Shown: positions 1-64,000 of the stretch, one piece after another | Layout of the letters: every line of letters starts with the position of its first letter | Numbering within the stretch: position 1 is the first letter of the stretch | Source of the DNA: Variovorax paradoxus | Lineage (GTDB): Bacteria; Pseudomonadota; Gammaproteobacteria; Burkholderiales; Burkholderiaceae_C | DNA: 64,000 bases | Reading direction: 5' to 3' | NCBI RefSeq assembly: GCF_024734665.1 | Contig: NZ_CP102931.1 | Coordinates: 4,834,001 to 4,898,000, forward strand | Translations under genes and position numbers: made by a program | Notes under the pieces: generated by a model | The model's input: only the letters and a program-made list of their open reading frames with translations | The model's database searches: none | What the model was told of the DNA's origin: nothing

Positions 1-18
1 TGGGTATGGAGCGTGTGA

Positions 19-783
19 ATGAGAGTGGGGCAGAACCGCCCGAAGCGGCAAAAGCTCTCGGACGTCATCGTCGAAGACGTCAAGCGCTGGATCGTGGCGG
101 AGCGCAAGCAGCCCGGCGACCGGCTACCGAACGAGAAAGAACTGATCGAGCTTTTCGGCTATTCGAAGAGCACGGTGCGCGAGGCATTGAAGGCGCTGGA
201 GGTGCGCGGCCTGGTCTCCATCCGCACCGGCCCCGGCGGCGGGGCGTATCTGCAGCAGGTGTCGGTGGACCATGCATCGGAGCCACTGCGCAACTTCCTG
301 CACTTTCATCATCTCGACGGGCACCACATCTACCAGCTGCGCAAGGCGCTGGAGCCCGAGCTGGCCGTGAGCGTGGTGGGCCGACTGACACCCGAGCAGT
401 TCGAGCAGCTGGAAGAAAACGTCCGGCTGTGCACCATCGAGCCGACCAACGAAGACGAACTGCGCACGCAGCGCGAGGCCGAACTCGGCTTTCACACGAT
501 GCTGGCCGAGAGCTGCCCCAATCCGGTGCTCTCCTTCATGTGCCGTTTTCTCAACGACCTGCTGCGCGACCTCGTGGTCTACAAGAAGGCGCTGGACCAC
601 CACCACTTCGGCGAGGCCAACGTCGACTATCACACGCAGCTGCTGGCGGCCTACCGCAAGGAAGACGCCGAAGAAGTGCGCCGGTTGATGGCCGAGCACA
701 TGGTCGATGCCGAGCAGCACATGCACGAGATGGAGGCGCACATCGGCGCCAAGCATCTGCTGCTGCCGAGCGGGCAGCGCTGA
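19..783 (+). CDS. GntR-family regulator of the FadR/FCD subfamily
   Basis: The 254-residue protein has an N-terminal winged helix (about residues 10-78, with the typical PNEKEL and STVREALKAL segments and a GPGGG wing) and a C-terminal all-helical FCD ligand domain (about 95-240). His159, His205 and His227 lie where FCD proteins usually bind a metal and a carboxylate effector. Such proteins are normally repressors of organic-acid or amino-acid catabolic genes. An in-frame stop directly precedes the ATG, so the gene is complete. The targets are probably upstream of the window; the next gene is convergent and 6 bases away. The effector cannot be told from sequence. Confidence 0.92.
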   Translation: MRVGQNRPKRQKLSDVIVEDVKRWIVAERKQPGDRLPNEKELIELFGYSKSTVREALKALEVRGLVSIRTGPGGGAYLQQVSVDHASEPLRNFLHFHHLDGHHIYQLRKALEPELAVSVVGRLTPEQFEQLEENVRLCTIEPTNEDELRTQREAELGFHTMLAESCPNPVLSFMCRFLNDLLRDLVVYKKALDHHHFGEANVDYHTQLLAAYRKEDAEEVRRLMAEHMVDAEQHMHEMEAHIGAKHLLLPSGQR

Positions 784-789
784 CCTGCC

Positions 790-1749
790 TTACCGGTGCG
801 CCTTCTCCAGGCACTCCTGAAACGCCAACACCGCCCGTGACGGCTTCGGCGAACGCCGCAGCAGGCTGACGAAGCGGCACGCATAGTTGAAACGCGCCGG
901 CAGCACCGCCTTCATCAGCCCACGCTGTTCGAACACCTGCGCGTAGTGGTCGGGCAGAAAGCCCAGGAAGCGCCCCGAAAGAATCAGCGTTGCAATCGCC
1001 TCCTGGTCGAAGCCGGTGGCCTTGCGCGACAGCTTTGCGCGGTGACTCAGCTCCATGTTCGGCGAGTGGTAGCCGAGCCCCGCGAAATGGTGCTCGCGCA
1101 GTTTGGCCCAGGTGAGCCTGGCGTGATCGGCGCCGAACAGCGGGTGCTTCGCGCCGCAATACAGCAGCATCGTCTCGTCGAACAGGTCGGCGTACACAAG
1201 GCTCTTGGAGCTGCGGTGCGCCGGGATGATGCCGATCTGGAAATTGCCCTCCAGCACGCCCTGCTCTATGGCGTTGATCGAGCCCACGTGCAGCGCCAGG
1301 GTCACCTCGGGCGCGATCTCGGTAAAACGCGCGATGGCCTCGCCGATGCGCGCCTTCGGGTTGGTCGCCGTCTTGTCAAACAGTGCCACGTCCAGTTGCC
1401 CGCCCATGCGGTTGTGGATGTCGTCGATGCTGCCGCGGAAGGCATCGACCGAAGCCAGCAGGCGCAGCGTCTCGTCGTACACGCGCTGCCCCTCGGCGGT
1501 GAGCGCAAAACCCGCCCGACCGCGCCGGCACAGCACGAGGCCCAGCCGCGTCTCCAGGTCTTTCACGTGGCGGCTCACGGTGGAAGTGCCGATGTTCAGC
1601 TCCAGTTCGGCGGCCGCCATGCCGCCGCAGTCAACCACGCTCTTGAACACCTTGAGCAGGCGCAGGTCCATGTCGCTGAGCTGCCCCAATACGGCGCGGT
1701 TGCGGGCACTGTTTTGGGCACCGCTTCGGGCTTTGGCCTTTACTTGCAT
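790..1749 (-). CDS. LysR-family transcriptional regulator
   Basis: This has an N-terminal winged HTH of LysR type followed by a periplasmic-binding-like effector domain (about residues 115-310). The HTH proper begins at the MDLRLLKVF segment, residue 27, so translation could start at base 1671 instead, giving about 293 residues, which is nearer the family norm. Neither start has a clear Shine-Dalgarno. The gene is divergent from the aminotransferase at 1856 with about 106 bases between them, the usual arrangement for a LysR activator and its target. I infer that it controls that aminotransferase. Confidence 0.9.
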   Translation of the reverse strand: MQVKAKARSGAQNSARNRAVLGQLSDMDLRLLKVFKSVVDCGGMAAAELELNIGTSTVSRHVKDLETRLGLVLCRRGRAGFALTAEGQRVYDETLRLLASVDAFRGSIDDIHNRMGGQLDVALFDKTATNPKARIGEAIARFTEIAPEVTLALHVGSINAIEQGVLEGNFQIGIIPAHRSSKSLVYADLFDETMLLYCGAKHPLFGADHARLTWAKLREHHFAGLGYHSPNMELSHRAKLSRKATGFDQEAIATLILSGRFLGFLPDHYAQVFEQRGLMKAVLPARFNYACRFVSLLRRSPKPSRAVLAFQECLEKAHR

Positions 1750-1855
1750 GAAGTGTCAAGTGAACATTGATATTGCGCCATTCTCCACACTGAAGGCTCT
1801 GCCAACAATCGGCACATCCCATTACCCCCGGAGCCCGCCCCGCGCGGGAAGCGCC

Positions 1856-3211
1856 ATGACCCTCGCAACGCCCGCCATCGAACCGACGCCCACCGCGCGC
1901 ACCGACGCCGCCTGGCTCGACGCGCACTGGATGCCCTACACCGGCAACCGCAACTTCAAGGCCGATCCGCGGATCATCGTGGAGGCCAAGGGCGCCTACT
2001 TCACCGACATCGACGGGCGCAAGATCTTCGACGGCCTCTCGGGCCTGTGGTGCTCGGGCCTTGGCCACGGCCGCCCCGAAATCACCGAGGCGGTGAGCCG
2101 CCAGATCGCCAAGCTCGACTACTCGCCCGCCTTCCAGTTCGGCCACCCGCTCTCCTTCGAGCTGGCCAACAAGATCAAGGAAATGACGCCCGCGGGCCTC
2201 GACTACGTGTTCTTCACCGGCTCGGGCTCCGAAGCCGCCGACACCTCGCTGAAGATGGCGCGCGCCTACTGGCGCACCAAGGGCCAGGCGAGCAAGACGC
2301 GCCTGATCGGCCGCGAGAAGGGCTACCACGGCGTCAACTACGGCGGCATCTCGGTCGGCGGCATCGCGGCCAACCGCAAGCTCTTCGGCCAGGGCGTCGA
2401 AGCCGACCACCTGCCGCACACGCAGCTCGCATCGAACGCCTTCACGCGCGGCATGGCCGAGAACGGCGCCGAGCTGGCCGACCGCCTGCTCGACCTGATC
2501 GCGCTGCACGACGCATCGAACATCGCGGCCGTGATCGTCGAACCCTTCGCTGGCTCGGCCGGCGTGGTGATTCCGCCCAAGGGCTACCTGAAGCGCCTGC
2601 GCGACATCTGCACCGCGAACAACATCCTGCTGATCTTCGACGAAGTGATCACCGGTTTCGGCCGCTGCGGCGCGCTCACCGGCGCAGAAGCCTTCGGCGT
2701 GACGCCCGACATCATGAACATCGCCAAGCAGGTGACCAACGGCGCGCAACCGATGGGCGCCGTGGTCGCCAGCAAGGAGATCTACGACACCTTCATGGCC
2801 GCCGGCGGCCCCGACTACATGCTCGAGTTCCCGCACGGCTACACCTACGGCGCGCACCCCGTGGCCTGCGCCGCTGGCATCGCCGCGCTCGACGTGCTGC
2901 AGAAGGAAGACATGATCGGCCGCGTGCAGGCGCTGGCGCCGCATTTCGAGAACGCTGTGCACAGCCTGAAGGGCAGCAAGCACATCACCGACATCCGCAA
3001 CTACGGCCTCGCGGCCGGCCTCACGATCGCCGCGCTGCCGGGCGAGCCTGCACGCCGTCCGTACGAGATCGCGATGAACTGCTGGAAGAAGGGCTTCTAC
3101 GTGCGCTACGGCGGCGACACCATCCAGCTCGCCCCGCCCTTCATCGCTGAGAAGGCCGAGATCGACCGCATGGTCAACGCACTGGCCGACGCACTGGCCG
3201 AGACGGCCTGA
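1856..3211 (+). CDS. Class III aminotransferase, beta-alanine (omega-amino acid):pyruvate type
   Basis: This is a PLP-dependent fold-type I enzyme of 451 residues, the length of BauA-type omega-amino-acid:pyruvate aminotransferases. Features are the N-terminal LDAHWMPYTGNR segment typical of that subgroup, the FFTGSGSEA cofactor phosphate loop, the LIFDEVITGFGR Asp motif, and the Schiff-base lysine at residue 291 in NIAKQVTNG. It should move an amino group from beta-alanine or a related omega-amino acid to pyruvate. The chosen ATG follows a GGGAAG-like ribosome site; the frame is open further upstream but that part overlaps the divergent LysR gene and looks non-coding. Exact donor uncertain; regulation by the LysR gene at 790-1749 is inferred. 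Confidence 0.92.
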   Translation: MTLATPAIEPTPTARTDAAWLDAHWMPYTGNRNFKADPRIIVEAKGAYFTDIDGRKIFDGLSGLWCSGLGHGRPEITEAVSRQIAKLDYSPAFQFGHPLSFELANKIKEMTPAGLDYVFFTGSGSEAADTSLKMARAYWRTKGQASKTRLIGREKGYHGVNYGGISVGGIAANRKLFGQGVEADHLPHTQLASNAFTRGMAENGAELADRLLDLIALHDASNIAAVIVEPFAGSAGVVIPPKGYLKRLRDICTANNILLIFDEVITGFGRCGALTGAEAFGVTPDIMNIAKQVTNGAQPMGAVVASKEIYDTFMAAGGPDYMLEFPHGYTYGAHPVACAAGIAALDVLQKEDMIGRVQALAPHFENAVHSLKGSKHITDIRNYGLAAGLTIAALPGEPARRPYEIAMNCWKKGFYVRYGGDTIQLAPPFIAEKAEIDRMVNALADALAETA

Positions 3212-3224
3212 GCCTGCTTCGGCT

Positions 3225-3246
3225 CCCGGCCTGATCGGAGGCCGGG
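3225..3246. repeat. Perfect 8-bp inverted repeat (hairpin) after the aminotransferase
   Basis: CCCGGCCT, six-base loop, AGGCCGGG. There is no T-run behind it, so it is not a standard intrinsic terminator. It may protect the 3' end of the upstream mRNA or act with Rho. Confidence 0.5.
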
Positions 3247-3288
3247 TCCTACAGGCGGCACGCCGGCCGCCTTCCAATAATCGGCGGC

Positions 3289-4731
3289 ATGACGGTACTG
3301 AGCAGCGACATCCCCGCCCGCCTGGACCGCCTGCCGTGGTCGCGCTGGCACTGGCGCGTGGTGATCGCGCTGGGCGTGGCCTGGGTGCTCGACGGGCTCG
3401 AAGTTACGCTGGTCGGCTCCATCGGCGCGGTGCTGGAGCGGCCAGACACGCTCGGGCTCACGGCCGGCGAGATCGGGCTGTCGGGCTCGGTGTACGTGGC
3501 GGGTGCGGTGCTCGGCGCCCTGCTCTTCGGGCGGCTCACCGACCGGCTCGGGCGCAAGAAGCTCTTTCTCATCACGCTGGTGGTCTACACGGTCGGCACG
3601 CTGGCCACGGCGTTTTCTCCCAACTTTGCTTTCTTCGCGCTGTGCCGCTTCGTCACGGGGCTTGGCATCGGCGGCGAGTACGCGGCCATCAACTCGGCCA
3701 TCGACGAACTGATTCCGGCGCGCGTGCGCGGGCGCGTCAACCTCGCGATCAATGGCAGCTTCTGGATAGGTGCGGCGCTGGGCGCGGCGCTCAGCCTGGT
3801 GCTGCTCGACGCGCGCGTGATCGGCCCGGTGTGGGGCTGGCGCGCGGGCTTCGCGCTGGGCGCGGTGCTGGCGGTAGCTATCTTGCTGGTACGGCGCGAC
3901 GTGCCCGAGAGCCCGCGCTGGCTCATTGCACACGGACGCGCCGATGAGGCGAAACGCATCGTCGACCAGATCGAAGCGGAGATCGAGGCGCAGCACGGTC
4001 CGTTGCCCGCGCCGCAAGGCCCTGCAGTGAACTACACGGCCGCACGCGCCAACAGCCCGTCGATGCGCGAAGTGGCGCGCGTGCTGCTCAGGCGCTACCC
4101 GCAGCGCAGCATGGTCGCGCTGGCGCTGATGATCTCGCAGGCCTTCTTCTACAACGCGATCTTCTTCACCTACGCGCTGGTGCTCACCCGCTTCTACGGC
4201 GTGCCCGAGGGCAGCGTGGCGCTCTACATCTTTCCGTTTGCCCTGGGCAACGTGCTCGGGCCGCTGCTGCTGGGCCCGCTGTTCGACAGCGTGGGCCGGC
4301 GCCGGATGATTGCGCTGACGTACGTACTCGCAGGCGTCGGCCTCGCGCTCACGGGCTGGGCTTTCATGATGGGCTGGCTCGACGCGCGCAGTCAGGCGTT
4401 GTGCTGGTCGGCTGTGTTCTTCCTGGCGTCGGCGGCGGCGAGCTCGGCGTACCTCACGGTGAGCGAGGTGTTTCCGCTGGAGATGCGGGCCATGGCCATC
4501 GCGATCTTCTACGCGGTCGGCATGGGTGCGGGCGGCTTCGCTGCGCCGCTGCTGTTCGGCCTGCTGATCGAAACCGGCAGCCGGGGCGCGGTGATGGTGG
4601 GCTACGGCATCGGCGCGGTGCTGGTCATCGTCGCGGGGCTGCTGGCCTTGCGCTATGCGGCCGATGCTGAGCGCAAGCCGCTGGAGGAAGTGGCGCCGCC
4701 GTTGTCGTCCGAAGCTGGCGGCGAGCGCTAA
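3289..4731 (+). CDS. MFS transporter, sugar/organic-acid porter-like
   Basis: The 480-residue integral membrane protein has twelve predicted membrane helices. The loop 2-3 signature GRLTDRLGRKK and the PESPRWL segment after helix 6 are typical of the sugar-porter and related metabolite:H+ symporter branches. A charged cytoplasmic loop (about residues 205-260) separates the two six-helix halves. The gene lies 77 bases after the aminotransferase on the same strand, with a hairpin between, so coupling to that enzyme is possible but not shown. It converges on the EgtB-like gene with a 3-base gap. Substrate unknown. Confidence 0.88.
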   Translation: MTVLSSDIPARLDRLPWSRWHWRVVIALGVAWVLDGLEVTLVGSIGAVLERPDTLGLTAGEIGLSGSVYVAGAVLGALLFGRLTDRLGRKKLFLITLVVYTVGTLATAFSPNFAFFALCRFVTGLGIGGEYAAINSAIDELIPARVRGRVNLAINGSFWIGAALGAALSLVLLDARVIGPVWGWRAGFALGAVLAVAILLVRRDVPESPRWLIAHGRADEAKRIVDQIEAEIEAQHGPLPAPQGPAVNYTAARANSPSMREVARVLLRRYPQRSMVALALMISQAFFYNAIFFTYALVLTRFYGVPEGSVALYIFPFALGNVLGPLLLGPLFDSVGRRRMIALTYVLAGVGLALTGWAFMMGWLDARSQALCWSAVFFLASAAASSAYLTVSEVFPLEMRAMAIAIFYAVGMGAGGFAAPLLFGLLIETGSRGAVMVGYGIGAVLVIVAGLLALRYAADAERKPLEEVAPPLSSEAGGER

Positions 4732-4734
4732 GCG

Positions 4735-6036
4735 CTACAGCGCGCAGGTCCGGAAGCCGAAGAAGCCGTCGTCACGCTCAGGCAGCGCAAAGCCACGACG
4801 GCGCGGAGAACGCAGGCGCGCACGCGTCGCGAACGAAGCCCCGCGCAGCACGCGCGCCCGCCCGAAAGCAGCCGCAGGATCGAACTCTCCCCCCGCGCTC
4901 CACGGATCGGCCCGATACCCGGGCCACGGCTGCAGCGTGCCCGCCGTCCATTCATGCACGTCGGCCCAGCGAAAACCACGCCGCGCGGCCGTGTGCGCAG
5001 CGATCTCCCATTCGACTTCGGTCGCGATGCGCCGTCCGGCCCAGCGCGCCCAGGCGTCGGCCTCCCACCAGCTCAGGTGCACGGCGCTGTGATGGCCTGC
5101 CGCACGCACGGTCACGCCAAAGCGCTGCTGCAGCACCGAACCGCCCGTGCCGTTGCGCGCCGCGCCGATCTGCTCGACATGGCGGGGCCCGCGCCGGCCT
5201 TCGATCTGCGCCCCGAGCCAGCGCCAGCCTTCGCCGTGCCACAGCTCCTCGCGGTCGTAGCCGCCGTCGTCGACGAATTCGATGTACTGGTTCCAGGTGA
5301 CGGGCTGCGCGTCGATCTCGAACTCGGGCACGTCGACCCGGTGCGCCGCGCGCTCCTGCGCAAAGGCGAAGCCGCCCTCGGGCATGCCCAGCTCCCAGCG
5401 CGTGGCCGGCAGCAGCAGCGGCTCGCGCGTGACGGCGATGGGCGCCTGCTCGACGCCCAGGGGCAGCCCCAGCGTCTGCGCCATCACCACGAACTGTTCG
5501 CCGCGCAGGTCTTCATGGAACAGCGCGAGGCGGTAGAAGTACAGGCCGGCATCGGTCTCGGCCGCGTTCTCGAGCAGTTCGAGCGTGCTCTCCAGCGTTT
5601 CGAGCAGGTAGGCCTTGGTCTGGGCGAGGTCGGGCAGGTCGGGCGACCAGCGGCGGCCGGGCGTACTCTGCGACGGGTTCCACCAGTCGTCGGCGCCGGG
5701 GTCGATGGGCGCCAGGCGTGTGGGCCGCACCGGGCAGTCGACGCCGAAGGCACGCTGGGTGTTGCGCCCGATCCACCATTCGGCAAACCAGCCGATGTGG
5801 CCGGCCAGCCAGACCGGCGGCACCACGCCCTCTTCCTCCGGCACGGGCGGCACGGCAAGCGCTTCGGCGCCCAGGGCCTCCTCGTAGAGCGACAGCAGGT
5901 GCAGCGTGTGGTTGCGCGCGTCGATCAGCGCCAGGGACAACAGCTCGCGGCCCGCGCGGCACATGTCGGGCGAATCGATCGAATGGGGCAGGCCCATGGC
6001 GCCCGAAGGCGTCGAAGGCGGCAGGCGCGAAGACAT
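4735..6036 (-). CDS. EgtB/SenA-like non-heme iron sulfoxide-synthase family protein
   Basis: The 433-residue protein has an N-terminal DinB-like helical domain (about 30-200) and a C-terminal FGE-sulfatase/SUMF1 fold (about 210-433). This is the architecture of EgtB, which joins cysteine to hercynine in ergothioneine synthesis, and of SenA, which does the same with seleno-sugar in selenoneine synthesis (described from Variovorax). The first ligand His80 in the AGHIGWF segment is present. The second motif, normally HxxxHxE, reads HEDLRGE (His174, Arg178, Glu180), so the third iron ligand is an arginine. No egtD, senB or senC neighbour occurs in this window. It could be a divergent SenA/EgtB paralogue or an enzyme with another reaction. 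Divergent from the TRAP operon. Confidence 0.8.
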   Translation of the reverse strand: MSSRLPPSTPSGAMGLPHSIDSPDMCRAGRELLSLALIDARNHTLHLLSLYEEALGAEALAVPPVPEEEGVVPPVWLAGHIGWFAEWWIGRNTQRAFGVDCPVRPTRLAPIDPGADDWWNPSQSTPGRRWSPDLPDLAQTKAYLLETLESTLELLENAAETDAGLYFYRLALFHEDLRGEQFVVMAQTLGLPLGVEQAPIAVTREPLLLPATRWELGMPEGGFAFAQERAAHRVDVPEFEIDAQPVTWNQYIEFVDDGGYDREELWHGEGWRWLGAQIEGRRGPRHVEQIGAARNGTGGSVLQQRFGVTVRAAGHHSAVHLSWWEADAWARWAGRRIATEVEWEIAAHTAARRGFRWADVHEWTAGTLQPWPGYRADPWSAGGEFDPAAAFGRARVLRGASFATRARLRSPRRRGFALPERDDGFFGFRTCAL

Positions 6037-6211
6037 GGACGATTATGGCGACCAGGGCCGCCTCCCACGCCCCGGACAAGACCCGGATTCCGGGTAAACC
6101 CCGCCCCTCATGCCAAGTAGATACAAAGGTTCAACGGGGTAACATCTCGGGCTTTGCGCAGCTCCCACCAGGAGCCGGCGTTTCACCTTGGGCTTCGCGG
6201 GAGACACCCCC

Positions 6212-6751
6212 TTGTCTGCATTCCTCAAATTCGCGACCGGCATGGACTGGATCAGCGAAAAACTCGGCAAGATCGCCGGCTACGCCGTCCTGGCGGCCTC
6301 GCTCATTTCGGCGGCCAACGCCCTCGTCCGCTACGGCTTCGACTTCAGCAACAACGCGTTCCTCGAGATCCAGTGGTACCTGTTCGCCGCCACCGTGATG
6401 CTCGGCGCGCCTGTGGTGCTTCGCTTCAACGAGCATGTGCGCGTGGACATCATCTACGGCAAGCTCAAGGGCCACGGGCCGGTGTACGTCGACCTGTTTG
6501 GCCTGACCTTCTTCCTGCTGCCGGTGATGGCCCTCTTCACCTACGTCACCTGGCCCATGTTCTGGAACATGTGGGTCACGGGCGAGATGTCGGGCAACAT
6601 CGGCGGCCTGATCCGCTGGCCCGCCGCGCTGCTGATGCCCGTGGGCTTTGCCGCGATGTTCCTGCAGGGCGTTGCCGAAATCATCAAGCGCATTGCCTAC
6701 CTGCGCGGCCTGATCGAGATGGACACGCACTACGAGAAGCCGGTGCAGTGA
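6212..6751 (+). CDS. TRAP transporter small membrane subunit (DctQ/TakQ type)
   Basis: The protein has about 179 residues and four predicted membrane helices, of the DctQ family, which pairs with the large permease to import dicarboxylates or keto acids by Na+ symport using a periplasmic binding protein. I chose the TTG at 6212, because GGGAGA lies about 9 bases upstream; a TTG at 6188 is also in frame, and an ATG at 6242 is possible. It is followed by dctM after 67 bases. The binding protein is convergent downstream, beyond the small membrane protein gene. Confidence 0.9.
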   Translation: MSAFLKFATGMDWISEKLGKIAGYAVLAASLISAANALVRYGFDFSNNAFLEIQWYLFAATVMLGAPVVLRFNEHVRVDIIYGKLKGHGPVYVDLFGLTFFLLPVMALFTYVTWPMFWNMWVTGEMSGNIGGLIRWPAALLMPVGFAAMFLQGVAEIIKRIAYLRGLIEMDTHYEKPVQ

Positions 6752-6818
6752 CGGGCGCTTTTCGCATCCCCGCGCCCCTTCTGGCCTAGCCCTCTCCCGC
6801 ACCGCAGGATAAGTAGAA

Positions 6819-8360
6819 ATGCACATGGAAAATTTCGCCCCGATCATGTTCGCGGGGCTCGTGGTGATCATGCTGATCGGGTTCCCGGTCGCGTTCTCGC
6901 TCTCGGCCCTCGGCCTGATCTGCGGCTTCTTCGCCATCGAGATGGGCTGGTTCCCGGCCGGCTTCATGGCCAACCTGCCGCTGAACGTGTTCGGCATCCT
7001 GTCGAACGAGACGCTTCTCGCGATCCCGTTCTTCACATTGATGGGAGCCGTACTGGAGAAATGCGGATTGGCGGAGGACATGCTCGACTCGATGGGCCAG
7101 CTCTTCGGCCCTATCCGCGGCGGCCTCGGCTACTCGGTGATCATCGTGGGCTTCATCCTCGGCGCCATCACCGGCACGGTGGCCGGCCAGGTGATTGCAA
7201 TGGCGATGATCTCGCTGCCGATCATGATGCGCTACGGCTACGACATGCGCTACTCGACCGGCGTGCTCGCCGCGTCGGGCACCATCACGCAGCTGGTGCC
7301 ACCTTCGCTGGTGCTGATCGTCATGGCCGACCAGCTCGGCACCGACGTGGGCCAGATGTACAAGGGCGCCTGGGGTCCGTCGATCCTGCAGGTCATCATC
7401 TTCGCGATCTACACCTTCATGGTCGGGCGGCTGCGCTCGCACTACGTGCCGGGCCTGCCGGCCAGCGCGCGCACGCTGAACGGCTGGGCGCTGTGGGGCA
7501 AGTGCCTGCGCGGCATCATCCCATCGGCCATCCTGATCTTCGCGGTGCTCGGCTCGATGGGCGGCCTGCCCTTCATGGACAAGGCCATCGCCACGCCGAC
7601 CGAAGCCGGCGCGATGGGCGCGGTGGGCTCGCTCATCCTCGCGCTGATCCATCGCCGCCTGAACTGGCAGCTGATGAAGGACGCGATGGAAGGCACCATG
7701 CGCCTGACGGCGATGGTGGTGTTCATCCTCATCGGCTCGCGCGTGTTCTCGCTGGTGTTCCAGGGCGTCGACGGCGCCAAGTGGATCGAGCACATGCTCT
7801 CGGGCCTGCCGGGCGGCCAGGTGGGCTTCCTGATCGCGGTGAACATCTTCGTGTTCTTCCTCGCGTTCTTCCTCGACTTCTTCGAGATCGCCTTCATCAT
7901 CCTGCCGCTGCTGGGCCCCGTGGCCCACAAGCTGGGCATCGACATGGTGTGGTTCGGCGTGCTGCTGTGCGTGAACATGCAGACCTCGTTCATGCACCCA
8001 CCGTTCGGCTTTGCGCTGTTCTATTTGCGGGGCATCGCGGACACCCTCTTCAAGAACGGGGCGCTACCCAAGAAGGTGGAATCGCGCGACATCTACCTGG
8101 GCGCCGTGCCGTGGGTGCTGATGCAGCTGCTGCTGGTGGCCATCGTGATCTTCTTTCCGCAGACGGTCACCGTGTTCCTCGAGAAGGAAAAGGTCGTTGA
8201 CATCGACAAGGTCAACCTCGACATGCCTGCCGACGCAGAGCCGCCGCCCGCGCCCGACAGCAATGGCGTGAACATGGAAGACCCGTTCGGCAACGAGAAG
8301 AAGACGCCGGAAGAAACACCGGCGGCGCCGCCGGCTTCCGGCGAAGCCACCAAGCCGTGA
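6819..8360 (+). CDS. TRAP transporter large permease (DctM/TakM type)
   Basis: The 513-residue protein has a DctM transport domain of about 12 membrane helices with the family's repeated small-residue and polar motifs (FTLMGAVLEKCG, TVAGQVIAMA, GTITQLVPPS). At 513 residues it is longer than the usual 425-440, mostly because the last 60 or so residues form a hydrophilic, Pro/Glu/Lys-rich tail after the final helix. It forms an operon with dctQ upstream, and its last codons overlap the start of the small membrane protein gene by four bases (GTGA). The substrate is probably an alpha-keto acid or similar carboxylate, judged from the binding protein at 8902. Confidence 0.93.
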   Translation: MHMENFAPIMFAGLVVIMLIGFPVAFSLSALGLICGFFAIEMGWFPAGFMANLPLNVFGILSNETLLAIPFFTLMGAVLEKCGLAEDMLDSMGQLFGPIRGGLGYSVIIVGFILGAITGTVAGQVIAMAMISLPIMMRYGYDMRYSTGVLAASGTITQLVPPSLVLIVMADQLGTDVGQMYKGAWGPSILQVIIFAIYTFMVGRLRSHYVPGLPASARTLNGWALWGKCLRGIIPSAILIFAVLGSMGGLPFMDKAIATPTEAGAMGAVGSLILALIHRRLNWQLMKDAMEGTMRLTAMVVFILIGSRVFSLVFQGVDGAKWIEHMLSGLPGGQVGFLIAVNIFVFFLAFFLDFFEIAFIILPLLGPVAHKLGIDMVWFGVLLCVNMQTSFMHPPFGFALFYLRGIADTLFKNGALPKKVESRDIYLGAVPWVLMQLLLVAIVIFFPQTVTVFLEKEKVVDIDKVNLDMPADAEPPPAPDSNGVNMEDPFGNEKKTPEETPAAPPASGEATKP

Positions 8361-8845
8361 GCGACGACGGCGGCAGCACCCCTCCGCTCGAAAGCCCCGC
8401 CTTCCCTGCGCTGCTGCGCACGCTGGCGGTGGTGCTGGTGGTCGATCTCTTCGCCTTCGCGATCTGGAGCCTGCCCTCGCTGCGCAGCACCGCGTGGTCC
8501 ACGAGCGCCCTCGTGGTGTTCGGCATTGCGGCGCTGTGCGTGGTGTGGGTCGGCTACTGGATCGTCTACAGCCGCACCCGGCTCGAAGGCGACGTGCTGA
8601 TCCAGACCTGGCTCTGGAACAAGCGCGTGAGCGCGCAGGAAGTGGCCCAGCTCAAGCTGGTGCACATCCGCATGCTCGAACGCGTGATCGCGCCACGGCT
8701 GCTGGTGCGGCGGCGCTACGGCGGCATGACGTGGTTCCACTCGGCCGATGCGAGCGTGCTCGTGGCCTTCGGCGAACAGGTGGCGAAGCGCTCCATTCCA
8801 CCGAAGCCGGACGCACCTGAAACCGAGACCGGGTCGACGAAATAA
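8357..8845 (+). CDS. Small membrane protein translationally coupled to the TRAP permease
   Basis: This is a 162-residue protein of unknown function. It has two predicted membrane helices (about residues 20-42 and 48-70) and then a soluble, basic C-terminal domain of about 90 residues that resembles the bacterial PH-like domains seen after paired helices. It starts at GTG inside the dctM stop codon, so it is very likely co-translated with the permease and may assist it. An intrinsic terminator follows at once, ending the operon. Confidence 0.78.
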   Translation: MSDDGGSTPPLESPAFPALLRTLAVVLVVDLFAFAIWSLPSLRSTAWSTSALVVFGIAALCVVWVGYWIVYSRTRLEGDVLIQTWLWNKRVSAQEVAQLKLVHIRMLERVIAPRLLVRRRYGGMTWFHSADASVLVAFGEQVAKRSIPPKPDAPETETGSTK

Positions 8846-8877
8846 AAAAAGCCCCGCTGGTTCCAGCGGGGCTTTTT
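8846..8877. terminator. Bidirectional intrinsic terminator between the TRAP operon and dctP
   Basis: A 15-bp perfect stem (AAAAAGCCCCGCTGG and its complement) with a 2-base loop, flanked by A-run and T-run, so it serves both convergent units. Confidence 0.92.
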
Positions 8878-8901
8878 GCATGCAGTGCGCGAGGCGCCTG
8901 C

Positions 8902-9981
8902 TTACAGCTTCTGCTGCTGCATGAAGCGGTCGAACGTGCCTTCCGTGTAGCGGAACCAGGCGTTCTGGTCGGCCAGGAATTTCGACCAGTCGCCGTAGAT
9001 CTTCTTCCACTCGGGGTTGGTGTTGTTCAGGTCCGAGTAGATCTGCTGAGCCGACTTGAAGGCGGCGTTCATCACGTCCTGCGAGAACGGGCGCAGCTTG
9101 GTGCCCGAGCCCACGAGCTGCTTCAGCGCGATCGGGTTCTTGGAGTCGTACTTCGCCGTCATCGTGATGTTGGCGTGCGCGGCAGCTGCCTCGACGATGG
9201 CCTTGTACTCGGCCGACAGGCCTTCCCATGCCTTGGTGTTGATGTAGAAGTCGAGCTCGGGGCCGCCTTCCCACCAGCCTGGGTAGTAGTAGAACGGCGC
9301 GATCTTGTTGAAGCCCAGCTTCTGGTCGTCATACGGGCCGACCCATTCGAGGCCGTCCAGCGTGCCCTTTTCGAGCGCCGGGTACAGGTCGGCACCGGGA
9401 ATCGATTGCGGGATCACGCCGAAGGGCTCGAGCACCTTGCCCGCGAACGGGTTGGTGCGGAACTTCAGGCCCTTCAGGTCGGCGACCGACTTGATTTCCT
9501 TGCGGAACCAGCCGCCCATCTGCGCGCCGGTGTTGCCGCCCGGCAGGTTGATGATGTTGTACTTGGCATAGAACGCGCGCATCAGCTTCAGGCCGTTGCC
9601 TTCGTACATCCAGGCGTTCTGCTGGCGGGTGTTCATGCCGAAGGGCACTGCGCAGCCCAGGCAGAAGGTCGGGTCCTTGCCGTAGAAGTAGTACGGGGCC
9701 GTGTGGGCCATTTCGACCGAGGCGTTCTGCACGCCGTCGACCACGCCGAACGCGGGCATCAGCTCGCCGCCGGCATGCACGGAAATCTGGAACTTGCCGC
9801 CCGTCATGTCGCTGACGCTCTTCGAGAACACCTCGGCGGTGCCGAAGATGGTGTCCAGCGACTTGGGAAAACTCGACGCCAGGCGCCAGCGAACGGTGGC
9901 TTGGGCGTGAACCGCGGGTGCGATGCCGGCAGCCAGAACGCCCGCGATGCCGGCGTTTTTGATGAGGGAACGACGATCCAT
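8902..9981 (-). CDS. TRAP transporter substrate-binding protein (DctP family, TakP-like)
   Basis: This periplasmic binding protein has about 359 residues. It begins with a Tat-type signal (MDRRSLIKNAG, hydrophobic stretch, VHAQ cleavage site). I start it at 9981, where GAGAG lies just upstream; an ATG ten codons earlier is less likely. Family landmarks include the HAGGELMPAFGV segment, the FRTNPFAGKVLE ligand-binding arginine region, and WEGGPELDFYIN. These are characteristic of the TakP branch that binds alpha-keto acids such as pyruvate, sometimes with a metal ion. It converges on the dctQM operon, from which it is separated by a shared terminator, so it is transcribed separately from its permease. 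Confidence 0.92.
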   Translation of the reverse strand: MDRRSLIKNAGIAGVLAAGIAPAVHAQATVRWRLASSFPKSLDTIFGTAEVFSKSVSDMTGGKFQISVHAGGELMPAFGVVDGVQNASVEMAHTAPYYFYGKDPTFCLGCAVPFGMNTRQQNAWMYEGNGLKLMRAFYAKYNIINLPGGNTGAQMGGWFRKEIKSVADLKGLKFRTNPFAGKVLEPFGVIPQSIPGADLYPALEKGTLDGLEWVGPYDDQKLGFNKIAPFYYYPGWWEGGPELDFYINTKAWEGLSAEYKAIVEAAAAHANITMTAKYDSKNPIALKQLVGSGTKLRPFSQDVMNAAFKSAQQIYSDLNNTNPEWKKIYGDWSKFLADQNAWFRYTEGTFDRFMQQQKL

Positions 9982-10002
9982 TGATAGCTCTCCGAGTTCT
10001 TG

Positions 10003-10032
10003 GAAAAACAAAACGCGGCTTGTGACCGCGTT
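10003..10032 (-). terminator. Intrinsic terminator after dxs
   Basis: On the minus strand, AACGCGG and CCGCGTT form a 7-bp stem with a 7-base loop, followed by TTGTTTTT. It ends the xseB-ispA-dxs transcript before dctP begins. Confidence 0.85.
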
Positions 10033-10092
10033 GGGGACTTTTGTCTAAGTCCGGACGATTGTAAAAACGCGCTTACAGCCGCCGGCAGGGGT

Positions 10093-11949
10093 TTACCCTG
10101 CGCTCGAAACGAAGCGCTCGCGGATCGATGCCTCGATGCCGATCGCGTCCAGTCCGATCGACGCCAGCAGCTTGGCCGGATCGCCGTGTTCGATGAAGCG
10201 ATCGGGCAAGCCGAGTTGCAGCACCGGCTTCTGCACGTTGGCGGCTTGCAGTGCTTCGAGCACCGCACTGCCCGCGCCGCCCATGATGGCGCCCTCTTCC
10301 AGCGTGACGATGGCATCGTGCGTGCCCGCGACCTTCAGCAGCAACTCGACGTCGATCGGCTTGGCCCAGCGCATGTTGACCACCGTGGCGTCGAGCGACT
10401 CGGCGGCGGTGAGCGCGGGGTACAGCAGCGTGCCGAAGGCGAGGATGGCGATGCGCTTGCCTTCGCGGCGGATCTCGCCCTTGCCGAAGGGCAAGGATTC
10501 GAGCGTGAGGTGCGGCGTGACACCCGCGCCCGCGCCGCGCGGATAGCGCACGGCCACCGGGTGGTTCTGCTCGTAGGCGCTCGACAGCAGCTCGCGGCAC
10601 TCGCGTTCGTCGGCCGGGCAGGCGATGCTCATGTTCGGAATGCAGCGCAGGAACGGAATGTCGTACGCACCCGCGTGCGTCGCGCCGTCGGCACCCACGA
10701 GGCCCGCGCGGTCGAGCGCGAACACCACCGGCAGGTTCTGGATCGCCACGTCGTGGATCAGCTGGTCGTACGCGCGCTGCAGGAAGGTCGAGTAGATCGC
10801 GACCACCGGCTTCAGCCCCTCGCAGGCCAGGCCGGCCGCGAAGGTCACGGCGTGCTGCTCGGCGATGCCGACGTCGTAGTAGCGATCGGGAAAGCGCTTC
10901 TCGAATTCAACGAGGCCCGAGCCTTCGCGCATCGCGGGCGTGATGCCCACGAGGCGGCCGTCGTGCGCGGCGGTGTCGCACAGCCACTGGCCGAACACCT
11001 GCGTGAAGGTCTGCTTGGCAACCGCGGCGGACTTGACCAACCCCACCTGCGGATCGAACTTGCCAGGGCCGTGATAGGCCACAGGGTCGGCCTCGGCCAG
11101 CTTGTAGCCCTGCCCCTTCTTCGTGACCACGTGCAGGAACTGCGGGCCTTCGAGGTGCTTGAGATTCTCGAGCGTGGGCACCAGCGAGTCGATGTCGTGG
11201 CCGTCGATCGGGCCCACGTAGTTGAAGCCGAACTGCTCGAACAGCGTGGCCGGCACGACCATGCCCTTGGCATGCTGCTCCAGGCGCTTGGCCAGCTCGA
11301 ACAGCGGCGGCGCGTTGCGCAGCATGCTCTTGCCGACGTTCTTGGCGGCGGCGTAGAAGTTGCCGCTCATCAGCTGCGCGAGGTAGCGGTTGAGCGCGCC
11401 CACCGGCGGGCTGATCGACATGTCGTTGTCGTTCAGGATCACGAGCAGCTTGCAGTCGCACACGCCCGCGTTGTTCAGCGCCTCGAAGGCCATGCCAGCC
11501 GTGAGCGCGCCGTCGCCGATGATGGCCACGGTGTGGCGGTCTTCGCCCTTCTGCTTGGCGGCCATGGCCATGCCGAGCGCGGCCGAGATGCTGGTCGACG
11601 AATGGGCCGTGCCAAAGGTGTCGTACTCGCTCTCGCTGCGTTGCGGAAAGCCCGAGATGCCGCCGATCTGCCGCAGCGTGGGCATGCGCTCGCGCCGGCC
11701 CGTGAGGATCTTGTGCGGGTAGGTCTGGTGGCCCACGTCCCACACCAGTCGGTCGTGCGGCGTGTTGAACACATGGTGCAGCGCGACCGTGAGTTCGACC
11801 GTGCCGAGATTGGAGCTCAGGTGGCCGCCGGTGCGCGAGACGTTGTCGAGCACGCTGGCGCGCACCTCATCGGACAGCTGGCGCAGCTGGGCCCGGTCGT
11901 ATTTGCGGATCGGCGAGGGGTCGTGAAGTGTGGGAAGCAGCGGAGCCAT
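10093..11949 (-). CDS. dxs: 1-deoxy-D-xylulose-5-phosphate synthase
   Basis: This 618-residue transketolase-like enzyme (E. coli Dxs has 620) condenses pyruvate and glyceraldehyde 3-phosphate using thiamine diphosphate, the first step of the MEP isoprenoid pathway. The N-terminal half has the GHQTYPHK loop, the thiamine-diphosphate motif [10 protein letters not shown] and the metal ligand in LNDNDMSIS. The central domain has the catalytic Glu in AEQHAVT. The C-terminal transketolase domain is complete. It lies 20 bases after ispA in the same direction, so one operon supplies isoprenoid precursors and prenyl chains. Confidence 0.98.
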
Positions 11950-11969
11950 GTGGGGGTTGTTCTTTTCTC

Positions 11970-12890
11970 TCAGCGGTCGCGGTCGACCACCATGTGGGCC
12001 AGCGCGCGCAGGGCTGCGGTATCCGCCAGGCCGCTCTTTTCGAGGGCGGCGAGCGCATCGGCCAGCAGCTGGCGGGCCTGGGCGCGCGCGCCGTCGAGGC
12101 CGAGCAGCGACACATAGGTGGGCTTGTCGGCCGCGGCGTCCTTGCCGGCGGTCTTGCCCAGGGTCTGCGAATCGGCCGTGACGTCGAGGATGTCGTCGAC
12201 CACCTGGAACGCGAGGCCGATGGCCGCGCCGTAGTCGCGCAGCGCGGCCAATGCCGCAGGAGTGACCGAACCGCAGGCGGCGCCCATCTCGACGCTGCCC
12301 TGCAGCAGCGCGCCAGTCTTCAGGCGGTGCATTTCGCGCAGCTGCGTTTCGTCAAGCGCAATGCCGACGCTGGCCAGGTCGATGGCCTGGCCGCCGGCCA
12401 TGCCCTGGCTGCCCGCAGCGCGCGCGAGCAGGCGGCACAGCAGGGCCTGGGTGGCAGCGGGAATCTCGTCGCCAGCGGGCGTGAGCAGCTCGAAGGCCAG
12501 GGCCTGCAGCGCGTCTCCGGCCAGCAGGGCATCGGCCTCGCCGAATTTCACGTGAACGGTGGGCTTGCCGCGGCGCAGCACGTCGTTGTCCATGCACGGC
12601 AGGTCGTCGTGCACCAGCGAATAGGCGTGAATCAGTTCCGTAGCGCAGGCCGCACGCAGGGCGGCGGCGCGGTTGCCGCCGACGGCCTCGCTGGCGGCCA
12701 GCACCAGCAGGGGCCGCAGGCGCTTGCCGCCGTCGAGCACGGCATAGCGCATGGCGTCGCCCAGCAGCACGGGGGCGTCGACGCCGACCCAGCGCGACAG
12801 CGCCGCTTCGACATTCGCCAGGTGGGGGTCGCTCCAGCCGGCTAGCGTGCGGGCGTCCCAATGGCTGGATTTCAGCGCGGCGGCGCTCAT
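11970..12890 (-). CDS. ispA: Farnesyl/geranyl diphosphate synthase (short-chain prenyl transferase)
   Basis: The 306-residue all-helical prenyltransferase carries the first aspartate-rich motif DDLPCMDND and the second DDILD, the two Mg-diphosphate sites. GGKRLRP, which binds IPP, lies in between the N-terminus and the first motif. It makes farnesyl diphosphate from IPP and DMAPP in the cytoplasm. Its start overlaps the xseB stop by four bases, and dxs follows. The xseB-ispA-dxs order is the classical proteobacterial arrangement. Confidence 0.97.
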
Positions 12891-13153
12891 TCAGGCGTCC
12901 AGACCTTCAGGCTGCCCGAATCGAGCACCTTGATCTGGTCTTCGACCGCCTGCAGCTTGTCGCGGCAGAAGGCGAGCAGCGCCGCGCCGCGCTGGTAGCT
13001 GACTAGCAGCTGGTCGAGGGGCAACTGGCCCGATTCGAGTTCCGCCACCAGTTGCTCCAGTTCCTGGAGCCCGGCTTCGTAACTGGCAGGCAGCGGGCCC
13101 GTATCGGGCGTTGCCGCCGGGCTGGACGAGGAAGGGGGGGGCACCTTGGGCAT
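12887..13153 (-). CDS. xseB: Exodeoxyribonuclease VII small subunit
   Basis: The 88-residue protein has a Pro/Ser-rich N-terminus of about 20 residues and then the two-helix XseB domain ([19 protein letters not shown], then [20 protein letters not shown]). XseB binds the large subunit XseA to form the single-strand-specific exonuclease VII. It is the first gene of the isoprenoid operon by position. XseA is not in this window. Confidence 0.95.
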
Positions 13154-13234
13154 GCAAGCGAAACGTGGGTGAAATCGGGCATTTTAGGACTGGGATCGAA
13201 ACAACTGGCGACCGCCGCCGGCCTGGGTGAAAAG

Positions 13235-13266
13235 CCGGGGGCACAAAAATGCCCCCCGGGTACAAT
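13235..13266. promoter_or_regulatory. GC-rich hairpin beside a TACAAT -10-like element
   Basis: CCGGGGGCA and TGCCCCCCGG pair around a six-base loop at 13235-13259, directly followed by TACAAT at 13261-13266. The site lies between divergent xseB and the oxygenase gene, about 114 bases before the latter. TACAAT is a plausible sigma-70 -10 for the oxygenase, but no good -35 is seen; the hairpin would occupy that place. Confidence 0.4.
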
Positions 13267-13379
13267 GCGAACTTCTCTCGTTGACGACGTCAACACCCTC
13301 TCCGGGCCGCCGACTCTTCCTGGCGGCGCCTTCCGTTCTTTTCTTTTTTCTCCCTGTGGGGAGCTTGGTCAGGTCCTCC

Positions 13380-14522
13380 ATGTCTGATTTAAGTCTTCAA
13401 CTGCAGCAGGCCGCGAGCCAACTTCCAGTTTCCGCGTATTTCGACGAGGCGCTCTACGCCCGCGAAATGCAAAACCTTTTCGCGCGAGGGCCCCGCTACG
13501 TCGGCCATCGCCTGGCCGTGCCCGAAATGGGCGACTTCCACACCCTGCCGCAGGAGCATCAGGGCCGTGCGCTGGTCCATACGCCCAAGGGCGTAGAGCT
13601 GATTTCCAACGTCTGCCGCCACCGCCAGGCCCTGATCCTCCAGGGACGGGGCCAGCTCGACAACCAGGCCGGCGGCAACATCGTGTGCCCGCTGCACCGC
13701 TGGACCTATGCCGCGAGCGATTCGCGCACCACCGGCACGCTGATCGGCGCCCCGCATTTCGAGCAGGACCCCTGCCTGAACCTGCACAACTACCCGCTCA
13801 CCGAGTGGAACGGCCTTCTTTTCGAGAAGAACGCAGACGGCTCGGGCCCCGACGTGGCGGCCGACATGGCCGGCCTCGGCCCGCAGGCCGACCTGGATTT
13901 CAGCGGCTACGCGCTCGACCGCGTCGAGCTGCACGAGTGCAACTACAACTGGAAGACCTTCATCGAGGTCTACCTCGAGGACTACCACGTCGGCCCGTTC
14001 CACCCGGGCCTGGGCAGCTTCGTCACCTGCGACGACCTGCGCTGGGAGTTCAAGCCCCACTATTCGGTGCAAACGGTAGGCGTGGCCAACCGCCTGGGCC
14101 GCGCGGGCAGCCCGGTCTACCAGAAGTGGCAGGAGCAGCTGCTCAAGTACCGCGACGGCAAGCCGCCGAAGTACGGCGCCATCTGGCTCACTTACTACCC
14201 GCACGTGATGGTCGAGTGGTATCCGCACGTGCTCACGGTGTCGACCCTGCACCCGGTGAGCCCGACGAAGACGCTCAACATGGTCGAGTTCTTCTACCCC
14301 GAGGAAATCGTCGCCTTCGAGCGCGAGTTCGTCGAGGCCCAGCAGGCCGCCTACATGGAAACCTGCGTGGAAGACGACGAGATCGCCGAGCGCATGGACG
14401 CCGGACGCCGCGCGCTGATGCTGCGCGGCGACAACGAGACCGGCCCCTACCAGAGCCCGATGGAAGACGGCATGCAGCAGTTCCACGAGTGGTACAAGGC
14501 CGCGATGCAGAAACCAGCCTGA
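13380..14522 (+). CDS. Rieske non-heme iron oxygenase, alpha-subunit type
   Basis: The 380-residue protein has an N-terminal Rieske [2Fe-2S] domain (Cys-x-His in the NVCRHRQ segment and Cys-x2-His in VCPLHRW) and a C-terminal catalytic domain with the mononuclear-iron motif NYNWKTFIEVYLEDYHVGPFH, which supplies Asn/Asp and two His ligands. It should hydroxylate an aromatic or amine compound using electrons from a separate reductase, but no reductase or ferredoxin gene lies nearby. The start at 13380 agrees with the family N-terminus; the frame stays open upstream but looks non-coding. It is divergent from xseB and followed by its own terminator. Substrate unknown. Confidence 0.9.
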   Translation: MSDLSLQLQQAASQLPVSAYFDEALYAREMQNLFARGPRYVGHRLAVPEMGDFHTLPQEHQGRALVHTPKGVELISNVCRHRQALILQGRGQLDNQAGGNIVCPLHRWTYAASDSRTTGTLIGAPHFEQDPCLNLHNYPLTEWNGLLFEKNADGSGPDVAADMAGLGPQADLDFSGYALDRVELHECNYNWKTFIEVYLEDYHVGPFHPGLGSFVTCDDLRWEFKPHYSVQTVGVANRLGRAGSPVYQKWQEQLLKYRDGKPPKYGAIWLTYYPHVMVEWYPHVLTVSTLHPVSPTKTLNMVEFFYPEEIVAFEREFVEAQQAAYMETCVEDDEIAERMDAGRRALMLRGDNETGPYQSPMEDGMQQFHEWYKAAMQKPA

Positions 14523-14531
14523 AACCGGCCC

Positions 14532-14557
14532 GCCCCGCACTCGCCGGGGCACTCTTT
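14532..14557 (+). terminator. Intrinsic terminator after the Rieske oxygenase gene
   Basis: GCCCCG and CGGGGC form a 6-bp stem around a 7-base loop, followed by ACTCTTTTT. Confidence 0.7.
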
Positions 14558-14580
14558 TTCCTTACCTTAGAGTCGAAACG

Positions 14581-15513
14581 ATGCAAGCGCTGTGGATGGT
14601 GCTGGGGGCCTTTTTGTTCGCCACGATGAGCGTGGTCGTGAAAGTCGCCTCGGAGTGGTTCAACAGCGGTGAGATGGTGCTGGGCCGCGGCCTCATCGGC
14701 ATCGTGTTCCTCTGGCTGCTGGCCCGCAATCGCGGCGTCTCGCTGGCCACCCGATACCCCGGCATGCACGCCTGGCGCAGCACCATCGGCGTGCTGTCGC
14801 TGGGCGCCTGGTTCTATGCCATCGCCCACCTGCCGCTGGCCACGGCCGTCACCCTCAACTACATGAGCAGCGTGTGGGTCGCGGCCTTCCTGGTCGGCGG
14901 CTCGCTGCTGGCCTGGGTGCCGGTGCCCGGGCGAGACGGCCGCGTGGAGCGCCCGCCGCTGCAGGGCACGATGGTGCTGACCGTGCTCGCCGGCTTCGTG
15001 GGCGTGGTGCTGATGCTCAAGCCCAGCGTCAACGGCAGCGAGGGTTTCGCGGGCATGCTGGGCCTGCTGTCGGGCCTTACGGCCGCGTTTGCCTACATGC
15101 AGGTGATGGCGCTGTCGCGCATCGGCGAACCCGAGCTGCGCACGGTGTTCTATTTCGCGGTCGGCTCGGCCGTGGCCGGAGCCTTCGCCACGGCGGCCAC
15201 CGGGTTTTCGGACCATGGCTCATGGACCTGGCAGCATGCGATGTGGCTGCTGCCGATCGGATTGCTGGCCGCCCTCGGACAACTCTGCATGACCCGCGCC
15301 TACGCCACCGCCAAGACCCAGGCCGGCACACTGGTGGTGGCCAACCTGCAGTATTCGGGCATCGTGTTCGCGGCGTTCTACAGCGTGGTGCTGTTCAACG
15401 ACCGTATCGATGCCACCGGCTGGGCCGGCATGGCCCTTATCATCGCCAGCGGCATTGCTGCAACCGTGTTGCGACAACGGGCGGTGCCCAAGGCGCCGGC
15501 CGAGGAACACTGA
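14581..15513 (+). CDS. EamA-family (DMT superfamily) transporter
   Basis: The 310-residue protein has ten predicted membrane helices in two EamA repeats (about residues 1-145 and 155-300), the standard drug/metabolite transporter form. The loop between helices 4 and 5 carries a short insert (AWVPVPGRDGRVERPP). Such proteins export amino acids, metabolites or drugs; the substrate is unknown. It lies upstream of sseA on the same strand with a 39-base gap and may share its transcript. Confidence 0.9.
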   Translation: MQALWMVLGAFLFATMSVVVKVASEWFNSGEMVLGRGLIGIVFLWLLARNRGVSLATRYPGMHAWRSTIGVLSLGAWFYAIAHLPLATAVTLNYMSSVWVAAFLVGGSLLAWVPVPGRDGRVERPPLQGTMVLTVLAGFVGVVLMLKPSVNGSEGFAGMLGLLSGLTAAFAYMQVMALSRIGEPELRTVFYFAVGSAVAGAFATAATGFSDHGSWTWQHAMWLLPIGLLAALGQLCMTRAYATAKTQAGTLVVANLQYSGIVFAAFYSVVLFNDRIDATGWAGMALIIASGIAATVLRQRAVPKAPAEEH

Positions 15514-15552
15514 CTCTTTCTGCATTGACCTGACCAGAGAAGGACACACACC

Positions 15553-16461
15553 ATGTACACCACCCTCATCAGCGTCGAACAACTCCACAAGCTGCAATCG
15601 ACGGACACGCCTCTCATGGTGTTCGACTGCACCTTCGACCTCATGAAGCCCGAGAGCGGCGCGCAGCAATACGCGGCCGCGCACATTCCGGGCGCGCTGT
15701 ACGCCAACCTCGACACCGACCTCAGCGCAAAGCACGGTGCCCCCGGCGCGCACGGCGAGGTGGTCGTGGCGCAGGAAGACGGCCTGCCCGCCTCGGGCGG
15801 ACGCCATCCGCTGCCCAGCCGCGAGAAGTTCGCGGGCTGGCTCTGCAGCATCGGCTTCGCCAACAACATGCAGGCCGTGGTGTACGACCGCAACGGCGCC
15901 AACTACTGCGGCCGCCTGTGGTGGATGCTCAAGTGGATGGGCCACGACGCCGTGGCCGTACTCGACGGCGGCCTGCAGGCCTGGCAGGCCGCGGGCGGCG
16001 AAGTCACGAGCAGCGAGGAGCCCGCACGCTTCCAGTCGAACTTCGTCATGGGCGAGCCGATTGCGAAGCTCGTCACCACCGACACAGTAGTGCGCCGGCT
16101 CGGCCAGCCTGACCAGAACCTGATCGACGCACGCGCCGGTGCACGTTACCGCGGCGAGGTGGAACCTCTGGACCCGATTGCCGGTCACATCCCCGGGGCC
16201 CTCAACCGGCCTTTCGCCGAGAACCTCGGCCCCGACGGCAAATTCAAGCCGGCATCGCAATTGCGTGCCGAGTTCGAAGCGCTGCTCGCGGGACGCGATG
16301 CGGCGACAGTCGTCCACCAGTGCGGCAGCGGCGTGAGCGCCGTGCCGAATCTGCTCGCCATGCAGATCGCGGGATTCGGGACGACCGCGCTCTATGCCGG
16401 CAGCTGGAGCGAATGGAGCAACACGCCGGGGCTGCCGACCCGGCAAGGCGCTGAACCATGA
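15553..16461 (+). CDS. sseA: Sulfurtransferase, 3-mercaptopyruvate type (tandem rhodanese)
   Basis: The 302-residue protein has two rhodanese domains: a non-catalytic N-terminal one (about 10-140) and a C-terminal one (about 165-295) with active-site Cys257 in the loop CGSGVSA, very close to the CGSGVT loop of 3-mercaptopyruvate sulfurtransferases. It transfers sulfane sulfur from 3-mercaptopyruvate or thiosulfate to cyanide or thiol acceptors. AGAAGG lies about 12 bases before the ATG. Its stop overlaps the start of the DUF2796 gene (ATGA), so it is translationally coupled to a metal-related operon, which is unusual. Confidence 0.92.
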   Translation: MYTTLISVEQLHKLQSTDTPLMVFDCTFDLMKPESGAQQYAAAHIPGALYANLDTDLSAKHGAPGAHGEVVVAQEDGLPASGGRHPLPSREKFAGWLCSIGFANNMQAVVYDRNGANYCGRLWWMLKWMGHDAVAVLDGGLQAWQAAGGEVTSSEEPARFQSNFVMGEPIAKLVTTDTVVRRLGQPDQNLIDARAGARYRGEVEPLDPIAGHIPGALNRPFAENLGPDGKFKPASQLRAEFEALLAGRDAATVVHQCGSGVSAVPNLLAMQIAGFGTTALYAGSWSEWSNTPGLPTRQGAEP

Positions 16462-17057
16462 CATTGACGACGACGAATCGACGTTCCCGAAGCCTTGGCC
16501 GCACCACCGGCCTCGCCATCGCCGCCGCCCTCCTCGCGGCCGCCCCGTTCCTCACCGCGCAGGCCCAGCAACAGCACGCCCACGTGCACGGCCAGCTCAA
16601 GCTCGACGTGGCCGTCGACGGCCCCACGGTGGTGATCGACATGGAATCACCGCTCGACAACATCGTCGGCTTCGAACGCGCACCCAAGACCGACGCCGAG
16701 AAGAAGCTCGTCGAGGAAGCAGTTGCGCAGCTGCGCGCGGCCGACAAGCTCTTCATCGTCGATCCGGCAGCCAACTGCAAGCTCGGCCCGGTCGACCTGC
16801 GCTCCGGCGCGCTGGGCCTGGGCAACCCCGACCCGAGCGAGCCCGTCGGCCATGCCGACCTCGACGCCACCTTCTCCTTCAATTGCACCAACGCGGCCGC
16901 CGCGAAGTTCATCGACCTGAACCTGTTCAGCGTGTTCAAGGGCCTGCGCCAGATCGACTCGCAGATTGCCACGGCGCAAGGCCAGTTCAAGCGCCAGCTC
17001 AAGCGCCCGGCAGGCGCGCAGGCAGCGCAGCCTGCTCGATTGAGCTGGGGCAAGTAA
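16458..17057 (+). CDS. DUF2796 periplasmic protein, ZrgA/PA4063-like zinc-binding component
   Basis: The 199-residue protein has a signal peptide (about residues 1-36, cleaving near AQAQ) and then a His motif (His40, His42, His44 in QQHAHVHGQ) at the mature N-terminus, suited to binding zinc. The rest is the DUF2796 domain with a conserved Cys pair region. It is the first of four genes (16458-19721) whose order matches PA4063-PA4066, a Zur-regulated zinc-acquisition locus. It overlaps sseA by four bases. I see no Zur box in front of it. Zinc as the metal is inferred from homology. Confidence 0.85.
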   Translation: MTLTTTNRRSRSLGRTTGLAIAAALLAAAPFLTAQAQQQHAHVHGQLKLDVAVDGPTVVIDMESPLDNIVGFERAPKTDAEKKLVEEAVAQLRAADKLFIVDPAANCKLGPVDLRSGALGLGNPDPSEPVGHADLDATFSFNCTNAAAAKFIDLNLFSVFKGLRQIDSQIATAQGQFKRQLKRPAGAQAAQPARLSWGK

Positions 17058-17061
17058 CACT

Positions 17062-17808
17062 GTGAGTACCCATCCCGAGGCAGAGTCTTCGCCCTTGCGC
17101 GTCGTGCTCGCCGCCGAAGCGCTGCGCTTCGCATGGCCCGGCGTGAAAACGCCGTGCATCGACATCGAAGCCTTTCGTATCACCGCAGGCGAATCGGTGT
17201 TCCTGCATGGCCCGAGCGGCTGTGGCAAGAGCACACTGCTGTCTCTGCTGGCCGGCGTGCTGGTGGCCAACGAAGGCCGCGTCACGCTGCTGGGGCACGA
17301 CTGGTCCAAGCTCTCGGGCGCCGCGCGCGACCGCAGTCGCGTGGCGCACGTGGGCTACATCTTCCAGCAGTTCAACCTGCTGCCGTACCTGAGCGTGATC
17401 GACAACGTGCTGCTGCCCTGCCGCTTCTCGCAGCGGCGCGAGGCCAATGCCGCGCGCAACGGCAGCTCGCGCGACGAAGCCGAGCACCTGCTCCACCAGA
17501 TGGGGCTCGACCGCAATCTGTGGAAACGCCAGGCCCTGCAGTTGTCCGTCGGCCAGCAGCAGCGCGTGGCCGCGGCGCGCGCTCTCATCGGCCAGCCCGA
17601 AGTGGTGATTGCCGATGAGCCCACTTCGGCACTCGACGAAGACCGACGCGAAGCCTTCCTCGACGTGCTGTTGACGGCCTGCGCCGAGAACCACAGCGCG
17701 CTCGTATTCGTGAGCCATGACCAGCGCATCGCGCAGCGCTTTGTGCGACACGTGCTGCTGCCCGAGATCAACCGCGCAGCGAGCAGCGCGATGGCGGTGG
17801 ACGCATGA
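17062..17808 (+). CDS. ABC transporter ATP-binding protein (MacB/LolD type) of the DUF2796 operon
   Basis: The 248-residue ATPase has Walker A GPSGCGKST (residues 50-58), Q-loop IFQQFNLLPYL, signature LSVGQ (161-165) instead of LSGGQ, and Walker B VVIADEP (181-187) with TSALDE following. Such ATPases drive FtsX-type permeases that move lipoproteins or periplasmic cargo rather than import. It corresponds to PA4064. The start is GTG with a weak ribosome site. The neighbouring permease overlaps its stop by four bases. Confidence 0.92.
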   Translation: MSTHPEAESSPLRVVLAAEALRFAWPGVKTPCIDIEAFRITAGESVFLHGPSGCGKSTLLSLLAGVLVANEGRVTLLGHDWSKLSGAARDRSRVAHVGYIFQQFNLLPYLSVIDNVLLPCRFSQRREANAARNGSSRDEAEHLLHQMGLDRNLWKRQALQLSVGQQQRVAAARALIGQPEVVIADEPTSALDEDRREAFLDVLLTACAENHSALVFVSHDQRIAQRFVRHVLLPEINRAASSAMAVDA

Positions 17809-19067
17809 AGGCACTTTTCTCGATTGCCTGGCGCAGCGCCTGGAACCGCCGCTTCACGCTCGCGCTGACGGTGTTCTCGATCGCGCTGTCGACCTTTCTT
17901 CTTCTGGGTGTGGAACGCATCCGCACCGAGCTGCGCGAGAACTTCGCATCCTCCGTCTCGGGCACCGACCTGATCGTGGGCGCGCGCACCGGCTCCACGC
18001 AGCTGCTGCTGTACTCGGTATTCCGCATCGGCGCGGCCACCAACAACATCTCGTGGAAGAGCGTGCAGGCGCTGTCAGAGCACCCTGGCGTCGACTGGGT
18101 GGTGCCGCTGTCGCTCGGCGATTCGCACCGCGGCTTCGCGGTGCTGGCCACCTCCACCGACTACTTCACGCACTTCCGCTACGGCGACAAGCAGACGCTG
18201 AAGCTGCGCGAGGGCAAGCCCTTCAACGAACTGTTCGACGCGGTGGTCGGCGCCGAAGTGGCCGACAAGCTCGGCTACCACGTGGGCCAGAAGATCACGC
18301 TCGCGCACGGCAGCGGCGAGCTCAACGTGGCCGAGCATGCGGACAAGCCCTTCACCGTGGTCGGCGTGCTCGCGCGCACCGGCACGCCGGTCGATCGCAC
18401 AGTGCACATCGGCCTCGCGGCCATGGAAGCCATCCACCTCGAATGGGTGGGCGGCGCGCCGATGCCTGGCGTGCACATTCCGGCCGAGCAGGTGCGCAAG
18501 TTCGACCTCACACCCAAGAACGTGACGGCCGCGCTGGTGGGCCTGAAGAACCGCGCCGCCGTGTTCGGCGTGCAGCGCTGGATCTCGACCTACACCGGCG
18601 AGCCGCTCATGGCCATCCTGCCCGGCGTGGCGCTCGACGAACTGTGGAGCGTGATCGGCATCGGCGAGAACGCACTGCTGCTGATGTCGGCGCTCGTCGC
18701 ACTGGTGAGCCTCGCAGGGCTGGTGTCTGTGGTGATGGCCGGGCTCAACGAACGCCGCCGCGAACTCGCCGTGCTGCGCGCCGTGGGCGCGGGCCTTCGC
18801 CACGTGCTGGCGCTGCTCGCACTCGAAGGCGCGATGGTCACCGTGCTGGGCGTGGCCTTCGGCGTGGTGATGGCGGTGCTCGGCATCGCCCTGCTCTCGC
18901 CATGGCTGCAGGCACAGTTCGGGCTGACATTGAGCCTTTCAGAACCTACACTGAACGAATGGCTGCTCATGGCAAGCCTGCTGGTCGCTGGATGGCTGGC
19001 AAGCCTCTTGCCTGGCATCCGCGCCTACCGACTCTCCCTTGCCGACGGCCTCTCACCGAGGATTTGA
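17805..19067 (+). CDS. FtsX/MacB-type ABC permease of the DUF2796 operon
   Basis: The 420-residue protein has one N-terminal membrane helix (about 15-38), a large periplasmic MacB_PCD domain (about 40-280), and three C-terminal helices (about 285-310, 335-365, 385-405) forming the FtsX domain. This is the mechanotransmission architecture of MacB and LolE. It corresponds to PA4065 and overlaps the ATPase gene by four bases, so the two subunits should be made together. Exact cargo unknown. Confidence 0.92.
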   Translation: MKALFSIAWRSAWNRRFTLALTVFSIALSTFLLLGVERIRTELRENFASSVSGTDLIVGARTGSTQLLLYSVFRIGAATNNISWKSVQALSEHPGVDWVVPLSLGDSHRGFAVLATSTDYFTHFRYGDKQTLKLREGKPFNELFDAVVGAEVADKLGYHVGQKITLAHGSGELNVAEHADKPFTVVGVLARTGTPVDRTVHIGLAAMEAIHLEWVGGAPMPGVHIPAEQVRKFDLTPKNVTAALVGLKNRAAVFGVQRWISTYTGEPLMAILPGVALDELWSVIGIGENALLLMSALVALVSLAGLVSVVMAGLNERRRELAVLRAVGAGLRHVLALLALEGAMVTVLGVAFGVVMAVLGIALLSPWLQAQFGLTLSLSEPTLNEWLLMASLLVAGWLASLLPGIRAYRLSLADGLSPRI

Positions 19068-19070
19068 ATC

Positions 19071-19721
19071 ATGCCCATTGCCATGCCCATCGCAAACACG
19101 ACGTTCACGAGCAAAGCTTTCATCCGGCTTTCAATGATGGTCGCAGGTGCCGGTCTCGCAGCCGCCGCCTGGGCCGCCGAGCCCGCGCCCAAGGACACCA
19201 CCGCCACCAACCCATTGGGTGGCAAGGCTGCAGCGCCCGCCGCAGCCAAGGCCACGCCGGGCCAGCCACGCCAGATCACCTGGGAAGAACTGGTGCCCAA
19301 GGACTGGGACCCGGCCAAGGAGTTCAAGGGCATGGACCTGAGCGCGCTCGACGATGGCGACCCGCGCGCCAACGAGCTGCTCATGAAGATGCAGGAGGTG
19401 TCGAACAACGCGCCGACCAACCCCGCGATGAACGGCACCGAAGTCAAGATTCCGGGCTTCATCGTGCCGCTCGAAGAGGCCAAGGGCGAAGTCACCGAGT
19501 TCCTGCTGGTGCCCTACTTCGGCGCCTGCATCCACACGCCGCCGCCGCCCGCCAACCAGATCCTGCACGTGGTGCCGCAGAAGGGTGCCAAGTTCCGCGC
19601 CATGGACACCGTGTGGGTCACCGGCAAGCTGCAGACCCTGCGCAACGACTCGATGATGGGCGTGAGCGGCTACCACGTGAGCGCCGCCACCGTCACCAAG
19701 TACACGGGCGGCGCCAAGTAA
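19071..19721 (+). CDS. DUF3299 periplasmic protein, PA4066-like
   Basis: The 216-residue protein has a signal peptide (about residues 1-36) and a low-complexity Ala/Pro linker, then the DUF3299 domain (about 70-215). The domain has the motif YFGACIHTPPPPANQ with Cys153 and His155, both likely metal ligands. It is the last gene of the sseA-DUF2796-ABC-FtsX operon, three bases after the permease, and corresponds to PA4066. Its partnership with the permease suggests a metallochaperone or a cargo protein; this is inference. Confidence 0.87.
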   Translation: MPIAMPIANTTFTSKAFIRLSMMVAGAGLAAAAWAAEPAPKDTTATNPLGGKAAAPAAAKATPGQPRQITWEELVPKDWDPAKEFKGMDLSALDDGDPRANELLMKMQEVSNNAPTNPAMNGTEVKIPGFIVPLEEAKGEVTEFLLVPYFGACIHTPPPPANQILHVVPQKGAKFRAMDTVWVTGKLQTLRNDSMMGVSGYHVSAATVTKYTGGAK

Positions 19722-19870
19722 CCCCTGCCGTGTGGTTCTGCGCCGACAGGTTTGACGGCGCACCACCGACACAGACCGTTGCATCCACGGCGCAGGCTTT
19801 GTCATCGCCTGTTGCCGCGCACCGTTGAAAGAGTTCCGGACACGACGCAGGCGTCCTCATGGAACTCCAG

Positions 19871-21871
19871 ATGACAACAAATCTCCCCCTCGCCCCGCGA
19901 CTGCTGACGATCTCGCTGTGCATCGGCGCTCTGGTCCTCGCAGGCTGCGACAAGACCCCCAGTACGCCGGCTGCCGCACCCACTGCCGCCGCCACAGACC
20001 CGGCAACCACCATGCCCGCACCCTCGGTGCCGCAGACACCGGCCCCAGCGGCAGCCCCGGTGCAGGCCACCTACACGCCGCCCTCAGCCGAGCAGCTCTA
20101 CCAGATGGTCGCACCCATCGCGCTCTACCCCGACAAGCTGGTGGCCCAGGTCCTGGCCGGTGCCACCTACCCCGAGCAGATCACCGCCGCGCACGAATGG
20201 CTTGCGCAGAACCGCAACCTCAAGGCAGGCCCGCTGTCCGACGCGGCCAACCAGCAGCCCTGGGACCCGAGCGTGAAGTCGCTCACCGCGTTCCGCCCCG
20301 TCATCGACCAGATGGCCGGCAACATCCCGTGGACCGAGGCACTCGGGCAGGCCTACTACAACGACCCGGCCGACGTGATGAACGCGATCCAGGTCATGCG
20401 CCAGCGTGCATCGAAGGCGGGCCGCCTCAAGAACAACGACAAGCTGCGCGTGGCCAGCGCCGCACCGCCGCAGAACTACGCGCCCTCGCCGGACATGCAG
20501 CCCATGTACGCAGGCCCCGCGATGATCGAGCCGCCGCCGCAGTTCATCACCATCGAGCCCGTGCAGCCTGACGTGGTGTACGTGCCGGCGTACGACCCGC
20601 AAGTCATCTACGGCGAGCCGCAGCCGATCTATCCCGGCTATGCCTATGCACCGCCGGTCGAGGTGGTGTCGCGGGGCTACAGCGGCGGCCAGGTGGCGGC
20701 TGCCGGTGCGCTCGCGTTCGGAGCCGGCGTGATCGTGGGCGCCGCGCTGGAGCGGCACGACTGGGGCTGGCACTCGTGGAACATGAACTGGGGCGCACCG
20801 CGCGGGCGTGACCGCGATCGCGGGCCGGCGGTGCAGCCGGCCTTCGCCCGGCCGGCCGTGGTCTACAACAACAGCACCTACATCTCGCGCTCGACCACGG
20901 TGGTCAACAACAACGTGCGCAATGTCTACAACAACAATGGCGGACCGCGCGGCGCGCTGCCGCCGGGGGCGCCGCCACCCAACTTCGCGGCCGGCCCGGG
21001 CCCTGCGCAACAGCAGCAGGCACTGTTCGCGCAGCAGCAACAACAACGCCAGCAGCAACAGCAGCAGGCGGCGCTTGCGCAACAACAGCAGCAACAGCAA
21101 CAACAAGTCCGCCAGCAGCAAGCCCTGATGCATCAACAGCAGGCGCAGCAACAAGCCCAGCAACGTTCGCAGCAGCAGACCCAGCAGTTGCAGGCACAAC
21201 AGCAACAACAGCAAGCGCGCGAGCAACAGCAGCAGGCACGCCAGGCCCGGCTCCAGCAGCAGCAACAGGACCCTGCGCACCGCCAGCAAGGCCAGCCAGT
21301 GCAACAGGCACAGCTGGCGCAACAGCAGGCGCAGCAACAGCAGCGCCAACAGCAGCAGGCGGTGCAGGAACAGCAACGCCAGCAGCACCAGCAACAGGCC
21401 CAGCAAGAACAGTCGCGCCGCCAGCAGATGCAGCAGCAACAGCAGGCGCAGCAACAGGCCCGCGCACAACAGCAGGCCCAACAGCAGCAACAGCAGGTCC
21501 AGCGCCAACAAGCACAACAGCAGCAGGCCCAGAACCAGGCCCGGCAGCAGCAGCAAGCCCAGCAGGAGCAGCTACGCCGCCAGCAACAGGGGCAACAACA
21601 GGCACAGCAGCAGGCCGCGCGCGCACAACAGCAGCAACAGGCGATGCAACAACAGCAGCAGCAACGTCAGCAGCAGATGCAGCAACAGCAGGCCCGCGCC
21701 CAGCAACAGGCGCAGCAGCAACAACAACAGATCCAGCGCCAACAGCAACAGCAGCAGCACCAACAGCAGCAGGCCCAGCAGCAGCAACAGCGCGCGGCCG
21801 CTGCAGCAGCAGCGGCTGCGGCGCGGCGCCCGCCGGGCCGGCCCGGCGAGCCCGGACAGCAACAGCAGTAG
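19871..21871 (+). CDS. DUF3300 lipoprotein with very long glutamine-rich tail
   Basis: The protein has about 666 residues. A lipoprotein signal ends in LVLAGCDK, followed by a Pro/Ala linker. The DUF3300 domain (about residues 60-260, as in E. coli YacH) contains YPDKLVAQVLAGATYPEQI. A glycine/aromatic region follows, then roughly 260 residues (about 380-640) that are mostly Gln, with scattered Arg, Ala and His, encoded by CAG/CAA runs. The end is poly-Ala and Pro/Arg. I prefer the ATG at 19871, with GGAA 7 bases upstream, over 19859. Function unknown; the envelope location is well supported. The repeat tract is prone to length variation. Confidence 0.85.
   Translation: MTTNLPLAPRLLTISLCIGALVLAGCDKTPSTPAAAPTAAATDPATTMPAPSVPQTPAPAAAPVQATYTPPSAEQLYQMVAPIALYPDKLVAQVLAGATYPEQITAAHEWLAQNRNLKAGPLSDAANQQPWDPSVKSLTAFRPVIDQMAGNIPWTEALGQAYYNDPADVMNAIQVMRQRASKAGRLKNNDKLRVASAAPPQNYAPSPDMQPMYAGPAMIEPPPQFITIEPVQPDVVYVPAYDPQVIYGEPQPIYPGYAYAPPVEVVSRGYSGGQVAAAGALAFGAGVIVGAALERHDWGWHSWNMNWGAPRGRDRDRGPAVQPAFARPAVVYNNSTYISRSTTVVNNNVRNVYNNNGGPRGALPPGAPPPNFAAGPGPAQQQQALFAQQQQQRQQQQQQAALAQQQQQQQQQVRQQQALMHQQQAQQQAQQRSQQQTQQLQAQQQQQQAREQQQQARQARLQQQQQDPAHRQQGQPVQQAQLAQQQAQQQQRQQQQAVQEQQRQQHQQQAQQEQSRRQQMQQQQQAQQQARAQQQAQQQQQQVQRQQAQQQQAQNQARQQQQAQQEQLRRQQQGQQQAQQQAARAQQQQQAMQQQQQQRQQQMQQQQARAQQQAQQQQQQIQRQQQQQQHQQQQAQQQQQRAAAAAAAAAARRPPGRPGEPGQQQQ
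21005..21800 (+). repeat. Low-complexity CAG/CAA tract coding for poly-Gln
   Basis: About 800 bases of imperfect CAG/CAA trinucleotides interrupted by GCC/GCG, CGC and CAC codons. The two Gln codons are mixed, which would limit slippage. It reads as Gln on the plus strand and as an open Leu-rich frame on the other. Confidence 0.9.
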
Positions 21872-21898
21872 CGCGCCCGCGCCGTCGGACGCCGTCTA

Positions 21899-23167
21899 TC
21901 AGTTCTTGCCGATCTCGGTCAGCAGCCGCGTGACGAGATAAAGGCGCGGCACGATCGAGTCGACTTCGATGTACTCGTCGCGCGCGTGGTAGCCGAAGCC
22001 CGCGAGGCCAAAGCTCTCGACCACCGTCGCCTTGCCCGAACGACCCGCATAGCCCGCGTCGGTGCCGCCGCCGGTCATCGGCGTCAGCGCGAGGTCGCGG
22101 TCGATTTCCTTGTAGATGGCCTGCGCCTTCTCAGCCAGCGCGCGGCCCTTGTCGCCCGCGATGAAGGCCGGGCGGCCCACTTCCACCTTCACCGTGGTCT
22201 CGGTATCGGGAATGAGCTTGCCGGCCGCGATCTTCGCCTGCAGCACCTCGTTGAGCTTCTTCTCGGCACCGGGCTGCGTGATGCGGATGTCGCCCAGCGC
22301 CTGCGCCTTCTCGGTGATCTGGTTGATCGGGCCAGTGGCGCGCGCCACGGTCCAGTTGAGCGTCACGCCGGGGATGTCCTTGGCGAGATCCTTGGTCTGC
22401 AGCATCTGGTACGACAGCTCGTACAGCGCGTTGCGGCCCAGTTCGGGCGCGGCGCCGGCGTGTGCCGCGCGGCCTTTCACTTCCATCGTGGCTTGCGCGA
22501 TGCCGGCCGCGCCCAGCAGCAGCGACTCGCCCTTGGCTACCGACTTCGCCGCCGTCGGCTCGAACGACAGCACTGTGTCGTGCTGGTCGGCCATGGTGGC
22601 GATCAGTTCGCCGGAACCGACCGAGCCCACTTCCTCGTCGGGGTTCATCAGCACGGTGAGCGTGTCGTAGTCGCGCCAGCCAGCATCGGCCAGGATCTTC
22701 AGCGAGGCCATCATCACGGCCAGGCCTCCCTTGTCGTCGGCGATGCCGGGGCCGTAGATGCGGTTGCCATCGACCTTGTAGGGCTGGCTGCTCAGGATGC
22801 CCGGCGCATACACCGTGTCCATGTGGCCCTGCAGCATGATCTTGCGCTTGCCCGTGCCCTTGATCGTGCCGATCACGAGGTCGGCGCCCGCGCCGGCAGT
22901 GGCCTTGCGGCGCTCGGTCTTGAAGCCGGCAGCCTTCAGGCGCCCTTCCACCACGTCCGCCATCTTGAGCAGGCCGTCGACGTTGAGGCTGCCCGATTCG
23001 ATCAGCACCATCTCCTTGAGGTTGTCGATCACCGCGGGCTGTGCCTTCTCGGCGGCGGCGAGCAGCTTCGCATCGGGCGCGGCGTGTGCACCGGCGACGA
23101 CACCGAGCGCCAGGCTGCAGGCCAGGGCCATGGAACGAAGCGGGAAGGAGGACAAACGCAAGCTCAT
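21899..23167 (-). CDS. M20 metallopeptidase, glutamate carboxypeptidase type (CPG2-like), exported
   Basis: The 422-residue protein has a signal peptide (about 1-29, ending AHAA). The di-zinc site motifs are GHMDTV, GIADDKGG, PDEEVGS with the catalytic Glu, and the C-terminal FGYHARDE His. A lid/dimerisation domain sits in the middle (about 215-330). Relatives remove C-terminal glutamate from folates and other N-acyl amino acids in the periplasm. I start it at 23167, preceded by GAGAA; the frame is open 72 codons further but without signal-like sequence. A second family member lies at 50725-52017. It converges on the DUF3300 gene. Confidence 0.92.
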   Translation of the reverse strand: MSLRLSSFPLRSMALACSLALGVVAGAHAAPDAKLLAAAEKAQPAVIDNLKEMVLIESGSLNVDGLLKMADVVEGRLKAAGFKTERRKATAGAGADLVIGTIKGTGKRKIMLQGHMDTVYAPGILSSQPYKVDGNRIYGPGIADDKGGLAVMMASLKILADAGWRDYDTLTVLMNPDEEVGSVGSGELIATMADQHDTVLSFEPTAAKSVAKGESLLLGAAGIAQATMEVKGRAAHAGAAPELGRNALYELSYQMLQTKDLAKDIPGVTLNWTVARATGPINQITEKAQALGDIRITQPGAEKKLNEVLQAKIAAGKLIPDTETTVKVEVGRPAFIAGDKGRALAEKAQAIYKEIDRDLALTPMTGGGTDAGYAGRSGKATVVESFGLAGFGYHARDEYIEVDSIVPRLYLVTRLLTEIGKN

Positions 23168-23302
23168 GGTGTTTTTCTCGGGAGTGAATGACGGCACACA
23201 GCATAGCCACGCGCTCGTGCCGTGCGAGCAAATCGGGGACACGGCAACGACAGGGTTTGCCCGACTGGTCCGCCGCAGGGCTCCATACGCAAAAGCTACC
23301 GC

Positions 23303-23353
23303 AATGCATTCCGGAAAATGTATTTGTGGATATGCATGGCGGCTCCTAGCATC
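23303..23353 (+). promoter_or_regulatory. Promoter/operator shared with the 25671 operon (copy 1)
   Basis: AATGCATTCCG (23303-23313), then GTATTT (23320-23325), GGATATG (23328-23334) and CTAGCATC (23346-23353). The same blocks occur with identical spacing at 25578-25628. TTGTGG (23324-23329) and TAGCAT (23347-23352) are 17 bases apart and would be the -35 and -10. The upstream block is the likely LysR site. It drives the MFS gene at 23402. Confidence 0.7.
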
Positions 23354-23401
23354 GGCCGCATCAGCGCCAAAGAGCAGCTGCATCCATCAGGAGACAAAAA
23401 C

Positions 23402-24640
23402 ATGTCATCGCTTCCACTCGCCGGGGCCAGCCGCCCGCCACGCGCCCTCCCCTACGCCAGCCGCTTCTCGATCGTCGTCTGCTTCCTGATCGCATTGATC
23501 GACGGCTACGACACGCTGATGCTGTCCTTCGTCGCGCCGCTCATCTCCAAGGAATGGGGCATGCCGCCCGGCGCCTTCGGCAAGGTGTTCGCCGTGAGCT
23601 TCGCGGGCGCTGTGGTGGGCGCACTCTCCGTGGGTGCGGCGGCCGACCGCTTCGGCCGCCGGCGGCTGCTGCTCGCTTCGATCCTGGTGGCAGGCGGCTT
23701 CATCCTGCTGAGCGCGACATCGGCCAGCCCGGAGCAACTGATGCTGTGGCGCTTTCTCTCTGGCATCGGCCTTGGCGGCGCGATTCCCACCATTTCGGCA
23801 CTGGCGGCCGAGCATGCGCATCCGGATCAACGCAGCGCGACGGTCTCGCGCATGTTCCTGGGCTTTCCCATTGGGGCGGTGGCCGGCGGCGCCATCACGG
23901 CGGCGCTGATGCAGTCGGTGGGCTGGCGCGGCATCTTCATCGGTGGCGGCACGCTCGCGCTGGCGCTGCTGCCGCTGGTGTTCGCAATATCCGAGTCGGG
24001 GCGCACGAGCACCACGGCAGCGGACGCAAGCCCCGCCCATGCCAAGCGCCCGCTCGCCGAACTCGTCGCAGACGGACGCGGCCCGGGCACGGTGCTGATC
24101 GCCACCGCTGCCTTCATGATCCTGCTGGTCAGCTACTTCCTGCTGAGCTGGACACCCAGCGTGCTCGCCATGAACGGCATGAGCCCGCAGCGCTCGGCGC
24201 TCGCTGGCGTGATGCTCAACGTGGGCGGCGTGGCCGGCGCCTTCGCCATGTCCTTCGTGGTGGCGCGGCGCAGCCCCTTCGGACCGGTGGCGCTGTGCCT
24301 GGCGCTGGGCGCTGCGCTCGTGCCCTTCTTCGGCTTCCACATCGTCGGCAGCGAGGTCGCCGCCTTCTGCCTGGTGTTCGCCATCGGCCTGCTGGTGATC
24401 GGCGGGCAGATGAACATCCCCGCGCTGTGCGTGCACTTCTATCCGGCGAGCGTGCGCGCGACCGGCGTGGGGCTGTCGATGTCGGTCGGCCGCATCGGCT
24501 CCATCGTGGGGCCGCTGGTCGGTGGGCTGCTGGTGGGTGCGAAGTTGCCGTGGGGGCAGCTGTTCTTGCTCGCCGCGATCCCGGCCTTCATCGCGGCGGC
24601 GGCCCTGGGCTGGATCGCTTACCGCAAGCCGCGCGGCTGA
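23402..24640 (+). CDS. MFS transporter of the aromatic acid:H+ symporter (AAHS) type
   Basis: The 412-residue protein has twelve predicted membrane helices. Helix 1 carries the AAHS signature ALIDGYDTLMLSF, and the loop 2-3 motif is GAAADRFGRRR. Relatives such as PcaK and BenK import aromatic acids. AGGAG lies 9 bases before the ATG; the frame is open 60 codons upstream, but that part contains the promoter. The gene shares its promoter architecture with the five-gene operon at 25671, so I infer it imports that pathway's substrate under control of the LysR gene between them. Confidence 0.9.
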   Translation: MSSLPLAGASRPPRALPYASRFSIVVCFLIALIDGYDTLMLSFVAPLISKEWGMPPGAFGKVFAVSFAGAVVGALSVGAAADRFGRRRLLLASILVAGGFILLSATSASPEQLMLWRFLSGIGLGGAIPTISALAAEHAHPDQRSATVSRMFLGFPIGAVAGGAITAALMQSVGWRGIFIGGGTLALALLPLVFAISESGRTSTTAADASPAHAKRPLAELVADGRGPGTVLIATAAFMILLVSYFLLSWTPSVLAMNGMSPQRSALAGVMLNVGGVAGAFAMSFVVARRSPFGPVALCLALGAALVPFFGFHIVGSEVAAFCLVFAIGLLVIGGQMNIPALCVHFYPASVRATGVGLSMSVGRIGSIVGPLVGGLLVGAKLPWGQLFLLAAIPAFIAAAALGWIAYRKPRG

Positions 24641-24650
24641 CAGATCGTCG

Positions 24651-25559
24651 TCAGCGCTTGCGACTCGACGCGACCTGCGTGCCGCGCAACAGCCGCAACA
24701 GGCTGTCGAGGTGCGGATTGGCGTCTGCATCGCGGTAGCCCAGATACAGGCTCGACACCGCGTCCTTGTCGAGGATGCGGCTGTACAGCACCCCTTCGAG
24801 CTGGATGCACTGCGTGTCGGCCGGCACGATGGCCACGCCGAAGCCCGCCGCCACCAGCCCGACCATGGTCGAGGCCTCCCGCGTCTCGTGCATCACCGCC
24901 GGGCGGAAGCCCGCCTTGGCGCACAGCTCCTGCACCTTCCAGTACAGGCCGATGCCCGCGTCGCGCGGATAGACGATCAGCGGCACGTCCTTCAGTTCGC
25001 GGATGTGGATGCCCTTGCCACGCGTGAGCACGTGCTGCTGCGGCATCGCCGCGACCAGCGGCGCCGAGTACCACTCCTCGATGGTCACGCCCACCGGAAT
25101 GCTCACATTGGGCTTGCGCAGCACGCCGAGGTCGAGCTCGCGGGCATTGATGGCGTCGAGCTGATGCATCGACGCCATTTCCCGCAACTGCAGCTCGACC
25201 GCCGGAAAGCTCGCGCGGTACTGGCGAATGCCCGACGGCAGCGCCGTCGTGAGCATCGACGACGCAGTGAAGCCCACGTTGAGCTTGCCGACCTCGCCCG
25301 CCGCCGCGCTCTGCACTTCGTCCTTCGCGCTCTGCACCGAGGCAAGGATGGTGCGCGCCCGGTCGAGAAAGTGCCGCCCGGCCTGCGTGAGATACACGCG
25401 GCGCTTGTCGCGCTCGAAGAGCTGCACGCCCAACTCTTCTTCGAGCCCGCGAATCTGCGTGCTCAGCGGCGGCTGTGCCATGTAGAGGCGTTCCGCGGCG
25501 CGGGTGAAGTTGAGTTCTTCCGCCACGGCGACGAAGTAGCGCAGGTGTCGAAGTTCCAC
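24651..25559 (-). CDS. LysR-family regulator, CatR/CbnR-like, of the flanking aldolase regulon
   Basis: The 302-residue protein has an N-terminal winged HTH with the segment HLRYFVAVAEELNFTRAA typical of the CatR/BenM/CbnR branch, which controls aromatic catabolism. A dimerisation helix and the effector domain (about 90-295) follow. I choose the GTG at 25559 because GGAG lies 7 bases upstream; a longer form adds about 18 residues unlike the family. It is divergent from the operon at 25671, and its probable sites lie both in that intergenic region and before the MFS gene at 23402. Confidence 0.92.
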   Translation of the reverse strand: MELRHLRYFVAVAEELNFTRAAERLYMAQPPLSTQIRGLEEELGVQLFERDKRRVYLTQAGRHFLDRARTILASVQSAKDEVQSAAAGEVGKLNVGFTASSMLTTALPSGIRQYRASFPAVELQLREMASMHQLDAINARELDLGVLRKPNVSIPVGVTIEEWYSAPLVAAMPQQHVLTRGKGIHIRELKDVPLIVYPRDAGIGLYWKVQELCAKAGFRPAVMHETREASTMVGLVAAGFGVAIVPADTQCIQLEGVLYSRILDKDAVSSLYLGYRDADANPHLDSLLRLLRGTQVASSRKR

Positions 25560-25577
25560 GATATCTCCAGCGTATCG

Positions 25578-25628
25578 AATGCAATCCGAATCCGGTATTT
25601 CCGGATATGACACCCATTCTCTAGCATC
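25578..25628 (+). promoter_or_regulatory. Promoter/operator shared with the MFS gene (copy 2)
   Basis: AATGCAATCCG (25578-25588), GTATTT (25595-25600), GGATATG (25603-25609) and CTAGCATC (25621-25628), each at the same distance as in the copy at 23303-23353. TTCCGG (25599-25604) and TAGCAT (25622-25627) are 17 bases apart. A perfect inverted repeat, ATCCGG-N5-CCGGAT (25590-25606), overlaps the -35 region. Confidence 0.72.
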
Positions 25629-25670
25629 CCTTCACACCTTTACAACCACAGAGACAAAGGAAGAACCCGC

Positions 25671-26516
25671 ATGGTGCAAGACAGCGCAACGGCGTCCGCC
25701 GACGCCGCATCGACCAACCTCGTCGTGAGCCGACTGCGCCAGCGCCTGCCGGTGACGGCGCTCGGCATCCGCGCCTCGCGCACGCCCGACATCGCACGCA
25801 TCGCCAAGGCCAGCGGCCACCACTCGATCTGGATAGACCTGGAGCACAGCAGCATCGCCATCGACGCGGCCGTGCAGATCTGCGCCGCTGCAATGGACAT
25901 CGGCCTCATGCCCTTCGTGCGCGTGCCCGAGCGCGAGTATGGCGTGATCGGCCGGCTGCTCGACGGCGGCGCGGGCGGCATCATCGCGCCGCGCATCGAG
26001 ACCGTGGCGCAGGCCGAAGACCTCGTGGCTGCCTGCCGCTTTCCGCCGCTGGGCCACCGCTCGGCCATCGGCACTCTGCCGCACGTGGGCTATCGCAAGA
26101 TGGCTGCGGCGGATTTCAACGTCGCCATGAACCGCGCCACTGCGCTGAAGGTGCTGATCGAAAGCCCGCTGGGCATCGAGAACATCGAGCGCATCGCCGC
26201 GGTGCCGGGCATCGACATCGTGGGCATCGGCACCAACGACCTGAGCGCCGAGCTGGGTGTGGCCGGCGACTTCAAGCACCCGCTGGTTCGTGCCGCGCAC
26301 GAGACGGCGCTGGCCGCCTGCCTGCGCGTGGGCAAGCCGCTCGCCATCGGCGGCATTGCCGACGCGGCCTACTCGGCCGAGCTGGTGCACCGCGGCGCGG
26401 CACCTTTCCTCATGACCGGCATCGACACCGACATGCTGCTGGCCGCCGCGCACGAGCGCGTCGCGAAGGCGTTGAGTTCGGTCGGCGTGGAGAACGGCGA
26501 TGCGGTCGTGCGCTGA
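25671..26516 (+). CDS. HpcH/HpaI-family class II aldolase/citrate lyase-like enzyme
   Basis: The 281-residue TIM-barrel enzyme has the metal and pyruvate-binding landmarks of HpaI relatives: IDLEHS, the RVPERE arginine, the acidic metal ligand in IESPLGIENIERI, and GTNDLS near the active site. HpaI enzymes cleave 4-hydroxy-2-oxo acids to pyruvate plus an aldehyde, commonly the last step of aromatic meta-cleavage. GGAAG lies 9 bases before the ATG. It is the first gene of a five-gene operon behind a probable LysR-controlled promoter. Its actual substrate is unknown. Confidence 0.9.
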   Translation: MVQDSATASADAASTNLVVSRLRQRLPVTALGIRASRTPDIARIAKASGHHSIWIDLEHSSIAIDAAVQICAAAMDIGLMPFVRVPEREYGVIGRLLDGGAGGIIAPRIETVAQAEDLVAACRFPPLGHRSAIGTLPHVGYRKMAAADFNVAMNRATALKVLIESPLGIENIERIAAVPGIDIVGIGTNDLSAELGVAGDFKHPLVRAAHETALAACLRVGKPLAIGGIADAAYSAELVHRGAAPFLMTGIDTDMLLAAAHERVAKALSSVGVENGDAVVR

Positions 26517-27501
26517 AGCAGCCCTGCGCCGCACAGGTGCCGTGCTCGCACTGCTGCTCGGCATGCTGGCCTTGCCGGGCTCGGCATTCGCCCAGGTTGC
26601 ACAAGGAGCGACGACCCTCGTCGTGCCGACGCCGCCGGGTGGCCCCATCGACCGCGTCGCACGCATCGTGGCGCAGGGCCTGTCTTCCGTGCTGGGCGAA
26701 CCAGTGGTGGTCGAAAACAAGGGCGGAGCGGCCGGCAAGATCGGCGTGCAAGCGGCGCTGCGGGCCGCGCGCGACGGCCACACGCTGATCGCGGTTTCGC
26801 CTTCCATCGCATCGGTCAATCCGGTGGTCGACAAGGCGGCGGGCTATGACCCGCTCAAGGACTTCGATCCGCTCGGCATCGTCGCCTTCAACGACGGCGT
26901 GCTGGCGGTGCGCGCCGACCTGCCCGTGACCGACATGCCGGGGCTCGTGGCCTATGCGAAGGCGCACCCCGGCACGTTGACATACGGCTCCTTCGGCGTC
27001 GGCACCAGCCTGCATCTGCAGACCGAGGAGCTGCTGCACACGCTCGGCATCACGGCGCGGCACGTGCCCTACAAGGGCGAGGCTCAAGCGATGAATGCGT
27101 TGATCGCGGGCGAGGTCGACATGATGGCCTACGTCACTTCGCCCATCGTGCCCTTCGTGGCGAACGGCCGCGCGCGGGCGCTGGCCGCCACGGCATCGAC
27201 CCGCTGGGCTGCGCTGCCCGCGGTGCCGAGCTTCGCGGAGACCGGCATCGACGCGCTGCGCAACTACACCTACCGCTCGTGGGTCGGCATCGTGCTGCCG
27301 GCCGGTGTGCCGGCGGCTGCGCGGCAACGGACCACCGCAGCGCTGCGCGAGGTGCTGGCCCGGCCCGAGACGCTCAAGGCGCTCGAAGCGCAGGGCTTCG
27401 CGCCGGTCACGCCCGACGCCGAGACGATGCGCCGCACCGTCGCCGCCGAACTCGAGCGCAACCGCCGGCTGATTGCCGCTGGCGGCATCTCGCTCGAATG
27501 A
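26500..27501 (+). CDS. Bug/TctC-family periplasmic substrate-binding protein
   Basis: The 333-residue protein has a signal peptide (about residues 1-32, ending SAFAQ) and the TctC fold: VPTPPGGPIDRVAR at the start of the mature domain, VENKGGAAGKIG, and the ligand-loop region GSFGVGTSLH. Bug proteins bind carboxylates for tripartite TctABC importers or act as sensors; no tctA or tctB is present here, as is common in Bordetella and Variovorax. It overlaps the aldolase gene by 17 bases, so the two are coupled. It probably captures the operon's substrate. Confidence 0.92.
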   Translation: MRSCAEAALRRTGAVLALLLGMLALPGSAFAQVAQGATTLVVPTPPGGPIDRVARIVAQGLSSVLGEPVVVENKGGAAGKIGVQAALRAARDGHTLIAVSPSIASVNPVVDKAAGYDPLKDFDPLGIVAFNDGVLAVRADLPVTDMPGLVAYAKAHPGTLTYGSFGVGTSLHLQTEELLHTLGITARHVPYKGEAQAMNALIAGEVDMMAYVTSPIVPFVANGRARALAATASTRWAALPAVPSFAETGIDALRNYTYRSWVGIVLPAGVPAAARQRTTAALREVLARPETLKALEAQGFAPVTPDAETMRRTVAAELERNRRLIAAGGISLE

Positions 27502-27542
27502 GCCTTCATCGACTTTTTTCTCATCTTTTTTCCTTCGACACC

Positions 27543-28436
27543 ATGAGTTCCCAGATCCTCACTTCCACGACCATGCGCGCACCCGACACGCTGGCGCGCC
27601 CCTCCTTCACCGTGCCTGCCGGCGCCTGCGACTCGCACGTGCACGTGTTCGAAAGCGAAGACCGCTACCCGCACGTCGACCAGCCGCACTACACGCTGCC
27701 CGACGGCCCGCTCACCAAGCTCGACGCCATGTGCGAGTCGCTGGGCCTGGCGCGCTACGTGATCGTGCAGCCCAGCTTCTACGGCACGGACAACCGCTGC
27801 ATGCTCGACGCCCTGGACATCGCAGGCGAGCGTGCGCGCGGCGTGGCCATGGTGGCCGACAGCGTCACCGAAGACACGCTGCACGACATGCACCGCCGCG
27901 GCGTGCGCGCGCTGCGGCTCGACCTGTTCCTGCGCTCGGGCCTGCCGACCGCCGAGCTGGTGCAGTACATCCAGCGCAGCGTGCGCATGACGAAGGCGCT
28001 GGGCTGGCACCTGCAGTTCTACACGCCGGGCTGGGTGGTGCGCGACCTCATTCCGTACCTGGGCGACATCGACGCCGACTTCGTCATCGACCACATGGGC
28101 TACATGCTCGAGAGCGACGGCCTCACGCGGCAGGACTTCGACCTCCTGCTGAAGGTGCTGGCCGACGGGCGCGGCTGGATGAAGCTCTCCGGCCCCTACC
28201 GCGTGGCCAAGGACGGCAACTTCGAAAAGCTGCGCCCACTGGCGCACGCCATCGTCGACGCGCTGCCCGAACGCACCATCTGGGGCAGCGACTGGCCGCA
28301 CATTCCCGACGGCGCGCGCGACACCGGCGAGCTGCTGAATCTGCTCGCGCCATGGGCGCCCGACGCACCGGCGCGCCAGCGCATCCTGGTGGACAACCCG
28401 GCGCGGCTGTTCGGCTTTGCGCCGATACCGCAGTAA
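27543..28436 (+). CDS. Amidohydrolase, 2-pyrone-4,6-dicarboxylate lactonase-like
   Basis: The 297-residue TIM-barrel hydrolase has the HxH metal motif in CDSHVHVFE, and the C-terminal catalytic Asp in IWGSDWPHI. The overall length and N-terminal form match the LigI/PDC-hydrolase group, which opens lactone rings without needing a bound metal. It should hydrolyse a lactone in the pathway headed by the HpaI-type aldolase. The ATG at 27543 is chosen over an upstream open frame that overlaps the binding-protein gene. The gap to the previous gene is 41 bases, T-rich but without a hairpin. Confidence 0.88.
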   Translation: MSSQILTSTTMRAPDTLARPSFTVPAGACDSHVHVFESEDRYPHVDQPHYTLPDGPLTKLDAMCESLGLARYVIVQPSFYGTDNRCMLDALDIAGERARGVAMVADSVTEDTLHDMHRRGVRALRLDLFLRSGLPTAELVQYIQRSVRMTKALGWHLQFYTPGWVVRDLIPYLGDIDADFVIDHMGYMLESDGLTRQDFDLLLKVLADGRGWMKLSGPYRVAKDGNFEKLRPLAHAIVDALPERTIWGSDWPHIPDGARDTGELLNLLAPWAPDAPARQRILVDNPARLFGFAPIPQ

Positions 28437-28443
28437 GGTGCGA

Positions 28444-29544
28444 ATGCCGAACGAAAGAACGACCGCGATGAAAAACATCCAGGACCTCGACACCTCCGGC
28501 GCGCGCGCGGCGGAGACCTTCATTCACGGCGGCATGCGCTACCTCGTGGTGCCCCAGCTCGCGGTCGACGTGACGGGGCAACCCGCGATGATCACCGTGG
28601 GCAACAGCAATATCGATGCGCTGGTCTACCGCTGGCAGGACGAGGCCTTCGTGCCGCACGCGCGACTGCCCGTGCCGGGGGGCGAGGACGCGGAGTTCTT
28701 CGAGATCGGCGGCCGCGCCTTCCTGGCCACCGCCAGCCTGAAGTCGGGCGCCGGTCCGTACGAGCTCAATGTCGACTCGGTCATCTTCGAACTGAAGGAC
28801 GGCGCGTTCACCGAGTTCCAGCGCGTGCCCACTTTCGCGGCCAAGCAATGGACGCACTTCACCATCGGCGAACGCCACTTTCTGGCGCTCGCACAGGGCG
28901 TGGCGATGGAAGGCACCGAGGCCCGGAATCCGTCGAAGTCGGCCATCTACGAATGGAACGGCGAGCGCTTCGCCGAGTTCCAGGTCATCGACTCGACCTG
29001 GGGCTACAACTTCGCGTTCTTCGAGATTGGCGGGCAGCGCTTCCTGGCTTATGCCGATCACGTGGCGCGCTCGCGCGTCATGCTGTGGAGCGGCACGCGC
29101 TTCGAAGACTTCCAGCTGCTCGACGGCAAGACCGGCCGCGCTTTCCAGTTCTTCGAGGCACAGGGCGAAGCTTGGCTGGCCTTTGCCTGCCTGCACGACG
29201 ACACCGTGCTGCTGCGCTGGAACGGCACCGGCTTCGTCGCGCACCAGACGCTGAGCGGCCCCGGCGGGCGCGAGTTTGTCTGGCGCGAAGATGCGCAGGG
29301 CGGCGAGCTGGTGCAGATCAACTTCCTGCTCGGCAGCCGCGAGGCGCCCATCACTTCGCTGACCTCGGTTGGCTACCGCTTCGCCGACGGCAAGCTGGTG
29401 CCGCAGCGCGAGTTTCCGACCTCCGGCGCCACCGATGCCTGCGCCTTCGAAGACAACGGCCATGCCTACCTGGTGGTGACCAACAGCCTCGGCGCCGACA
29501 TCCGCTTTCGCACGCCGAGCAAGGTGTACCGGCTCGGCGCATAG
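28444..29544 (+). CDS. Seven-repeat EPTP beta-propeller protein, cytoplasmic
   Basis: The protein has about 366 residues and no signal peptide. I count seven EPTP-type repeats by their core strand: FIHGGMRYLVV, FEIGGRAFLAT, FTIGERHFLAL, FEIGGQRFLAY, FEAQGEAWLAF, a weaker sixth (EDAQGGELVQI), and FEDNGHAYLVV. Seven such repeats make a closed propeller, as in LGI proteins. The bacterial role is unknown: it could be an enzyme, such as a lactonase or isomerase, or a scaffold. An AAGG site precedes the ATG at 28444; an ATG at 28468 is also possible. It sits in the aldolase operon. Confidence 0.8.
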   Translation: MPNERTTAMKNIQDLDTSGARAAETFIHGGMRYLVVPQLAVDVTGQPAMITVGNSNIDALVYRWQDEAFVPHARLPVPGGEDAEFFEIGGRAFLATASLKSGAGPYELNVDSVIFELKDGAFTEFQRVPTFAAKQWTHFTIGERHFLALAQGVAMEGTEARNPSKSAIYEWNGERFAEFQVIDSTWGYNFAFFEIGGQRFLAYADHVARSRVMLWSGTRFEDFQLLDGKTGRAFQFFEAQGEAWLAFACLHDDTVLLRWNGTGFVAHQTLSGPGGREFVWREDAQGGELVQINFLLGSREAPITSLTSVGYRFADGKLVPQREFPTSGATDACAFEDNGHAYLVVTNSLGADIRFRTPSKVYRLGA

Positions 29545-29558
29545 ACAGGAGCCCCACC

Positions 29559-30749
29559 ATGACGGCAAACCCCAACTTCCAGAGCCCCGAGTTCCTGCGC
29601 CTCTTCGAGACCTACACCGCGAGCGCCGACAGCATCGGCGCGAAGATGACGCACGCCACCGCCGAGGCCGCGCCCGACGCGGCGCTGATCGTTGCCACGG
29701 CGGCCGACTTCATCCTGTTCCCCGGCAGGGGCAGGCCGCCGGAGGTCGAGGGCTACCGGCTCACGACGCGCGGCTTCAAGGAGCTGGCGGCGGTGTCGCA
29801 CCTTGGCCCCGCACTGGCCTCGCTGGTGCGGCTGCGCGAACTCGACCCCGAAGGCACGCTGTGGCGCAGCGAAACCGAACGCCTGCTGGCCGCCACCGTG
29901 GCCGCGCGTGAAGCGAACAGCGTGGCGCTCTGGCGCGACGACATCGCGGTGCCCGCCTACCGGGGCCGCGAGACGGCCATCGCGAACATGGTGCACTACG
30001 CCTGCGAAGCCACAGAGCGCTACATCGAGCGCGCCCTCGCCCACCCCGAAACCCTCACTGCCGCCGACCTGCGCACGCACTACCTCGAAGCCACGGGCGA
30101 TGCCATCGGCGCGAGCGTGCCGATGAACAAGGTGATGATCGCCACCTTCTTCCTCGTCGGCCTGGACACCGGGCACCGCGTGATCGCGTGGTTCGAGCGC
30201 CACCGCATCGACTGGGCGAACGCAATGGTGCTGATCGTGGGCAGGCAGGGCCGCCCCACCGCGGGCGTTACCTGGAGCACCAACGCCGTGTGCTCGATGA
30301 TCCTCGCCTCGTCGCACCATGCGCTACCACTGGAGCGCGTGTACATCGCACCGCATGCACCGGCGCCCACCTTCACCTACCCCGTCGACCTGGCGGCCGT
30401 GTCTGCCCACGAGGCGCCGATGCGCAAGCTCTGGTGGGCGACACGGGCCATGAGCGACCTGGGGCCGATGATGTACGAGGGCTATCCGCGCTTCGCCCCC
30501 GGGCGTGGCGGCCGGCCGGTGCTGCAGCCCGACACCACCGAAGTCAGCGAGATGCCCGCCATCGGTGGACCGGAGGACTGGCATGCGCTCAACACCCGCA
30601 TGCGCGTGATCCTCGAAGACCCGCGGCAACTGCTGGCAGGGTGCGTTACCGACTACGCGGCGGATCAGCTGCAGGGCAATGGCAACGAACCGCTGAAGGC
30701 GGTGGTGCCGGGCCTCGACGGCACGGACTACCCCGCGTATTTCTCCTGA
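29559..30749 (+). CDS. Uncharacterised 396-residue cytoplasmic protein of the aldolase operon
   Basis: I do not recognise a catalytic family with confidence; it may fall in DUF5624, but this is from memory. It has no signal peptide and no membrane helix. It is alpha/beta in composition, with a run of conserved-looking segments (MNKVMIATFFLVGLDTGHR, TWSTNAVCSM, PAPTFTYPVDL). AGGAG lies 9 bases before the ATG. It is the last gene of the operon, 14 bases after the EPTP gene, and converges on the XRE-cupin gene with a 3-base gap. Context suggests an enzyme or accessory of the same pathway. Confidence 0.75.
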   Translation: MTANPNFQSPEFLRLFETYTASADSIGAKMTHATAEAAPDAALIVATAADFILFPGRGRPPEVEGYRLTTRGFKELAAVSHLGPALASLVRLRELDPEGTLWRSETERLLAATVAAREANSVALWRDDIAVPAYRGRETAIANMVHYACEATERYIERALAHPETLTAADLRTHYLEATGDAIGASVPMNKVMIATFFLVGLDTGHRVIAWFERHRIDWANAMVLIVGRQGRPTAGVTWSTNAVCSMILASSHHALPLERVYIAPHAPAPTFTYPVDLAAVSAHEAPMRKLWWATRAMSDLGPMMYEGYPRFAPGRGGRPVLQPDTTEVSEMPAIGGPEDWHALNTRMRVILEDPRQLLAGCVTDYAADQLQGNGNEPLKAVVPGLDGTDYPAYFS

Positions 30750-30752
30750 GGG

Positions 30753-31487
30753 CTAGGCGCCCCTTCCGCTTGTTGGCGCCTTGGCCTTCACGGTCTTGGG
30801 TGCCGCGGACTTGGCCGGCACCGGCGCCTTGCGCGCCTCTCCCTCGCGCGCGGACTGCATGTGCCGGCTCTCGCCGATGGTCATGCCCACGATCCGCGCG
30901 AGCTGGCGGCTCACGCTGATGTACGCATGGCCGAGGCGGCTGTCGAAGTACAGCGAGTCGCCGCGCGCCATGTGCAGCACTTCGCCATTGTCGAAGTGCA
31001 CCTCGATCTCGCCTGACAGCACATAGGCGAACTCTTCGCCCGCATGGCGCACGAAGTCTTCCGGTCCGTGGATGCGCCGCGCATGCACCGTGCCCACGAT
31101 GGGGCTCATCTGCTTGCCCGCCGCCGTGGTGCCGAGGAACTCGTAGGCAATCGACAGCCCCCGGTACACCACGCCCTTGCCCGCGCGCGTGACCACCGGC
31201 CCGTCGAGCTGCGCGGGCTTGACGCCGGCGCCCGCGAACATCGCGTTCATGTCCATCTCGAGCGCGCGGCCCAGCGCGGTGAAGTTTTCATAGCCCAACG
31301 CCAACTGGCCGCGCTCGGCGCGCGAGATGGTGGTGATCGACACGCCCGAGCGCTCGGCCAGCTGTGCCAGCGTCCAGCCGAAACGCTTGCGCGCACTGCG
31401 CAGGCGATGACCGAAAGTGGTGCGGTCCAGCGTGGGCGGCTCGTCCTTCGGCTTTGTCGCCGTCCTGGTCCCTGTGTGTGGATTCAC
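30753..31487 (-). CDS. XRE-family regulator with C-terminal cupin domain
   Basis: The 244-residue protein has an XRE HTH (about residues 26-82: GHRLRSARKRFGWTLAQLAE and VSITTISRAERGQL) and a small-molecule-binding cupin_2 domain (about 130-210, with the motif HAGEEFAYVLSG). A basic Lys/Ala tail follows. PuuR-like proteins of this build repress amine or amino-acid catabolic operons. The GTG start at 31487 has AGAAAG upstream and gives a protein of family length; an open frame upstream runs through the operator region. It is divergent from the D-amino-acid operon. Confidence 0.88.
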   Translation of the reverse strand: MNPHTGTRTATKPKDEPPTLDRTTFGHRLRSARKRFGWTLAQLAERSGVSITTISRAERGQLALGYENFTALGRALEMDMNAMFAGAGVKPAQLDGPVVTRAGKGVVYRGLSIAYEFLGTTAAGKQMSPIVGTVHARRIHGPEDFVRHAGEEFAYVLSGEIEVHFDNGEVLHMARGDSLYFDSRLGHAYISVSRQLARIVGMTIGESRHMQSAREGEARKAPVPAKSAAPKTVKAKAPTSGRGA

Positions 31488-31573
31488 GCTTGGCTTTCTC
31501 TTGTGATGCAAGTGGATTCTGCCAGCCGGGCGGTGCGCCATCCATGCCAACCCGCATGACGCGGGCGCGGAAG

Positions 31574-31587
31574 TTGCGTATACGCAA
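31574..31587. promoter_or_regulatory. Operator-like palindrome 1
   Basis: TTGCGTATACGCAA, a perfect 14-bp palindrome between the XRE-cupin gene and the D-amino-acid operon. It is the first of three related sites and starts exactly 15 bases from the second. Confidence 0.72.
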
Positions 31588-31588
31588 A

Positions 31589-31602
31589 TTGCGTTGACGC
31601 AA
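31589..31602. promoter_or_regulatory. Operator-like palindrome 2
   Basis: TTGCGTTGACGCAA, with perfect 6-bp arms around TG. It is adjacent to site 1, so two dimers could bind side by side. Confidence 0.7.
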
Positions 31603-31650
31603 ATTTCACCGAAGCGGTGCACCATGGTTTCCCCTTGGTGCCACCAAATC

Positions 31651-31670
31651 AATTTGCGTATCCGCAAATT
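31651..31670. promoter_or_regulatory. Operator-like palindrome 3, overlapping the operon -35
   Basis: AATTTGCGTATCCGCAAATT: 8-bp perfect arms around TATC. Its TTGCGT (31654-31659) coincides with the predicted -35 of the operon, so binding would repress. Confidence 0.75.
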
Positions 31671-31682
31671 TGTACCTACACT
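31654..31682 (+). promoter_or_regulatory. Predicted sigma-70 promoter of the D-amino-acid operon
   Basis: TTGCGT, 17 bases, TACACT. Transcription would begin about 7 bases later, near 31689, two bases before the ATG at 31691, which has no Shine-Dalgarno. The first mRNA is therefore likely leaderless. Confidence 0.6.
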
Positions 31683-31690
31683 TTTTGCCG

Positions 31691-32848
31691 ATGACTTCCA
31701 GCACCCCAACGCCCGTCGTGGCAGATTTCCTCGTGATCGGCGGCGGCATCGCCGGGGCTTCGGTGGCCCATTGGCTCGCGCCGCATGCCAGCGTGATCCT
31801 TCTCGAACGCGAGTCGCAGCCTGGCTACCACTCCACCGGCCGCTCTGCCGCCCTCTTCATGGAAAGCTACGGCACTCCGCAGGTGCGCGCCCTCACCATG
31901 GCGAGCCGTGCCTTCCTCGAACATCCGCCCGAAGGCTTCTCGGAGCACCCGCTGCTCACGCCGCGCGGCGCGATGATGGTCGCGGGTGCCGACCACATGG
32001 CCGAGCTCGAAGCCCACTGGGAGGTGCTGCGCGCCATGGACACCGGCGCCTCGCGCCTGAGCGGCGAGCAGGCCCGCGAGATGGTGCCGGCGCTGCGCCC
32101 CGAGCAAGTGATGGGCGCGGTGTACGAACCCGATGCGTCCGACATGGACGTGCACGCCATCCACCAGGGCTACCTGCGCGGCATGCGGCGCGCTGGCGGC
32201 AAGCTGGTGTGCGATGCCGGCGTGACGGCCATCGAGCGCGTGGGCGAGCGCTGGCGCGTGGAGGCCGGCGGCGCCGTGTACGAGGCGCCCGTGGTGCTCA
32301 ACGCGGCGGGCGCATGGGTCGACACCGTCGCGCGCATGGCGGGCGTGCCGCAGCTGGGCATCGAGCCGCGCCGGCGCTCGGCCTTCATCTTCGCGCCGCC
32401 CGAAGGCCAGAGCGTCGCGCACTGGCCCATGGTGTTCGGTGCCGACGAGGGCTGGTACATCAAGCCCGACGCCGGCATGCTGCTCGGCTCGCCGGCCAAT
32501 GCCGATCCGGTCGAGCCGCAGGACATACAGCCCGAAGAGATGGACATCGCCATCGCCATGCACCGCATCGAGGAAGCGACCACGCTCGCCATTCGCCGGC
32601 CCACCCGCACCTGGGCCGGCCTGCGCTCCTTCGTGGCTGACGGCGACCTGGTGGGCGGCTTCGAGCCCGGCGTGCCCGGCTTCTTCTGGGTGGCGGCGCA
32701 AGGCGGCTACGGCATCCAGACATCGGCCGCCATGGGCGAGGCCTGCGCCGCGCTGGCACGCGGACTGCCGCTGCCGAAGCGCATCGCCTCCTTCGGGCTC
32801 ACGGCCGAGATGCTGGGCCCGCAGCGGCTGCGCACGGCCACGGCCTGA
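31691..32848 (+). CDS. FAD-dependent D-amino-acid dehydrogenase/oxidase, DauA-like
   Basis: The 385-residue flavoprotein of the DAO fold has the Rossmann motif VIGGGIAGAS (residues 15-24) and the flavin-contact stretch PGYHSTGRSAA (44-54), which is strongly characteristic of the D-arginine dehydrogenase group. After that stretch, P. aeruginosa DauA has His48 in AAHYTV; here the place is Leu55 (AALFMESY), so the preferred side chain may differ. It should oxidise D-amino acids to 2-oxo acids in the cytoplasm. It is the first gene of an operon that also makes a dipeptide-type importer and a D-aminoacylase. Confidence 0.85.
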   Translation: MTSSTPTPVVADFLVIGGGIAGASVAHWLAPHASVILLERESQPGYHSTGRSAALFMESYGTPQVRALTMASRAFLEHPPEGFSEHPLLTPRGAMMVAGADHMAELEAHWEVLRAMDTGASRLSGEQAREMVPALRPEQVMGAVYEPDASDMDVHAIHQGYLRGMRRAGGKLVCDAGVTAIERVGERWRVEAGGAVYEAPVVLNAAGAWVDTVARMAGVPQLGIEPRRRSAFIFAPPEGQSVAHWPMVFGADEGWYIKPDAGMLLGSPANADPVEPQDIQPEEMDIAIAMHRIEEATTLAIRRPTRTWAGLRSFVADGDLVGGFEPGVPGFFWVAAQGGYGIQTSAAMGEACAALARGLPLPKRIASFGLTAEMLGPQRLRTATA

Positions 32849-32893
32849 GCGCGGACGCACGACAAAAAACAACCCACTCCAAGAGACATCACC

Positions 32894-34345
32894 ATGCGCG
32901 TCTTCAGTGCCTCCCTCGCCACCGAAACCAACACCTTCGGCCCGATGCCGACCGGCCTCGCCTCCTTCAAGGACCGTGGCTACTTCCCCGCCGGCAAGCA
33001 CCCCGAAGCGATGACTCTGTTCTCGGGCCCGCTGTGGGCCGCGCGCATGCGCGGCGCCGACAAGGGCTGGACGCTCTTCGAAGGCATGGTGGCCGGCGCG
33101 CAGCCCAGCGGTACCACCACGCGCCACGCCTACGAAACCCTGCGCGACGAATTGCTGGCCGACCTGCGCGCTGTGCTGCCGGTCGACATGGTGCTGCTCG
33201 GCCTGCACGGCGCGATGGTGGCCGACGGCTACGACGACTGCGAAGGTGACCTGCTGGCGCGCGTGCGGCAGATCGTCGGGCCTGGCGTGGTGATCGGCGC
33301 GGAGCTCGACCCGCACAACCACCTCACGCCCGAGATGGTGCAGAACTCCGACCTGATGATCTCGTTCAAGGAGTACCCGCACACCGACGTACTCGAACGC
33401 GGGCTGGAGCTGGTGGACCTCTGCGCCGCCATGGTCGAAGGCAAGGTCAAGCCGGTGGCCGCGGTGGTCGACTGCGACATGATCGTCACGGTCCATACCT
33501 CGCGCCAGCCGGCGCGCGGCTTCGTCGAGCGCATGCAGTCGCTCGAAGGCAAGAACGGCGTGCTGTCGGTGTCGCTCACGCATGGCTTCTCTTGGGGCGA
33601 CGTGTCCGAAATGGGCACCAAGGTGTTGGTCTACACAGATGGCAACCAGGCCCAAGCCGACGCTCTTGCGCGCCAGCTCGCCGACGAGGTCATCGCCATG
33701 CGCGACGGCCTCACGGTCAACTACCCGAGCATCGATGCCTCGCTCGACGAAGCGCTGGCCTTCGACGGCGGCCCGGTGGTGCTGTCCGACGGTGCGGACA
33801 ACCCCGGCGGCGGTGCGGCAAGCGACTCCACCTTCATCCTGCGCCGCATGGTCGAGCGCGGCATCACCAACGCGGCGCTGGGCCCGCTGTGGGACCCGAT
33901 CGCGGTGCGCATTGCATTCGACGCAGGCGTGGGCGCCAGGCTGCAGATGCGCATCGGCGGCAAGATCAGCCCGCTCTCGGGCGATCCGCTGGATCTGGAA
34001 TGCACCGTGAAGGCGCTGAAGCACGACCTGGTGATGACGGGCCTGGCCGGCACGCCCACGCTGATGGGCGACAGCGCGCTGATCGAGGCGAACGGCATCG
34101 AGATCGTGCTGATCACGCTGCGCAACCAGGCGATGGGCACCGACCTGTTCACGCAGCTGGGCTGCGACCTCGCCGCGAAGAAGATCATCGTCGTGAAGTC
34201 GTCGCAGCACTTCTATGCCTCGTACTCCAAGGTGGCGAAGCACGTCATCTACGCGGGCGCACCGGGCGCCGTGACGCTCGATCTGAACACGCTGCCGTAC
34301 CGCAAGGCCCGCCTGCCCAAGTGGCCGATCGGCGTCGCCGCCTGA
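32894..34345 (+). CDS. M81-family metallopeptidase, MlrC/microcystinase-like
   Basis: The 483-residue protein has the two-domain MlrC structure. The N-terminal domain has ATETNTF, GLHGAM and the zinc-site segment GAELDPHNH; the C-terminal MlrC_C domain has the DGADNPGGGAASDSTFIL motif. MlrC of Sphingomonas cleaves the linear tetrapeptide of microcystin, which contains D-amino acids and a beta-amino acid. In this operon it probably hydrolyses an imported peptide or amide with D-residues. It is 45 bases after the flavoprotein gene, with AAGAGA upstream of the ATG. Confidence 0.92.
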   Translation: MRVFSASLATETNTFGPMPTGLASFKDRGYFPAGKHPEAMTLFSGPLWAARMRGADKGWTLFEGMVAGAQPSGTTTRHAYETLRDELLADLRAVLPVDMVLLGLHGAMVADGYDDCEGDLLARVRQIVGPGVVIGAELDPHNHLTPEMVQNSDLMISFKEYPHTDVLERGLELVDLCAAMVEGKVKPVAAVVDCDMIVTVHTSRQPARGFVERMQSLEGKNGVLSVSLTHGFSWGDVSEMGTKVLVYTDGNQAQADALARQLADEVIAMRDGLTVNYPSIDASLDEALAFDGGPVVLSDGADNPGGGAASDSTFILRRMVERGITNAALGPLWDPIAVRIAFDAGVGARLQMRIGGKISPLSGDPLDLECTVKALKHDLVMTGLAGTPTLMGDSALIEANGIEIVLITLRNQAMGTDLFTQLGCDLAAKKIIVVKSSQHFYASYSKVAKHVIYAGAPGAVTLDLNTLPYRKARLPKWPIGVAA

Positions 34346-34385
34346 CCTCTTTTTCTTTCCTTCGCCCCCGACCGGAGAACCGACG

Positions 34386-35957
34386 ATGAAACGACGAACG
34401 CTTGCCGCCCTCGCTGCCCTGGTGCTTTCCCTTCCGGCGTTCGCCCAGACGCCGCCTCCCAAGACGCTGAAGGTGGTGGCGCACGCCGACCTGAAGATCC
34501 TCGACCCGACCTTCACCACGGCGTACATCTCGCGCAACTTCGGCTACATGGTCTACGACACGCTGTTCGCGCAGGATGCGAGCGGCAAGCCCCAGCCGCA
34601 GATGGTCGATAAGTACACGACCTCGAAAGACGGCAAGCAGTGGAGCTTCACGCTGCGCCCGGGCCTCAAGTTCTCCGACGGCAGCGCCGTCACCTCGGCC
34701 GACGCCATCGCCTCGCTGCAGCGCTGGGCCGCACGCGACAGCCTGGGCCGCGCGATGGTGGCGAGCGGCGCCGAGTGGAAGGCAACCGATGCGCGCAGCT
34801 TCACGCTCACGCTCAACGAGCCCTTCGGCATGGTGCTCGAGGCGCTGGCCAAGCCCTCGGGCTTTCCGCCGGTGATCCTGCCCGAGCGGCTGGCCAAGAT
34901 GCCGGCCACCGCGCCGCTGACCGAGGTGCTGGGCTCCGGCCCCTTCATCTTCAAGCGCGACGAATGGGTGCCGGGCAACAAGACGGTGTTCGTGCGCAAC
35001 CCCAACTACGTGGCGCGCAGCGAGCCGCCGAGCGGCCTGTCGGGCAGCAAGAAGAGCAGCTTCGATCGCGTCGAATGGCTCTACCTGCCCGACGCCAACA
35101 GCGCGGTGGCCGCTCTGAAGCGCGGCGAGGTCGACCTCATCGAACAGCTGCCGCCCGACTACATCGCGCCGCTGCGCACCGACACCAGCGTGAAGATCGG
35201 CGCCTTCGGCACCTACCAGGGCTTCCTGGTGATGAACCAGCTGCACCCGCCCTTCGACAACCCGAAGGTGCGCCAGGCGCTGCTGCAGGCCGTGAGCCAG
35301 GAACGCTTCGTGGCGGCCATGGGCTTCCCGCTGGACATGCGCATGGCCTACTGCGCCACCTACTTCATCTGCGGCAGCCCCAACGACACGGCCGCCGGTG
35401 CCGACCCCTACCGCAAGGCCGACGTGGCCAAGGCCAAACAGTTGCTCGCGGCCTCCGGCTACAAGGGCGAGAAGGTGGTGCTGATGGTGCCCAGCGACGT
35501 GCCCTACCTCAACGCCGAGGCGCTGATGGCCGCGCAGACAATGAAGAGCATCGGCCTGAACGTCGACGCACAAAGCATGGACTGGGCCTCCATCGGCGCG
35601 CGCCGCGCCAAGCGCGATGCGGCCGACGCGGGCGGCTGGAACATGTACGTCACCGTGGCCGGCGAATTCGACGCCAACTCGCCCATCGCCAATGCCTACC
35701 TGGGCGCGGCGTGCGGCAACACGCTGCCCGGCTGGCCCTGCGACAAGCCGCTCGACGAGCTGCGCACCGCATGGCTGAAAGAGACTGTGCCGGCCAAGCG
35801 CAAGGAGCTGCTCGACGCCTTCCAGCGCCGCGCCTACGAAGCCGTGCCGTACATCAACGCGGGCCAGTACTCGGCCGCGTTCGCCGCGCGCGCCAGCCTC
35901 AAGGGGCTGGACAAACTCTGGGCCGGCCTGCCGACGGTCTGGGTACTCGACAAGTAA
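34386..35957 (+). CDS. Dipeptide/oligopeptide ABC importer, periplasmic binding protein (family 5)
   Basis: The 523-residue SBP_bac_5 protein has a signal peptide (about 1-21, ending AFAQ) and the family landmarks: TAYISRNFGYMVYDTLF near the N-terminus, LRPGLKFSDGSAVTSADAI, and VRNPNYV. It captures peptides or acyl-amino acids in the periplasm for the DppBCDF-type transporter that follows. CGGAGAA lies about 8 bases before the ATG. No lipobox is present, so it should be soluble. Confidence 0.94.
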   Translation: MKRRTLAALAALVLSLPAFAQTPPPKTLKVVAHADLKILDPTFTTAYISRNFGYMVYDTLFAQDASGKPQPQMVDKYTTSKDGKQWSFTLRPGLKFSDGSAVTSADAIASLQRWAARDSLGRAMVASGAEWKATDARSFTLTLNEPFGMVLEALAKPSGFPPVILPERLAKMPATAPLTEVLGSGPFIFKRDEWVPGNKTVFVRNPNYVARSEPPSGLSGSKKSSFDRVEWLYLPDANSAVAALKRGEVDLIEQLPPDYIAPLRTDTSVKIGAFGTYQGFLVMNQLHPPFDNPKVRQALLQAVSQERFVAAMGFPLDMRMAYCATYFICGSPNDTAAGADPYRKADVAKAKQLLAASGYKGEKVVLMVPSDVPYLNAEALMAAQTMKSIGLNVDAQSMDWASIGARRAKRDAADAGGWNMYVTVAGEFDANSPIANAYLGAACGNTLPGWPCDKPLDELRTAWLKETVPAKRKELLDAFQRRAYEAVPYINAGQYSAAFAARASLKGLDKLWAGLPTVWVLDK

Positions 35958-35984
35958 GACGAAGCGCCAGCACAAGGCATCGCC

Positions 35985-36920
35985 ATGGGCTACATCGTTC
36001 GACGCTTTCTCTCGACGCTCCCGGTCATGGCAGTGGTGGCCGTGGTGGTGTTCCTGCTGATCCACCTGTCGCCGGGCGACCCGGCCGCGCTCATCGCGGG
36101 CGACCTCGCCACCACCGAGGACATCGAGAAGCTGCGCGCCGCGCTCGGCCTGAACCTGCCGCTGTGGCAGCAGTTCGCGCTTTGGGTCGGCAAACTGTTC
36201 ACCGGTGACCTCGGCACCTCGATCTTCACGCAGATGCCAGTGGCGCAGCTGCTGGGGCAGCGGCTTGAGCCGACGGTGTCGATCGCCGCGCTGACCATGC
36301 TCATCACGCTGGTGGTGTCGGTGCCGCTGGGCACGCTCGCGGCGCATCGCGCGGGCAGCTGGATCGACCGGCTGGTGATGCTGTTCGCGGTGCTGGCCTT
36401 CTCGGTGCCGGTGTTCCTGGTGGGCTACCTGCTGGTCTACAGCTTCGCGGTCCAGCTGCCGTGGTTTCCGGTGCAGGGCTATGTGCACTTTGCCGAGGGC
36501 CCGGGTGAATGGCTGCGTTCGCTGGTGCTGCCCTGCGTGAACCTCGCGCTGGTGTACATCGCGCTGGTAACGCGCATGACGCGCGCCACCGTGCTCGAAG
36601 TGCTGCACGAGGACTACATCCGCACCGCGCGTGCCAAGGGCCTGGGCGTGCTGCCGGTGCTGGGGCATGCGCTGCGCAACGCGGCCATTCCCATCGCCAC
36701 CACTGTCGGCGCGGGCATCGCGCTGCTGATCGGCGGCGTGGTGGTCACCGAAACGGTGTTCGCCATTCCGGGTGTGGGCCGGCTCGTGATCGATTCGGTG
36801 CAGCGGCACGACTACCCGGTGATTCAGAGCGTGCTGCTGCTGTCGGCGGGGGTGTACGTGCTGATCAACCTGCTGATCGACCTGAGCTACCGCCTGTTCG
36901 ACCCGCGCATCCAGTACTGA
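35985..36920 (+). CDS. ABC importer permease, DppB type
   Basis: The 311-residue protein has six predicted membrane helices. It has the N-terminal MGYIVRRFLSTLPV and the SPGDPA loop typical of DppB/OppB, and the cytoplasmic EAA motif segment (RTARAKGLGVLPVLGHALRN) that contacts the ATPases. It pairs with the DppC-type permease encoded next, 19 bases on. Confidence 0.95.
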   Translation: MGYIVRRFLSTLPVMAVVAVVVFLLIHLSPGDPAALIAGDLATTEDIEKLRAALGLNLPLWQQFALWVGKLFTGDLGTSIFTQMPVAQLLGQRLEPTVSIAALTMLITLVVSVPLGTLAAHRAGSWIDRLVMLFAVLAFSVPVFLVGYLLVYSFAVQLPWFPVQGYVHFAEGPGEWLRSLVLPCVNLALVYIALVTRMTRATVLEVLHEDYIRTARAKGLGVLPVLGHALRNAAIPIATTVGAGIALLIGGVVVTETVFAIPGVGRLVIDSVQRHDYPVIQSVLLLSAGVYVLINLLIDLSYRLFDPRIQY

Positions 36921-36939
36921 TGAAGAAGAACCCCACGCA

Positions 36940-37842
36940 ATGTCCACGGTCCTTCCCTTGAACACCATCCAGACACCCGACGCCGCGGCCGACGACGAAG
37001 CCCCTTTCGTGCCGCCGCGCTGGCGCTGGGTGCGCAAGCACCCCACGCTGATCATCGGCGCGCTGCTGCTGATCGCGGTGGCCATTCTCTCCATTGCCGC
37101 GCCGTGGATCGCCACGCACGATCCGCAAGACATCGACCCGCTCGCGCGCATGCAACCGCCTTCCGGCGAGCACTGGTTCGGCACCGATGCGCTGGGGCGC
37201 GACGTGTTCAGCCGCGCCGTGTGGGGCGGTCGCGTGTCGATGATCGTGGGCGCCGCGGTCGCGGTGCTGGCCACCTGCTTCGGCATTGCGCTCGGGTTGG
37301 TGTCGGGCTTCGTGCGCTGGGCGGACGGGCCCATCATGCGGGTGATGGACGGGCTCATGGCCATCCCCGGCATCCTGCTGGCCATCGCGCTCATGGCGGT
37401 GACGCGCGCCAGCCTCGCGACAGTGATCGTCGCCATCACGGTGCCCGAGATTCCGCGCGTGGTGCGGCTGGTGCGATCGCTCGCGCTCACGTTGCGCGAG
37501 CAGCTGTTCGTGGAGGCCGCGCATGCGGTGGGCACGCGGCTGCCGGTGATCCTGGTGCGCCACGTGCTGCCGAACATCGTGGCGCCGTTGGTGGTGCAGG
37601 CCACCTTCGTGGCGGCGGCCGCCGTGCTGACCGAAGCCGCGCTATCGTTCCTCGGCGTGGGCGTGCCTTCGCAGACGCCCAGCTGGGGCAACATGATGGC
37701 CGAGGGACGCAACTTCGTGACGGTGGCGTTCCACATCATCCTGTATCCGGGGCTGCTGCTGGCGGCGACGGTCCTGGCGATCAACCTGCTCGGCGATGGC
37801 CTGCGCGATGCGCTCGACCCGCGCCTTGCGCGGCAACTGTGA
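36940..37842 (+). CDS. ABC importer permease, DppC type
   Basis: The 300-residue protein has an N-terminal cytoplasmic stretch of about 30 residues, an OppC_N helix, then the binding-protein-dependent transport domain with five helices. [12 protein letters not shown], characteristic of DppC/OppC, precedes the second helix, and the EAA loop ([20 protein letters not shown]) is clear. It is the second permease of the importer. Confidence 0.95.
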
Positions 37843-37852
37843 AGGACATGTC

Positions 37853-38880
<1,028 letters not shown>

Positions 38881-38884
<4 letters not shown>

Positions 38885-39870
38885 CGACGACCGCTGCAAC
38901 GCCACTGCTGCAGGTGCGCAACCTGCGCAAGCACTACATCTCGCCCAAGCGCTGGCTGCGGCCGGCCAGGCCTTCGATCCAGGCGGTCGATGGCGTGTCG
39001 TTCTCCGTTGCGCGCGGCGAAACGCTGTCGCTGGTCGGCGAATCGGGCTGCGGCAAGACGACCACGGCCAAGTCGGTCATGCGACTGGTCGAGCCGACCT
39101 CGGGCTCGGTGCAGCTCGAGGGCGAAGAGCTGCTGACGCTGTCCGCCGAGGACATGCGCATGCGCCGGCGGCAGCTGCAGATTATTTTTCAGGACCCGTA
39201 TGCCTCGCTGAACCCGCGCCTGACGGCCGGAGACATCGTGGCCGAGCCTCTGCGCAACTTCGGCATGGGCGCGGCGGCCGAGCGGCGCGAGCGCGTGCAG
39301 TGGCTGTTCTCGCGCGTCGGGCTGCGGCCCGAGGCGGCGAAGAAGTTTCCGCACGAGTTCTCCGGCGGACAGCGGCAACGGCTGGGCATTGCGCGAGCAT
39401 TGGCGCTGAACCCGAAGCTGATCGTGTGCGACGAGCCGGTGTCGGCGCTCGACGTGTCGGTGCAGGCGCAGGTGGTCAATCTGCTGATGGACCTGCAGGC
39501 AGAGTTCGGCATCGCGTATCTCTTCGTGGCGCACGACCTTGCGGTGGTGCGGCACATCAGTCATCGCGTGGCAGTGATGTACCTGGGGCACATCGTGGAG
39601 ATTGCGGACCGCGACACGCTTTTCTCGACGCCGCTGCATCCGTACACCGAGATTCTTCTGTCGGCCGTGCCCGTGCCCAACCCGCGCACGCCCGCGCGAC
39701 GCATGCTGCTGCAGGGCGATCCGCCGAGCCCCGCCAACCCGCCTTCGGGGTGCCGCTTTCATACACGCTGCCCGATGGCGCAGGCTGTGTGCAAGGAGAG
39801 GACGCCCGAGCTGACCGAGCGACCGTCGTCCGCGAACGGCAGCCACTGGGTTGCCTGCCATTTCCGCTGA
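38881..39870 (+). CDS. ABC importer ATPase, DppF type
   Basis: The 329-residue protein has Walker A GESGCGKT (53-60), signature [15 protein letters not shown], Walker [12 protein letters not shown], and a C-terminal Cys-containing tail ([14 protein letters not shown]). With DppD it forms the heterodimeric engine of the importer. It starts four bases inside the previous gene. The deacylase gene follows after 22 bases, keeping transport and breakdown in one transcript. Confidence 0.95.
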
Positions 39871-39892
39871 AGAAGAAAGAAAGGATCTTTCC

Positions 39893-41350
39893 GTGTCCGA
39901 AAAACTTCCCCACTACGACCTGCTGATCCGCGGTGGCACCGTCATCGATGGCACCAAGGCGCCGCGCTTCGATGCCGACGTCGGCATCGTGAACGGCCGC
40001 ATCGCCGCCATCGGCAAGCTCGCGGGCCACACGGCCGAGCAGACGCTCGACGCCACCGGCCGTATCGTCGCGCCAGGCTTCATCGACTCGCACACGCACG
40101 ACGACCAGGCGGTGCTGTCGCAGGCGCAGATGCCGTTCAAGGTGTCGCAGGGCGTGACCACGGTGGTGGCAGGCAACTGCGGCATCAGCGCCGCGCCGCT
40201 GCGCGCCGACATGGACCTGCCGATGCCGCTGAGCCTGCTCGACCCGCCGGCGGAAGGCCGCTTCACCACCTTCGCGGCGTACCTCGATGCGCTGCGCGCC
40301 ACGCCCTCGTCGGTGAACGTGGCGGCGATGGTCGGCCATTCGACCTTGCGCGCCGTGGTCATGGCCGACCTCGACCGGCCCGCGAACGACACCGAGATCG
40401 CAGCCATGCAGGCGCTGGTCGAAGAGGCGATGCAGGCCGGTGCCATCGGCCTGTCGACCGGCACCTTCTATCCGCCGGCGGTGAAGGCGACGACCGAGGA
40501 GATCATCGAAGTCGGCCGTCCGCTCAGCTCGCGCAAGGCGCTGTACGTGACCCACATGCGCGACGAGAGCGACCGCGTGATGGAGTCGCTGGAAGAAACC
40601 TTCCTCATCGGCCGCGCGCTCGACATTCCGGTGGTGGTGTCGCACCACAAGGTGCAGAACACGCAGAACTTCGGCAAGACGAAGGTCACGCTGCCCTTCA
40701 TCAAGGAAGCGATGCAGCACCAGTGCATCGGGCTCGACTGCTACCCCTACACGGCCGGCTCCACCATGATCCGCACCGATCGCGGAATGATGGAAGGCCG
40801 CGTGCTCATCGCCTCGAGCGTGCCGCACCCCGAATGCGCGGGCCGCGACCTGAAGGACATCGCCGCCGAATGGGGCGTGTCGGGCGAAGAGGCGGCCAAG
40901 CGGCTGCAGCCCGGCAGCGCGATCTATTTCATGATGGACGAGGACGACGTGCAGCGCATCCTCGCATTCGACGAAACCATGATCGGCTCGGACGGCATTC
41001 CGCTGGGCGAGAAGCCGCATCCGCGCCTATGGGGCACCTTCCCGCGCGTGCTGGGGCACTACAGCCGGGATGTCGGCCTGTTTCCGCTGGAAACGGCGGT
41101 GTGGAAGATGACCGGGCTCACGGCGCGCAACTTCGGCCTGCACGAGCGCGGCACTCTGAAGCCGGGCCACCACGCCGACGTGGTGATCTTCAACGCCGCG
41201 ACGGTGCGCGACACCGCGAACTACGAAACGCCGATGCAGCCGGCCGAAGGCATCGATGCGGTGATCGTGAATGGCGCCGTGACCTGGCGCGACGGGGCGC
41301 ACTGCGGGGTGCGCAACGGGCAGGTGATCACGCGGCGCGAGACTGCCTGA
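39893..41350 (+). CDS. N-acyl-D-amino-acid deacylase (D-aminoacylase)
   Basis: The 485-residue enzyme is the length of Alcaligenes D-aminoacylase (483). The metal site matches it nearly residue for residue: HxH at 67 and 69 (DSHTHDD), Cys96 in GNCGIS, His221, His251 and Asp367 in GSDGIP. It releases D-amino acids from N-acyl-D-amino acids in the cytoplasm, giving substrate to the flavoprotein at 31691. I choose GTG at 39893, with AAGGA 9 bases upstream, over an ATG 14 codons earlier that overlaps dppF. It is the last gene of the operon. Confidence 0.94.
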   Translation: MSEKLPHYDLLIRGGTVIDGTKAPRFDADVGIVNGRIAAIGKLAGHTAEQTLDATGRIVAPGFIDSHTHDDQAVLSQAQMPFKVSQGVTTVVAGNCGISAAPLRADMDLPMPLSLLDPPAEGRFTTFAAYLDALRATPSSVNVAAMVGHSTLRAVVMADLDRPANDTEIAAMQALVEEAMQAGAIGLSTGTFYPPAVKATTEEIIEVGRPLSSRKALYVTHMRDESDRVMESLEETFLIGRALDIPVVVSHHKVQNTQNFGKTKVTLPFIKEAMQHQCIGLDCYPYTAGSTMIRTDRGMMEGRVLIASSVPHPECAGRDLKDIAAEWGVSGEEAAKRLQPGSAIYFMMDEDDVQRILAFDETMIGSDGIPLGEKPHPRLWGTFPRVLGHYSRDVGLFPLETAVWKMTGLTARNFGLHERGTLKPGHHADVVIFNAATVRDTANYETPMQPAEGIDAVIVNGAVTWRDGAHCGVRNGQVITRRETA

Positions 41351-41365
41351 ATGGCTTGAGCAGGC

Positions 41366-41578
41366 TCAGTCTGGAGCGTTCATCACGCGGTCGAATTCTT
41401 CGTCTGCCGGCACGTTGTCGGCATCGAGTTCGCTCGCATCGGTGAGATCGATGCCCGTTTCCTCCGACAGGTCGTCGGACACGTCGCTGTCCTGCTCCTC
41501 GAAGTCATCGGCGGGCGTGTCGTCCTCATCGTCTTCGGCGGGCGAGGCGGATCGCGCGGTGGCGTCGATGGTGTTCAT
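41366..41578 (-). CDS. Small, extremely acidic protein
   Basis: The 70-residue protein is about 40 percent Asp and Glu, with Ala, Ser and Thr making up much of the rest; there is no membrane helix or Cys. It is probably disordered. GAGGAA lies 8 bases before the ATG, which supports a real gene. I do not recognise a family. Such acidic peptides can be nucleic-acid mimics, chaperone-like or metal-buffering; none is shown here. It converges on the deacylase gene and lies downstream of the ZIP gene on the same strand. Confidence 0.68.
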   Translation of the reverse strand: MNTIDATARSASPAEDDEDDTPADDFEEQDSDVSDDLSEETGIDLTDASELDADNVPADEEFDRVMNAPD

Positions 41579-41707
41579 GATCGGTTCCTCGGCTGATTTC
41601 TGACAGACCCCCTATGGTGCGCCTGTTTCGGCCGTTCCGGTTCATCCGGCGCGCAGCGTCGGTGTCGGAAAGTTTCCCGCGGGATTCGCTAACCGGCTGA
41701 CCGACCG

Positions 41708-42601
41708 TCAGTCCTTGTGCACGTGGCCGTGCTCCCCGTGGCCCGGGTCGTCGTGGCCGTGGTCGTGCCCATGCTCGCCGTGCGCCAGCCGGCTCACGAG
41801 CGTGACCAGCACGATGCCCGCGGCCAGCCACAGGATCTGCGCGGCGGTCTGGCGTGCCGGCAGGCGCTTTTGCAGCTGCGGAATCAGGTCGGCCAGCGCC
41901 ACGTAGACAAAACTGCTGCCGGCCAGCACCAGGAAGTACGGCAGCCAGCTGTGCAGCTGGTCGACCAGCCACCAGCCCGCGATGCCGCCCAGTGCGGTCA
42001 TGGTGCCGGCGAGCGACACCTTCACCAGCGCCGCGCGCTGGTTGGCGGAGCTCTGGCGCAGCACGACGAGGTCGCCGATGTGGTGCGGAATTTCGTGCGC
42101 CAGCACCGCGATGGCGGCGACCAGGCCCAGGCGCAGGTCGGCAGTGAACGCCGAGGCGATCAGGATGCCGTCGCCGAAGCAGTGCACGCTGTCGCCGGTG
42201 AGCACGGCCCAGCCGCCGGTGCGGGGGCCGTGGTCGTGTGTGTGGGAATGGTCGTGGCCGTGGTCATGGTGATCGTGGCCTTCGTGCCCGTCCTTCCCTT
42301 CGCCATGGTGATGTTCGTGCCCGTGGTGCCATAGCTCGGCCTTGTCGAGCAGGAAGAAGAACACCAGCCCGAACAGCAGCACCGCGAACAGCATCGCCGG
42401 TTCGATGCGGCTCTCGAAGGCTTCGGGCAGCAGGTGCATGAATGCGGTGGCGAGCAGCGCACCGGCCGCCAGGCTCAGCAGATGTTGCGGGTTCACGCCG
42501 CCCGAACCGCTGCGCACCCCCACCTTCAGCAGGAGGGCCGCGAGCCAGACGCTTCCGATACCGGCAACCAGGGTCGCCACGATGATGACTATCAAATTCA
42601 T
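41708..42601 (-). CDS. ZIP-family metal transporter with His-rich loop
   Basis: The 297-residue protein has eight predicted membrane helices. The long cytoplasmic loop between helices 3 and 4 (about residues 90-127) contains around 17 His in HxH and HDH units, and the C-terminus is also His-rich. Helix 4 has SVHCFGDGIL and helix 5 the metal-site motif AHEIPHHIGD. It should import zinc or another divalent metal. Two palindromes lie just upstream (42607-42641). The gene is separated by a terminator from the dienelactone hydrolase gene. Confidence 0.93.
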   Translation of the reverse strand: MNLIVIIVATLVAGIGSVWLAALLLKVGVRSGSGGVNPQHLLSLAAGALLATAFMHLLPEAFESRIEPAMLFAVLLFGLVFFFLLDKAELWHHGHEHHHGEGKDGHEGHDHHDHGHDHSHTHDHGPRTGGWAVLTGDSVHCFGDGILIASAFTADLRLGLVAAIAVLAHEIPHHIGDLVVLRQSSANQRAALVKVSLAGTMTALGGIAGWWLVDQLHSWLPYFLVLAGSSFVYVALADLIPQLQKRLPARQTAAQILWLAAGIVLVTLVSRLAHGEHGHDHGHDDPGHGEHGHVHKD

Positions 42602-42606
42602 AGCTG

Positions 42607-42641
42607 CTTGCGCAAGAGGAGCGGCCGCTGAAACTGTTTCA
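42607..42641. promoter_or_regulatory. Two palindromes upstream of the ZIP gene
   Basis: CTTGCGCAAG (42607-42616) and TGAAACTGTTTCA (42629-42641) lie within 40 bases of the ZIP start. Either could be an operator, for example for a metal regulator, though neither matches a consensus I can name with confidence. Confidence 0.4.
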
Positions 42642-42663
42642 ACAAGGCCGTTGTCCGTTCATA

Positions 42664-42694
42664 AAAAGAGAAAAGGCCGTCATTCGACGGCCTT
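42664..42694 (-). terminator. Intrinsic terminator after the dienelactone hydrolase gene
   Basis: A 9-bp stem (AAGGCCGTC and its complement) with a 4-base loop, followed on the minus strand by TTTTCTCTTTTTA. Confidence 0.88.
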
Positions 42695-42722
42695 CGGCGG
42701 GGGTGGCTACAGGGCGCCGCGT

Positions 42723-43619
42723 TCAGGCGACGCCATTGGCTTTGAACCAGGCCGTGGCGCGTTGCCAGCCGTCGTCCGCCGCGCTCTTGACGTAGCTGGG
42801 GCGGTAGTCGGCATGGAATGCGTGGCCTGCTTCGGGGTACACGACGAAGCTCGACGCCTTGGCCGCCGGGGTTCCAGTGGCCAGAGCTGCTTTCATCTTA
42901 TCAACCGTGTCAAGGGGGATCCCCTGGTCTTTTCCGCCATACAGGCCGAGCACCGGCGCCTGCAGGCTGGCGGCGATGTCGATGGGGTGCTTCGGCGTCA
43001 GTTCGCTGGGCTGCCCGACCAGCCGGCCGTACCAGGCAACGCCCGCCTTGACCTTGCCGGTGGCGGCATAGAGCCACACGATGCGCCCACCCCAGCAGAA
43101 ACCGGTGATGCCGGCCTTGCTGGTGTCGCCGCCGTTGGCCTTGGCATAGGCCAGCGCGCCGTCGAGGTCGGCCAGCACCTGTGCGTCGGGCACCTTGCTG
43201 ACGATGTCGGCCTGCAGCTTCGGAATGTCGGTGTAGCCGCGCGGGTCGCCCTGGCGCGCATACAGCTCGGGCGCGATGGCGAGGTAGCCGAGCTTGGCGA
43301 AACGGCGGCAGGTGTCGGCGATGTACTCGTGCACGCCGAAGATTTCCTGGATCACCAGGATCACCGGCAGGCCGGTCTTGCCGGCGGGTGCCGCAGCGTA
43401 GGCGGGCACTTCGAAGCCGTTGACGGTGTACTTGATCGGGCCGGCCTTCAGGCCTTCGGCCGAGGTGCTGATGGCAGTCTGCGCAGCCACCGGCAGCACG
43501 GCGGCGGCATAGCCCACGCCGATGGCGGCCTTTAGTGCAGTGCGGCGCGTGGCGCCCTGCTCGGTGCTCTCGCCGGGGCGAAGCGAATCGAAGTCGGAAC
43601 GGCTGTCGTCGAGGGGCAT
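42723..43619 (-). CDS. Dienelactone hydrolase family protein with Tat signal
   Basis: The 298-residue protein has a twin-arginine signal (ATRRTALKAAIGVGYAAAV, about residues 24-45) followed by an alpha/beta hydrolase domain. The nucleophile is Cys in GFCWGGR, with the Asp in GGKDQG and the His in AGHAFH completing the triad of dienelactone hydrolases. It may open lactones or hydrolyse esters outside the cytoplasm. GGAG precedes the ATG at 43619. The substrate is unknown; export is unusual for the classical chlorocatechol enzyme. Confidence 0.88.
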   Translation of the reverse strand: MPLDDSRSDFDSLRPGESTEQGATRRTALKAAIGVGYAAAVLPVAAQTAISTSAEGLKAGPIKYTVNGFEVPAYAAAPAGKTGLPVILVIQEIFGVHEYIADTCRRFAKLGYLAIAPELYARQGDPRGYTDIPKLQADIVSKVPDAQVLADLDGALAYAKANGGDTSKAGITGFCWGGRIVWLYAATGKVKAGVAWYGRLVGQPSELTPKHPIDIAASLQAPVLGLYGGKDQGIPLDTVDKMKAALATGTPAAKASSFVVYPEAGHAFHADYRPSYVKSAADDGWQRATAWFKANGVA

Positions 43620-43722
43620 GGGAAGGGCTCCAGTTGAATCGTCGGACAAGGGGCGTTGCGCTATGAAAAAACGCACGCCGCAATGTAGGCGAAATCGACT
43701 CCTGCCTCTATGACCCCTGGTT

Positions 43723-44457
43723 TCAGTGGGGTTGGTAGGCCCGCCGGGCCAGCGCCGCGGCCAGTACCTGCGCGGGGTCGACGAGGTCGAGGCCGGCCAC
43801 CGCCGCCGAGCCCTGCAGGCCCAGCGGCACCTCGGTGCAGCCCATGATGATGGTGACCGGGCCATGGCGCTCGGCCAGCCGCAGCGCCACTTCGGAAAAG
43901 CATTGCTCGGCAAGCTGCATGTTGCCGGCCTTCACGCCGTCGAAGATGCCGCGCGTGATGGTGTGGCGCTCCGCTGGCGTCGGCACGTGGCAGCCCAGGC
44001 CCGCTTCGGCCAGCGCCTGTTCGTAGAGGCGCACGCGGTAGGTGCCTTCGGTAGCCATCAGCGCGACGCTGGTGGTGCCCTGCCCGGCCAGCTGTTGCGC
44101 GGTTTCGCGCGCCATGTGCAGCAGCTCGACCTGCGGAAAGCGCTCCTGCAGGTTGGCGTGCCAGGCATGCGCGGTGTTGCATGCGATGGCCACGGCCCGG
44201 CTGCCGAGCGCGGCCAGCCGGCCCAGCGCCTGCAGCATCGGCTCCAGCGGCTGGTGCGCGCCCTGCTCGGCCGAAGCCAGCGCATCGGTACGGTCGGGCA
44301 CCGGCACCTGCGCGAGCCAGTGCTCGGGAAAGGACTGGTCGCGCACCGGCTCGCCGCGCGCACGTATCTGCTGCGCGCAGGCCTGCACGAAAAGCCGCAC
44401 GAAGTCGGCGCCCGCCGCGGGGCCCATGCCTCCAAGAATGCCGACCACCTGCGTCAC
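43723..44457 (-). CDS. Aspartate/glutamate racemase family protein
   Basis: The 244-residue protein has the N-terminal GILGGMGP motif and the two catalytic cysteines, Cys93 in ACNTAH and Cys207 in GCTEVP, of PLP-independent amino-acid racemases. It interconverts L- and D-aspartate or -glutamate, or a related substrate. It is 37 bases after the GltI-like binding protein on the same strand, and a DadA-like gene is divergent, giving uptake, racemisation and oxidation functions in one place. Confidence 0.9.
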   Translation of the reverse strand: MTQVVGILGGMGPAAGADFVRLFVQACAQQIRARGEPVRDQSFPEHWLAQVPVPDRTDALASAEQGAHQPLEPMLQALGRLAALGSRAVAIACNTAHAWHANLQERFPQVELLHMARETAQQLAGQGTTSVALMATEGTYRVRLYEQALAEAGLGCHVPTPAERHTITRGIFDGVKAGNMQLAEQCFSEVALRLAERHGPVTIIMGCTEVPLGLQGSAAVAGLDLVDPAQVLAAALARRAYQPH

Positions 44458-44494
44458 TGCAATGTCCTTTTCTTATCTTCTCGTCGCGCCGGGA

Positions 44495-45385
44495 TCAGGT
44501 CGCGGGCTTGTCGCTGAGAGCTTTCAGGTTCTCTTTCAGCTGCGGGCTCATCGGCAGGTTCAGCGGCACGTTCTTCGGCGGAATCGGCTGCATGAACCAC
44601 TTGTTGTAGAGCTTCTCGAACTCGCCGCTCTTCATCAGGCCTGCGAAGGTGTCGTCGACCAGCTTCTTGAAGGCCGGGTCGTCTTTGGGCAGCATGCAGG
44701 CGTAGGGCTCGACCTGCAGCGCATCGCCCACCACTTCGAAGTCGGCCGGCGTCTTGGCGTTGGCGATCAGGCCGAACAGCAGGATGTCGTCCATGGCGAA
44801 GGCCACGGCACGGTCGCTCTCGACCAGCAGGAACGAATCGGCGTGGTCCTTGCCGAGCACGATGTCCATGCCGAGGTTCTTCTCGGTGTTGTACTTGCGC
44901 ATTACCAGTGCGTTGGTAGTGCCGGTGGTGCTGGCCACGGTCTTCTTCGCGAGGTCGGCGTAGTTCTTGATCTTCGAAGACTTCTTCACCAGCAGGCGCG
45001 TGCCGGTATAGAAGTGGTTGATGGCAAAGGCTACGTCCTTGCCGCGCGCGGTGTTGTTGGTGGTGGAGCCGCACTCCAGGTCGACCGTGCCGTTGGTGAT
45101 CAGCGGAATGCGGTTCTGCGAGGTGACGGGCATGAGCGCGACCTGCAGGTTGGGCTTGTTCAGTTTTTTCTTCACCGCCTCGACCACGGCGTTGGAGAGT
45201 TCAACCGAGAACCCGATCGGCTTGTTGGGGCCGTCGAGATAGCTGAAGGGCACCGACGACTCGCGGTAAGAAAGCGTGATCTTGCCGGACTCGGCGATCT
45301 TGGCCAGCGTGTCGGCTGCCTGCGCGCCCGTGGCGCTGAAGAGCACCGTTGCGGCCATGGAAGCCATGAGGACGGAGAGTTTCAT
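44495..45385 (-). CDS. Glutamate/aspartate ABC transporter binding protein, GltI-like
   Basis: The 296-residue periplasmic family-3 binding protein has a signal peptide (about 1-24, ending GAQAA). The core has IAESGKITLSYRESSVPFSY and the highly typical VDLECGSTTNNTARGKDVAF, as in E. coli GltI. It should bind glutamate or aspartate. No permease or ATPase genes adjoin it, so it must use a transporter elsewhere. I choose ATG 45385 because GAAGG lies just upstream; 45397 would add four residues. Confidence 0.92.
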   Translation of the reverse strand: MKLSVLMASMAATVLFSATGAQAADTLAKIAESGKITLSYRESSVPFSYLDGPNKPIGFSVELSNAVVEAVKKKLNKPNLQVALMPVTSQNRIPLITNGTVDLECGSTTNNTARGKDVAFAINHFYTGTRLLVKKSSKIKNYADLAKKTVASTTGTTNALVMRKYNTEKNLGMDIVLGKDHADSFLLVESDRAVAFAMDDILLFGLIANAKTPADFEVVGDALQVEPYACMLPKDDPAFKKLVDDTFAGLMKSGEFEKLYNKWFMQPIPPKNVPLNLPMSPQLKENLKALSDKPAT

Positions 45386-45572
45386 GCGAGCCTTCATTCG
45401 GTTGAACTGAACATGCGGCCAGTTTAAGAAGCAGCGAAACAAAACAACAATTCCAATTGAAAGCCGGCCCATGCCCAAAGGTTATGGGTGGGGGTTCTTT
45501 TGGCATTTCCGGCTGGAGCCGCGCGCGCCTACAGTCACGGCTCAAGTTCTCAATCTCCGGAAAGTTGCCTCC

Positions 45573-46784
45573 ATGCATGTGTGTGTGCTCGGTGCCGGCA
45601 TCGTGGGCCTGGCCACTGCCTGGCAGCTCGAACGCCAGGGCCACAAGGTCACCGTGATCGACCGCGCCGCCCCCGGCGCCGGCGCGAGCGGCGGCAATGG
45701 CGCGCAGCTCAGCTACTCGTACGTGCAGCCGCTGGCCGACCCGTCGATCTGGAAGCAGTTGCCCAAGCTGCTGCTGTCGCCCACATCGCCGCTCAAGCTG
45801 CGGCCGCAACTCGACCCGCTGCAATGGCGCTGGGGCATGGCCTTTCTCGCAGCCTGCAACGCACAGATTTCGCGCGACACGACGGCGAAGCTGCTGGCGC
45901 TGGCCGCATCGAGCCGTACAGAGTTCGAAGCGATGCGCGCCGACATCGCACCCGATTGCGATTTCTCGGCCACCGGCAAGCTGGTGCTGTACGCCAGCTC
46001 GGCATCGCTCGAAGGTGCGCGCGCGCAGCTCGAACTGCAGCGCACCATGGGCAGCGAGCAGCGCCTGGTAACGCCCGACGAATGCATCGCCATCGAGCCC
46101 GCGCTTGCCAGCTACCGCGGCCAGATGGCGGGCGCCGTGCACACACCGAGCGAGTGCGCGGCCGACTGCCTCAAGGTGTGCACCGAGCTCATGCGGGCAT
46201 TGAGTGCGCGCGGCGTGCGCTTCATGCTCGGCGCTGACGTGCATGGCTTTGCGCGCAGCGAAAACCGCATCGCGGCCGTGCGCACCAGCGACGGCGACGT
46301 TGAGGCCGATGCCTTCGTGATGGCACTGGGCTCTGCCTCGCACAAACTGGGCCGCGCGCTGGGCGCCTACCTGCCGGTGTATCCGCTCAAGGGCTACAGC
46401 ATTACGGTAGAGGTCGATCCGTCGCCCGGCGCCGCCCCGCACGTGAACGTGACCGACAGCGCACGCAAGGTGGTGTTCGCGCGCATCGGCTCGCGCCTGC
46501 GCGTGGCAGGCATGGCCGAGCTGGTGGGGCATGACGCGAGCATTCCGGCCACGCGCATCGAGACGCTGGCAGCGGCGACGCGCGCCCTCTTCCCGCATGC
46601 GAGCCGGCTCGAAGAACTGCACCCCTGGACGGGCATGCGGCCCGCCACGCCGAAGGGGCTGCCGATCATCGGCCGGCTGGAGAGTGCACCGCCCAACATG
46701 CTGTTCAACACGGGCCACGGCGCGCTGGGCTTCACGCTGGCCTTCGGCTCGGCGCTGAAGATCGGGCAGGCCCTGCAGGCCTGA
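45573..46784 (+). CDS. D-amino-acid dehydrogenase, DadA-like FAD enzyme
   Basis: The 403-residue flavoprotein has the N-terminal dinucleotide motif VLGAGIVGLATAW and the DadA-specific SGGNGAQLSYSYVQPLADP segment. The C-terminal flavin-binding GHGALGFTLAFGS is also typical of DadA. It oxidises D-alanine and other D-amino acids at the membrane, passing electrons to quinone. It is divergent from the GltI-like and racemase genes, and GGAAAG lies about 10 bases before the ATG. It is not closely similar to the DauA-like enzyme at 31691. Confidence 0.92.
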   Translation: MHVCVLGAGIVGLATAWQLERQGHKVTVIDRAAPGAGASGGNGAQLSYSYVQPLADPSIWKQLPKLLLSPTSPLKLRPQLDPLQWRWGMAFLAACNAQISRDTTAKLLALAASSRTEFEAMRADIAPDCDFSATGKLVLYASSASLEGARAQLELQRTMGSEQRLVTPDECIAIEPALASYRGQMAGAVHTPSECAADCLKVCTELMRALSARGVRFMLGADVHGFARSENRIAAVRTSDGDVEADAFVMALGSASHKLGRALGAYLPVYPLKGYSITVEVDPSPGAAPHVNVTDSARKVVFARIGSRLRVAGMAELVGHDASIPATRIETLAAATRALFPHASRLEELHPWTGMRPATPKGLPIIGRLESAPPNMLFNTGHGALGFTLAFGSALKIGQALQA

Positions 46785-46802
46785 GCGCAAGCTGCCTTTT
46801 TC

Positions 46803-47123
46803 TCAGCTGGTGGTGACCAGCTTGAGCCCGATCACGCCTGCCAGGATGAGCGCAATGCACAGCAGCCGCATTGGCGCGGCCGAATCGCCCAGCACCACCA
46901 TGCCCACGATCGCGGTGCCCGCGGCGCCGATGCCGGTCCACACTGCGTAGCCCGTTCCCATCGGCAACGTCCGCAGCGAGAGCGAAAGAAGCACCACGCT
47001 CGACAGGCCGGCAGCGACCGTGAACAGCGCGGGGACCAGCCGCGTGAAGCCTTCGGACGACTTCATCGCGAAGGCGAAGGCGATTTCAAGAACACCGGCA
47101 ACGCTGAGTAATGCCCATGCCAT
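46803..47123 (-). CDS. SMR-family exporter, SugE/Gdx (guanidinium) type
   Basis: The 106-residue protein has four membrane helices. The essential Glu is in helix 1 (AGVLEIAFAFAMK), followed by KSSEGFTRL; helix 3 has LPMGTGYAVWTGIGA. The SEGFTRL loop and the helix 4 GDSAAPMRL mark the Gdx/SugE side of the family rather than EmrE. Gdx dimers export guanidinium in exchange for protons. I found no guanidine riboswitch; it lies six bases after the AhpD-like gene and is probably co-transcribed with it. Confidence 0.9.
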   Translation of the reverse strand: MAWALLSVAGVLEIAFAFAMKSSEGFTRLVPALFTVAAGLSSVVLLSLSLRTLPMGTGYAVWTGIGAAGTAIVGMVVLGDSAAPMRLLCIALILAGVIGLKLVTTS

Positions 47124-47129
47124 GGCGCT

Positions 47130-47594
47130 TCAGGCCTTGGCAGCGGCGGCAGTGGCAGCGGGTGTCGAGCGGAAGGTGATGCCGAAACGGTTGAAGGCGT
47201 TCATCAGGCCGATGGCGTAGGTGAGATCGGCCAGTTCCTTGTCGCTGAACTCGGCGGCGGCGGCTTCGTAGTCCGCATCAGGAACGCCGGTTTCGGCGAC
47301 GCGCGTCACGGTTTCCGCCCAGGCGAGCGCGACCTGCTCGCGGCGGCTGAAGACTTCGCCCGCGTCGTGCCACACCGGGACCAGCACGAGCTTGTCGACC
47401 GCCAGGCCGGACTTGAGCAGGTCGCGCGAATGCATGTCGATGCAATAGGCGCAGCCGTTGATCTGCGAAACCCGCAGGTAGACGAGATCGACCAGTTGCT
47501 TGGGCAGGCCGCTTTTCTGGACGGCCATGTACACCCCTCCGAAAGCCTTGTAGACCTCGGGCGAAATCTTTGCGTAGTCGATGCGATTGCTCAT
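47130..47594 (-). CDS. Carboxymuconolactone decarboxylase/AhpD-like peroxidase family protein
   Basis: The 154-residue all-helical protein has the AhpD redox motif CAYCIDMH with Cys48, Cys51 and His55, so a thiol-peroxidase-type or disulfide-reductase role is more likely than decarboxylase activity. It is first in a two-gene unit with the SugE/Gdx gene. Its ribosome site (AAGGACTC) lies in one arm of an 8-bp inverted repeat at 47598-47629. Confidence 0.9.
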   Translation of the reverse strand: MSNRIDYAKISPEVYKAFGGVYMAVQKSGLPKQLVDLVYLRVSQINGCAYCIDMHSRDLLKSGLAVDKLVLVPVWHDAGEVFSRREQVALAWAETVTRVAETGVPDADYEAAAAEFSDKELADLTYAIGLMNAFNRFGITFRSTPAATAAAAKA

Positions 47595-47597
47595 GAA

Positions 47598-47629
47598 GAG
47601 TCCTTGTGTGTGCTGGTTGGAAAGGACTC
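47598..47629. promoter_or_regulatory. Inverted repeat covering the AhpD-like gene's ribosome site
   Basis: GAGTCCTT (47598-47605) and AAGGACTC (47622-47629) are perfect complements with a 16-base loop. In the mRNA one arm is the Shine-Dalgarno, so the hairpin could hide it. It may instead be a protein operator. Confidence 0.45.
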
Positions 47630-47701
47630 CATCGTGCCGAATCTTGGTCTAGCCCAGAAGATCCATTAATGGCATTCGATACTGGGCCATGATGCTTCGA
47701 A

Positions 47702-49123
47702 TCACATCAGGCTCAGGATGCGCTTTCCGAGCTTCTCGGCGGTGCGCCGGGAATCGATGTTCGTGAAGTTGACGAGCAAGGCCGAGGCGCCCCCGCCCTC
47801 CTTCGTCCAGTCTGACAATGCCTCCGCGTACATGCCCTCTTCCCGCATGCGCGCCACGAGCTTTCGATCCGATTGCCGGCCTTGCAGCCGCAAGATGAGA
47901 TGCATGCCGCCGGGTTGCGCGTCGATTCGCACATGTTGACCGAGCACACTCTGCAGGCCTGCGCTGGTCGCTTCGCGACGCTCGGCATAGAGCCTGCGCA
48001 TCCGCTGGATGTGGCGCGCGAAGTGCCCCTCCGTGATGAAGGCGGTGACGATGGCTTGCGTCAGTTCGGGGCTGCCCCCGGCGAAGGTCTGGATGATCTG
48101 CTCGAAGCGCTCGACCTGCGACTCAGGCACGACGAGATAGGCCAGCCGGATGCTCGGAAAAAGCACCTTGCTGAAGGTGCCTGCGTAGAGCACGCGTCCG
48201 TCGCGGTCCAGGCTCTTCAGCGCAGGCAAAGGACGGCTGACATAGCGGTACTCGCCGTCGTAGTCGTCCTCGACGATCCACGCGTTGTGTCGTCCCGCCC
48301 AGTCGAGCAGCGCCTGGCGCCGGGGCAAGGACAACGACACGCCCAGCGGACTCTGGTGCGCCGGCGTGACCACGGCTGCGCGCGCGCGTGGCGCCGACTT
48401 GATGCCCTCGGAAACGACCATGCCCTCCTGGTCCACGCGCACCGGGACAGCCGCGATTTGCATGTGCGCAAGCAGTTCCCGCGTGGGCGGGTAGCCCGGG
48501 TCTTCGAGCCAGACGCGGTCCCCCGCCTTCAGCAAGGCGAGGCCGATCAACTCGATGGTGTGGCGGTATCCCGAGGTCACGAACACCTGCGATGCAGCGC
48601 AGTTGATGCCACGCGACACCTGCAGATACGCGGCGATTTCCGCACGCAGCTTTGGCAACCCGTAGATGGAGGGATGCGCCATGTCGGATGGCTGCATGGC
48701 ACGCACGCATCGCGCACCCAGGCGGGCCCATATCTTTCGGGGGAATTCGTCGAGGGCGGGCAGCCCCATTTGAAACGGAAGAATCGAATCCGGCCGGAAA
48801 CCGATCGAAGAAATTCTCTTGTCGAGCGCAGGCTCCGGAATTGCCACCGGCGTTTGCGGCTTGAGGCCCGGCGCCACGATGGTCCCGGCCTGACCGCGCG
48901 CCTGGATGTATCCCTCGGCGACCAGCAAGGAATAAGCGGCTTCGATCGTTCCTCTTGCCAGGCCCAATTCCTTGGCCAGCGCGCGTGCGGCGGGTATCCG
49001 GTCGCCGGGCTTGAGCAATCCGCTGGAAATGGCATTGCGAAATCGCTCGTATATCTGCCGGTAGTAGGGCTCGGCCGCTGCGGGGTCCAGGGGCGATACG
49101 GGGCTGCTCTTTTTATCGATCAT
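47702..49123 (-). CDS. MocR-family regulator (GntR HTH fused to aminotransferase fold)
   Basis: The 473-residue protein has a GntR winged helix (about residues 15-85, with PGDRIPAARALAKELGLARGTIEAAY) and a fold-type I aminotransferase domain (about 115-470). The PLP lysine is Lys319 in AGTFSKVLFP. MocR proteins sense PLP or an amino compound through this domain; PdxR is the best known. It is divergent from azoR with 86 bases between, so azoR is a likely target. Confidence 0.92.
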   Translation of the reverse strand: MIDKKSSPVSPLDPAAAEPYYRQIYERFRNAISSGLLKPGDRIPAARALAKELGLARGTIEAAYSLLVAEGYIQARGQAGTIVAPGLKPQTPVAIPEPALDKRISSIGFRPDSILPFQMGLPALDEFPRKIWARLGARCVRAMQPSDMAHPSIYGLPKLRAEIAAYLQVSRGINCAASQVFVTSGYRHTIELIGLALLKAGDRVWLEDPGYPPTRELLAHMQIAAVPVRVDQEGMVVSEGIKSAPRARAAVVTPAHQSPLGVSLSLPRRQALLDWAGRHNAWIVEDDYDGEYRYVSRPLPALKSLDRDGRVLYAGTFSKVLFPSIRLAYLVVPESQVERFEQIIQTFAGGSPELTQAIVTAFITEGHFARHIQRMRRLYAERREATSAGLQSVLGQHVRIDAQPGGMHLILRLQGRQSDRKLVARMREEGMYAEALSDWTKEGGGASALLVNFTNIDSRRTAEKLGKRILSLM

Positions 49124-49209
49124 GGATCAATCACAAGCTCCATTCTTGGCTCTGGAGTGTAGGCCATGCAAATTCTAGGATTGACGCCTCTCTTGCGGCC
49201 ATATCAATC
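49124..49209. promoter_or_regulatory. Divergent control region between MocR and azoR
   Basis: This 86-base region is AT-richer than its surroundings. ATCAATCA occurs in direct orientation at 49126-49133 and 49203-49210; MocR proteins often bind direct repeats. No promoter could be fixed with confidence. Confidence 0.35.
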
Positions 49210-49812
49210 ATGAAAATCTTGCACGTCAATTGCAGCTTACGCGGGCAAGCCTCCGAGAGCTTCAGGCTTTCCCGAAAAATCGTCGATCTTCTGCTGAAGA
49301 AATCGCCCGATGCGGTATTGGTCAATCGAGAAATTGGCGGTGGCGCCATAGGGCATATCGACGCGAATTACGCGCTTGCCCAGCATTCGTCCACGGCAGA
49401 AATAAATCAGGAAGGTTCGATCTCCGCATCCGAAGAATTGATCCGGGAGCTGGAAAACTCGGACGTCGTGGTCATCGGAACGCCCATGCACAACCTGAGC
49501 GCGCCCTCTGCGCTGAAGGCCTGGATCGATCATGTCGTTCGAGCGCGCCGCACGTTCAATGTGGGCGCCGCGGGCAAGGTGGGCACGCTGCGCGACCGCC
49601 CGGTCTTCATCGCCGTGGCCTCGGGCGGGAGATTTTCCGGGGAACACGCACGCCAGCCGGATTTCCTCACGCCGTACCTGACGACCATCCTGGGCACCAT
49701 CGGGCTGAAGGACCTGAATTTCTTTTCGATCCAGGGCACAGGCCTCGGCCCGGATGTCGTCGCGCAGGCCAGGGCCAAGACCGACCTGGCGCTGCAGGCG
49801 TATTTCTCTTAG
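49210..49812 (+). CDS. azoR: FMN-dependent NADH:azoreductase / quinone reductase
   Basis: The 200-residue flavodoxin-like protein has the N-terminal CSLRGQASESFRLS phosphate-binding segment and the FMN loop GTPMHNLSAPSALKAW, followed by DHVVRARRTF, as in AzoR. It reduces quinones and azo dyes by two electrons using NADH, as a thiol-stress defence. Its first 250 bases are less GC-rich (roughly 53 percent) than the surrounding genes. It is divergent from the MocR regulator and overlaps the convergent LysR gene by four bases. Confidence 0.93.
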   Translation: MKILHVNCSLRGQASESFRLSRKIVDLLLKKSPDAVLVNREIGGGAIGHIDANYALAQHSSTAEINQEGSISASEELIRELENSDVVVIGTPMHNLSAPSALKAWIDHVVRARRTFNVGAAGKVGTLRDRPVFIAVASGGRFSGEHARQPDFLTPYLTTILGTIGLKDLNFFSIQGTGLGPDVVAQARAKTDLALQAYFS

Positions 49813-50711
49813 AGCGCCTCTTGGATCGCCTGCTGCATGCAGCGCGTGATGCCGCGCACCGCCACCGAATCGGGCCGCGCTGCAAAACGCAGCGCGCGAA
49901 TCGGCACTGGAATGTGCGGTTCCAGCGTCAGCACCTCGACCTTCGTACGATCCGCCGAGCGCGCCGTGCAGCCGTCGACCAGCGCCACGCCGATGCCGTG
50001 GTGCGCCATGGCCAGCGCCGCGTGGTAGGTCTGCACCGTGACCACCGCCTGCTGGAAGCCCACGCCCGCCTGCCGGCAGGCCTGGCTCAGGCTGGTGCCG
50101 ACAGGGTCGCGGCTGTCGAGGCCGATCACCGGCCGGTTGACGAGATCGTGCAGCGCCACCGAACCGTTGCGCACCAGCGCGCGCGGCAGCATGCCCTTGG
50201 GCGCAATGCACACCATGCGGCTGTCGGCCAGCGTCTCCTGCGTGAGCGAGGGATGCACCGCGGGGCTGAAGGCAAAGCCCACGTCGGCCTCCTGCAGCAG
50301 CAGCGCCGACATGATCTGCGGCGAGTGCAGCGACTCGACGGTGATCGCATAGCCCGGATGCTTTTCGCGAAAGGCCTTGAGCGCGCGCGGCAGGATGTCG
50401 TAGCTCAAGGCCAGCACGCTCAGGATGCGCAGCTCGCCCGTGTCGCCCGCGGTGCGCAGGTTGGAGGCAAGCCGCTGCACCTCGTCGAGCTGCGCGAACA
50501 GCCGCTCGATGTGCGGATACAGCGTGAGCGCTTCTGTCGTCGGCGTGAGCCGGCCCTTGGCACGCTGGAACAACGGAAAGCCCAGTTGCAGCTCGGCATG
50601 CTGCAGCGTGCGGCTTACCGCCGGCTGCGTGATGTTGATGAGCCGCGCCGCCGCGCTCACGCTGCCAGTGAGCATGATCGCGTTGAAGACCTCGATGTGG
50701 CGCAGGCGCAT
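49809..50711 (-). CDS. LysR-family transcriptional regulator linked to an M20 peptidase
   Basis: The 300-residue protein has the N-terminal HTH (MRLRHIEVFNAIMLTGSVSA, then ITQPAVSRTLQHAE) and an effector domain (about 90-295) of LysR type. The N-terminal form resembles OccR/NocR-like regulators of amino-acid and opine use. The ATG at 50711 lies 13 bases after the M20 peptidase stop on the same strand, so the two are probably one operon, unlike the usual divergent layout. It overlaps azoR at its 3' end. Confidence 0.9.
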   Translation of the reverse strand: MRLRHIEVFNAIMLTGSVSAAARLINITQPAVSRTLQHAELQLGFPLFQRAKGRLTPTTEALTLYPHIERLFAQLDEVQRLASNLRTAGDTGELRILSVLALSYDILPRALKAFREKHPGYAITVESLHSPQIMSALLLQEADVGFAFSPAVHPSLTQETLADSRMVCIAPKGMLPRALVRNGSVALHDLVNRPVIGLDSRDPVGTSLSQACRQAGVGFQQAVVTVQTYHAALAMAHHGIGVALVDGCTARSADRTKVEVLTLEPHIPVPIRALRFAARPDSVAVRGITRCMQQAIQEAL

Positions 50712-50724
50712 CGCGAACGGCGGA

Positions 50725-52017
50725 TCAGTTGCCCGAAGCGGTCTTGCCTCGCGCGATGTCCATGACCATGCGAGTGCCGAGGTACAGGCGCGGTTCGATG
50801 GAGTTGACCAGCACGTACTCGGCATCGGCCGAGTGCGCGCCGAAGCCCTGCAGGCCGAAGCGCTCGATGACGGGCGCCTTGGTCTTGAGCGCCGCAAAGG
50901 CCGCATCGGTGCCACCACCGGCGGCCTTGTCGTCGGCGCCCAGCGGCAGGCCGAGCTCGTCCTTGTAGATCTGCTGCGCATGGCGGGCCATGGCGCGCGA
51001 AGCGTCGGTGGCCTCCAGCGGCGGACGGCGGCGCTCGAAGTTCATTTCGACCTTGGCCTCGGGAATCAGCTGCTTCTTCACGCGCTCGTTCACCTGTTGC
51101 TCGATGCGGTCGTAGTCGCTGACCTTCAGCACTCGCACATCGGCGCCCGCGGTGGCGCTGGCCGGAATCACGTTGCGGTTGCTGCCCGACTTGGAGATGG
51201 TCCAGTTCATCTTCAGGCCGGTAGCCGAGTCGGACAGGTCGCGCATCTGCAGGATCTGGTGCGACAGTTCGTACAGCGCGTTCACGCCCAGCTCGGGCGC
51301 CGAGCCCGCGTGCGAGGCCTTGCCGGTGACATGCAGCGTGACCGAGGCGATGCCCGCCGTGGCGAGCGAGAGCTTGTCTTCCTTGACGTAGGCGCCTTCG
51401 AAGGACAGCACCGCATCGTGTTCGCTGCCCATGCGCGTGATGAGCGCGCGTGCGCCGGGCGAGCTGATTTCCTCGTCGCCGTTGATCAGCACGGTGAGCG
51501 TGCCGTATTCCTTGAACTTCATTGCCTGCAGCATCGACACGATGTGCGTGATGACGGCCACGCCCTGCTTGTCGTCGGCGATGCCCAGGCCGTAGGCCTT
51601 GTCGCCTTCGATGCGGAACGGCTGCTTGTTGAGCATGCCCACGGTGTAGACCGTGTCCATGTGCGCGATCAGCAAGATCTTCTTCTTGCCCGTGCCCTTG
51701 AAGGTGGCGCGCACCACGCGGCCCATTTTCTCGGGCGTGTCTTCCATGCGGTAGGCCTCGGCGCTCGGGTCGATCAGCTCGACCTGGCCACCCAGCGCCT
51801 TGAACTTCGCGGCGATGAGGTCGGAGATTTTTTCGAGTCCGTCGAGGTCCCGGCTGCCCGATTCGATGGAAACCAGTTCCTTCAGCGTGTCGAGCAGCGC
51901 GGGCTTTTCCTTGGCGGCGAGCGAGGCGACTTGCGCGTCAGGTGCGGCGAAGGCGGTGCCGAAGCAGGCCGCGCAGACAGCGGCGAGCAGGAGTTTGCGG
52001 TGCGGAAATTGAGTCAT
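50725..52017 (-). CDS. M20 metallopeptidase, glutamate carboxypeptidase type, exported (second copy)
   Basis: The 430-residue protein has a signal peptide (about 1-25, ending FAAPD). Its di-zinc motifs are AHMDTVY, GIADDKQGV, GDEEISSPG with the catalytic Glu, and the His in FGAHSADAE. It shares the same plan and many motifs with the peptidase at 21899-23167, so they are paralogues, but is clearly divergent in sequence. It should release an amino acid, often glutamate, from N-acyl conjugates in the periplasm. The LysR gene follows in the same direction. polA lies 43 bases upstream without a visible terminator. Confidence 0.92.
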   Translation of the reverse strand: MTQFPHRKLLLAAVCAACFGTAFAAPDAQVASLAAKEKPALLDTLKELVSIESGSRDLDGLEKISDLIAAKFKALGGQVELIDPSAEAYRMEDTPEKMGRVVRATFKGTGKKKILLIAHMDTVYTVGMLNKQPFRIEGDKAYGLGIADDKQGVAVITHIVSMLQAMKFKEYGTLTVLINGDEEISSPGARALITRMGSEHDAVLSFEGAYVKEDKLSLATAGIASVTLHVTGKASHAGSAPELGVNALYELSHQILQMRDLSDSATGLKMNWTISKSGSNRNVIPASATAGADVRVLKVSDYDRIEQQVNERVKKQLIPEAKVEMNFERRRPPLEATDASRAMARHAQQIYKDELGLPLGADDKAAGGGTDAAFAALKTKAPVIERFGLQGFGAHSADAEYVLVNSIEPRLYLGTRMVMDIARGKTASGN

Positions 52018-52060
52018 GTTCGTGCGTTCTTCTCGGTTGTTTGTCTCGTCTTTTTATTCA

Positions 52061-54877
52061 TCAATGCGCCTTGTCCCAGTTGGGACCGACACCGATCTCG
52101 GCCAGCAGCGGCACCTTCAGCGCGGCCACACCGGCCATGAGACGAGGGACTTCGGTGCGCACCCATTCGATCTCGGCCTCGGGCACTTCGAACACCAGTT
52201 CGTCGTGCACCTGCATGATCATCTTGGTGCCGCGCTTCTCCTCGTCAAGCACGTTCTGTACCTTGACCATGCTGAGCTTGATCAGGTCGGCGGCCGTGCC
52301 TTGCATCGGCGCATTGATGGCCGCGCGCTCGGCGCCGCCGCGGCGCGGGCCGTTGGGCGAATTGATCTCGGGCAGGTAGAGGCGCCGGCCGAACACGGTC
52401 TCCACGTAGCCCTGCTCCTTGGCCTGCGCCTTGGTCTCGTCCATGTAGGCCTTCACGCCCGGGTAGCGCGCAAAGTAGCGCTCGATGTACGAGGCTGCGG
52501 CCTTGGTCTCGATGCCGAGGTTGCGCGCAAGGCCGAAGCTGCTCATGCCGTAGATCAGGCCGAAGTTGATGACCTTGGCATAGCGGCGCTGCTCGCTCGA
52601 CACCTGGTCGGGCGTGGAGCCGAACACCTCGGCGGCGGTGGCGCGGTGCACGTCGATGCCGTCAGTGAAGGCGCGCAGCAGCGACTCGTCGCCGCTGATG
52701 TGGGCCATGATGCGCAGCTCGATCTGCGAGTAGTCGGCGCTGGCGATCACGCTGCCCGCCGGTGCCACGAAGGCCTCGCGCACGCGGCGGCCTTCGGGCG
52801 TTCGGATCGGAATGTTCTGCAGGTTGGGGTCGTTGCTGCTGAGGCGGCCGGTGACGGCCACTGCCTGCGCGTAGTGCGTGTGCACGCGGCCGGTGCGTGG
52901 GTTGGCGAGCTGGCCGAGCTTGTCGGTGTAGGTGCCCTTGAGCTTCGACAGGCCGCGGTGTTCGAGGATCTTGGCCGGCAGCGGATAGTCTTCGGCCAGC
53001 TTCTCGAGCACCTCTTCGTCGGTGCTGGGCGCGCCGCTCGGCGTCTTCTTGACCACGGGCAGGCCCAGCTTGGTGAAGAAAATCTCGCCGATCTGCTTGG
53101 GCGAACCGAGGTTGAAGGGCTGGCCGGCGATGTCGTAGGCCTCCTGCTCCAGTTCCATGATGCGCTTGCCGAGTTCGTGGCTTTGCGTGGCAAGCGTAGG
53201 GGCATCGATCAGCACGCCGTTGCGCTCGACGCGGTAAAGCGCCTCGCTCGAATCCATCTCGAGCTGGTAGACGAAGCGCAGTTTTTCGTCGGCTTCGAGG
53301 CGCGGCCACAGCGTGTTGTGCACGTCGAGCGTCTGGTCGCTGTCCTCGCACGAATACTCCGCCGCCTTGGCGATGTCGACCTGGCTGAACGGGATCTGGT
53401 GCGCACCCTTGCCGCACAGGTCTTCGTACGAGATGCCGCTGCGTCCCAGATGGCGCTCGGCCAGGCTGGAAAGACCGTGTGGCTTGTGCACTTCGAGCAC
53501 GTAGCTCTGCAGCATGGTGTCGTGCGCGTAGCCCTGCACCTCGATGCCGTGGTTGGCGAACACGTGGCGGTCGTACTTGATGTGCTGGCCGAGCTTTTTC
53601 TTGGCACCGTTCTCCAGCCAGGGCTTGAGCTTCGCGAGTACCTCGTCGATGGGCAACTGCTCGGGCGCATCGGGGTAGTTGTGCGTAAGCGGGATGTAGG
53701 CCGCTTCGCCGGGCGTGACGCTGAAGCTCACGCCGACGATCTGCGCGACCATCTCGTCGAGCGAGGTGGTCTCGGTATCGATGGCCGCGAGTTCGGCGGT
53801 TTCGAGCTTTGCGAGCCAGGCGTCGAACTGCGCCCAGGTCGTGATCGTGTCGTACTTGAGATTGCTCGCGGGCGCGGCGGCCTCCTGCGCCTCGAGCTCG
53901 GAGGGTTCGTCGAACAGGCCGCCCTGGTCGCTGTCGGCCTTGGAGGCAGCCTTCTTCTTGATGTTCTCTTCGATCAGCTCGGGCGGCACTTCCTGCGCTT
54001 CGAGCGACTTGACCAGGCTCTTGAAGCCGAACTTCTCGTAGAAGGGTTTCAGCTCGGCGGTCTGCGGCGCGCCGACGGGCAGGCCTTCGAGCGACGGCAG
54101 GCCGGTGACGTGGCCGTCGAGGTCGCAGTCGGTACGGATGGTGACGAGGCGCTTGCTCAGCGGCAGCTTGTCGATGGCCTGGCGCAGGTTTTCGCCCGCG
54201 GCGCCCTTCACTTCGGCGGCGCGTTCGATCAATGCATCGAGCGAGCCGTATTCGAGCAGCCATTTGGCAGCGGTCTTGGGGCCGACCTTCGGGACGCCGG
54301 GCACGTTGTCGACCGTATCGCCCACCAGCGTCTGATAGTCGATCATCAGGTTCGGCGGCACGCCGAACTCGGACGTCACGCCTGCCACGTCGCGCCTCTT
54401 GCCGTTCATCGTGTCGATGATGGTGATGTGCTCGTCGACCAGCTGGCTCAGGTCCTTGTCGCCGCTGGACACGATCACCTCGACGCCTTGGGCAGCAGCG
54501 ACCTTGGCGAGCGTGCCGATGACGTCATCGGCTTCCACGTCGGGCACGCTGAGCACGGGCCAGCCGAGCAGCTTCACCACTTCGTGGATGGGGTCGATCT
54601 GGCTGCGAAGGTCGTCGGGCATCGGCGAGCGGTTGGCCTTGTATTCGGGGTACCAGTCGTCGCGGAAGGTCTTGCCGGGCGCGTCGAAGATGCAGGCTGC
54701 GTAATCGGCGCGCACCTCGCGGCGCAGCGCGGTCATCATGTTGATCATTCCCCGGATGGCGCCGGTCGCCGGGCTCTTGGGATCGCCGGGCACGGCCCGC
54801 AGATCGGGCATTGCGTGGAAGGCGCGGTAGAGGTAGCTCGAGCCATCGACGAGCAGCAGCGTTTTCTTGTCGGTCAT
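52061..54877 (-). CDS. polA: DNA polymerase I
   Basis: This is a 938-residue full-length polymerase. The 5'-nuclease domain (about 1-290) starts TLLLVDGSSYLYRAFHAM and has the VEADDVIGTLA and GDKDLSQLV acidic sites. The 3'-5' proofreading domain (about 335-520) keeps the DxE motif in AIDTETTSLDEM, so it should be active. The polymerase domain has motif A DYSQIELR, the O-helix region RRYAKVINFGLIYGMS, and motif C VHDELVFEV. It functions in repair and Okazaki-fragment processing. The ATG at 54877 matches the family N-terminus. Confidence 0.98.
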   Translation of the reverse strand: MTDKKTLLLVDGSSYLYRAFHAMPDLRAVPGDPKSPATGAIRGMINMMTALRREVRADYAACIFDAPGKTFRDDWYPEYKANRSPMPDDLRSQIDPIHEVVKLLGWPVLSVPDVEADDVIGTLAKVAAAQGVEVIVSSGDKDLSQLVDEHITIIDTMNGKRRDVAGVTSEFGVPPNLMIDYQTLVGDTVDNVPGVPKVGPKTAAKWLLEYGSLDALIERAAEVKGAAGENLRQAIDKLPLSKRLVTIRTDCDLDGHVTGLPSLEGLPVGAPQTAELKPFYEKFGFKSLVKSLEAQEVPPELIEENIKKKAASKADSDQGGLFDEPSELEAQEAAAPASNLKYDTITTWAQFDAWLAKLETAELAAIDTETTSLDEMVAQIVGVSFSVTPGEAAYIPLTHNYPDAPEQLPIDEVLAKLKPWLENGAKKKLGQHIKYDRHVFANHGIEVQGYAHDTMLQSYVLEVHKPHGLSSLAERHLGRSGISYEDLCGKGAHQIPFSQVDIAKAAEYSCEDSDQTLDVHNTLWPRLEADEKLRFVYQLEMDSSEALYRVERNGVLIDAPTLATQSHELGKRIMELEQEAYDIAGQPFNLGSPKQIGEIFFTKLGLPVVKKTPSGAPSTDEEVLEKLAEDYPLPAKILEHRGLSKLKGTYTDKLGQLANPRTGRVHTHYAQAVAVTGRLSSNDPNLQNIPIRTPEGRRVREAFVAPAGSVIASADYSQIELRIMAHISGDESLLRAFTDGIDVHRATAAEVFGSTPDQVSSEQRRYAKVINFGLIYGMSSFGLARNLGIETKAAASYIERYFARYPGVKAYMDETKAQAKEQGYVETVFGRRLYLPEINSPNGPRRGGAERAAINAPMQGTAADLIKLSMVKVQNVLDEEKRGTKMIMQVHDELVFEVPEAEIEWVRTEVPRLMAGVAALKVPLLAEIGVGPNWDKAH

Positions 54878-54974
54878 CGGGCCATTTTGCCGTGCCCGCG
54901 ACGGCGTCCGAAGCCACGACGGCACGCGGTGTCAACCGACGCCCCGGAACCGGGGGCGAGCCTACAATCAAGGC

Positions 54975-55346
54975 ATGCCTAGCTCCACACTCCTGGTCGC
55001 CCGCCGCATCCTGCTGGCGCTGGCTTTCGCAGCCCCCTTTGCCGCCGTACAGGCGCAGCAGCCCGCAGCCGCCCCCGCGGCGGCCCCGGCCGCATCGCTA
55101 CCAAATCAGGAGCAGGACAAAGCCGAAGGCCGACGCAACCAGAAGGTCGAGAACATCCATACCGAGGACAGCGGCGCCTCGGTCGACGAAGTCCGCTACG
55201 GCGGCCGCACGCAGAGCATCAACGTCACGCCCAAGGCCAACGTGCCGGGCTACGAAGTGCTGCCCGCCGATGCGTACACGGGACGCCAGGGCTCGTCGGA
55301 AACGGGCGCCAACGGCCCCCGCGTCTGGAACGTGATGAAGTTCTGA
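54975..55346 (+). CDS. Small secreted protein upstream of thrB
   Basis: The 123-residue protein has a signal peptide (about 1-28, ending VQAQ), an Ala/Pro linker, then a domain of about 75 residues with VDEVRYGGRTQSINVTPKA and a C-terminal RVWNVMKF. It may be a distant DUF2782 member, which in other proteobacteria is also found by polA and thrB; this is not certain. AAGG lies just before the ATG. It is divergent from polA and probably transcribed with thrB, 55 bases on. Confidence 0.8.
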   Translation: MPSSTLLVARRILLALAFAAPFAAVQAQQPAAAPAAAPAASLPNQEQDKAEGRRNQKVENIHTEDSGASVDEVRYGGRTQSINVTPKANVPGYEVLPADAYTGRQGSSETGANGPRVWNVMKF

Positions 55347-55401
55347 CCGTGCGTTCTTTCGTCCTGGTTTTTGCAGCGGCAACGCGGCGCTGAGTACCGC
55401 A

Positions 55402-56460
55402 ATGGCAGTTTTCACCGAAGTCAGTTTCGGCGAGGCAGACGCGCTCGTCCAACGCCTGGGCCTGGGCCCGCTGCGCGAGCTGCGCGGCATCGAGGGCGGC
55501 ATCGAAAACACCAACTACTTCGCGACCACCGAGTCCGGCGAATTCGTGTTGACGCTGTTCGAACGCCTGAGTGCCGAGCAGCTCCCTTACTACCTTTGTC
55601 TGATGAAGCACCTGGCGGCTGCCGGCCTGCCTGTGCCCGCGCCCGTGGCGGCAGCCGAGCCCGCCGCCGCCGAGAAACCCAGGAAGAACCAGCCCCCCGT
55701 GCCCGCCGAGGCCGCGTGCGACCTGCTGCACATCGTGGCCGGCAAGCCTGCTGCGGTGGTGCAGAAGCTCTCGGGCCACAGCGAACTGGCCCCCGGCACG
55801 GCGCATTGCGCCGAACTGGGCGCGATGCTGGCACGCATGCACCTCGCGGGGCGCGACTACCCCCGCATCCAGCCAAACCTGCGCGGCCTGCACTGGTGGA
55901 ACGAGACGGTGCCGGTGGTGCTGCCGTACATCGAGGAATCGCAAGCCGCCCTGCTGCGTGCCGAACTGGCCTACCAGAACCACGTCGCCGAGTCGTCGGC
56001 CTATGCGGCGCTGCCGCGTGGCCCGGTGCATGCAGACATGTTCCGCGACAACGTGATGTTCGCGACCGGCGGCGAGGCCGGCGCTGCGCCGCGCCTGACC
56101 GGCGTGTTCGACTTCTACTTCGCCGGCACCGACACCTGGCTGTTCGACCTGGCCGTGTGCCTGAACGACTGGGCCATCGACCTGCCGACCGGCCGGCACG
56201 ACGCCGAACGCGCCGACTCGCTGCTGTCGGCCTACGAAACCGTGCGACCGCTGAACGCCGCCGAGCGCGCCCTGCTGCCCGCGATGCTGCGCGCCGCGGC
56301 GCTGCGCTTCTGGATTTCCCGGCTCTGGGACTTCCATCTGCCGCGCGAGGCGAGCATGCTCAAGCCCCATGACCCCACGCACTTCGAACGCGTGCTGCGC
56401 GACCGCGCCACCCACCCGCATGCCATGGCACAGGCCCTCGAGCCGCTGCTGGCTGCCTGA
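55402..56460 (+). CDS. thrB: Homoserine kinase (ThrB, aminoglycoside-phosphotransferase fold)
   Basis: The 352-residue protein is the second type of homoserine kinase, an APH-fold enzyme common in Burkholderiales and Pseudomonas. Visible motifs are GIENTNYF at the nucleotide site, the catalytic GPVHADMFRDNVMF, and FDFYFAGTD as the metal-binding DFG-like segment. It makes O-phosphohomoserine in threonine synthesis. An Ala/Pro/Lys-rich insert of about 25 residues (81-106) makes it longer than most relatives (about 320). Confidence 0.96.
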   Translation: MAVFTEVSFGEADALVQRLGLGPLRELRGIEGGIENTNYFATTESGEFVLTLFERLSAEQLPYYLCLMKHLAAAGLPVPAPVAAAEPAAAEKPRKNQPPVPAEAACDLLHIVAGKPAAVVQKLSGHSELAPGTAHCAELGAMLARMHLAGRDYPRIQPNLRGLHWWNETVPVVLPYIEESQAALLRAELAYQNHVAESSAYAALPRGPVHADMFRDNVMFATGGEAGAAPRLTGVFDFYFAGTDTWLFDLAVCLNDWAIDLPTGRHDAERADSLLSAYETVRPLNAAERALLPAMLRAAALRFWISRLWDFHLPREASMLKPHDPTHFERVLRDRATHPHAMAQALEPLLAA

Positions 56461-56469
56461 TCTCTACAC

Positions 56470-57306
56470 ATGAAACTCAACCTCGTGCCGGCGCGAACCG
56501 GCGTCGAATGGGTCCGCCTCGGACTCAAGAACTTCTGGCGACAGCCGCTGGCCTTTGTCTCGCTGTTCCTGATGTTCATGGCGCTGATCACGAGCATCTC
56601 GCAGCTGCCGCTGATCGGCAGATTCATTCCGTTCGTGCTGCTGCCGTTCTCCACGCTGGGCTTCATGGTCGCGGCGTCGGTGGCCGACGCCTCGGCGACC
56701 AACACCGATCTTCCAGGAGACGCGGTCGGCGTGAAAAAACCGACCGGCGCACTCATGTTCCTGTCGGTGGCGCGTGCCATGCGAACGGAATGGCGCGCGC
56801 TGGCTGTACTTGGCGTGATCTCGGCGGTGTATTGCTTCCTGACCGTGTTCCTGACCGCGCTGGTCGACGGCGGCCAGTTCATGCGCAGCTACCTGCTGGG
56901 CGAAACCCCGACGAAGGAAGTGCTGGAAAGCAGCCGCTTCCAGATGGCGAATCTGCTTCAGATGTGCCTCGCGCTGCCGCTGGTCGCGGCGATGTGGCAT
57001 GCCCCCGCGCTGGTTCACTGGCACCGGGTGGAGCCGGTGAAGAGCATTTTCTTCAGCCTGGTGGCGATGTTCCGGAATTTCGGCGCCTATGCGCTGTACT
57101 GGCTCGCGTGGTGCGGCGTGCTGGTGCTCGGCCTCCTGGCGGCGGCGCTGGTCGGCACCATCGTGATCGGCGTGGGCTCGCTGGGTTCGGACACCGGTGC
57201 AATGGCCATCGGCAACATCCTGATGGTCGGCACGGTGCTGACGCTCGCCGCCATGGCGCAGGCGTCGAACTGGTTCACCTTCCGCGACACCTTCAATCCG
57301 GACTGA
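56470..57306 (+). CDS. BPSS1780-family integral membrane protein
   Basis: The 278-residue protein has about six predicted membrane helices and the N-terminal segment LGLKNFWRQPLAFVSLFLMF typical of the BPSS1780 family, whose role is unknown. It follows thrB after nine bases and is probably co-transcribed. It converges on uvrD. Confidence 0.88.
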   Translation: MKLNLVPARTGVEWVRLGLKNFWRQPLAFVSLFLMFMALITSISQLPLIGRFIPFVLLPFSTLGFMVAASVADASATNTDLPGDAVGVKKPTGALMFLSVARAMRTEWRALAVLGVISAVYCFLTVFLTALVDGGQFMRSYLLGETPTKEVLESSRFQMANLLQMCLALPLVAAMWHAPALVHWHRVEPVKSIFFSLVAMFRNFGAYALYWLAWCGVLVLGLLAAALVGTIVIGVGSLGSDTGAMAIGNILMVGTVLTLAAMAQASNWFTFRDTFNPD

Positions 57307-57328
57307 GCGCCGCCGCGGCCGGCGGCGC
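57307..57328. repeat. GC-rich hairpin between convergent genes
   Basis: GCGCCGCC, six-base loop, GGCGGCGC: a perfect 8-bp stem directly after the membrane protein stop codon. No T-run follows, so intrinsic termination is doubtful. Confidence 0.45.
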
Positions 57329-57338
57329 CCCTCCAAGC

Positions 57339-59762
57339 TCAGATCGGCGTGAGCTTGGCCACCGACAGCGCCAGCCACTTCACGCCATGTCGCGCGAACT
57401 TGACCTGTGCGCGTGCGTCGTCGCCCGTGCCTTCGAGCGCGGTCACCGTGCCTTCGCCGAACTTGTTGTGGAACACCTGCATGCCCGAGCGCAGGCCGTG
57501 TGAAGGCGCTGTCTTCTGCGGCGGCACGGGTGGGCTGGCAAAGGTGTCCTTGTCGCGGCTGCTGCTGCCGCCGCCATAGCCACCACCGCTGTAGCCGCCC
57601 CCACCACCGCGCGTGCTCGCATAGCCCCCGCCATAGCCGAAGGCCGATGGCGTGAAGCCCTGGTTCTTGGGTGTGAGCCACTTCAGCGCGCCTTCGGGCA
57701 GCTCGTCGAAGAAGCGGCTCTTGACGTTGTAGCGAGTCTGGCCGTGCAGCATGCGCGTCTGCGAATGGCTCAGGTACAGGCGCTTGCGGGCGCGCGTGAT
57801 CGCCACGTACATCAGGCGGCGTTCTTCCTCGAGGCTCTCGAAATCGCTCATCGAGTTCTCGTGCGGGAACAGGCCCTCTTCCATGCCGGTGATGAATACG
57901 CAGTCGAACTCCAGGCCCTTGGCGGCATGCACGGTCATCAACTGCACCGCGTCTTGCCCAGCCTGCGCCTGGTTGTCGCCCGATTCGAGCGCGGCGTGCG
58001 TGAGAAAGGCGGCCAGCGGGCTCAGCGTTTCGCCGGTTTCGGCGTCGGGCGCGAGCGGCTCGTCGAGCACCGGACGGCTCGGGTCGATACCCTGGCTCGC
58101 GGGCGACTGGCGCAGCTCGTCGACCGGCAACGCCACGGCGTCGCGGCCGAAGCCTTCCTGCGTGACGAAGCTCTCGGCCGCATTCACCAGTTCGTCCAAG
58201 TTCTCGAGGCGGTCGGCGCCTTCGCGATCGGCCTTGTAGTGCTCGACGAGGCCGCTGTGGTCGAGCACCAGCTCGATGATCTCTCGCAGGCTCACGCCCT
58301 GGGTCTGCTCGCGCAGCACGTCGATCTTGGCTACGAAGCCCGTGAGGTTGGCGCCGGCCTTGCCGCCGACGACGCTCACCGCATCGTGCAGCGAGCGCCC
58401 GGCCGCGCGCGCCGCGTCCTGCAGGGTTTCGAGCGTGCGCGCACCGATGCCGCGCGGCGGGAAATTGACGACGCGCAGGAAGCTGGTGTCGTCGTCCTTG
58501 TTCTCCAGCAGGCGCAGGTAGGCCAGCGCGTGCTTGATTTCGGCGCGCTCGAAGAAGCGCAGGCCGCCGTACACGCGGTACGGCACCGAGGCATTGAAGA
58601 GCGCCGTTTCGATCACCCGGCTCTGCGCGTTGCTGCGGTAGAGCACGGCCATTTCCTTGCGCTCGTAGCCGTCGCGCGCGAGCTGGCGCATTTCCTCGAC
58701 CATCCACTGGGCTTCGGCGAGATCGGTGGGCGATTCGTACACGCGCACCGGTTCGCCCGGCCCCTGGTCGGTGCGCAGGTTCTTGCCCAGGCGCTTCTTG
58801 TTGTGGCTGATGAGCTCGTTGGCCGAGTCGAGGATGTTGCTGTAGCTGCGGTAGTTCTGCTCCAGCTTTATCTGGTGGCGCACGTCGAACTCGCGCACGA
58901 AGTCGGTCATGTTGCCCACGCGTGCACCGCGGAAGGCGTAGATGCTCTGGTCGTCGTCGCCCACGGCGATGACGCTGCTGCTCTCGCTCGGCGTGAACTG
59001 GCCGGCGACGGTGTTGCCCGTGAGCATCTTGATCCACGCGTACTGCAGGCGGTTGGTGTCCTGGAACTCGTCGATCAGGATGTGGCGGAAGCGCCGCTGG
59101 TAGTGCTCGCGCACCGGGTCGTTGTCGCGCAGCAGTTCGTAGCTGCGCAGCATGAGCTCGCCGAAGTCGACCACGCCTTCGCGCTGGCACTGCTCTTCGT
59201 AGAGGCGATAGAGCTCGACCTTCTTCCGGTCGTCGTCGCTGCGAACTTCGACGTCGCCGGGGCGCAGGCCGTCTTCCTTGGCGCCGGCGATGAACCATTG
59301 CGTCTGCTTGGCCGGGAAGCGCTCGTCGTCGACGTTGAACTGCTTCATCAGACGCTTGATGGCCGAGAGCTGGTCTTGCGTGTCGAGGATCTGGAAGGTC
59401 GACGGCAGGTTGGCCAGCTTCCAGTGCGCGCGCAGCAGGCGGTTGCACAGGCCGTGGAAGGTGCCGATCCACATGCCGCGCACATTGACGGGCAGCATCG
59501 CCGTCAGCCGCGTCATCATTTCTTTCGCGGCCTTGTTGGTGAAGGTCACGGCGAGGATGCCGCCGGCGGAGACCTGGCCCGTCTGCAGCAGCCAGGCGAT
59601 GCGGGTGGTGAGCACGCGCGTCTTGCCGGAACCGGCGCCGGCCAGGATCAGCGCGTTGCCCTCTGGCAGCGTGACCGCGGCGAGTTGCTCCGCGTTCAGG
59701 TTCTGGAGCAGCGGCAGCGCTGGAGGGTGGGCGTCAGCCGCAGGATCGTTAAACAACATCAT
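57339..59762 (-). CDS. uvrD: UvrD/PcrA-type superfamily 1 DNA helicase
   Basis: The 807-residue helicase has Walker A AGAGSGKT (41-48), motif II DEFQD, motif [16 protein letters not shown], and motifs [15 protein letters not shown] and [11 protein letters not shown]. The C-terminus carries the Tudor-like domain ([13 protein letters not shown]) by which UvrD and PcrA bind RNA polymerase. A glycine/tyrosine-rich linker (about 709-733) separates the two. It functions in nucleotide-excision and mismatch repair. Two adjacent ATGs (59762 and 59759) are equally possible starts. It is divergent from guaC. Confidence 0.95.
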
Positions 59763-59831
59763 GCGATTGTAGAAACCACGGCGTATGCGGGTTATATGAA
59801 GAACCGGAAGACCTGCCTTTGCGAGACCGCG

Positions 59832-59874
59832 TAAAATCAATCACCGGGCCCAAGTTTCTTGCGCCCGGTTTTTT
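59832..59874 (+). promoter_or_regulatory. guaC leader: terminator-like hairpin after a TAAAAT element
   Basis: ACCGGGC (59843-59849) and GCCCGGT (59863-59869) pair; inside them CAAG and CTTG pair after one C-C mismatch, with a TTT loop. Six T follow (59869-59874). It has the form of an intrinsic terminator on the guaC strand, 91 bases before the start codon. TAAAAT at 59832-59837 may be the -10. It could attenuate guaC or stop readthrough; there is no plus-strand gene just upstream to need a terminator. Confidence 0.55.
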
Positions 59875-59965
59875 GTGGGCGTTTTCCTTGCAGAACGCAC
59901 CGCGAAAGCCGGCCGGACCAAGCGCTCATTCGTTTCTTTCAACGATTCCTTTCAGGAGCCTGGTC

Positions 59966-60943
59966 ATGCAAATTTTCGATTACGACAACATCCTTCTGCT
60001 CCCGCGCAAGTGCCGCGTGGAGAGCCGCTCCGAGTGCGACACCAGCGTGGTGCTGGGCGAACGCAGCTTCCGCCTGCCGGTGGTGCCCGCCAACATGAAG
60101 ACGGTGGTCGACGAGTCGATCTGCCTGTGGCTGGCGCAGAACGGCTATTTCTACGTGATGCACCGCTTCGACCTCGACAACGTCAAGTTCGTCAAGGAGA
60201 TGCAGGGCAAGGGCGTGTTCGCTTCCATCTCTCTGGGCGTGAAGAAGGCCGACTACGACACCGTCGACCAACTGGTGGCACAGGGCCTCGTGCCCGAGTA
60301 CGTCACGATCGACATCGCGCACGGCCACGCCGACAGCGTGAAGAACATGATCGGCTACCTGAAGGAAAAGCTGCCCAAGACCTTCGTGATTGCCGGCAAC
60401 GTCGGCACGCCCGAGGCGGTGATCGATCTCGAGAACTGGGGAGCTGACGCGACCAAGGTCGGCATCGGCCCGGGCAAGGTCTGCATCACCAAGCTCAAGA
60501 CCGGCTTCGGCACCGGCGGCTGGCAGCTGTCGGCGCTCAAGTGGTGCGCGCGCGTGGCGACCAAGCCGATCATTGCCGACGGCGGCATCCGCGACCACGG
60601 CGACATTGCCAAGAGCGTGCGCTTCGGCGCGTCGATGGTCATGATCGGCTCGCTGTTCGCGGGGCACGAGGAGTCGCCGGGCAAGACGGTCGAGGTCGAC
60701 GGCGTGCTGTTCAAGGAGTACTACGGCTCCGCCAGCGACTTCAACAAGGGCGAGTACAAGCACGTCGAGGGCAAGCGCATCCTCGAACCCATCAAGGGCA
60801 AGCTGGCCGAAACGCTGGTCGAAATGGAGCAGGACGTGCAGAGCTCGATCAGCTACGCGGGCGGCCGCGCGCTGATGGACATCCGCAAGGTCAACTACGT
60901 CACGCTGGGCGGCGACAACGCGGGCGAGCACCTGCTGATGTAG
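59966..60943 (+). CDS. guaC: GMP reductase
   Basis: The 325-residue TIM-barrel enzyme of the IMPDH/GMPR family has no CBS domains. The catalytic Cys173 lies in [11 protein letters not shown], and the flexible active-site loop [11 protein letters not shown] follows. The N-terminal [20 protein letters not shown] marks it as the GuaC2-type group. It converts GMP to IMP with NADPH, balancing purine pools. CAGGAG lies about 9 bases before the ATG at 59966. The leader contains a terminator-like hairpin. Confidence 0.95.
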
Positions 60944-60964
60944 GCCGCTCCACCGGGGCGCCGG

Positions 60965-61831
60965 TCAGGCTTCCAGCAACTGCACCGCGTGCCGGTGCAG
61001 GGTGTGGGCCGGGTCGGCAAGCGCGTCGACCACATCGAAGTGGTTGAGCCCCGGGAGCACCTCGCACACCGGCACGGTGTTGCGTCCCCACGCCTCGCGG
61101 ATCATCGCGTTGTGGCGGATGAACTCTTCGCTTTCTTCACCACCGGCAACGGCGTAGAGCTGGCCGCGTTTGGGCGCGGGCCACAGTGCAGGGCTGGCGC
61201 GCAGGGCATCTGCATCGGTCAGCTTCAGCACATTCTCGAGAAACGGCGTGCGCTGCAGCGGACGAAGGTCGTAGAGGCCCGAGATCGACAGCGCGTTGCG
61301 CACGAGCTGTGCGGGCAGATCGGGCGCGACCGCTTTCCAGTCGCAAGCCAACAGCGCCGCCGCCATGTGACCACCAGCCGAATGGCCCGCAACGGTGATC
61401 CGCAAAGGGTCGCCGCCATGGGCCGCAACGTGGCGCCAGGTCCATTCGAGCGCACGCACCATCTGCAGCAGGATGCCCGGCACCGTGACGGGCTGCTCCG
61501 GCGTGCCGGGGCACAGCGCGTAGTTGGGCTGGACCACGCAGATGCCGCGGTCATTGAACGCCGGCGCAATGAAGGAATGGTCTTTCTTGTCCATCGCGCG
61601 CCAGTAGCCGCCGTGGATGAAGACCAGCACTGGCGCGTCGGGCACCGGTGCGGGGAAGATGTCGAGCGTTTCGTTCACGCCCTGGCCGTAGGGAAGATCG
61701 ATCCGCGCCGGCAAGGCCTCGCGCGCCGCGGCCGATTCGCGCGCCCATCGCTCGAAGTACGCAGGATGATCTTTGACCCGTGCGAGGTTGTTGTACATGC
61801 CTTCCAGCCAGGCGGGGTCGAACGAGGCCAT
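60965..61831 (-). CDS. Alpha/beta hydrolase, arylformamidase (kynurenine formamidase)-like
   Basis: The 288-residue protein has the oxyanion motif HGGYW (73-77), characteristic of arylformamidases and HSL-type esterases, and the nucleophile Ser151 in GHSAGGH. The catalytic His is near the C-terminus in GLNHFDVVD. It may hydrolyse N-formylkynurenine or another formamide or ester; no kynurenine genes are adjacent. The ATG at 61831 is chosen; the frame stays open into the tRNA region. It converges on guaC. Confidence 0.86.
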   Translation of the reverse strand: MASFDPAWLEGMYNNLARVKDHPAYFERWARESAAAREALPARIDLPYGQGVNETLDIFPAPVPDAPVLVFIHGGYWRAMDKKDHSFIAPAFNDRGICVVQPNYALCPGTPEQPVTVPGILLQMVRALEWTWRHVAAHGGDPLRITVAGHSAGGHMAAALLACDWKAVAPDLPAQLVRNALSISGLYDLRPLQRTPFLENVLKLTDADALRASPALWPAPKRGQLYAVAGGEESEEFIRHNAMIREAWGRNTVPVCEVLPGLNHFDVVDALADPAHTLHRHAVQLLEA

Positions 61832-61921
61832 GCGATCTTTGCTCCGTGTTTCGCGAGGCGCGCATCTTGGCACGGCAGGGTGCGCCAAAACAGCAGTTCT
61901 GGTTAAAATTCGCCCTGCGTT

Positions 61922-61997
<76 letters not shown>

Positions 61998-62007
61998 ACC
62001 AATACAG

Positions 62008-62043
62008 AAAAGGCCTTGGCATACGCCAGGGCCTTTTCTTTTT
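62008..62043 (+). terminator. Intrinsic terminator after tRNA-Ala
   Basis: AAAAGGCCTTGGC pairs with GCCAGGGCCTTTT (one G-T) around ATAC, followed by CTTTTT. Confidence 0.88.
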
Positions 62044-62048
62044 CTGGC

Positions 62049-62756
62049 TCAGGTATCGAGCGTCAGATGCTGGCCGTGCAGCGCTGCGGCGCTCGGCGAC
62101 GCAAGGAAGCCGATGGTCTGCGCGGCAACCGAGGTCGACACCCAGTCAGCCGGATTCGCATCGGGCATCGCCTGCCGATTGGCCGGCGTGTCGAGTACGC
62201 TCGGAGCCACGCTGTTGATGTTGACGCCATGCGGCGCCGCCTCGGCTGCCATGGCTTCCACCAGGCGCTGCAGCGCACTCTTCGAAGCGATGTACGCGGC
62301 CATGGCCGGCACGCCGCGCGCCGCGACCTTTGCCGTTACGGCGATGACGCTGCCTGCACGACGCTCGATCATCGAGGGCAGCACAGCCTGGGTCACCGCC
62401 ACGAACGACCATGCGTTGAGATTCATCATCCGGTCCCAGCTCGCGCGCGTGAGTGCATGTGTTGCCTCGCCCATTTCAAAGCCGCCTGCGATGTGGACCA
62501 GCGTGTCGATGCGGCCGAAGGACTTGAGCGCCTGCTCCGCGAGGGCAGCCATCTCTGACGTGGAAGTCACGTCGCCCGCCAACAGGAGATGCTGCGAGTT
62601 GTCGAGGCCCGGGAAGACCTCCGCAAGACGACCTGCATGGTGGTCGACCAGCGCAAGGCGCGCGCCCTGGTCGATGAAGTGCTGAGCCACAGCACGGCCC
62701 AGTGCGCCTGCGGCGCCGGTGATCAAGACATGGGGCGTGGTGTTGGCGTCGCTCAT
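62049..62756 (-). CDS. SDR-family oxidoreductase lacking the usual catalytic Ser
   Basis: The 235-residue protein has a Rossmann fold with the cofactor motif TGAAGALG (13-20), VDHHAGR after strand 2 (Asp38 favours NAD), HIAGG (89-93) in place of NNAG, and the YxxxK pair Tyr155/Lys159. The residue 13 positions before Tyr, normally Ser, is Ala142 (VTAKVAARG). It may have reduced or altered activity, or use Thr141. The C-terminal region is short but ordinary. It lies between two tRNA genes; substrate unknown. Confidence 0.87.
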   Translation of the reverse strand: MSDANTTPHVLITGAAGALGRAVAQHFIDQGARLALVDHHAGRLAEVFPGLDNSQHLLLAGDVTSTSEMAALAEQALKSFGRIDTLVHIAGGFEMGEATHALTRASWDRMMNLNAWSFVAVTQAVLPSMIERRAGSVIAVTAKVAARGVPAMAAYIASKSALQRLVEAMAAEAAPHGVNINSVAPSVLDTPANRQAMPDANPADWVSTSVAAQTIGFLASPSAAALHGQHLTLDT

Positions 62757-62830
62757 CGAAATTCTCCTGGTTGAGAGGGCCGCGCCCCCGTCGGTAGAGG
62801 CGAATCCTAACGCCGCGACCTACAAATTTT

Positions 62831-62859
62831 TTGGACGGGCAGAAATTCTGGGATATACT
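62831..62859 (+). promoter_or_regulatory. Near-consensus sigma-70 promoter of tRNA-Lys
   Basis: TTGGAC (62831-62836), a 17-base spacer, TATACT (62854-62859), with an AT-rich stretch (AAATTTT) just upstream as an UP-like element. The tRNA begins about 40 bases further on. Confidence 0.85.
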
Positions 62860-62898
62860 CGTGGTCTTGCCAGAAAACACCAAATGTTTTCAACGCAA

Positions 62899-62974
62899 GG
62901 GCTCTTAGCTCAGTTGGTAGAGCAGCGGACTCTTAATCCGTAGGTCGAGTGTTCGAGTCACTCAGGGCCCACCA
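62899..62974 (+). tRNA. tRNA-Lys (anticodon CTT)
   Basis: A 76-base cloverleaf with encoded CCA. The acceptor GGGCTCT pairs with AGGGCCC, with one U-G pair. The anticodon stem is GCGGA/TCCGT with loop CTCTTAA (anticodon 62932-62934), and the T-loop is TTCGAGT. It decodes AAG. Confidence 0.96.
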
Positions 62975-62998
62975 ACCAACATCGCGTCATCGCTGGAA

Positions 62999-63030
62999 CG
63001 CCCGCTACTCAAAAGGTAGCGGGCGTTTTT
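62999..63030 (+). terminator. Strong intrinsic terminator after tRNA-Lys
   Basis: A 10-bp perfect stem (CGCCCGCTAC and its complement) with a 7-base loop and a TTTTT run. Confidence 0.93.
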
Positions 63031-63041
63031 CATTGCGGCTG

Positions 63042-63821
63042 CTATCGCATGTACTGAGTGGGAGTGGCACCAAACGTGCGCTTGAACAAGGCAATGAACG
63101 CACTGATGTTGCTGTAGCCGAGTTCGAGGGCAACGGTCGTAACGGAGCGTCCCTCGGCCAGGAGCTCCAACCCACGCAGCAAGCGTGCACGCTGCCGCCA
63201 TGTTCCAAGGCTGTATCCGGTCTCCACGGGAAAGCGACGATTCAGTGTGCGAGGCGAAATATTCGCCAACCCGGCCCAGGCGTCCAACGAACGATCGTCA
63301 GCGGGCTGCGCCAGGAGTCCTTGCGCGATCTTCATCAGCGATGGGCTTGTCGGCATCGGCAAGCTGAGCTCTTCGATCGGCAAGGACCTGATCTCGTTGA
63401 CCACGACGAGTTCGAGCAAACCTCGCATCGCTCCAGCAGGCTCACTGTTGAGACTTTCAAGCCGCCGCACTGTCTCGCGCAACAGGGCCGAGATACGAAG
63501 CGTCGCCGGTCGCTCAGGCAGCCCCTCACCCGCACCGCTCTGAACATAGATGCTCCACGTGTCGACCTGTCCGTGCGCGCTCGCCCAGTGCAATTGCCCG
63601 GGCGGTATCCACACCGCGTGCACGTTCGGCACAAGCCATTTGCCGAACTCCGTGCCAAGCGTCAGCAGGCCTCGCCAGACACCAAGGAGCTGCCCTCGTC
63701 CATGGCTATGGGGCTCCACGAGCGAACTCCCTTCGACGCATTGGGAAACAACGATCGCCAATGGCCCCGCGGCGTCATCTTTCAGGTCCGCAAGGTCGGG
63801 CCGTTGGGTTGTCGAGGACAT
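63042..63821 (-). CDS. AraC-family transcriptional regulator with cupin sensor domain
   Basis: The 259-residue protein has an N-terminal cupin (about 20-95, with EPHSHGRGQLLG and WIPPGQLHW) and a C-terminal AraC double HTH (about 160-258, with LANISPRTLNRRFPVETG and ALELGYSNISAFIALFKRTFG). This build is typical of regulators that control a neighbouring efflux or MFS gene. It is divergent from the partial gene at 63906 and probably regulates it. Confidence 0.92.
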   Translation of the reverse strand: MSSTTQRPDLADLKDDAAGPLAIVVSQCVEGSSLVEPHSHGRGQLLGVWRGLLTLGTEFGKWLVPNVHAVWIPPGQLHWASAHGQVDTWSIYVQSGAGEGLPERPATLRISALLRETVRRLESLNSEPAGAMRGLLELVVVNEIRSLPIEELSLPMPTSPSLMKIAQGLLAQPADDRSLDAWAGLANISPRTLNRRFPVETGYSLGTWRQRARLLRGLELLAEGRSVTTVALELGYSNISAFIALFKRTFGATPTQYMR

Positions 63822-63905
63822 GGCGCAAATGAGCTATTGAATGGCCTGAACAGCATAGCAACGCCAGATCCAAAAACCTAGCATCGATCCAACACTTCAG
63901 AGCAG

Positions 63906-64000
63906 ATGACCACCATGCAAGCCCAAGACATCCTTCCCGACAGTGCCGACATGGAAGACCGAGCAAGAGAACGCGACGTCGTTGCACTCGGCGAGCTGTA
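63906..64000 (+). CDS. Start of a gene running off the window, divergent from the AraC regulator
   Basis: An open frame starts at ATG 63906 and continues past the window end; only the first 31 residues are seen (MTTMQAQDILPDSADMED and onward, acidic and hydrophilic). No family can be given. A weak AGAGCAG lies before the ATG. Its divergent position suggests control by the AraC protein. Confidence 0.5.
   Translation, partial: MTTMQAQDILPDSADMEDRARERDVVALGEL

What the first reader, a model, noticed from the sequence alone, without database searches (positions are those of the whole stretch)
23303..25628. The same 51-bp promoter architecture in front of a transporter gene and a separate operon
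AATGCAnTCCG, GTATTT, GGATATG and CTAGCATC occur in this order with identical spacing at 23303-23353 and 25578-25628, both on the plus strand. The -35/-10 pairs (17-base spacer, TAGCAT) coincide too. The LysR gene lies between the two. This predicts a regulon with one LysR protein activating an aromatic-acid-type MFS importer and a five-gene catabolic operon.
Basis: partly seen in the sequence, partly recalled or inferred. Interest (0 to 1): 0.7.

Follow-up and report, generated by a model that had tools for sequence, protein, structure and literature searches.

The report
Shared LysR promoter box, small regulon
Two neighbouring promoters in a Variovorax-type soil bacterium carry the same control box, which relatives also keep, and a LysR-type regulator lying between them probably uses it to switch on a transporter gene and a breakdown operon together; the mechanism is textbook, but the pathway is undescribed.

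Summary
The two 51-mers are 33/51 identical, and the pattern finds no other place in the 7.29-Mb genome at up to 3 mismatches.

Relatives show a slightly different functional element: ATAY-N7-RTAT (BenM-type T-N11-A box; 25561-25575, upstream of the reported block), then GTATTTCCRRATAT over the -35 region, then CTASSAT at -10. The reported AATGCAnTCCG block is not conserved.

The composite element occurs in 19 of 101 genus genomes, exactly the 19 with this LysR. A matrix trained on 12 sites from outside the close clade scores the operon promoter 65.5 bits and the MFS promoter 36.5 (only with one extra spacer base). It also scores two further promoters of this genome: tctC-porin 56.6, hbpS-tauE 54.6. 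Other sequence reaches at most 7.1. In another genus, lysR and the operon lie about 970 kb apart, yet the operon keeps the box.

Best explanation: a canonical LysR-type regulon of four promoters for uptake and breakdown of an unidentified carboxylate. Binding, activation and inducer are untested; "aromatic" is unproven. New member of a known kind.

The parts
24651..25559 (-). LysR-type regulator gene (302 aa, GTG start)
   Evidence: PF00126 and PF03466; DNA-binding domain closest to BenM; 19 of 101 genus genomes hold an ortholog at 59-100% identity, the next-best genome has 41%
25561..25575 (+). Operon promoter: recognition site ATATCTCCAGCGTAT (ATAY-N7-RTAT, T-N11-A); its CTCC (25565-25568) is the complement of a GGAG just upstream of the lysR start
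25595..25608 (+). Operon promoter: activation-site-like block GTATTTCCGGATAT over the -35 region
   Evidence: 1.68 bits per column over 35 sites
25621..25627 (+). Operon promoter: -10 block CTAGCAT (hexamer TAGCAT)
   Evidence: 1.52 bits per column over 35 sites
23285..23299 (+). MFS promoter: degenerate recognition site ATACGCAAAAGCTAC, spacer one base longer than in the operon
23320..23333 (+). MFS promoter: activation-site-like block GTATTTGTGGATAT
23346..23352 (+). MFS promoter: -10 block CTAGCAT
23402..24640 (+). MFS transporter gene (412 aa)
   Evidence: PF07690 150 bits; TIGR00895 255 bits, below its cut-off
25671..26516 (+). HpcH/HpaI aldolase-family gene, first gene of the operon
   Evidence: PF03328; nearest solved structure YfaU 2vws
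26500..27501 (+). TctC/Bug-type periplasmic binding protein gene
   Evidence: PF03401
27498..28436 (+). Amidohydro_2 gene, LigI-like lactonase relative (start codon not settled)
   Evidence: PF04909; 2-pyrone-4,6-dicarboxylate hydrolase 4d8l is the best solved relative
28465..29544 (+). EPTP-repeat protein gene
   Evidence: PF03736; found in 17 of 101 genus genomes and 4 of 399 family genomes
29550..30749 (+). DUF5624 protein gene, last gene of the operon
   Evidence: PF18538; solved relative 4jx2, named hypothetical protein

Best explanation
The two sites are operator-promoters of one LysR-type (LTTR) regulon. A LysR tetramer, probably the product of 24651-25559, would anchor on the ATAY-N7-RTAT dyad (centre about -66 from the inferred start of transcription) and, with its inducer, contact GTATTTCCRRATAT (centre about -33, over the -35 region) to recruit RNA polymerase to a promoter whose -35 is poor. 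In this genome it would drive four transcription units: the operon hpcH-tctC-amidohydrolase-EPTP-DUF5624, the MFS gene, tctC2-porin (C1:1197873, 3.66 Mb away) and hbpS-tauE (C1:4256261). Together they give outer-membrane entry, periplasmic capture, import, lactone hydrolysis and aldol cleavage of a carboxylic acid. Because the recognition dyad spans the lysR translation start region, lysR is probably autorepressed. Shown by computation: the box, its conservation and its co-occurrence with this LysR. Inferred: binding, activation, inducer, substrate, start of transcription, autoregulation.
For: Pattern unique in the genome. Conserved in all 19 hpcH promoters read. Composite pattern in 19 of 101 genus genomes, the same 19 that hold the LysR ortholog; reversed control 0 of 101. 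Box and LysR are uncoupled in place but not in occurrence: in G231 (another genus) lysR and the operon are about 970 kb apart and the operon keeps the box; in G321 (a third genus) MFS and hpcH each have their own box in another gene order. Unlinked sites in 5 of 19 LysR genomes against 0 of 82 others (p = 1.5e-4). A matrix from 12 of 23 sites outside the close clade scores the four own sites 65.5, 36.5, 56.6 and 54.6. Own site 4 and a G231 site both precede a TauE gene, 49% identical. DNA-binding domain and recognition helix close to BenM, whose Site 1 is ATAC-N7-GTAT (PMC6628147 figure legend). LTTR site near -65 plus -35 site is the usual geometry (PMC8407307 passages). The 21 LysRs of box-bearing loci form one side of a branch, 99/97.
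Against: No binding, expression or start-site data. The operon promoter sits next to lysR, so its co-occurrence with lysR is partly trivial. The MFS site scores only 5.6 with the standard spacer and its right half-site is CTAC; 4 of 6 MFS promoters have the extra base. MFS is next to lysR only in 6 of 19 genus genomes plus G321. In the 399-genome scan 9 genomes without the EPTP gene gave single 2-mismatch hits and the reversed control hit 3 genomes, so the loose pattern alone is not proof. Site 4 (2 mismatches) lies in a stretch with low third-position G+C (0.67) and was not found in near relatives.
Confidence: 0.88

Rival explanations
1. The operon promoter is a LysR target, but the MFS promoter is a decayed copy or a chance look-alike and is not regulated by this LysR.
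For: MFS recognition site is degenerate, off by one base in 4 of 6 genomes, and scores 36.5 only with an N20 spacer. Most LysR genomes have no MFS beside lysR.
Against: ABS and -10 are kept in all 6 MFS promoters with one base changed in L038 (GTATTG) and one in L035 (TTAGCAT); two of the 6 (L035, L036) have the standard spacing and L036 has ATAT-N7-ATAT. In G321 the MFS gene has its own box at 1 mismatch. 36.5 bits is far above the null.
Confidence: 0.07
2. The shared box is bound by another regulator, for example the XRE-cupin protein at 30753-31709 or another of the many LysR proteins.
For: The genome encodes many LysR relatives (23 scored matches, 193 first-look candidates), so the pairing by position is an inference.
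Against: The XRE-cupin gene has no relative (E up to 1e-15) in any of the 20 relative loci searched. All 82 genomes without this ortholog also hold LysR relatives but lack the box. The geometry is that of an LTTR site divergent from its own gene.
Confidence: 0.03
3. The similarity is a recent duplication of promoter DNA with no continuing function.
For: Promoter copying does occur here: unlinked sites in G059, G050, G086 and G091 carry the first codons of hpcH behind the -10.
Against: Flanks of the two window sites are unlike, the shared columns are the ones conserved between genomes, and spacer columns are not (1.11, 1.68 and 1.52 against 0.68 and 0.55 bits per column).
Confidence: 0.01
4. 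The conserved element acts as RNA (leader, riboswitch) rather than as DNA.
For: None found.
Against: The element lies upstream of and at the -10, outside the expected transcript; Rfam gives only two matches far below gathering score, both inside lysR and not at the sites.
Confidence: 0.01

Closest known systems
BenM/CatM sites at benA and catB of Acinetobacter baylyi (PMC6628147, figure legend seen)
   Same: ATAC-N7-GTAT recognition site (T-N11-A), divergent regulator gene, several less perfect sites over the promoter; DNA-binding domain is the closest solved one
   Different: LysR scores 179.9 against a BenM cut-off of 600; no ben or cat gene in the operon; second site is GTAT-N6-ATAT, not ATAC-N7-GTGT-like (the latter recalled)
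CatR, ClcR, AphT and CatR** regulons of Betaproteobacteria predicted by footprinting (PMC6449761, passages seen)
   Same: T-N11-A odd palindromes, divergent LysR gene, COG3181 (TctC) genes as regulon members, Comamonadaceae
   Different: Those regulons hold dioxygenase or catABC genes; consensus AkACC-N5-GGTAT; Variovorax, gallate and 2-pyrone do not occur in the main text
ItcR, itaconate-responsive LysR protein (PDB 7w06; PMC9636186 passages)
   Same: Best full-length solved relative (196.7 bits)
   Different: About the distance of any paralog; inducer of the window protein unknown
LigI, 2-pyrone-4,6-dicarboxylate hydrolase (PDB 4d8l), and 4-sulfomuconolactone hydrolase (NF042924)
   Same: Amidohydrolase relatives (130 bits; 181.3 bits); the two HxH histidines, the later His and the Asp changed in 4dia align
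   Different: NF042924 cut-off is 500; no ring-cleavage dioxygenase in the operon

Membership tests
LysR-type transcriptional regulator (LTTR) | N-terminal HTH_1 plus LysR_substrate domain | tested here: met
   PF00126 90.4 bits, PF03466 126.5 bits
LTTR operator-promoter | T-N11-A dyad near -65 of the target gene, divergent from the regulator gene | tested here: met
   ATAY-N7-RTAT in 19 of 19 hpcH promoters; the start of transcription is inferred from the -10
LTTR operator-promoter | second (activation) site over the -35 | tested here: met
   GTATTTCCRRATAT at constant distance
LTTR operator-promoter | regulator binds the site and transcription responds to an inducer | not testable with these tools
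   needs gel shift, footprint and reporter assays
BenM/CatM regulators of benzoate and catechol breakdown | regulator scores as BenM or CatM | tested here: not met
   179.9 and 170.7 bits against cut-offs of 600 and 580
BenM/CatM regulators of benzoate and catechol breakdown | ben or cat genes under control | tested here: not met
   no such gene among the ten proteins around the site; the other two own regulon loci hold tctC, porin, hbpS-like and tauE genes
Aromatic acid:H+ symporter family (TIGR00895) for the MFS protein | score over the family cut-off | tested here: not met
   255 against 418.55 bits
2-pyrone-4,6-dicarboxylate lactonase (LigI) | catalytic residues and substrate-binding residues of LigI | tested here: inconclusive
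   catalytic His and Asp positions align with 4d8l; substrate specificity cannot be read from it

The most novel reading that the evidence does not exclude
The regulon controls an undescribed breakdown route for a plant- or lignin-derived (possibly sulfonated, given tauE and the 4-sulfomuconolactone-hydrolase-like enzyme) lactone or pyrone carboxylic acid, in which EPTP-repeat and DUF5624 proteins, both without assigned function, are catalytic or carrier parts; and the regulon grows by copying the hpcH promoter together with its first codons in front of new genes (tctC, tannase-family esterase).
Probability: 0.3. Interest if true: 0.55.

Novelty: new member of a known kind. Interest (0 to 1): 0.35.

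Why it matters
It turns a by-eye promoter match into a defined, testable regulon: one LysR protein, a 67-base composite box and four promoters in one genome, with independent support from two other genera. It links an uncharacterised catabolic module (EPTP and DUF5624 families) to transport genes lying megabases away, which helps to find its substrate. The mechanism itself is textbook.

Tried and rejected
Rejected: AATGCAnTCCG as part of the functional box. Rejected: XRE-cupin protein as the common regulator. Rejected: RNA element. Rejected as chance: ten further one-mismatch ABS-like places of the own genome, none with a recognition site or -10 at the right distance (reversed control 3 hits), and G018:C14:255918, which has no -10. 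Led nowhere: Variovorax-type box in the alphaproteobacterial Chelativorans locus, 0 matches at up to 3 mismatches in 21 kb, although EPTP, DUF5624, HpcH and amidohydrolase genes and a LysR gene at 39% are there. Tannase-family genes exist in the own genome (6 matches, 5 places) but none at the four sites. Literature: DUF5624 gave 0 papers; some searches gave 3, 1 and 14 papers (10 of the 14 listed), seen as listings only; none by title or abstract start describes this regulon. The DUF5624 model is confident (pLDDT 86.8) but its fold search did not run, so no fold match is claimed. The set-equality figure 1/C(101,19) is not used as a test, because lysR and the operon promoter are neighbours.

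Full report
Check of the observation. The 51-mers share 33 of 51 bases, the next-best match in the window is 28/51, and the flanks show no similarity. The pattern of shared bases, at up to 3 mismatches, finds only these two places in the 7.29-Mb single-contig genome (the reversed control finds none). The -10 is shared; the -35 is not a sigma-70 -35 in either promoter (TTGTGG, TTCCGG), and the promoter scan of 23150-25720 finds no sigma-70 pair.

Surroundings. The M20-peptidase gene 21899-23167(-) and the MFS gene 23402-24640(+) are divergent around site 1. lysR 24651-25559(-) and the operon hpcH (25671), tctC, amidohydrolase, EPTP, DUF5624 (to 30749) are divergent around site 2. The organism is Variovorax by its nearest named protein (DUF5624 98% identical to one of Variovorax sp. 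OV084).

Footprinting. Among 101 genomes of the genus, 19 (own genome included) hold a LysR ortholog at 59-100% identity; the next-best genome is at 41%. Regions around the 18 others were fetched. Five close relatives (93%) have MFS beside lysR; the 13 others (59-66%) do not. In all 19 hpcH promoters the same three elements stand at the same distances: ATAY-N7-RTAT, 19 bases, a GTATTTCCRRATAT-like block, 12 bases, a CTASSAT-like -10. Exceptions: ATATTT for GTATTT in L048 and L052; one changed core base in L038 and in L039; a changed -10 in L047, L051 and L052. AATGCAnTCCG is exact in only 2 of the 19. Over 35 sites without the MFS ones, information is 1.11 (recognition site), 1.68 (activation block) and 1.52 (-10) bits per column, against 0.68 and 0.55 in the two spacers.

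The MFS site. Its recognition site is ATACGCAAAAGCTAC, one base further from the core in 4 of 6 genomes; L035 and L036 have the standard distance. It is the weakest of the four own sites.

Specificity. The composite pattern at up to 2 mismatches hits 19 of 101 genus genomes, the same 19 that have the LysR; the reversed control hits 0. The activation-block-to--10 pattern at up to 1 mismatch hits 17 of 101, all among the 19. The EPTP gene is in 17 of 101. G089 has lysR, hpcH, amidohydrolase and box but no EPTP match, so the box follows the LysR rather than EPTP; the other genome without an EPTP match, G100, is cut by a contig end. In 399 genomes of the family (141 genera) the EPTP gene is in 4. 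The composite pattern hits these 4 plus 9 others with a single 2-mismatch place each, which I did not follow up; the reversed control hits 3 genomes. So the loose pattern has a chance level, but only the 4 EPTP genomes have hits at 0 or 1 mismatch.

Uncoupling of regulator and targets. In G231 (another genus in the scan's labels) lysR (82% identical) stands at C1:113 kb, divergent from a tctC2-like gene with a box, and the hpcH operon stands at C1:1087 kb and keeps a perfect box. In G321 (a third genus) lysR is divergent from MFS with a box, and hpcH, downstream of MFS, has its own box. Sites far from lysR occur in 5 of the 19 LysR genomes (G000, G050, G059, G086, G091) and in 0 of 82 others, p = 1.5e-4; the count leaves out G018:C14:255918, 25 kb from lysR, 2 mismatches, no -10.

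The regulon in this genome. A matrix built from 12 of the 23 sites available from outside the close clade or unlinked (8 hpcH promoters of the distant group, two G231 and two G321 sites) scores own hpcH 65.5, tctC2-porin 56.6, hbpS-tauE 54.6 and MFS 36.5 with an N20 spacer (5.6 with N19). Ten Markov sequences of 64 kb have maxima from -13.7 to -3.9. In real sequence outside the sites the best values are -1.9 in the window and 7.1 in L086. tctC2-porin lies at C1:1197873, 3.66 Mb from lysR, but about 6.5 kb from lysR in G044, G059, G080 and G086. hbpS-tauE (C1:4256261, 2 mismatches) is supported by G231, where an unlinked box precedes cytochrome b561, yceI and tauE genes; the two TauE proteins are 49% identical. 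Ten other one-mismatch places of the activation block in this genome have neither recognition site nor -10.

Mechanism. The LysR DNA-binding domain is closest to BenM among solved structures, with recognition helix AQPPLSTQI against AQPPLSRQI. BenM/CatM Site 1 is ATAC-N7-GTAT (PMC6628147, figure-legend passage), and several relatives here have exactly that (L040, L052, G231, G321). LTTRs usually bind a T-N11-A site near -65 and an activation site at -35 (PMC8407307, passages). If transcription starts about 7 bases after the -10, the centres here are about -66 and -33. The recognition site begins 2 bases upstream of the lysR start codon and covers its GGAG, which makes autorepression likely (inference). 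The 21 LysRs of box-bearing loci are one side of a 99/97-supported branch among 34 sequences.

What the regulon does. Parts: porin, two TctC-type binding proteins, MFS importer, TauE-type permease, LigI-like amidohydrolase with catalytic positions conserved, HpcH-type aldolase, HbpS-like protein, EPTP and DUF5624 proteins. This fits uptake, lactone opening and retro-aldol cleavage of a carboxylic acid. No ring-cleaving dioxygenase is in the operon, and the MFS protein is below the aromatic-acid family cut-off, so 'aromatic' stays open. The nearest full-length solved LysR relative is the itaconate regulator ItcR (7w06; PMC9636186 passages), which only says that small carboxylates are plausible inducers.

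Known or new. Footprinted LysR regulons with TctC (COG3181) members in Betaproteobacteria are described (PMC6449761, passages). I found no description of this one (searches; listings only). It is a new member of a known kind.

Noticed in passing
L088:4482-6266 (G059), L089 (G050), L091:6387-7400 (G091), L090 (G086): Unlinked copies of the box are followed by the first codons of hpcH (MTSRDK... or close) fused in frame to TctC (L089, L091) or tannase-family (L088) genes; they look like duplicated hpcH promoters with most of hpcH lost, i.e. promoter capture. In L090 no clear target gene was identified.
   Followed up: partly
window 26500-27501: This tctC sits between hpcH and the amidohydrolase; it is absent there in the 4 close relatives whose operon was fetched and in L152, but present at 69-88% identity in L041-L044, L051 and L150.
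   Followed up: partly
L041-L046, L049 (hpcH promoters of distant relatives): The hpcH ATG lies about 6-12 bases after the -10, so the mRNA may be leaderless there, while the window has about 40 bases of leader.
   Followed up: no
L156:8889-14231: Chelativorans multitrophicus DSM 9103 (an alphaproteobacterium; lineage recalled) has LysR (39%), EPTP, DUF5624, HpcH and amidohydrolase genes in a row without the Variovorax-type box.
   Followed up: partly
L087:4779-6204 (G000:C1 about 4.255-4.256 Mb): The hbpS-tauE pair lies in a stretch with low third-position G+C (0.67), perhaps acquired DNA, yet carries the box.
   Followed up: partly
window 30753-34345: XRE-cupin regulator, DAO-type oxidase and a gene at 32894-34345 (MlrC-like by my recall, not tested) follow the operon; none of the three has a match in the 20 relative loci searched.
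   Followed up: no
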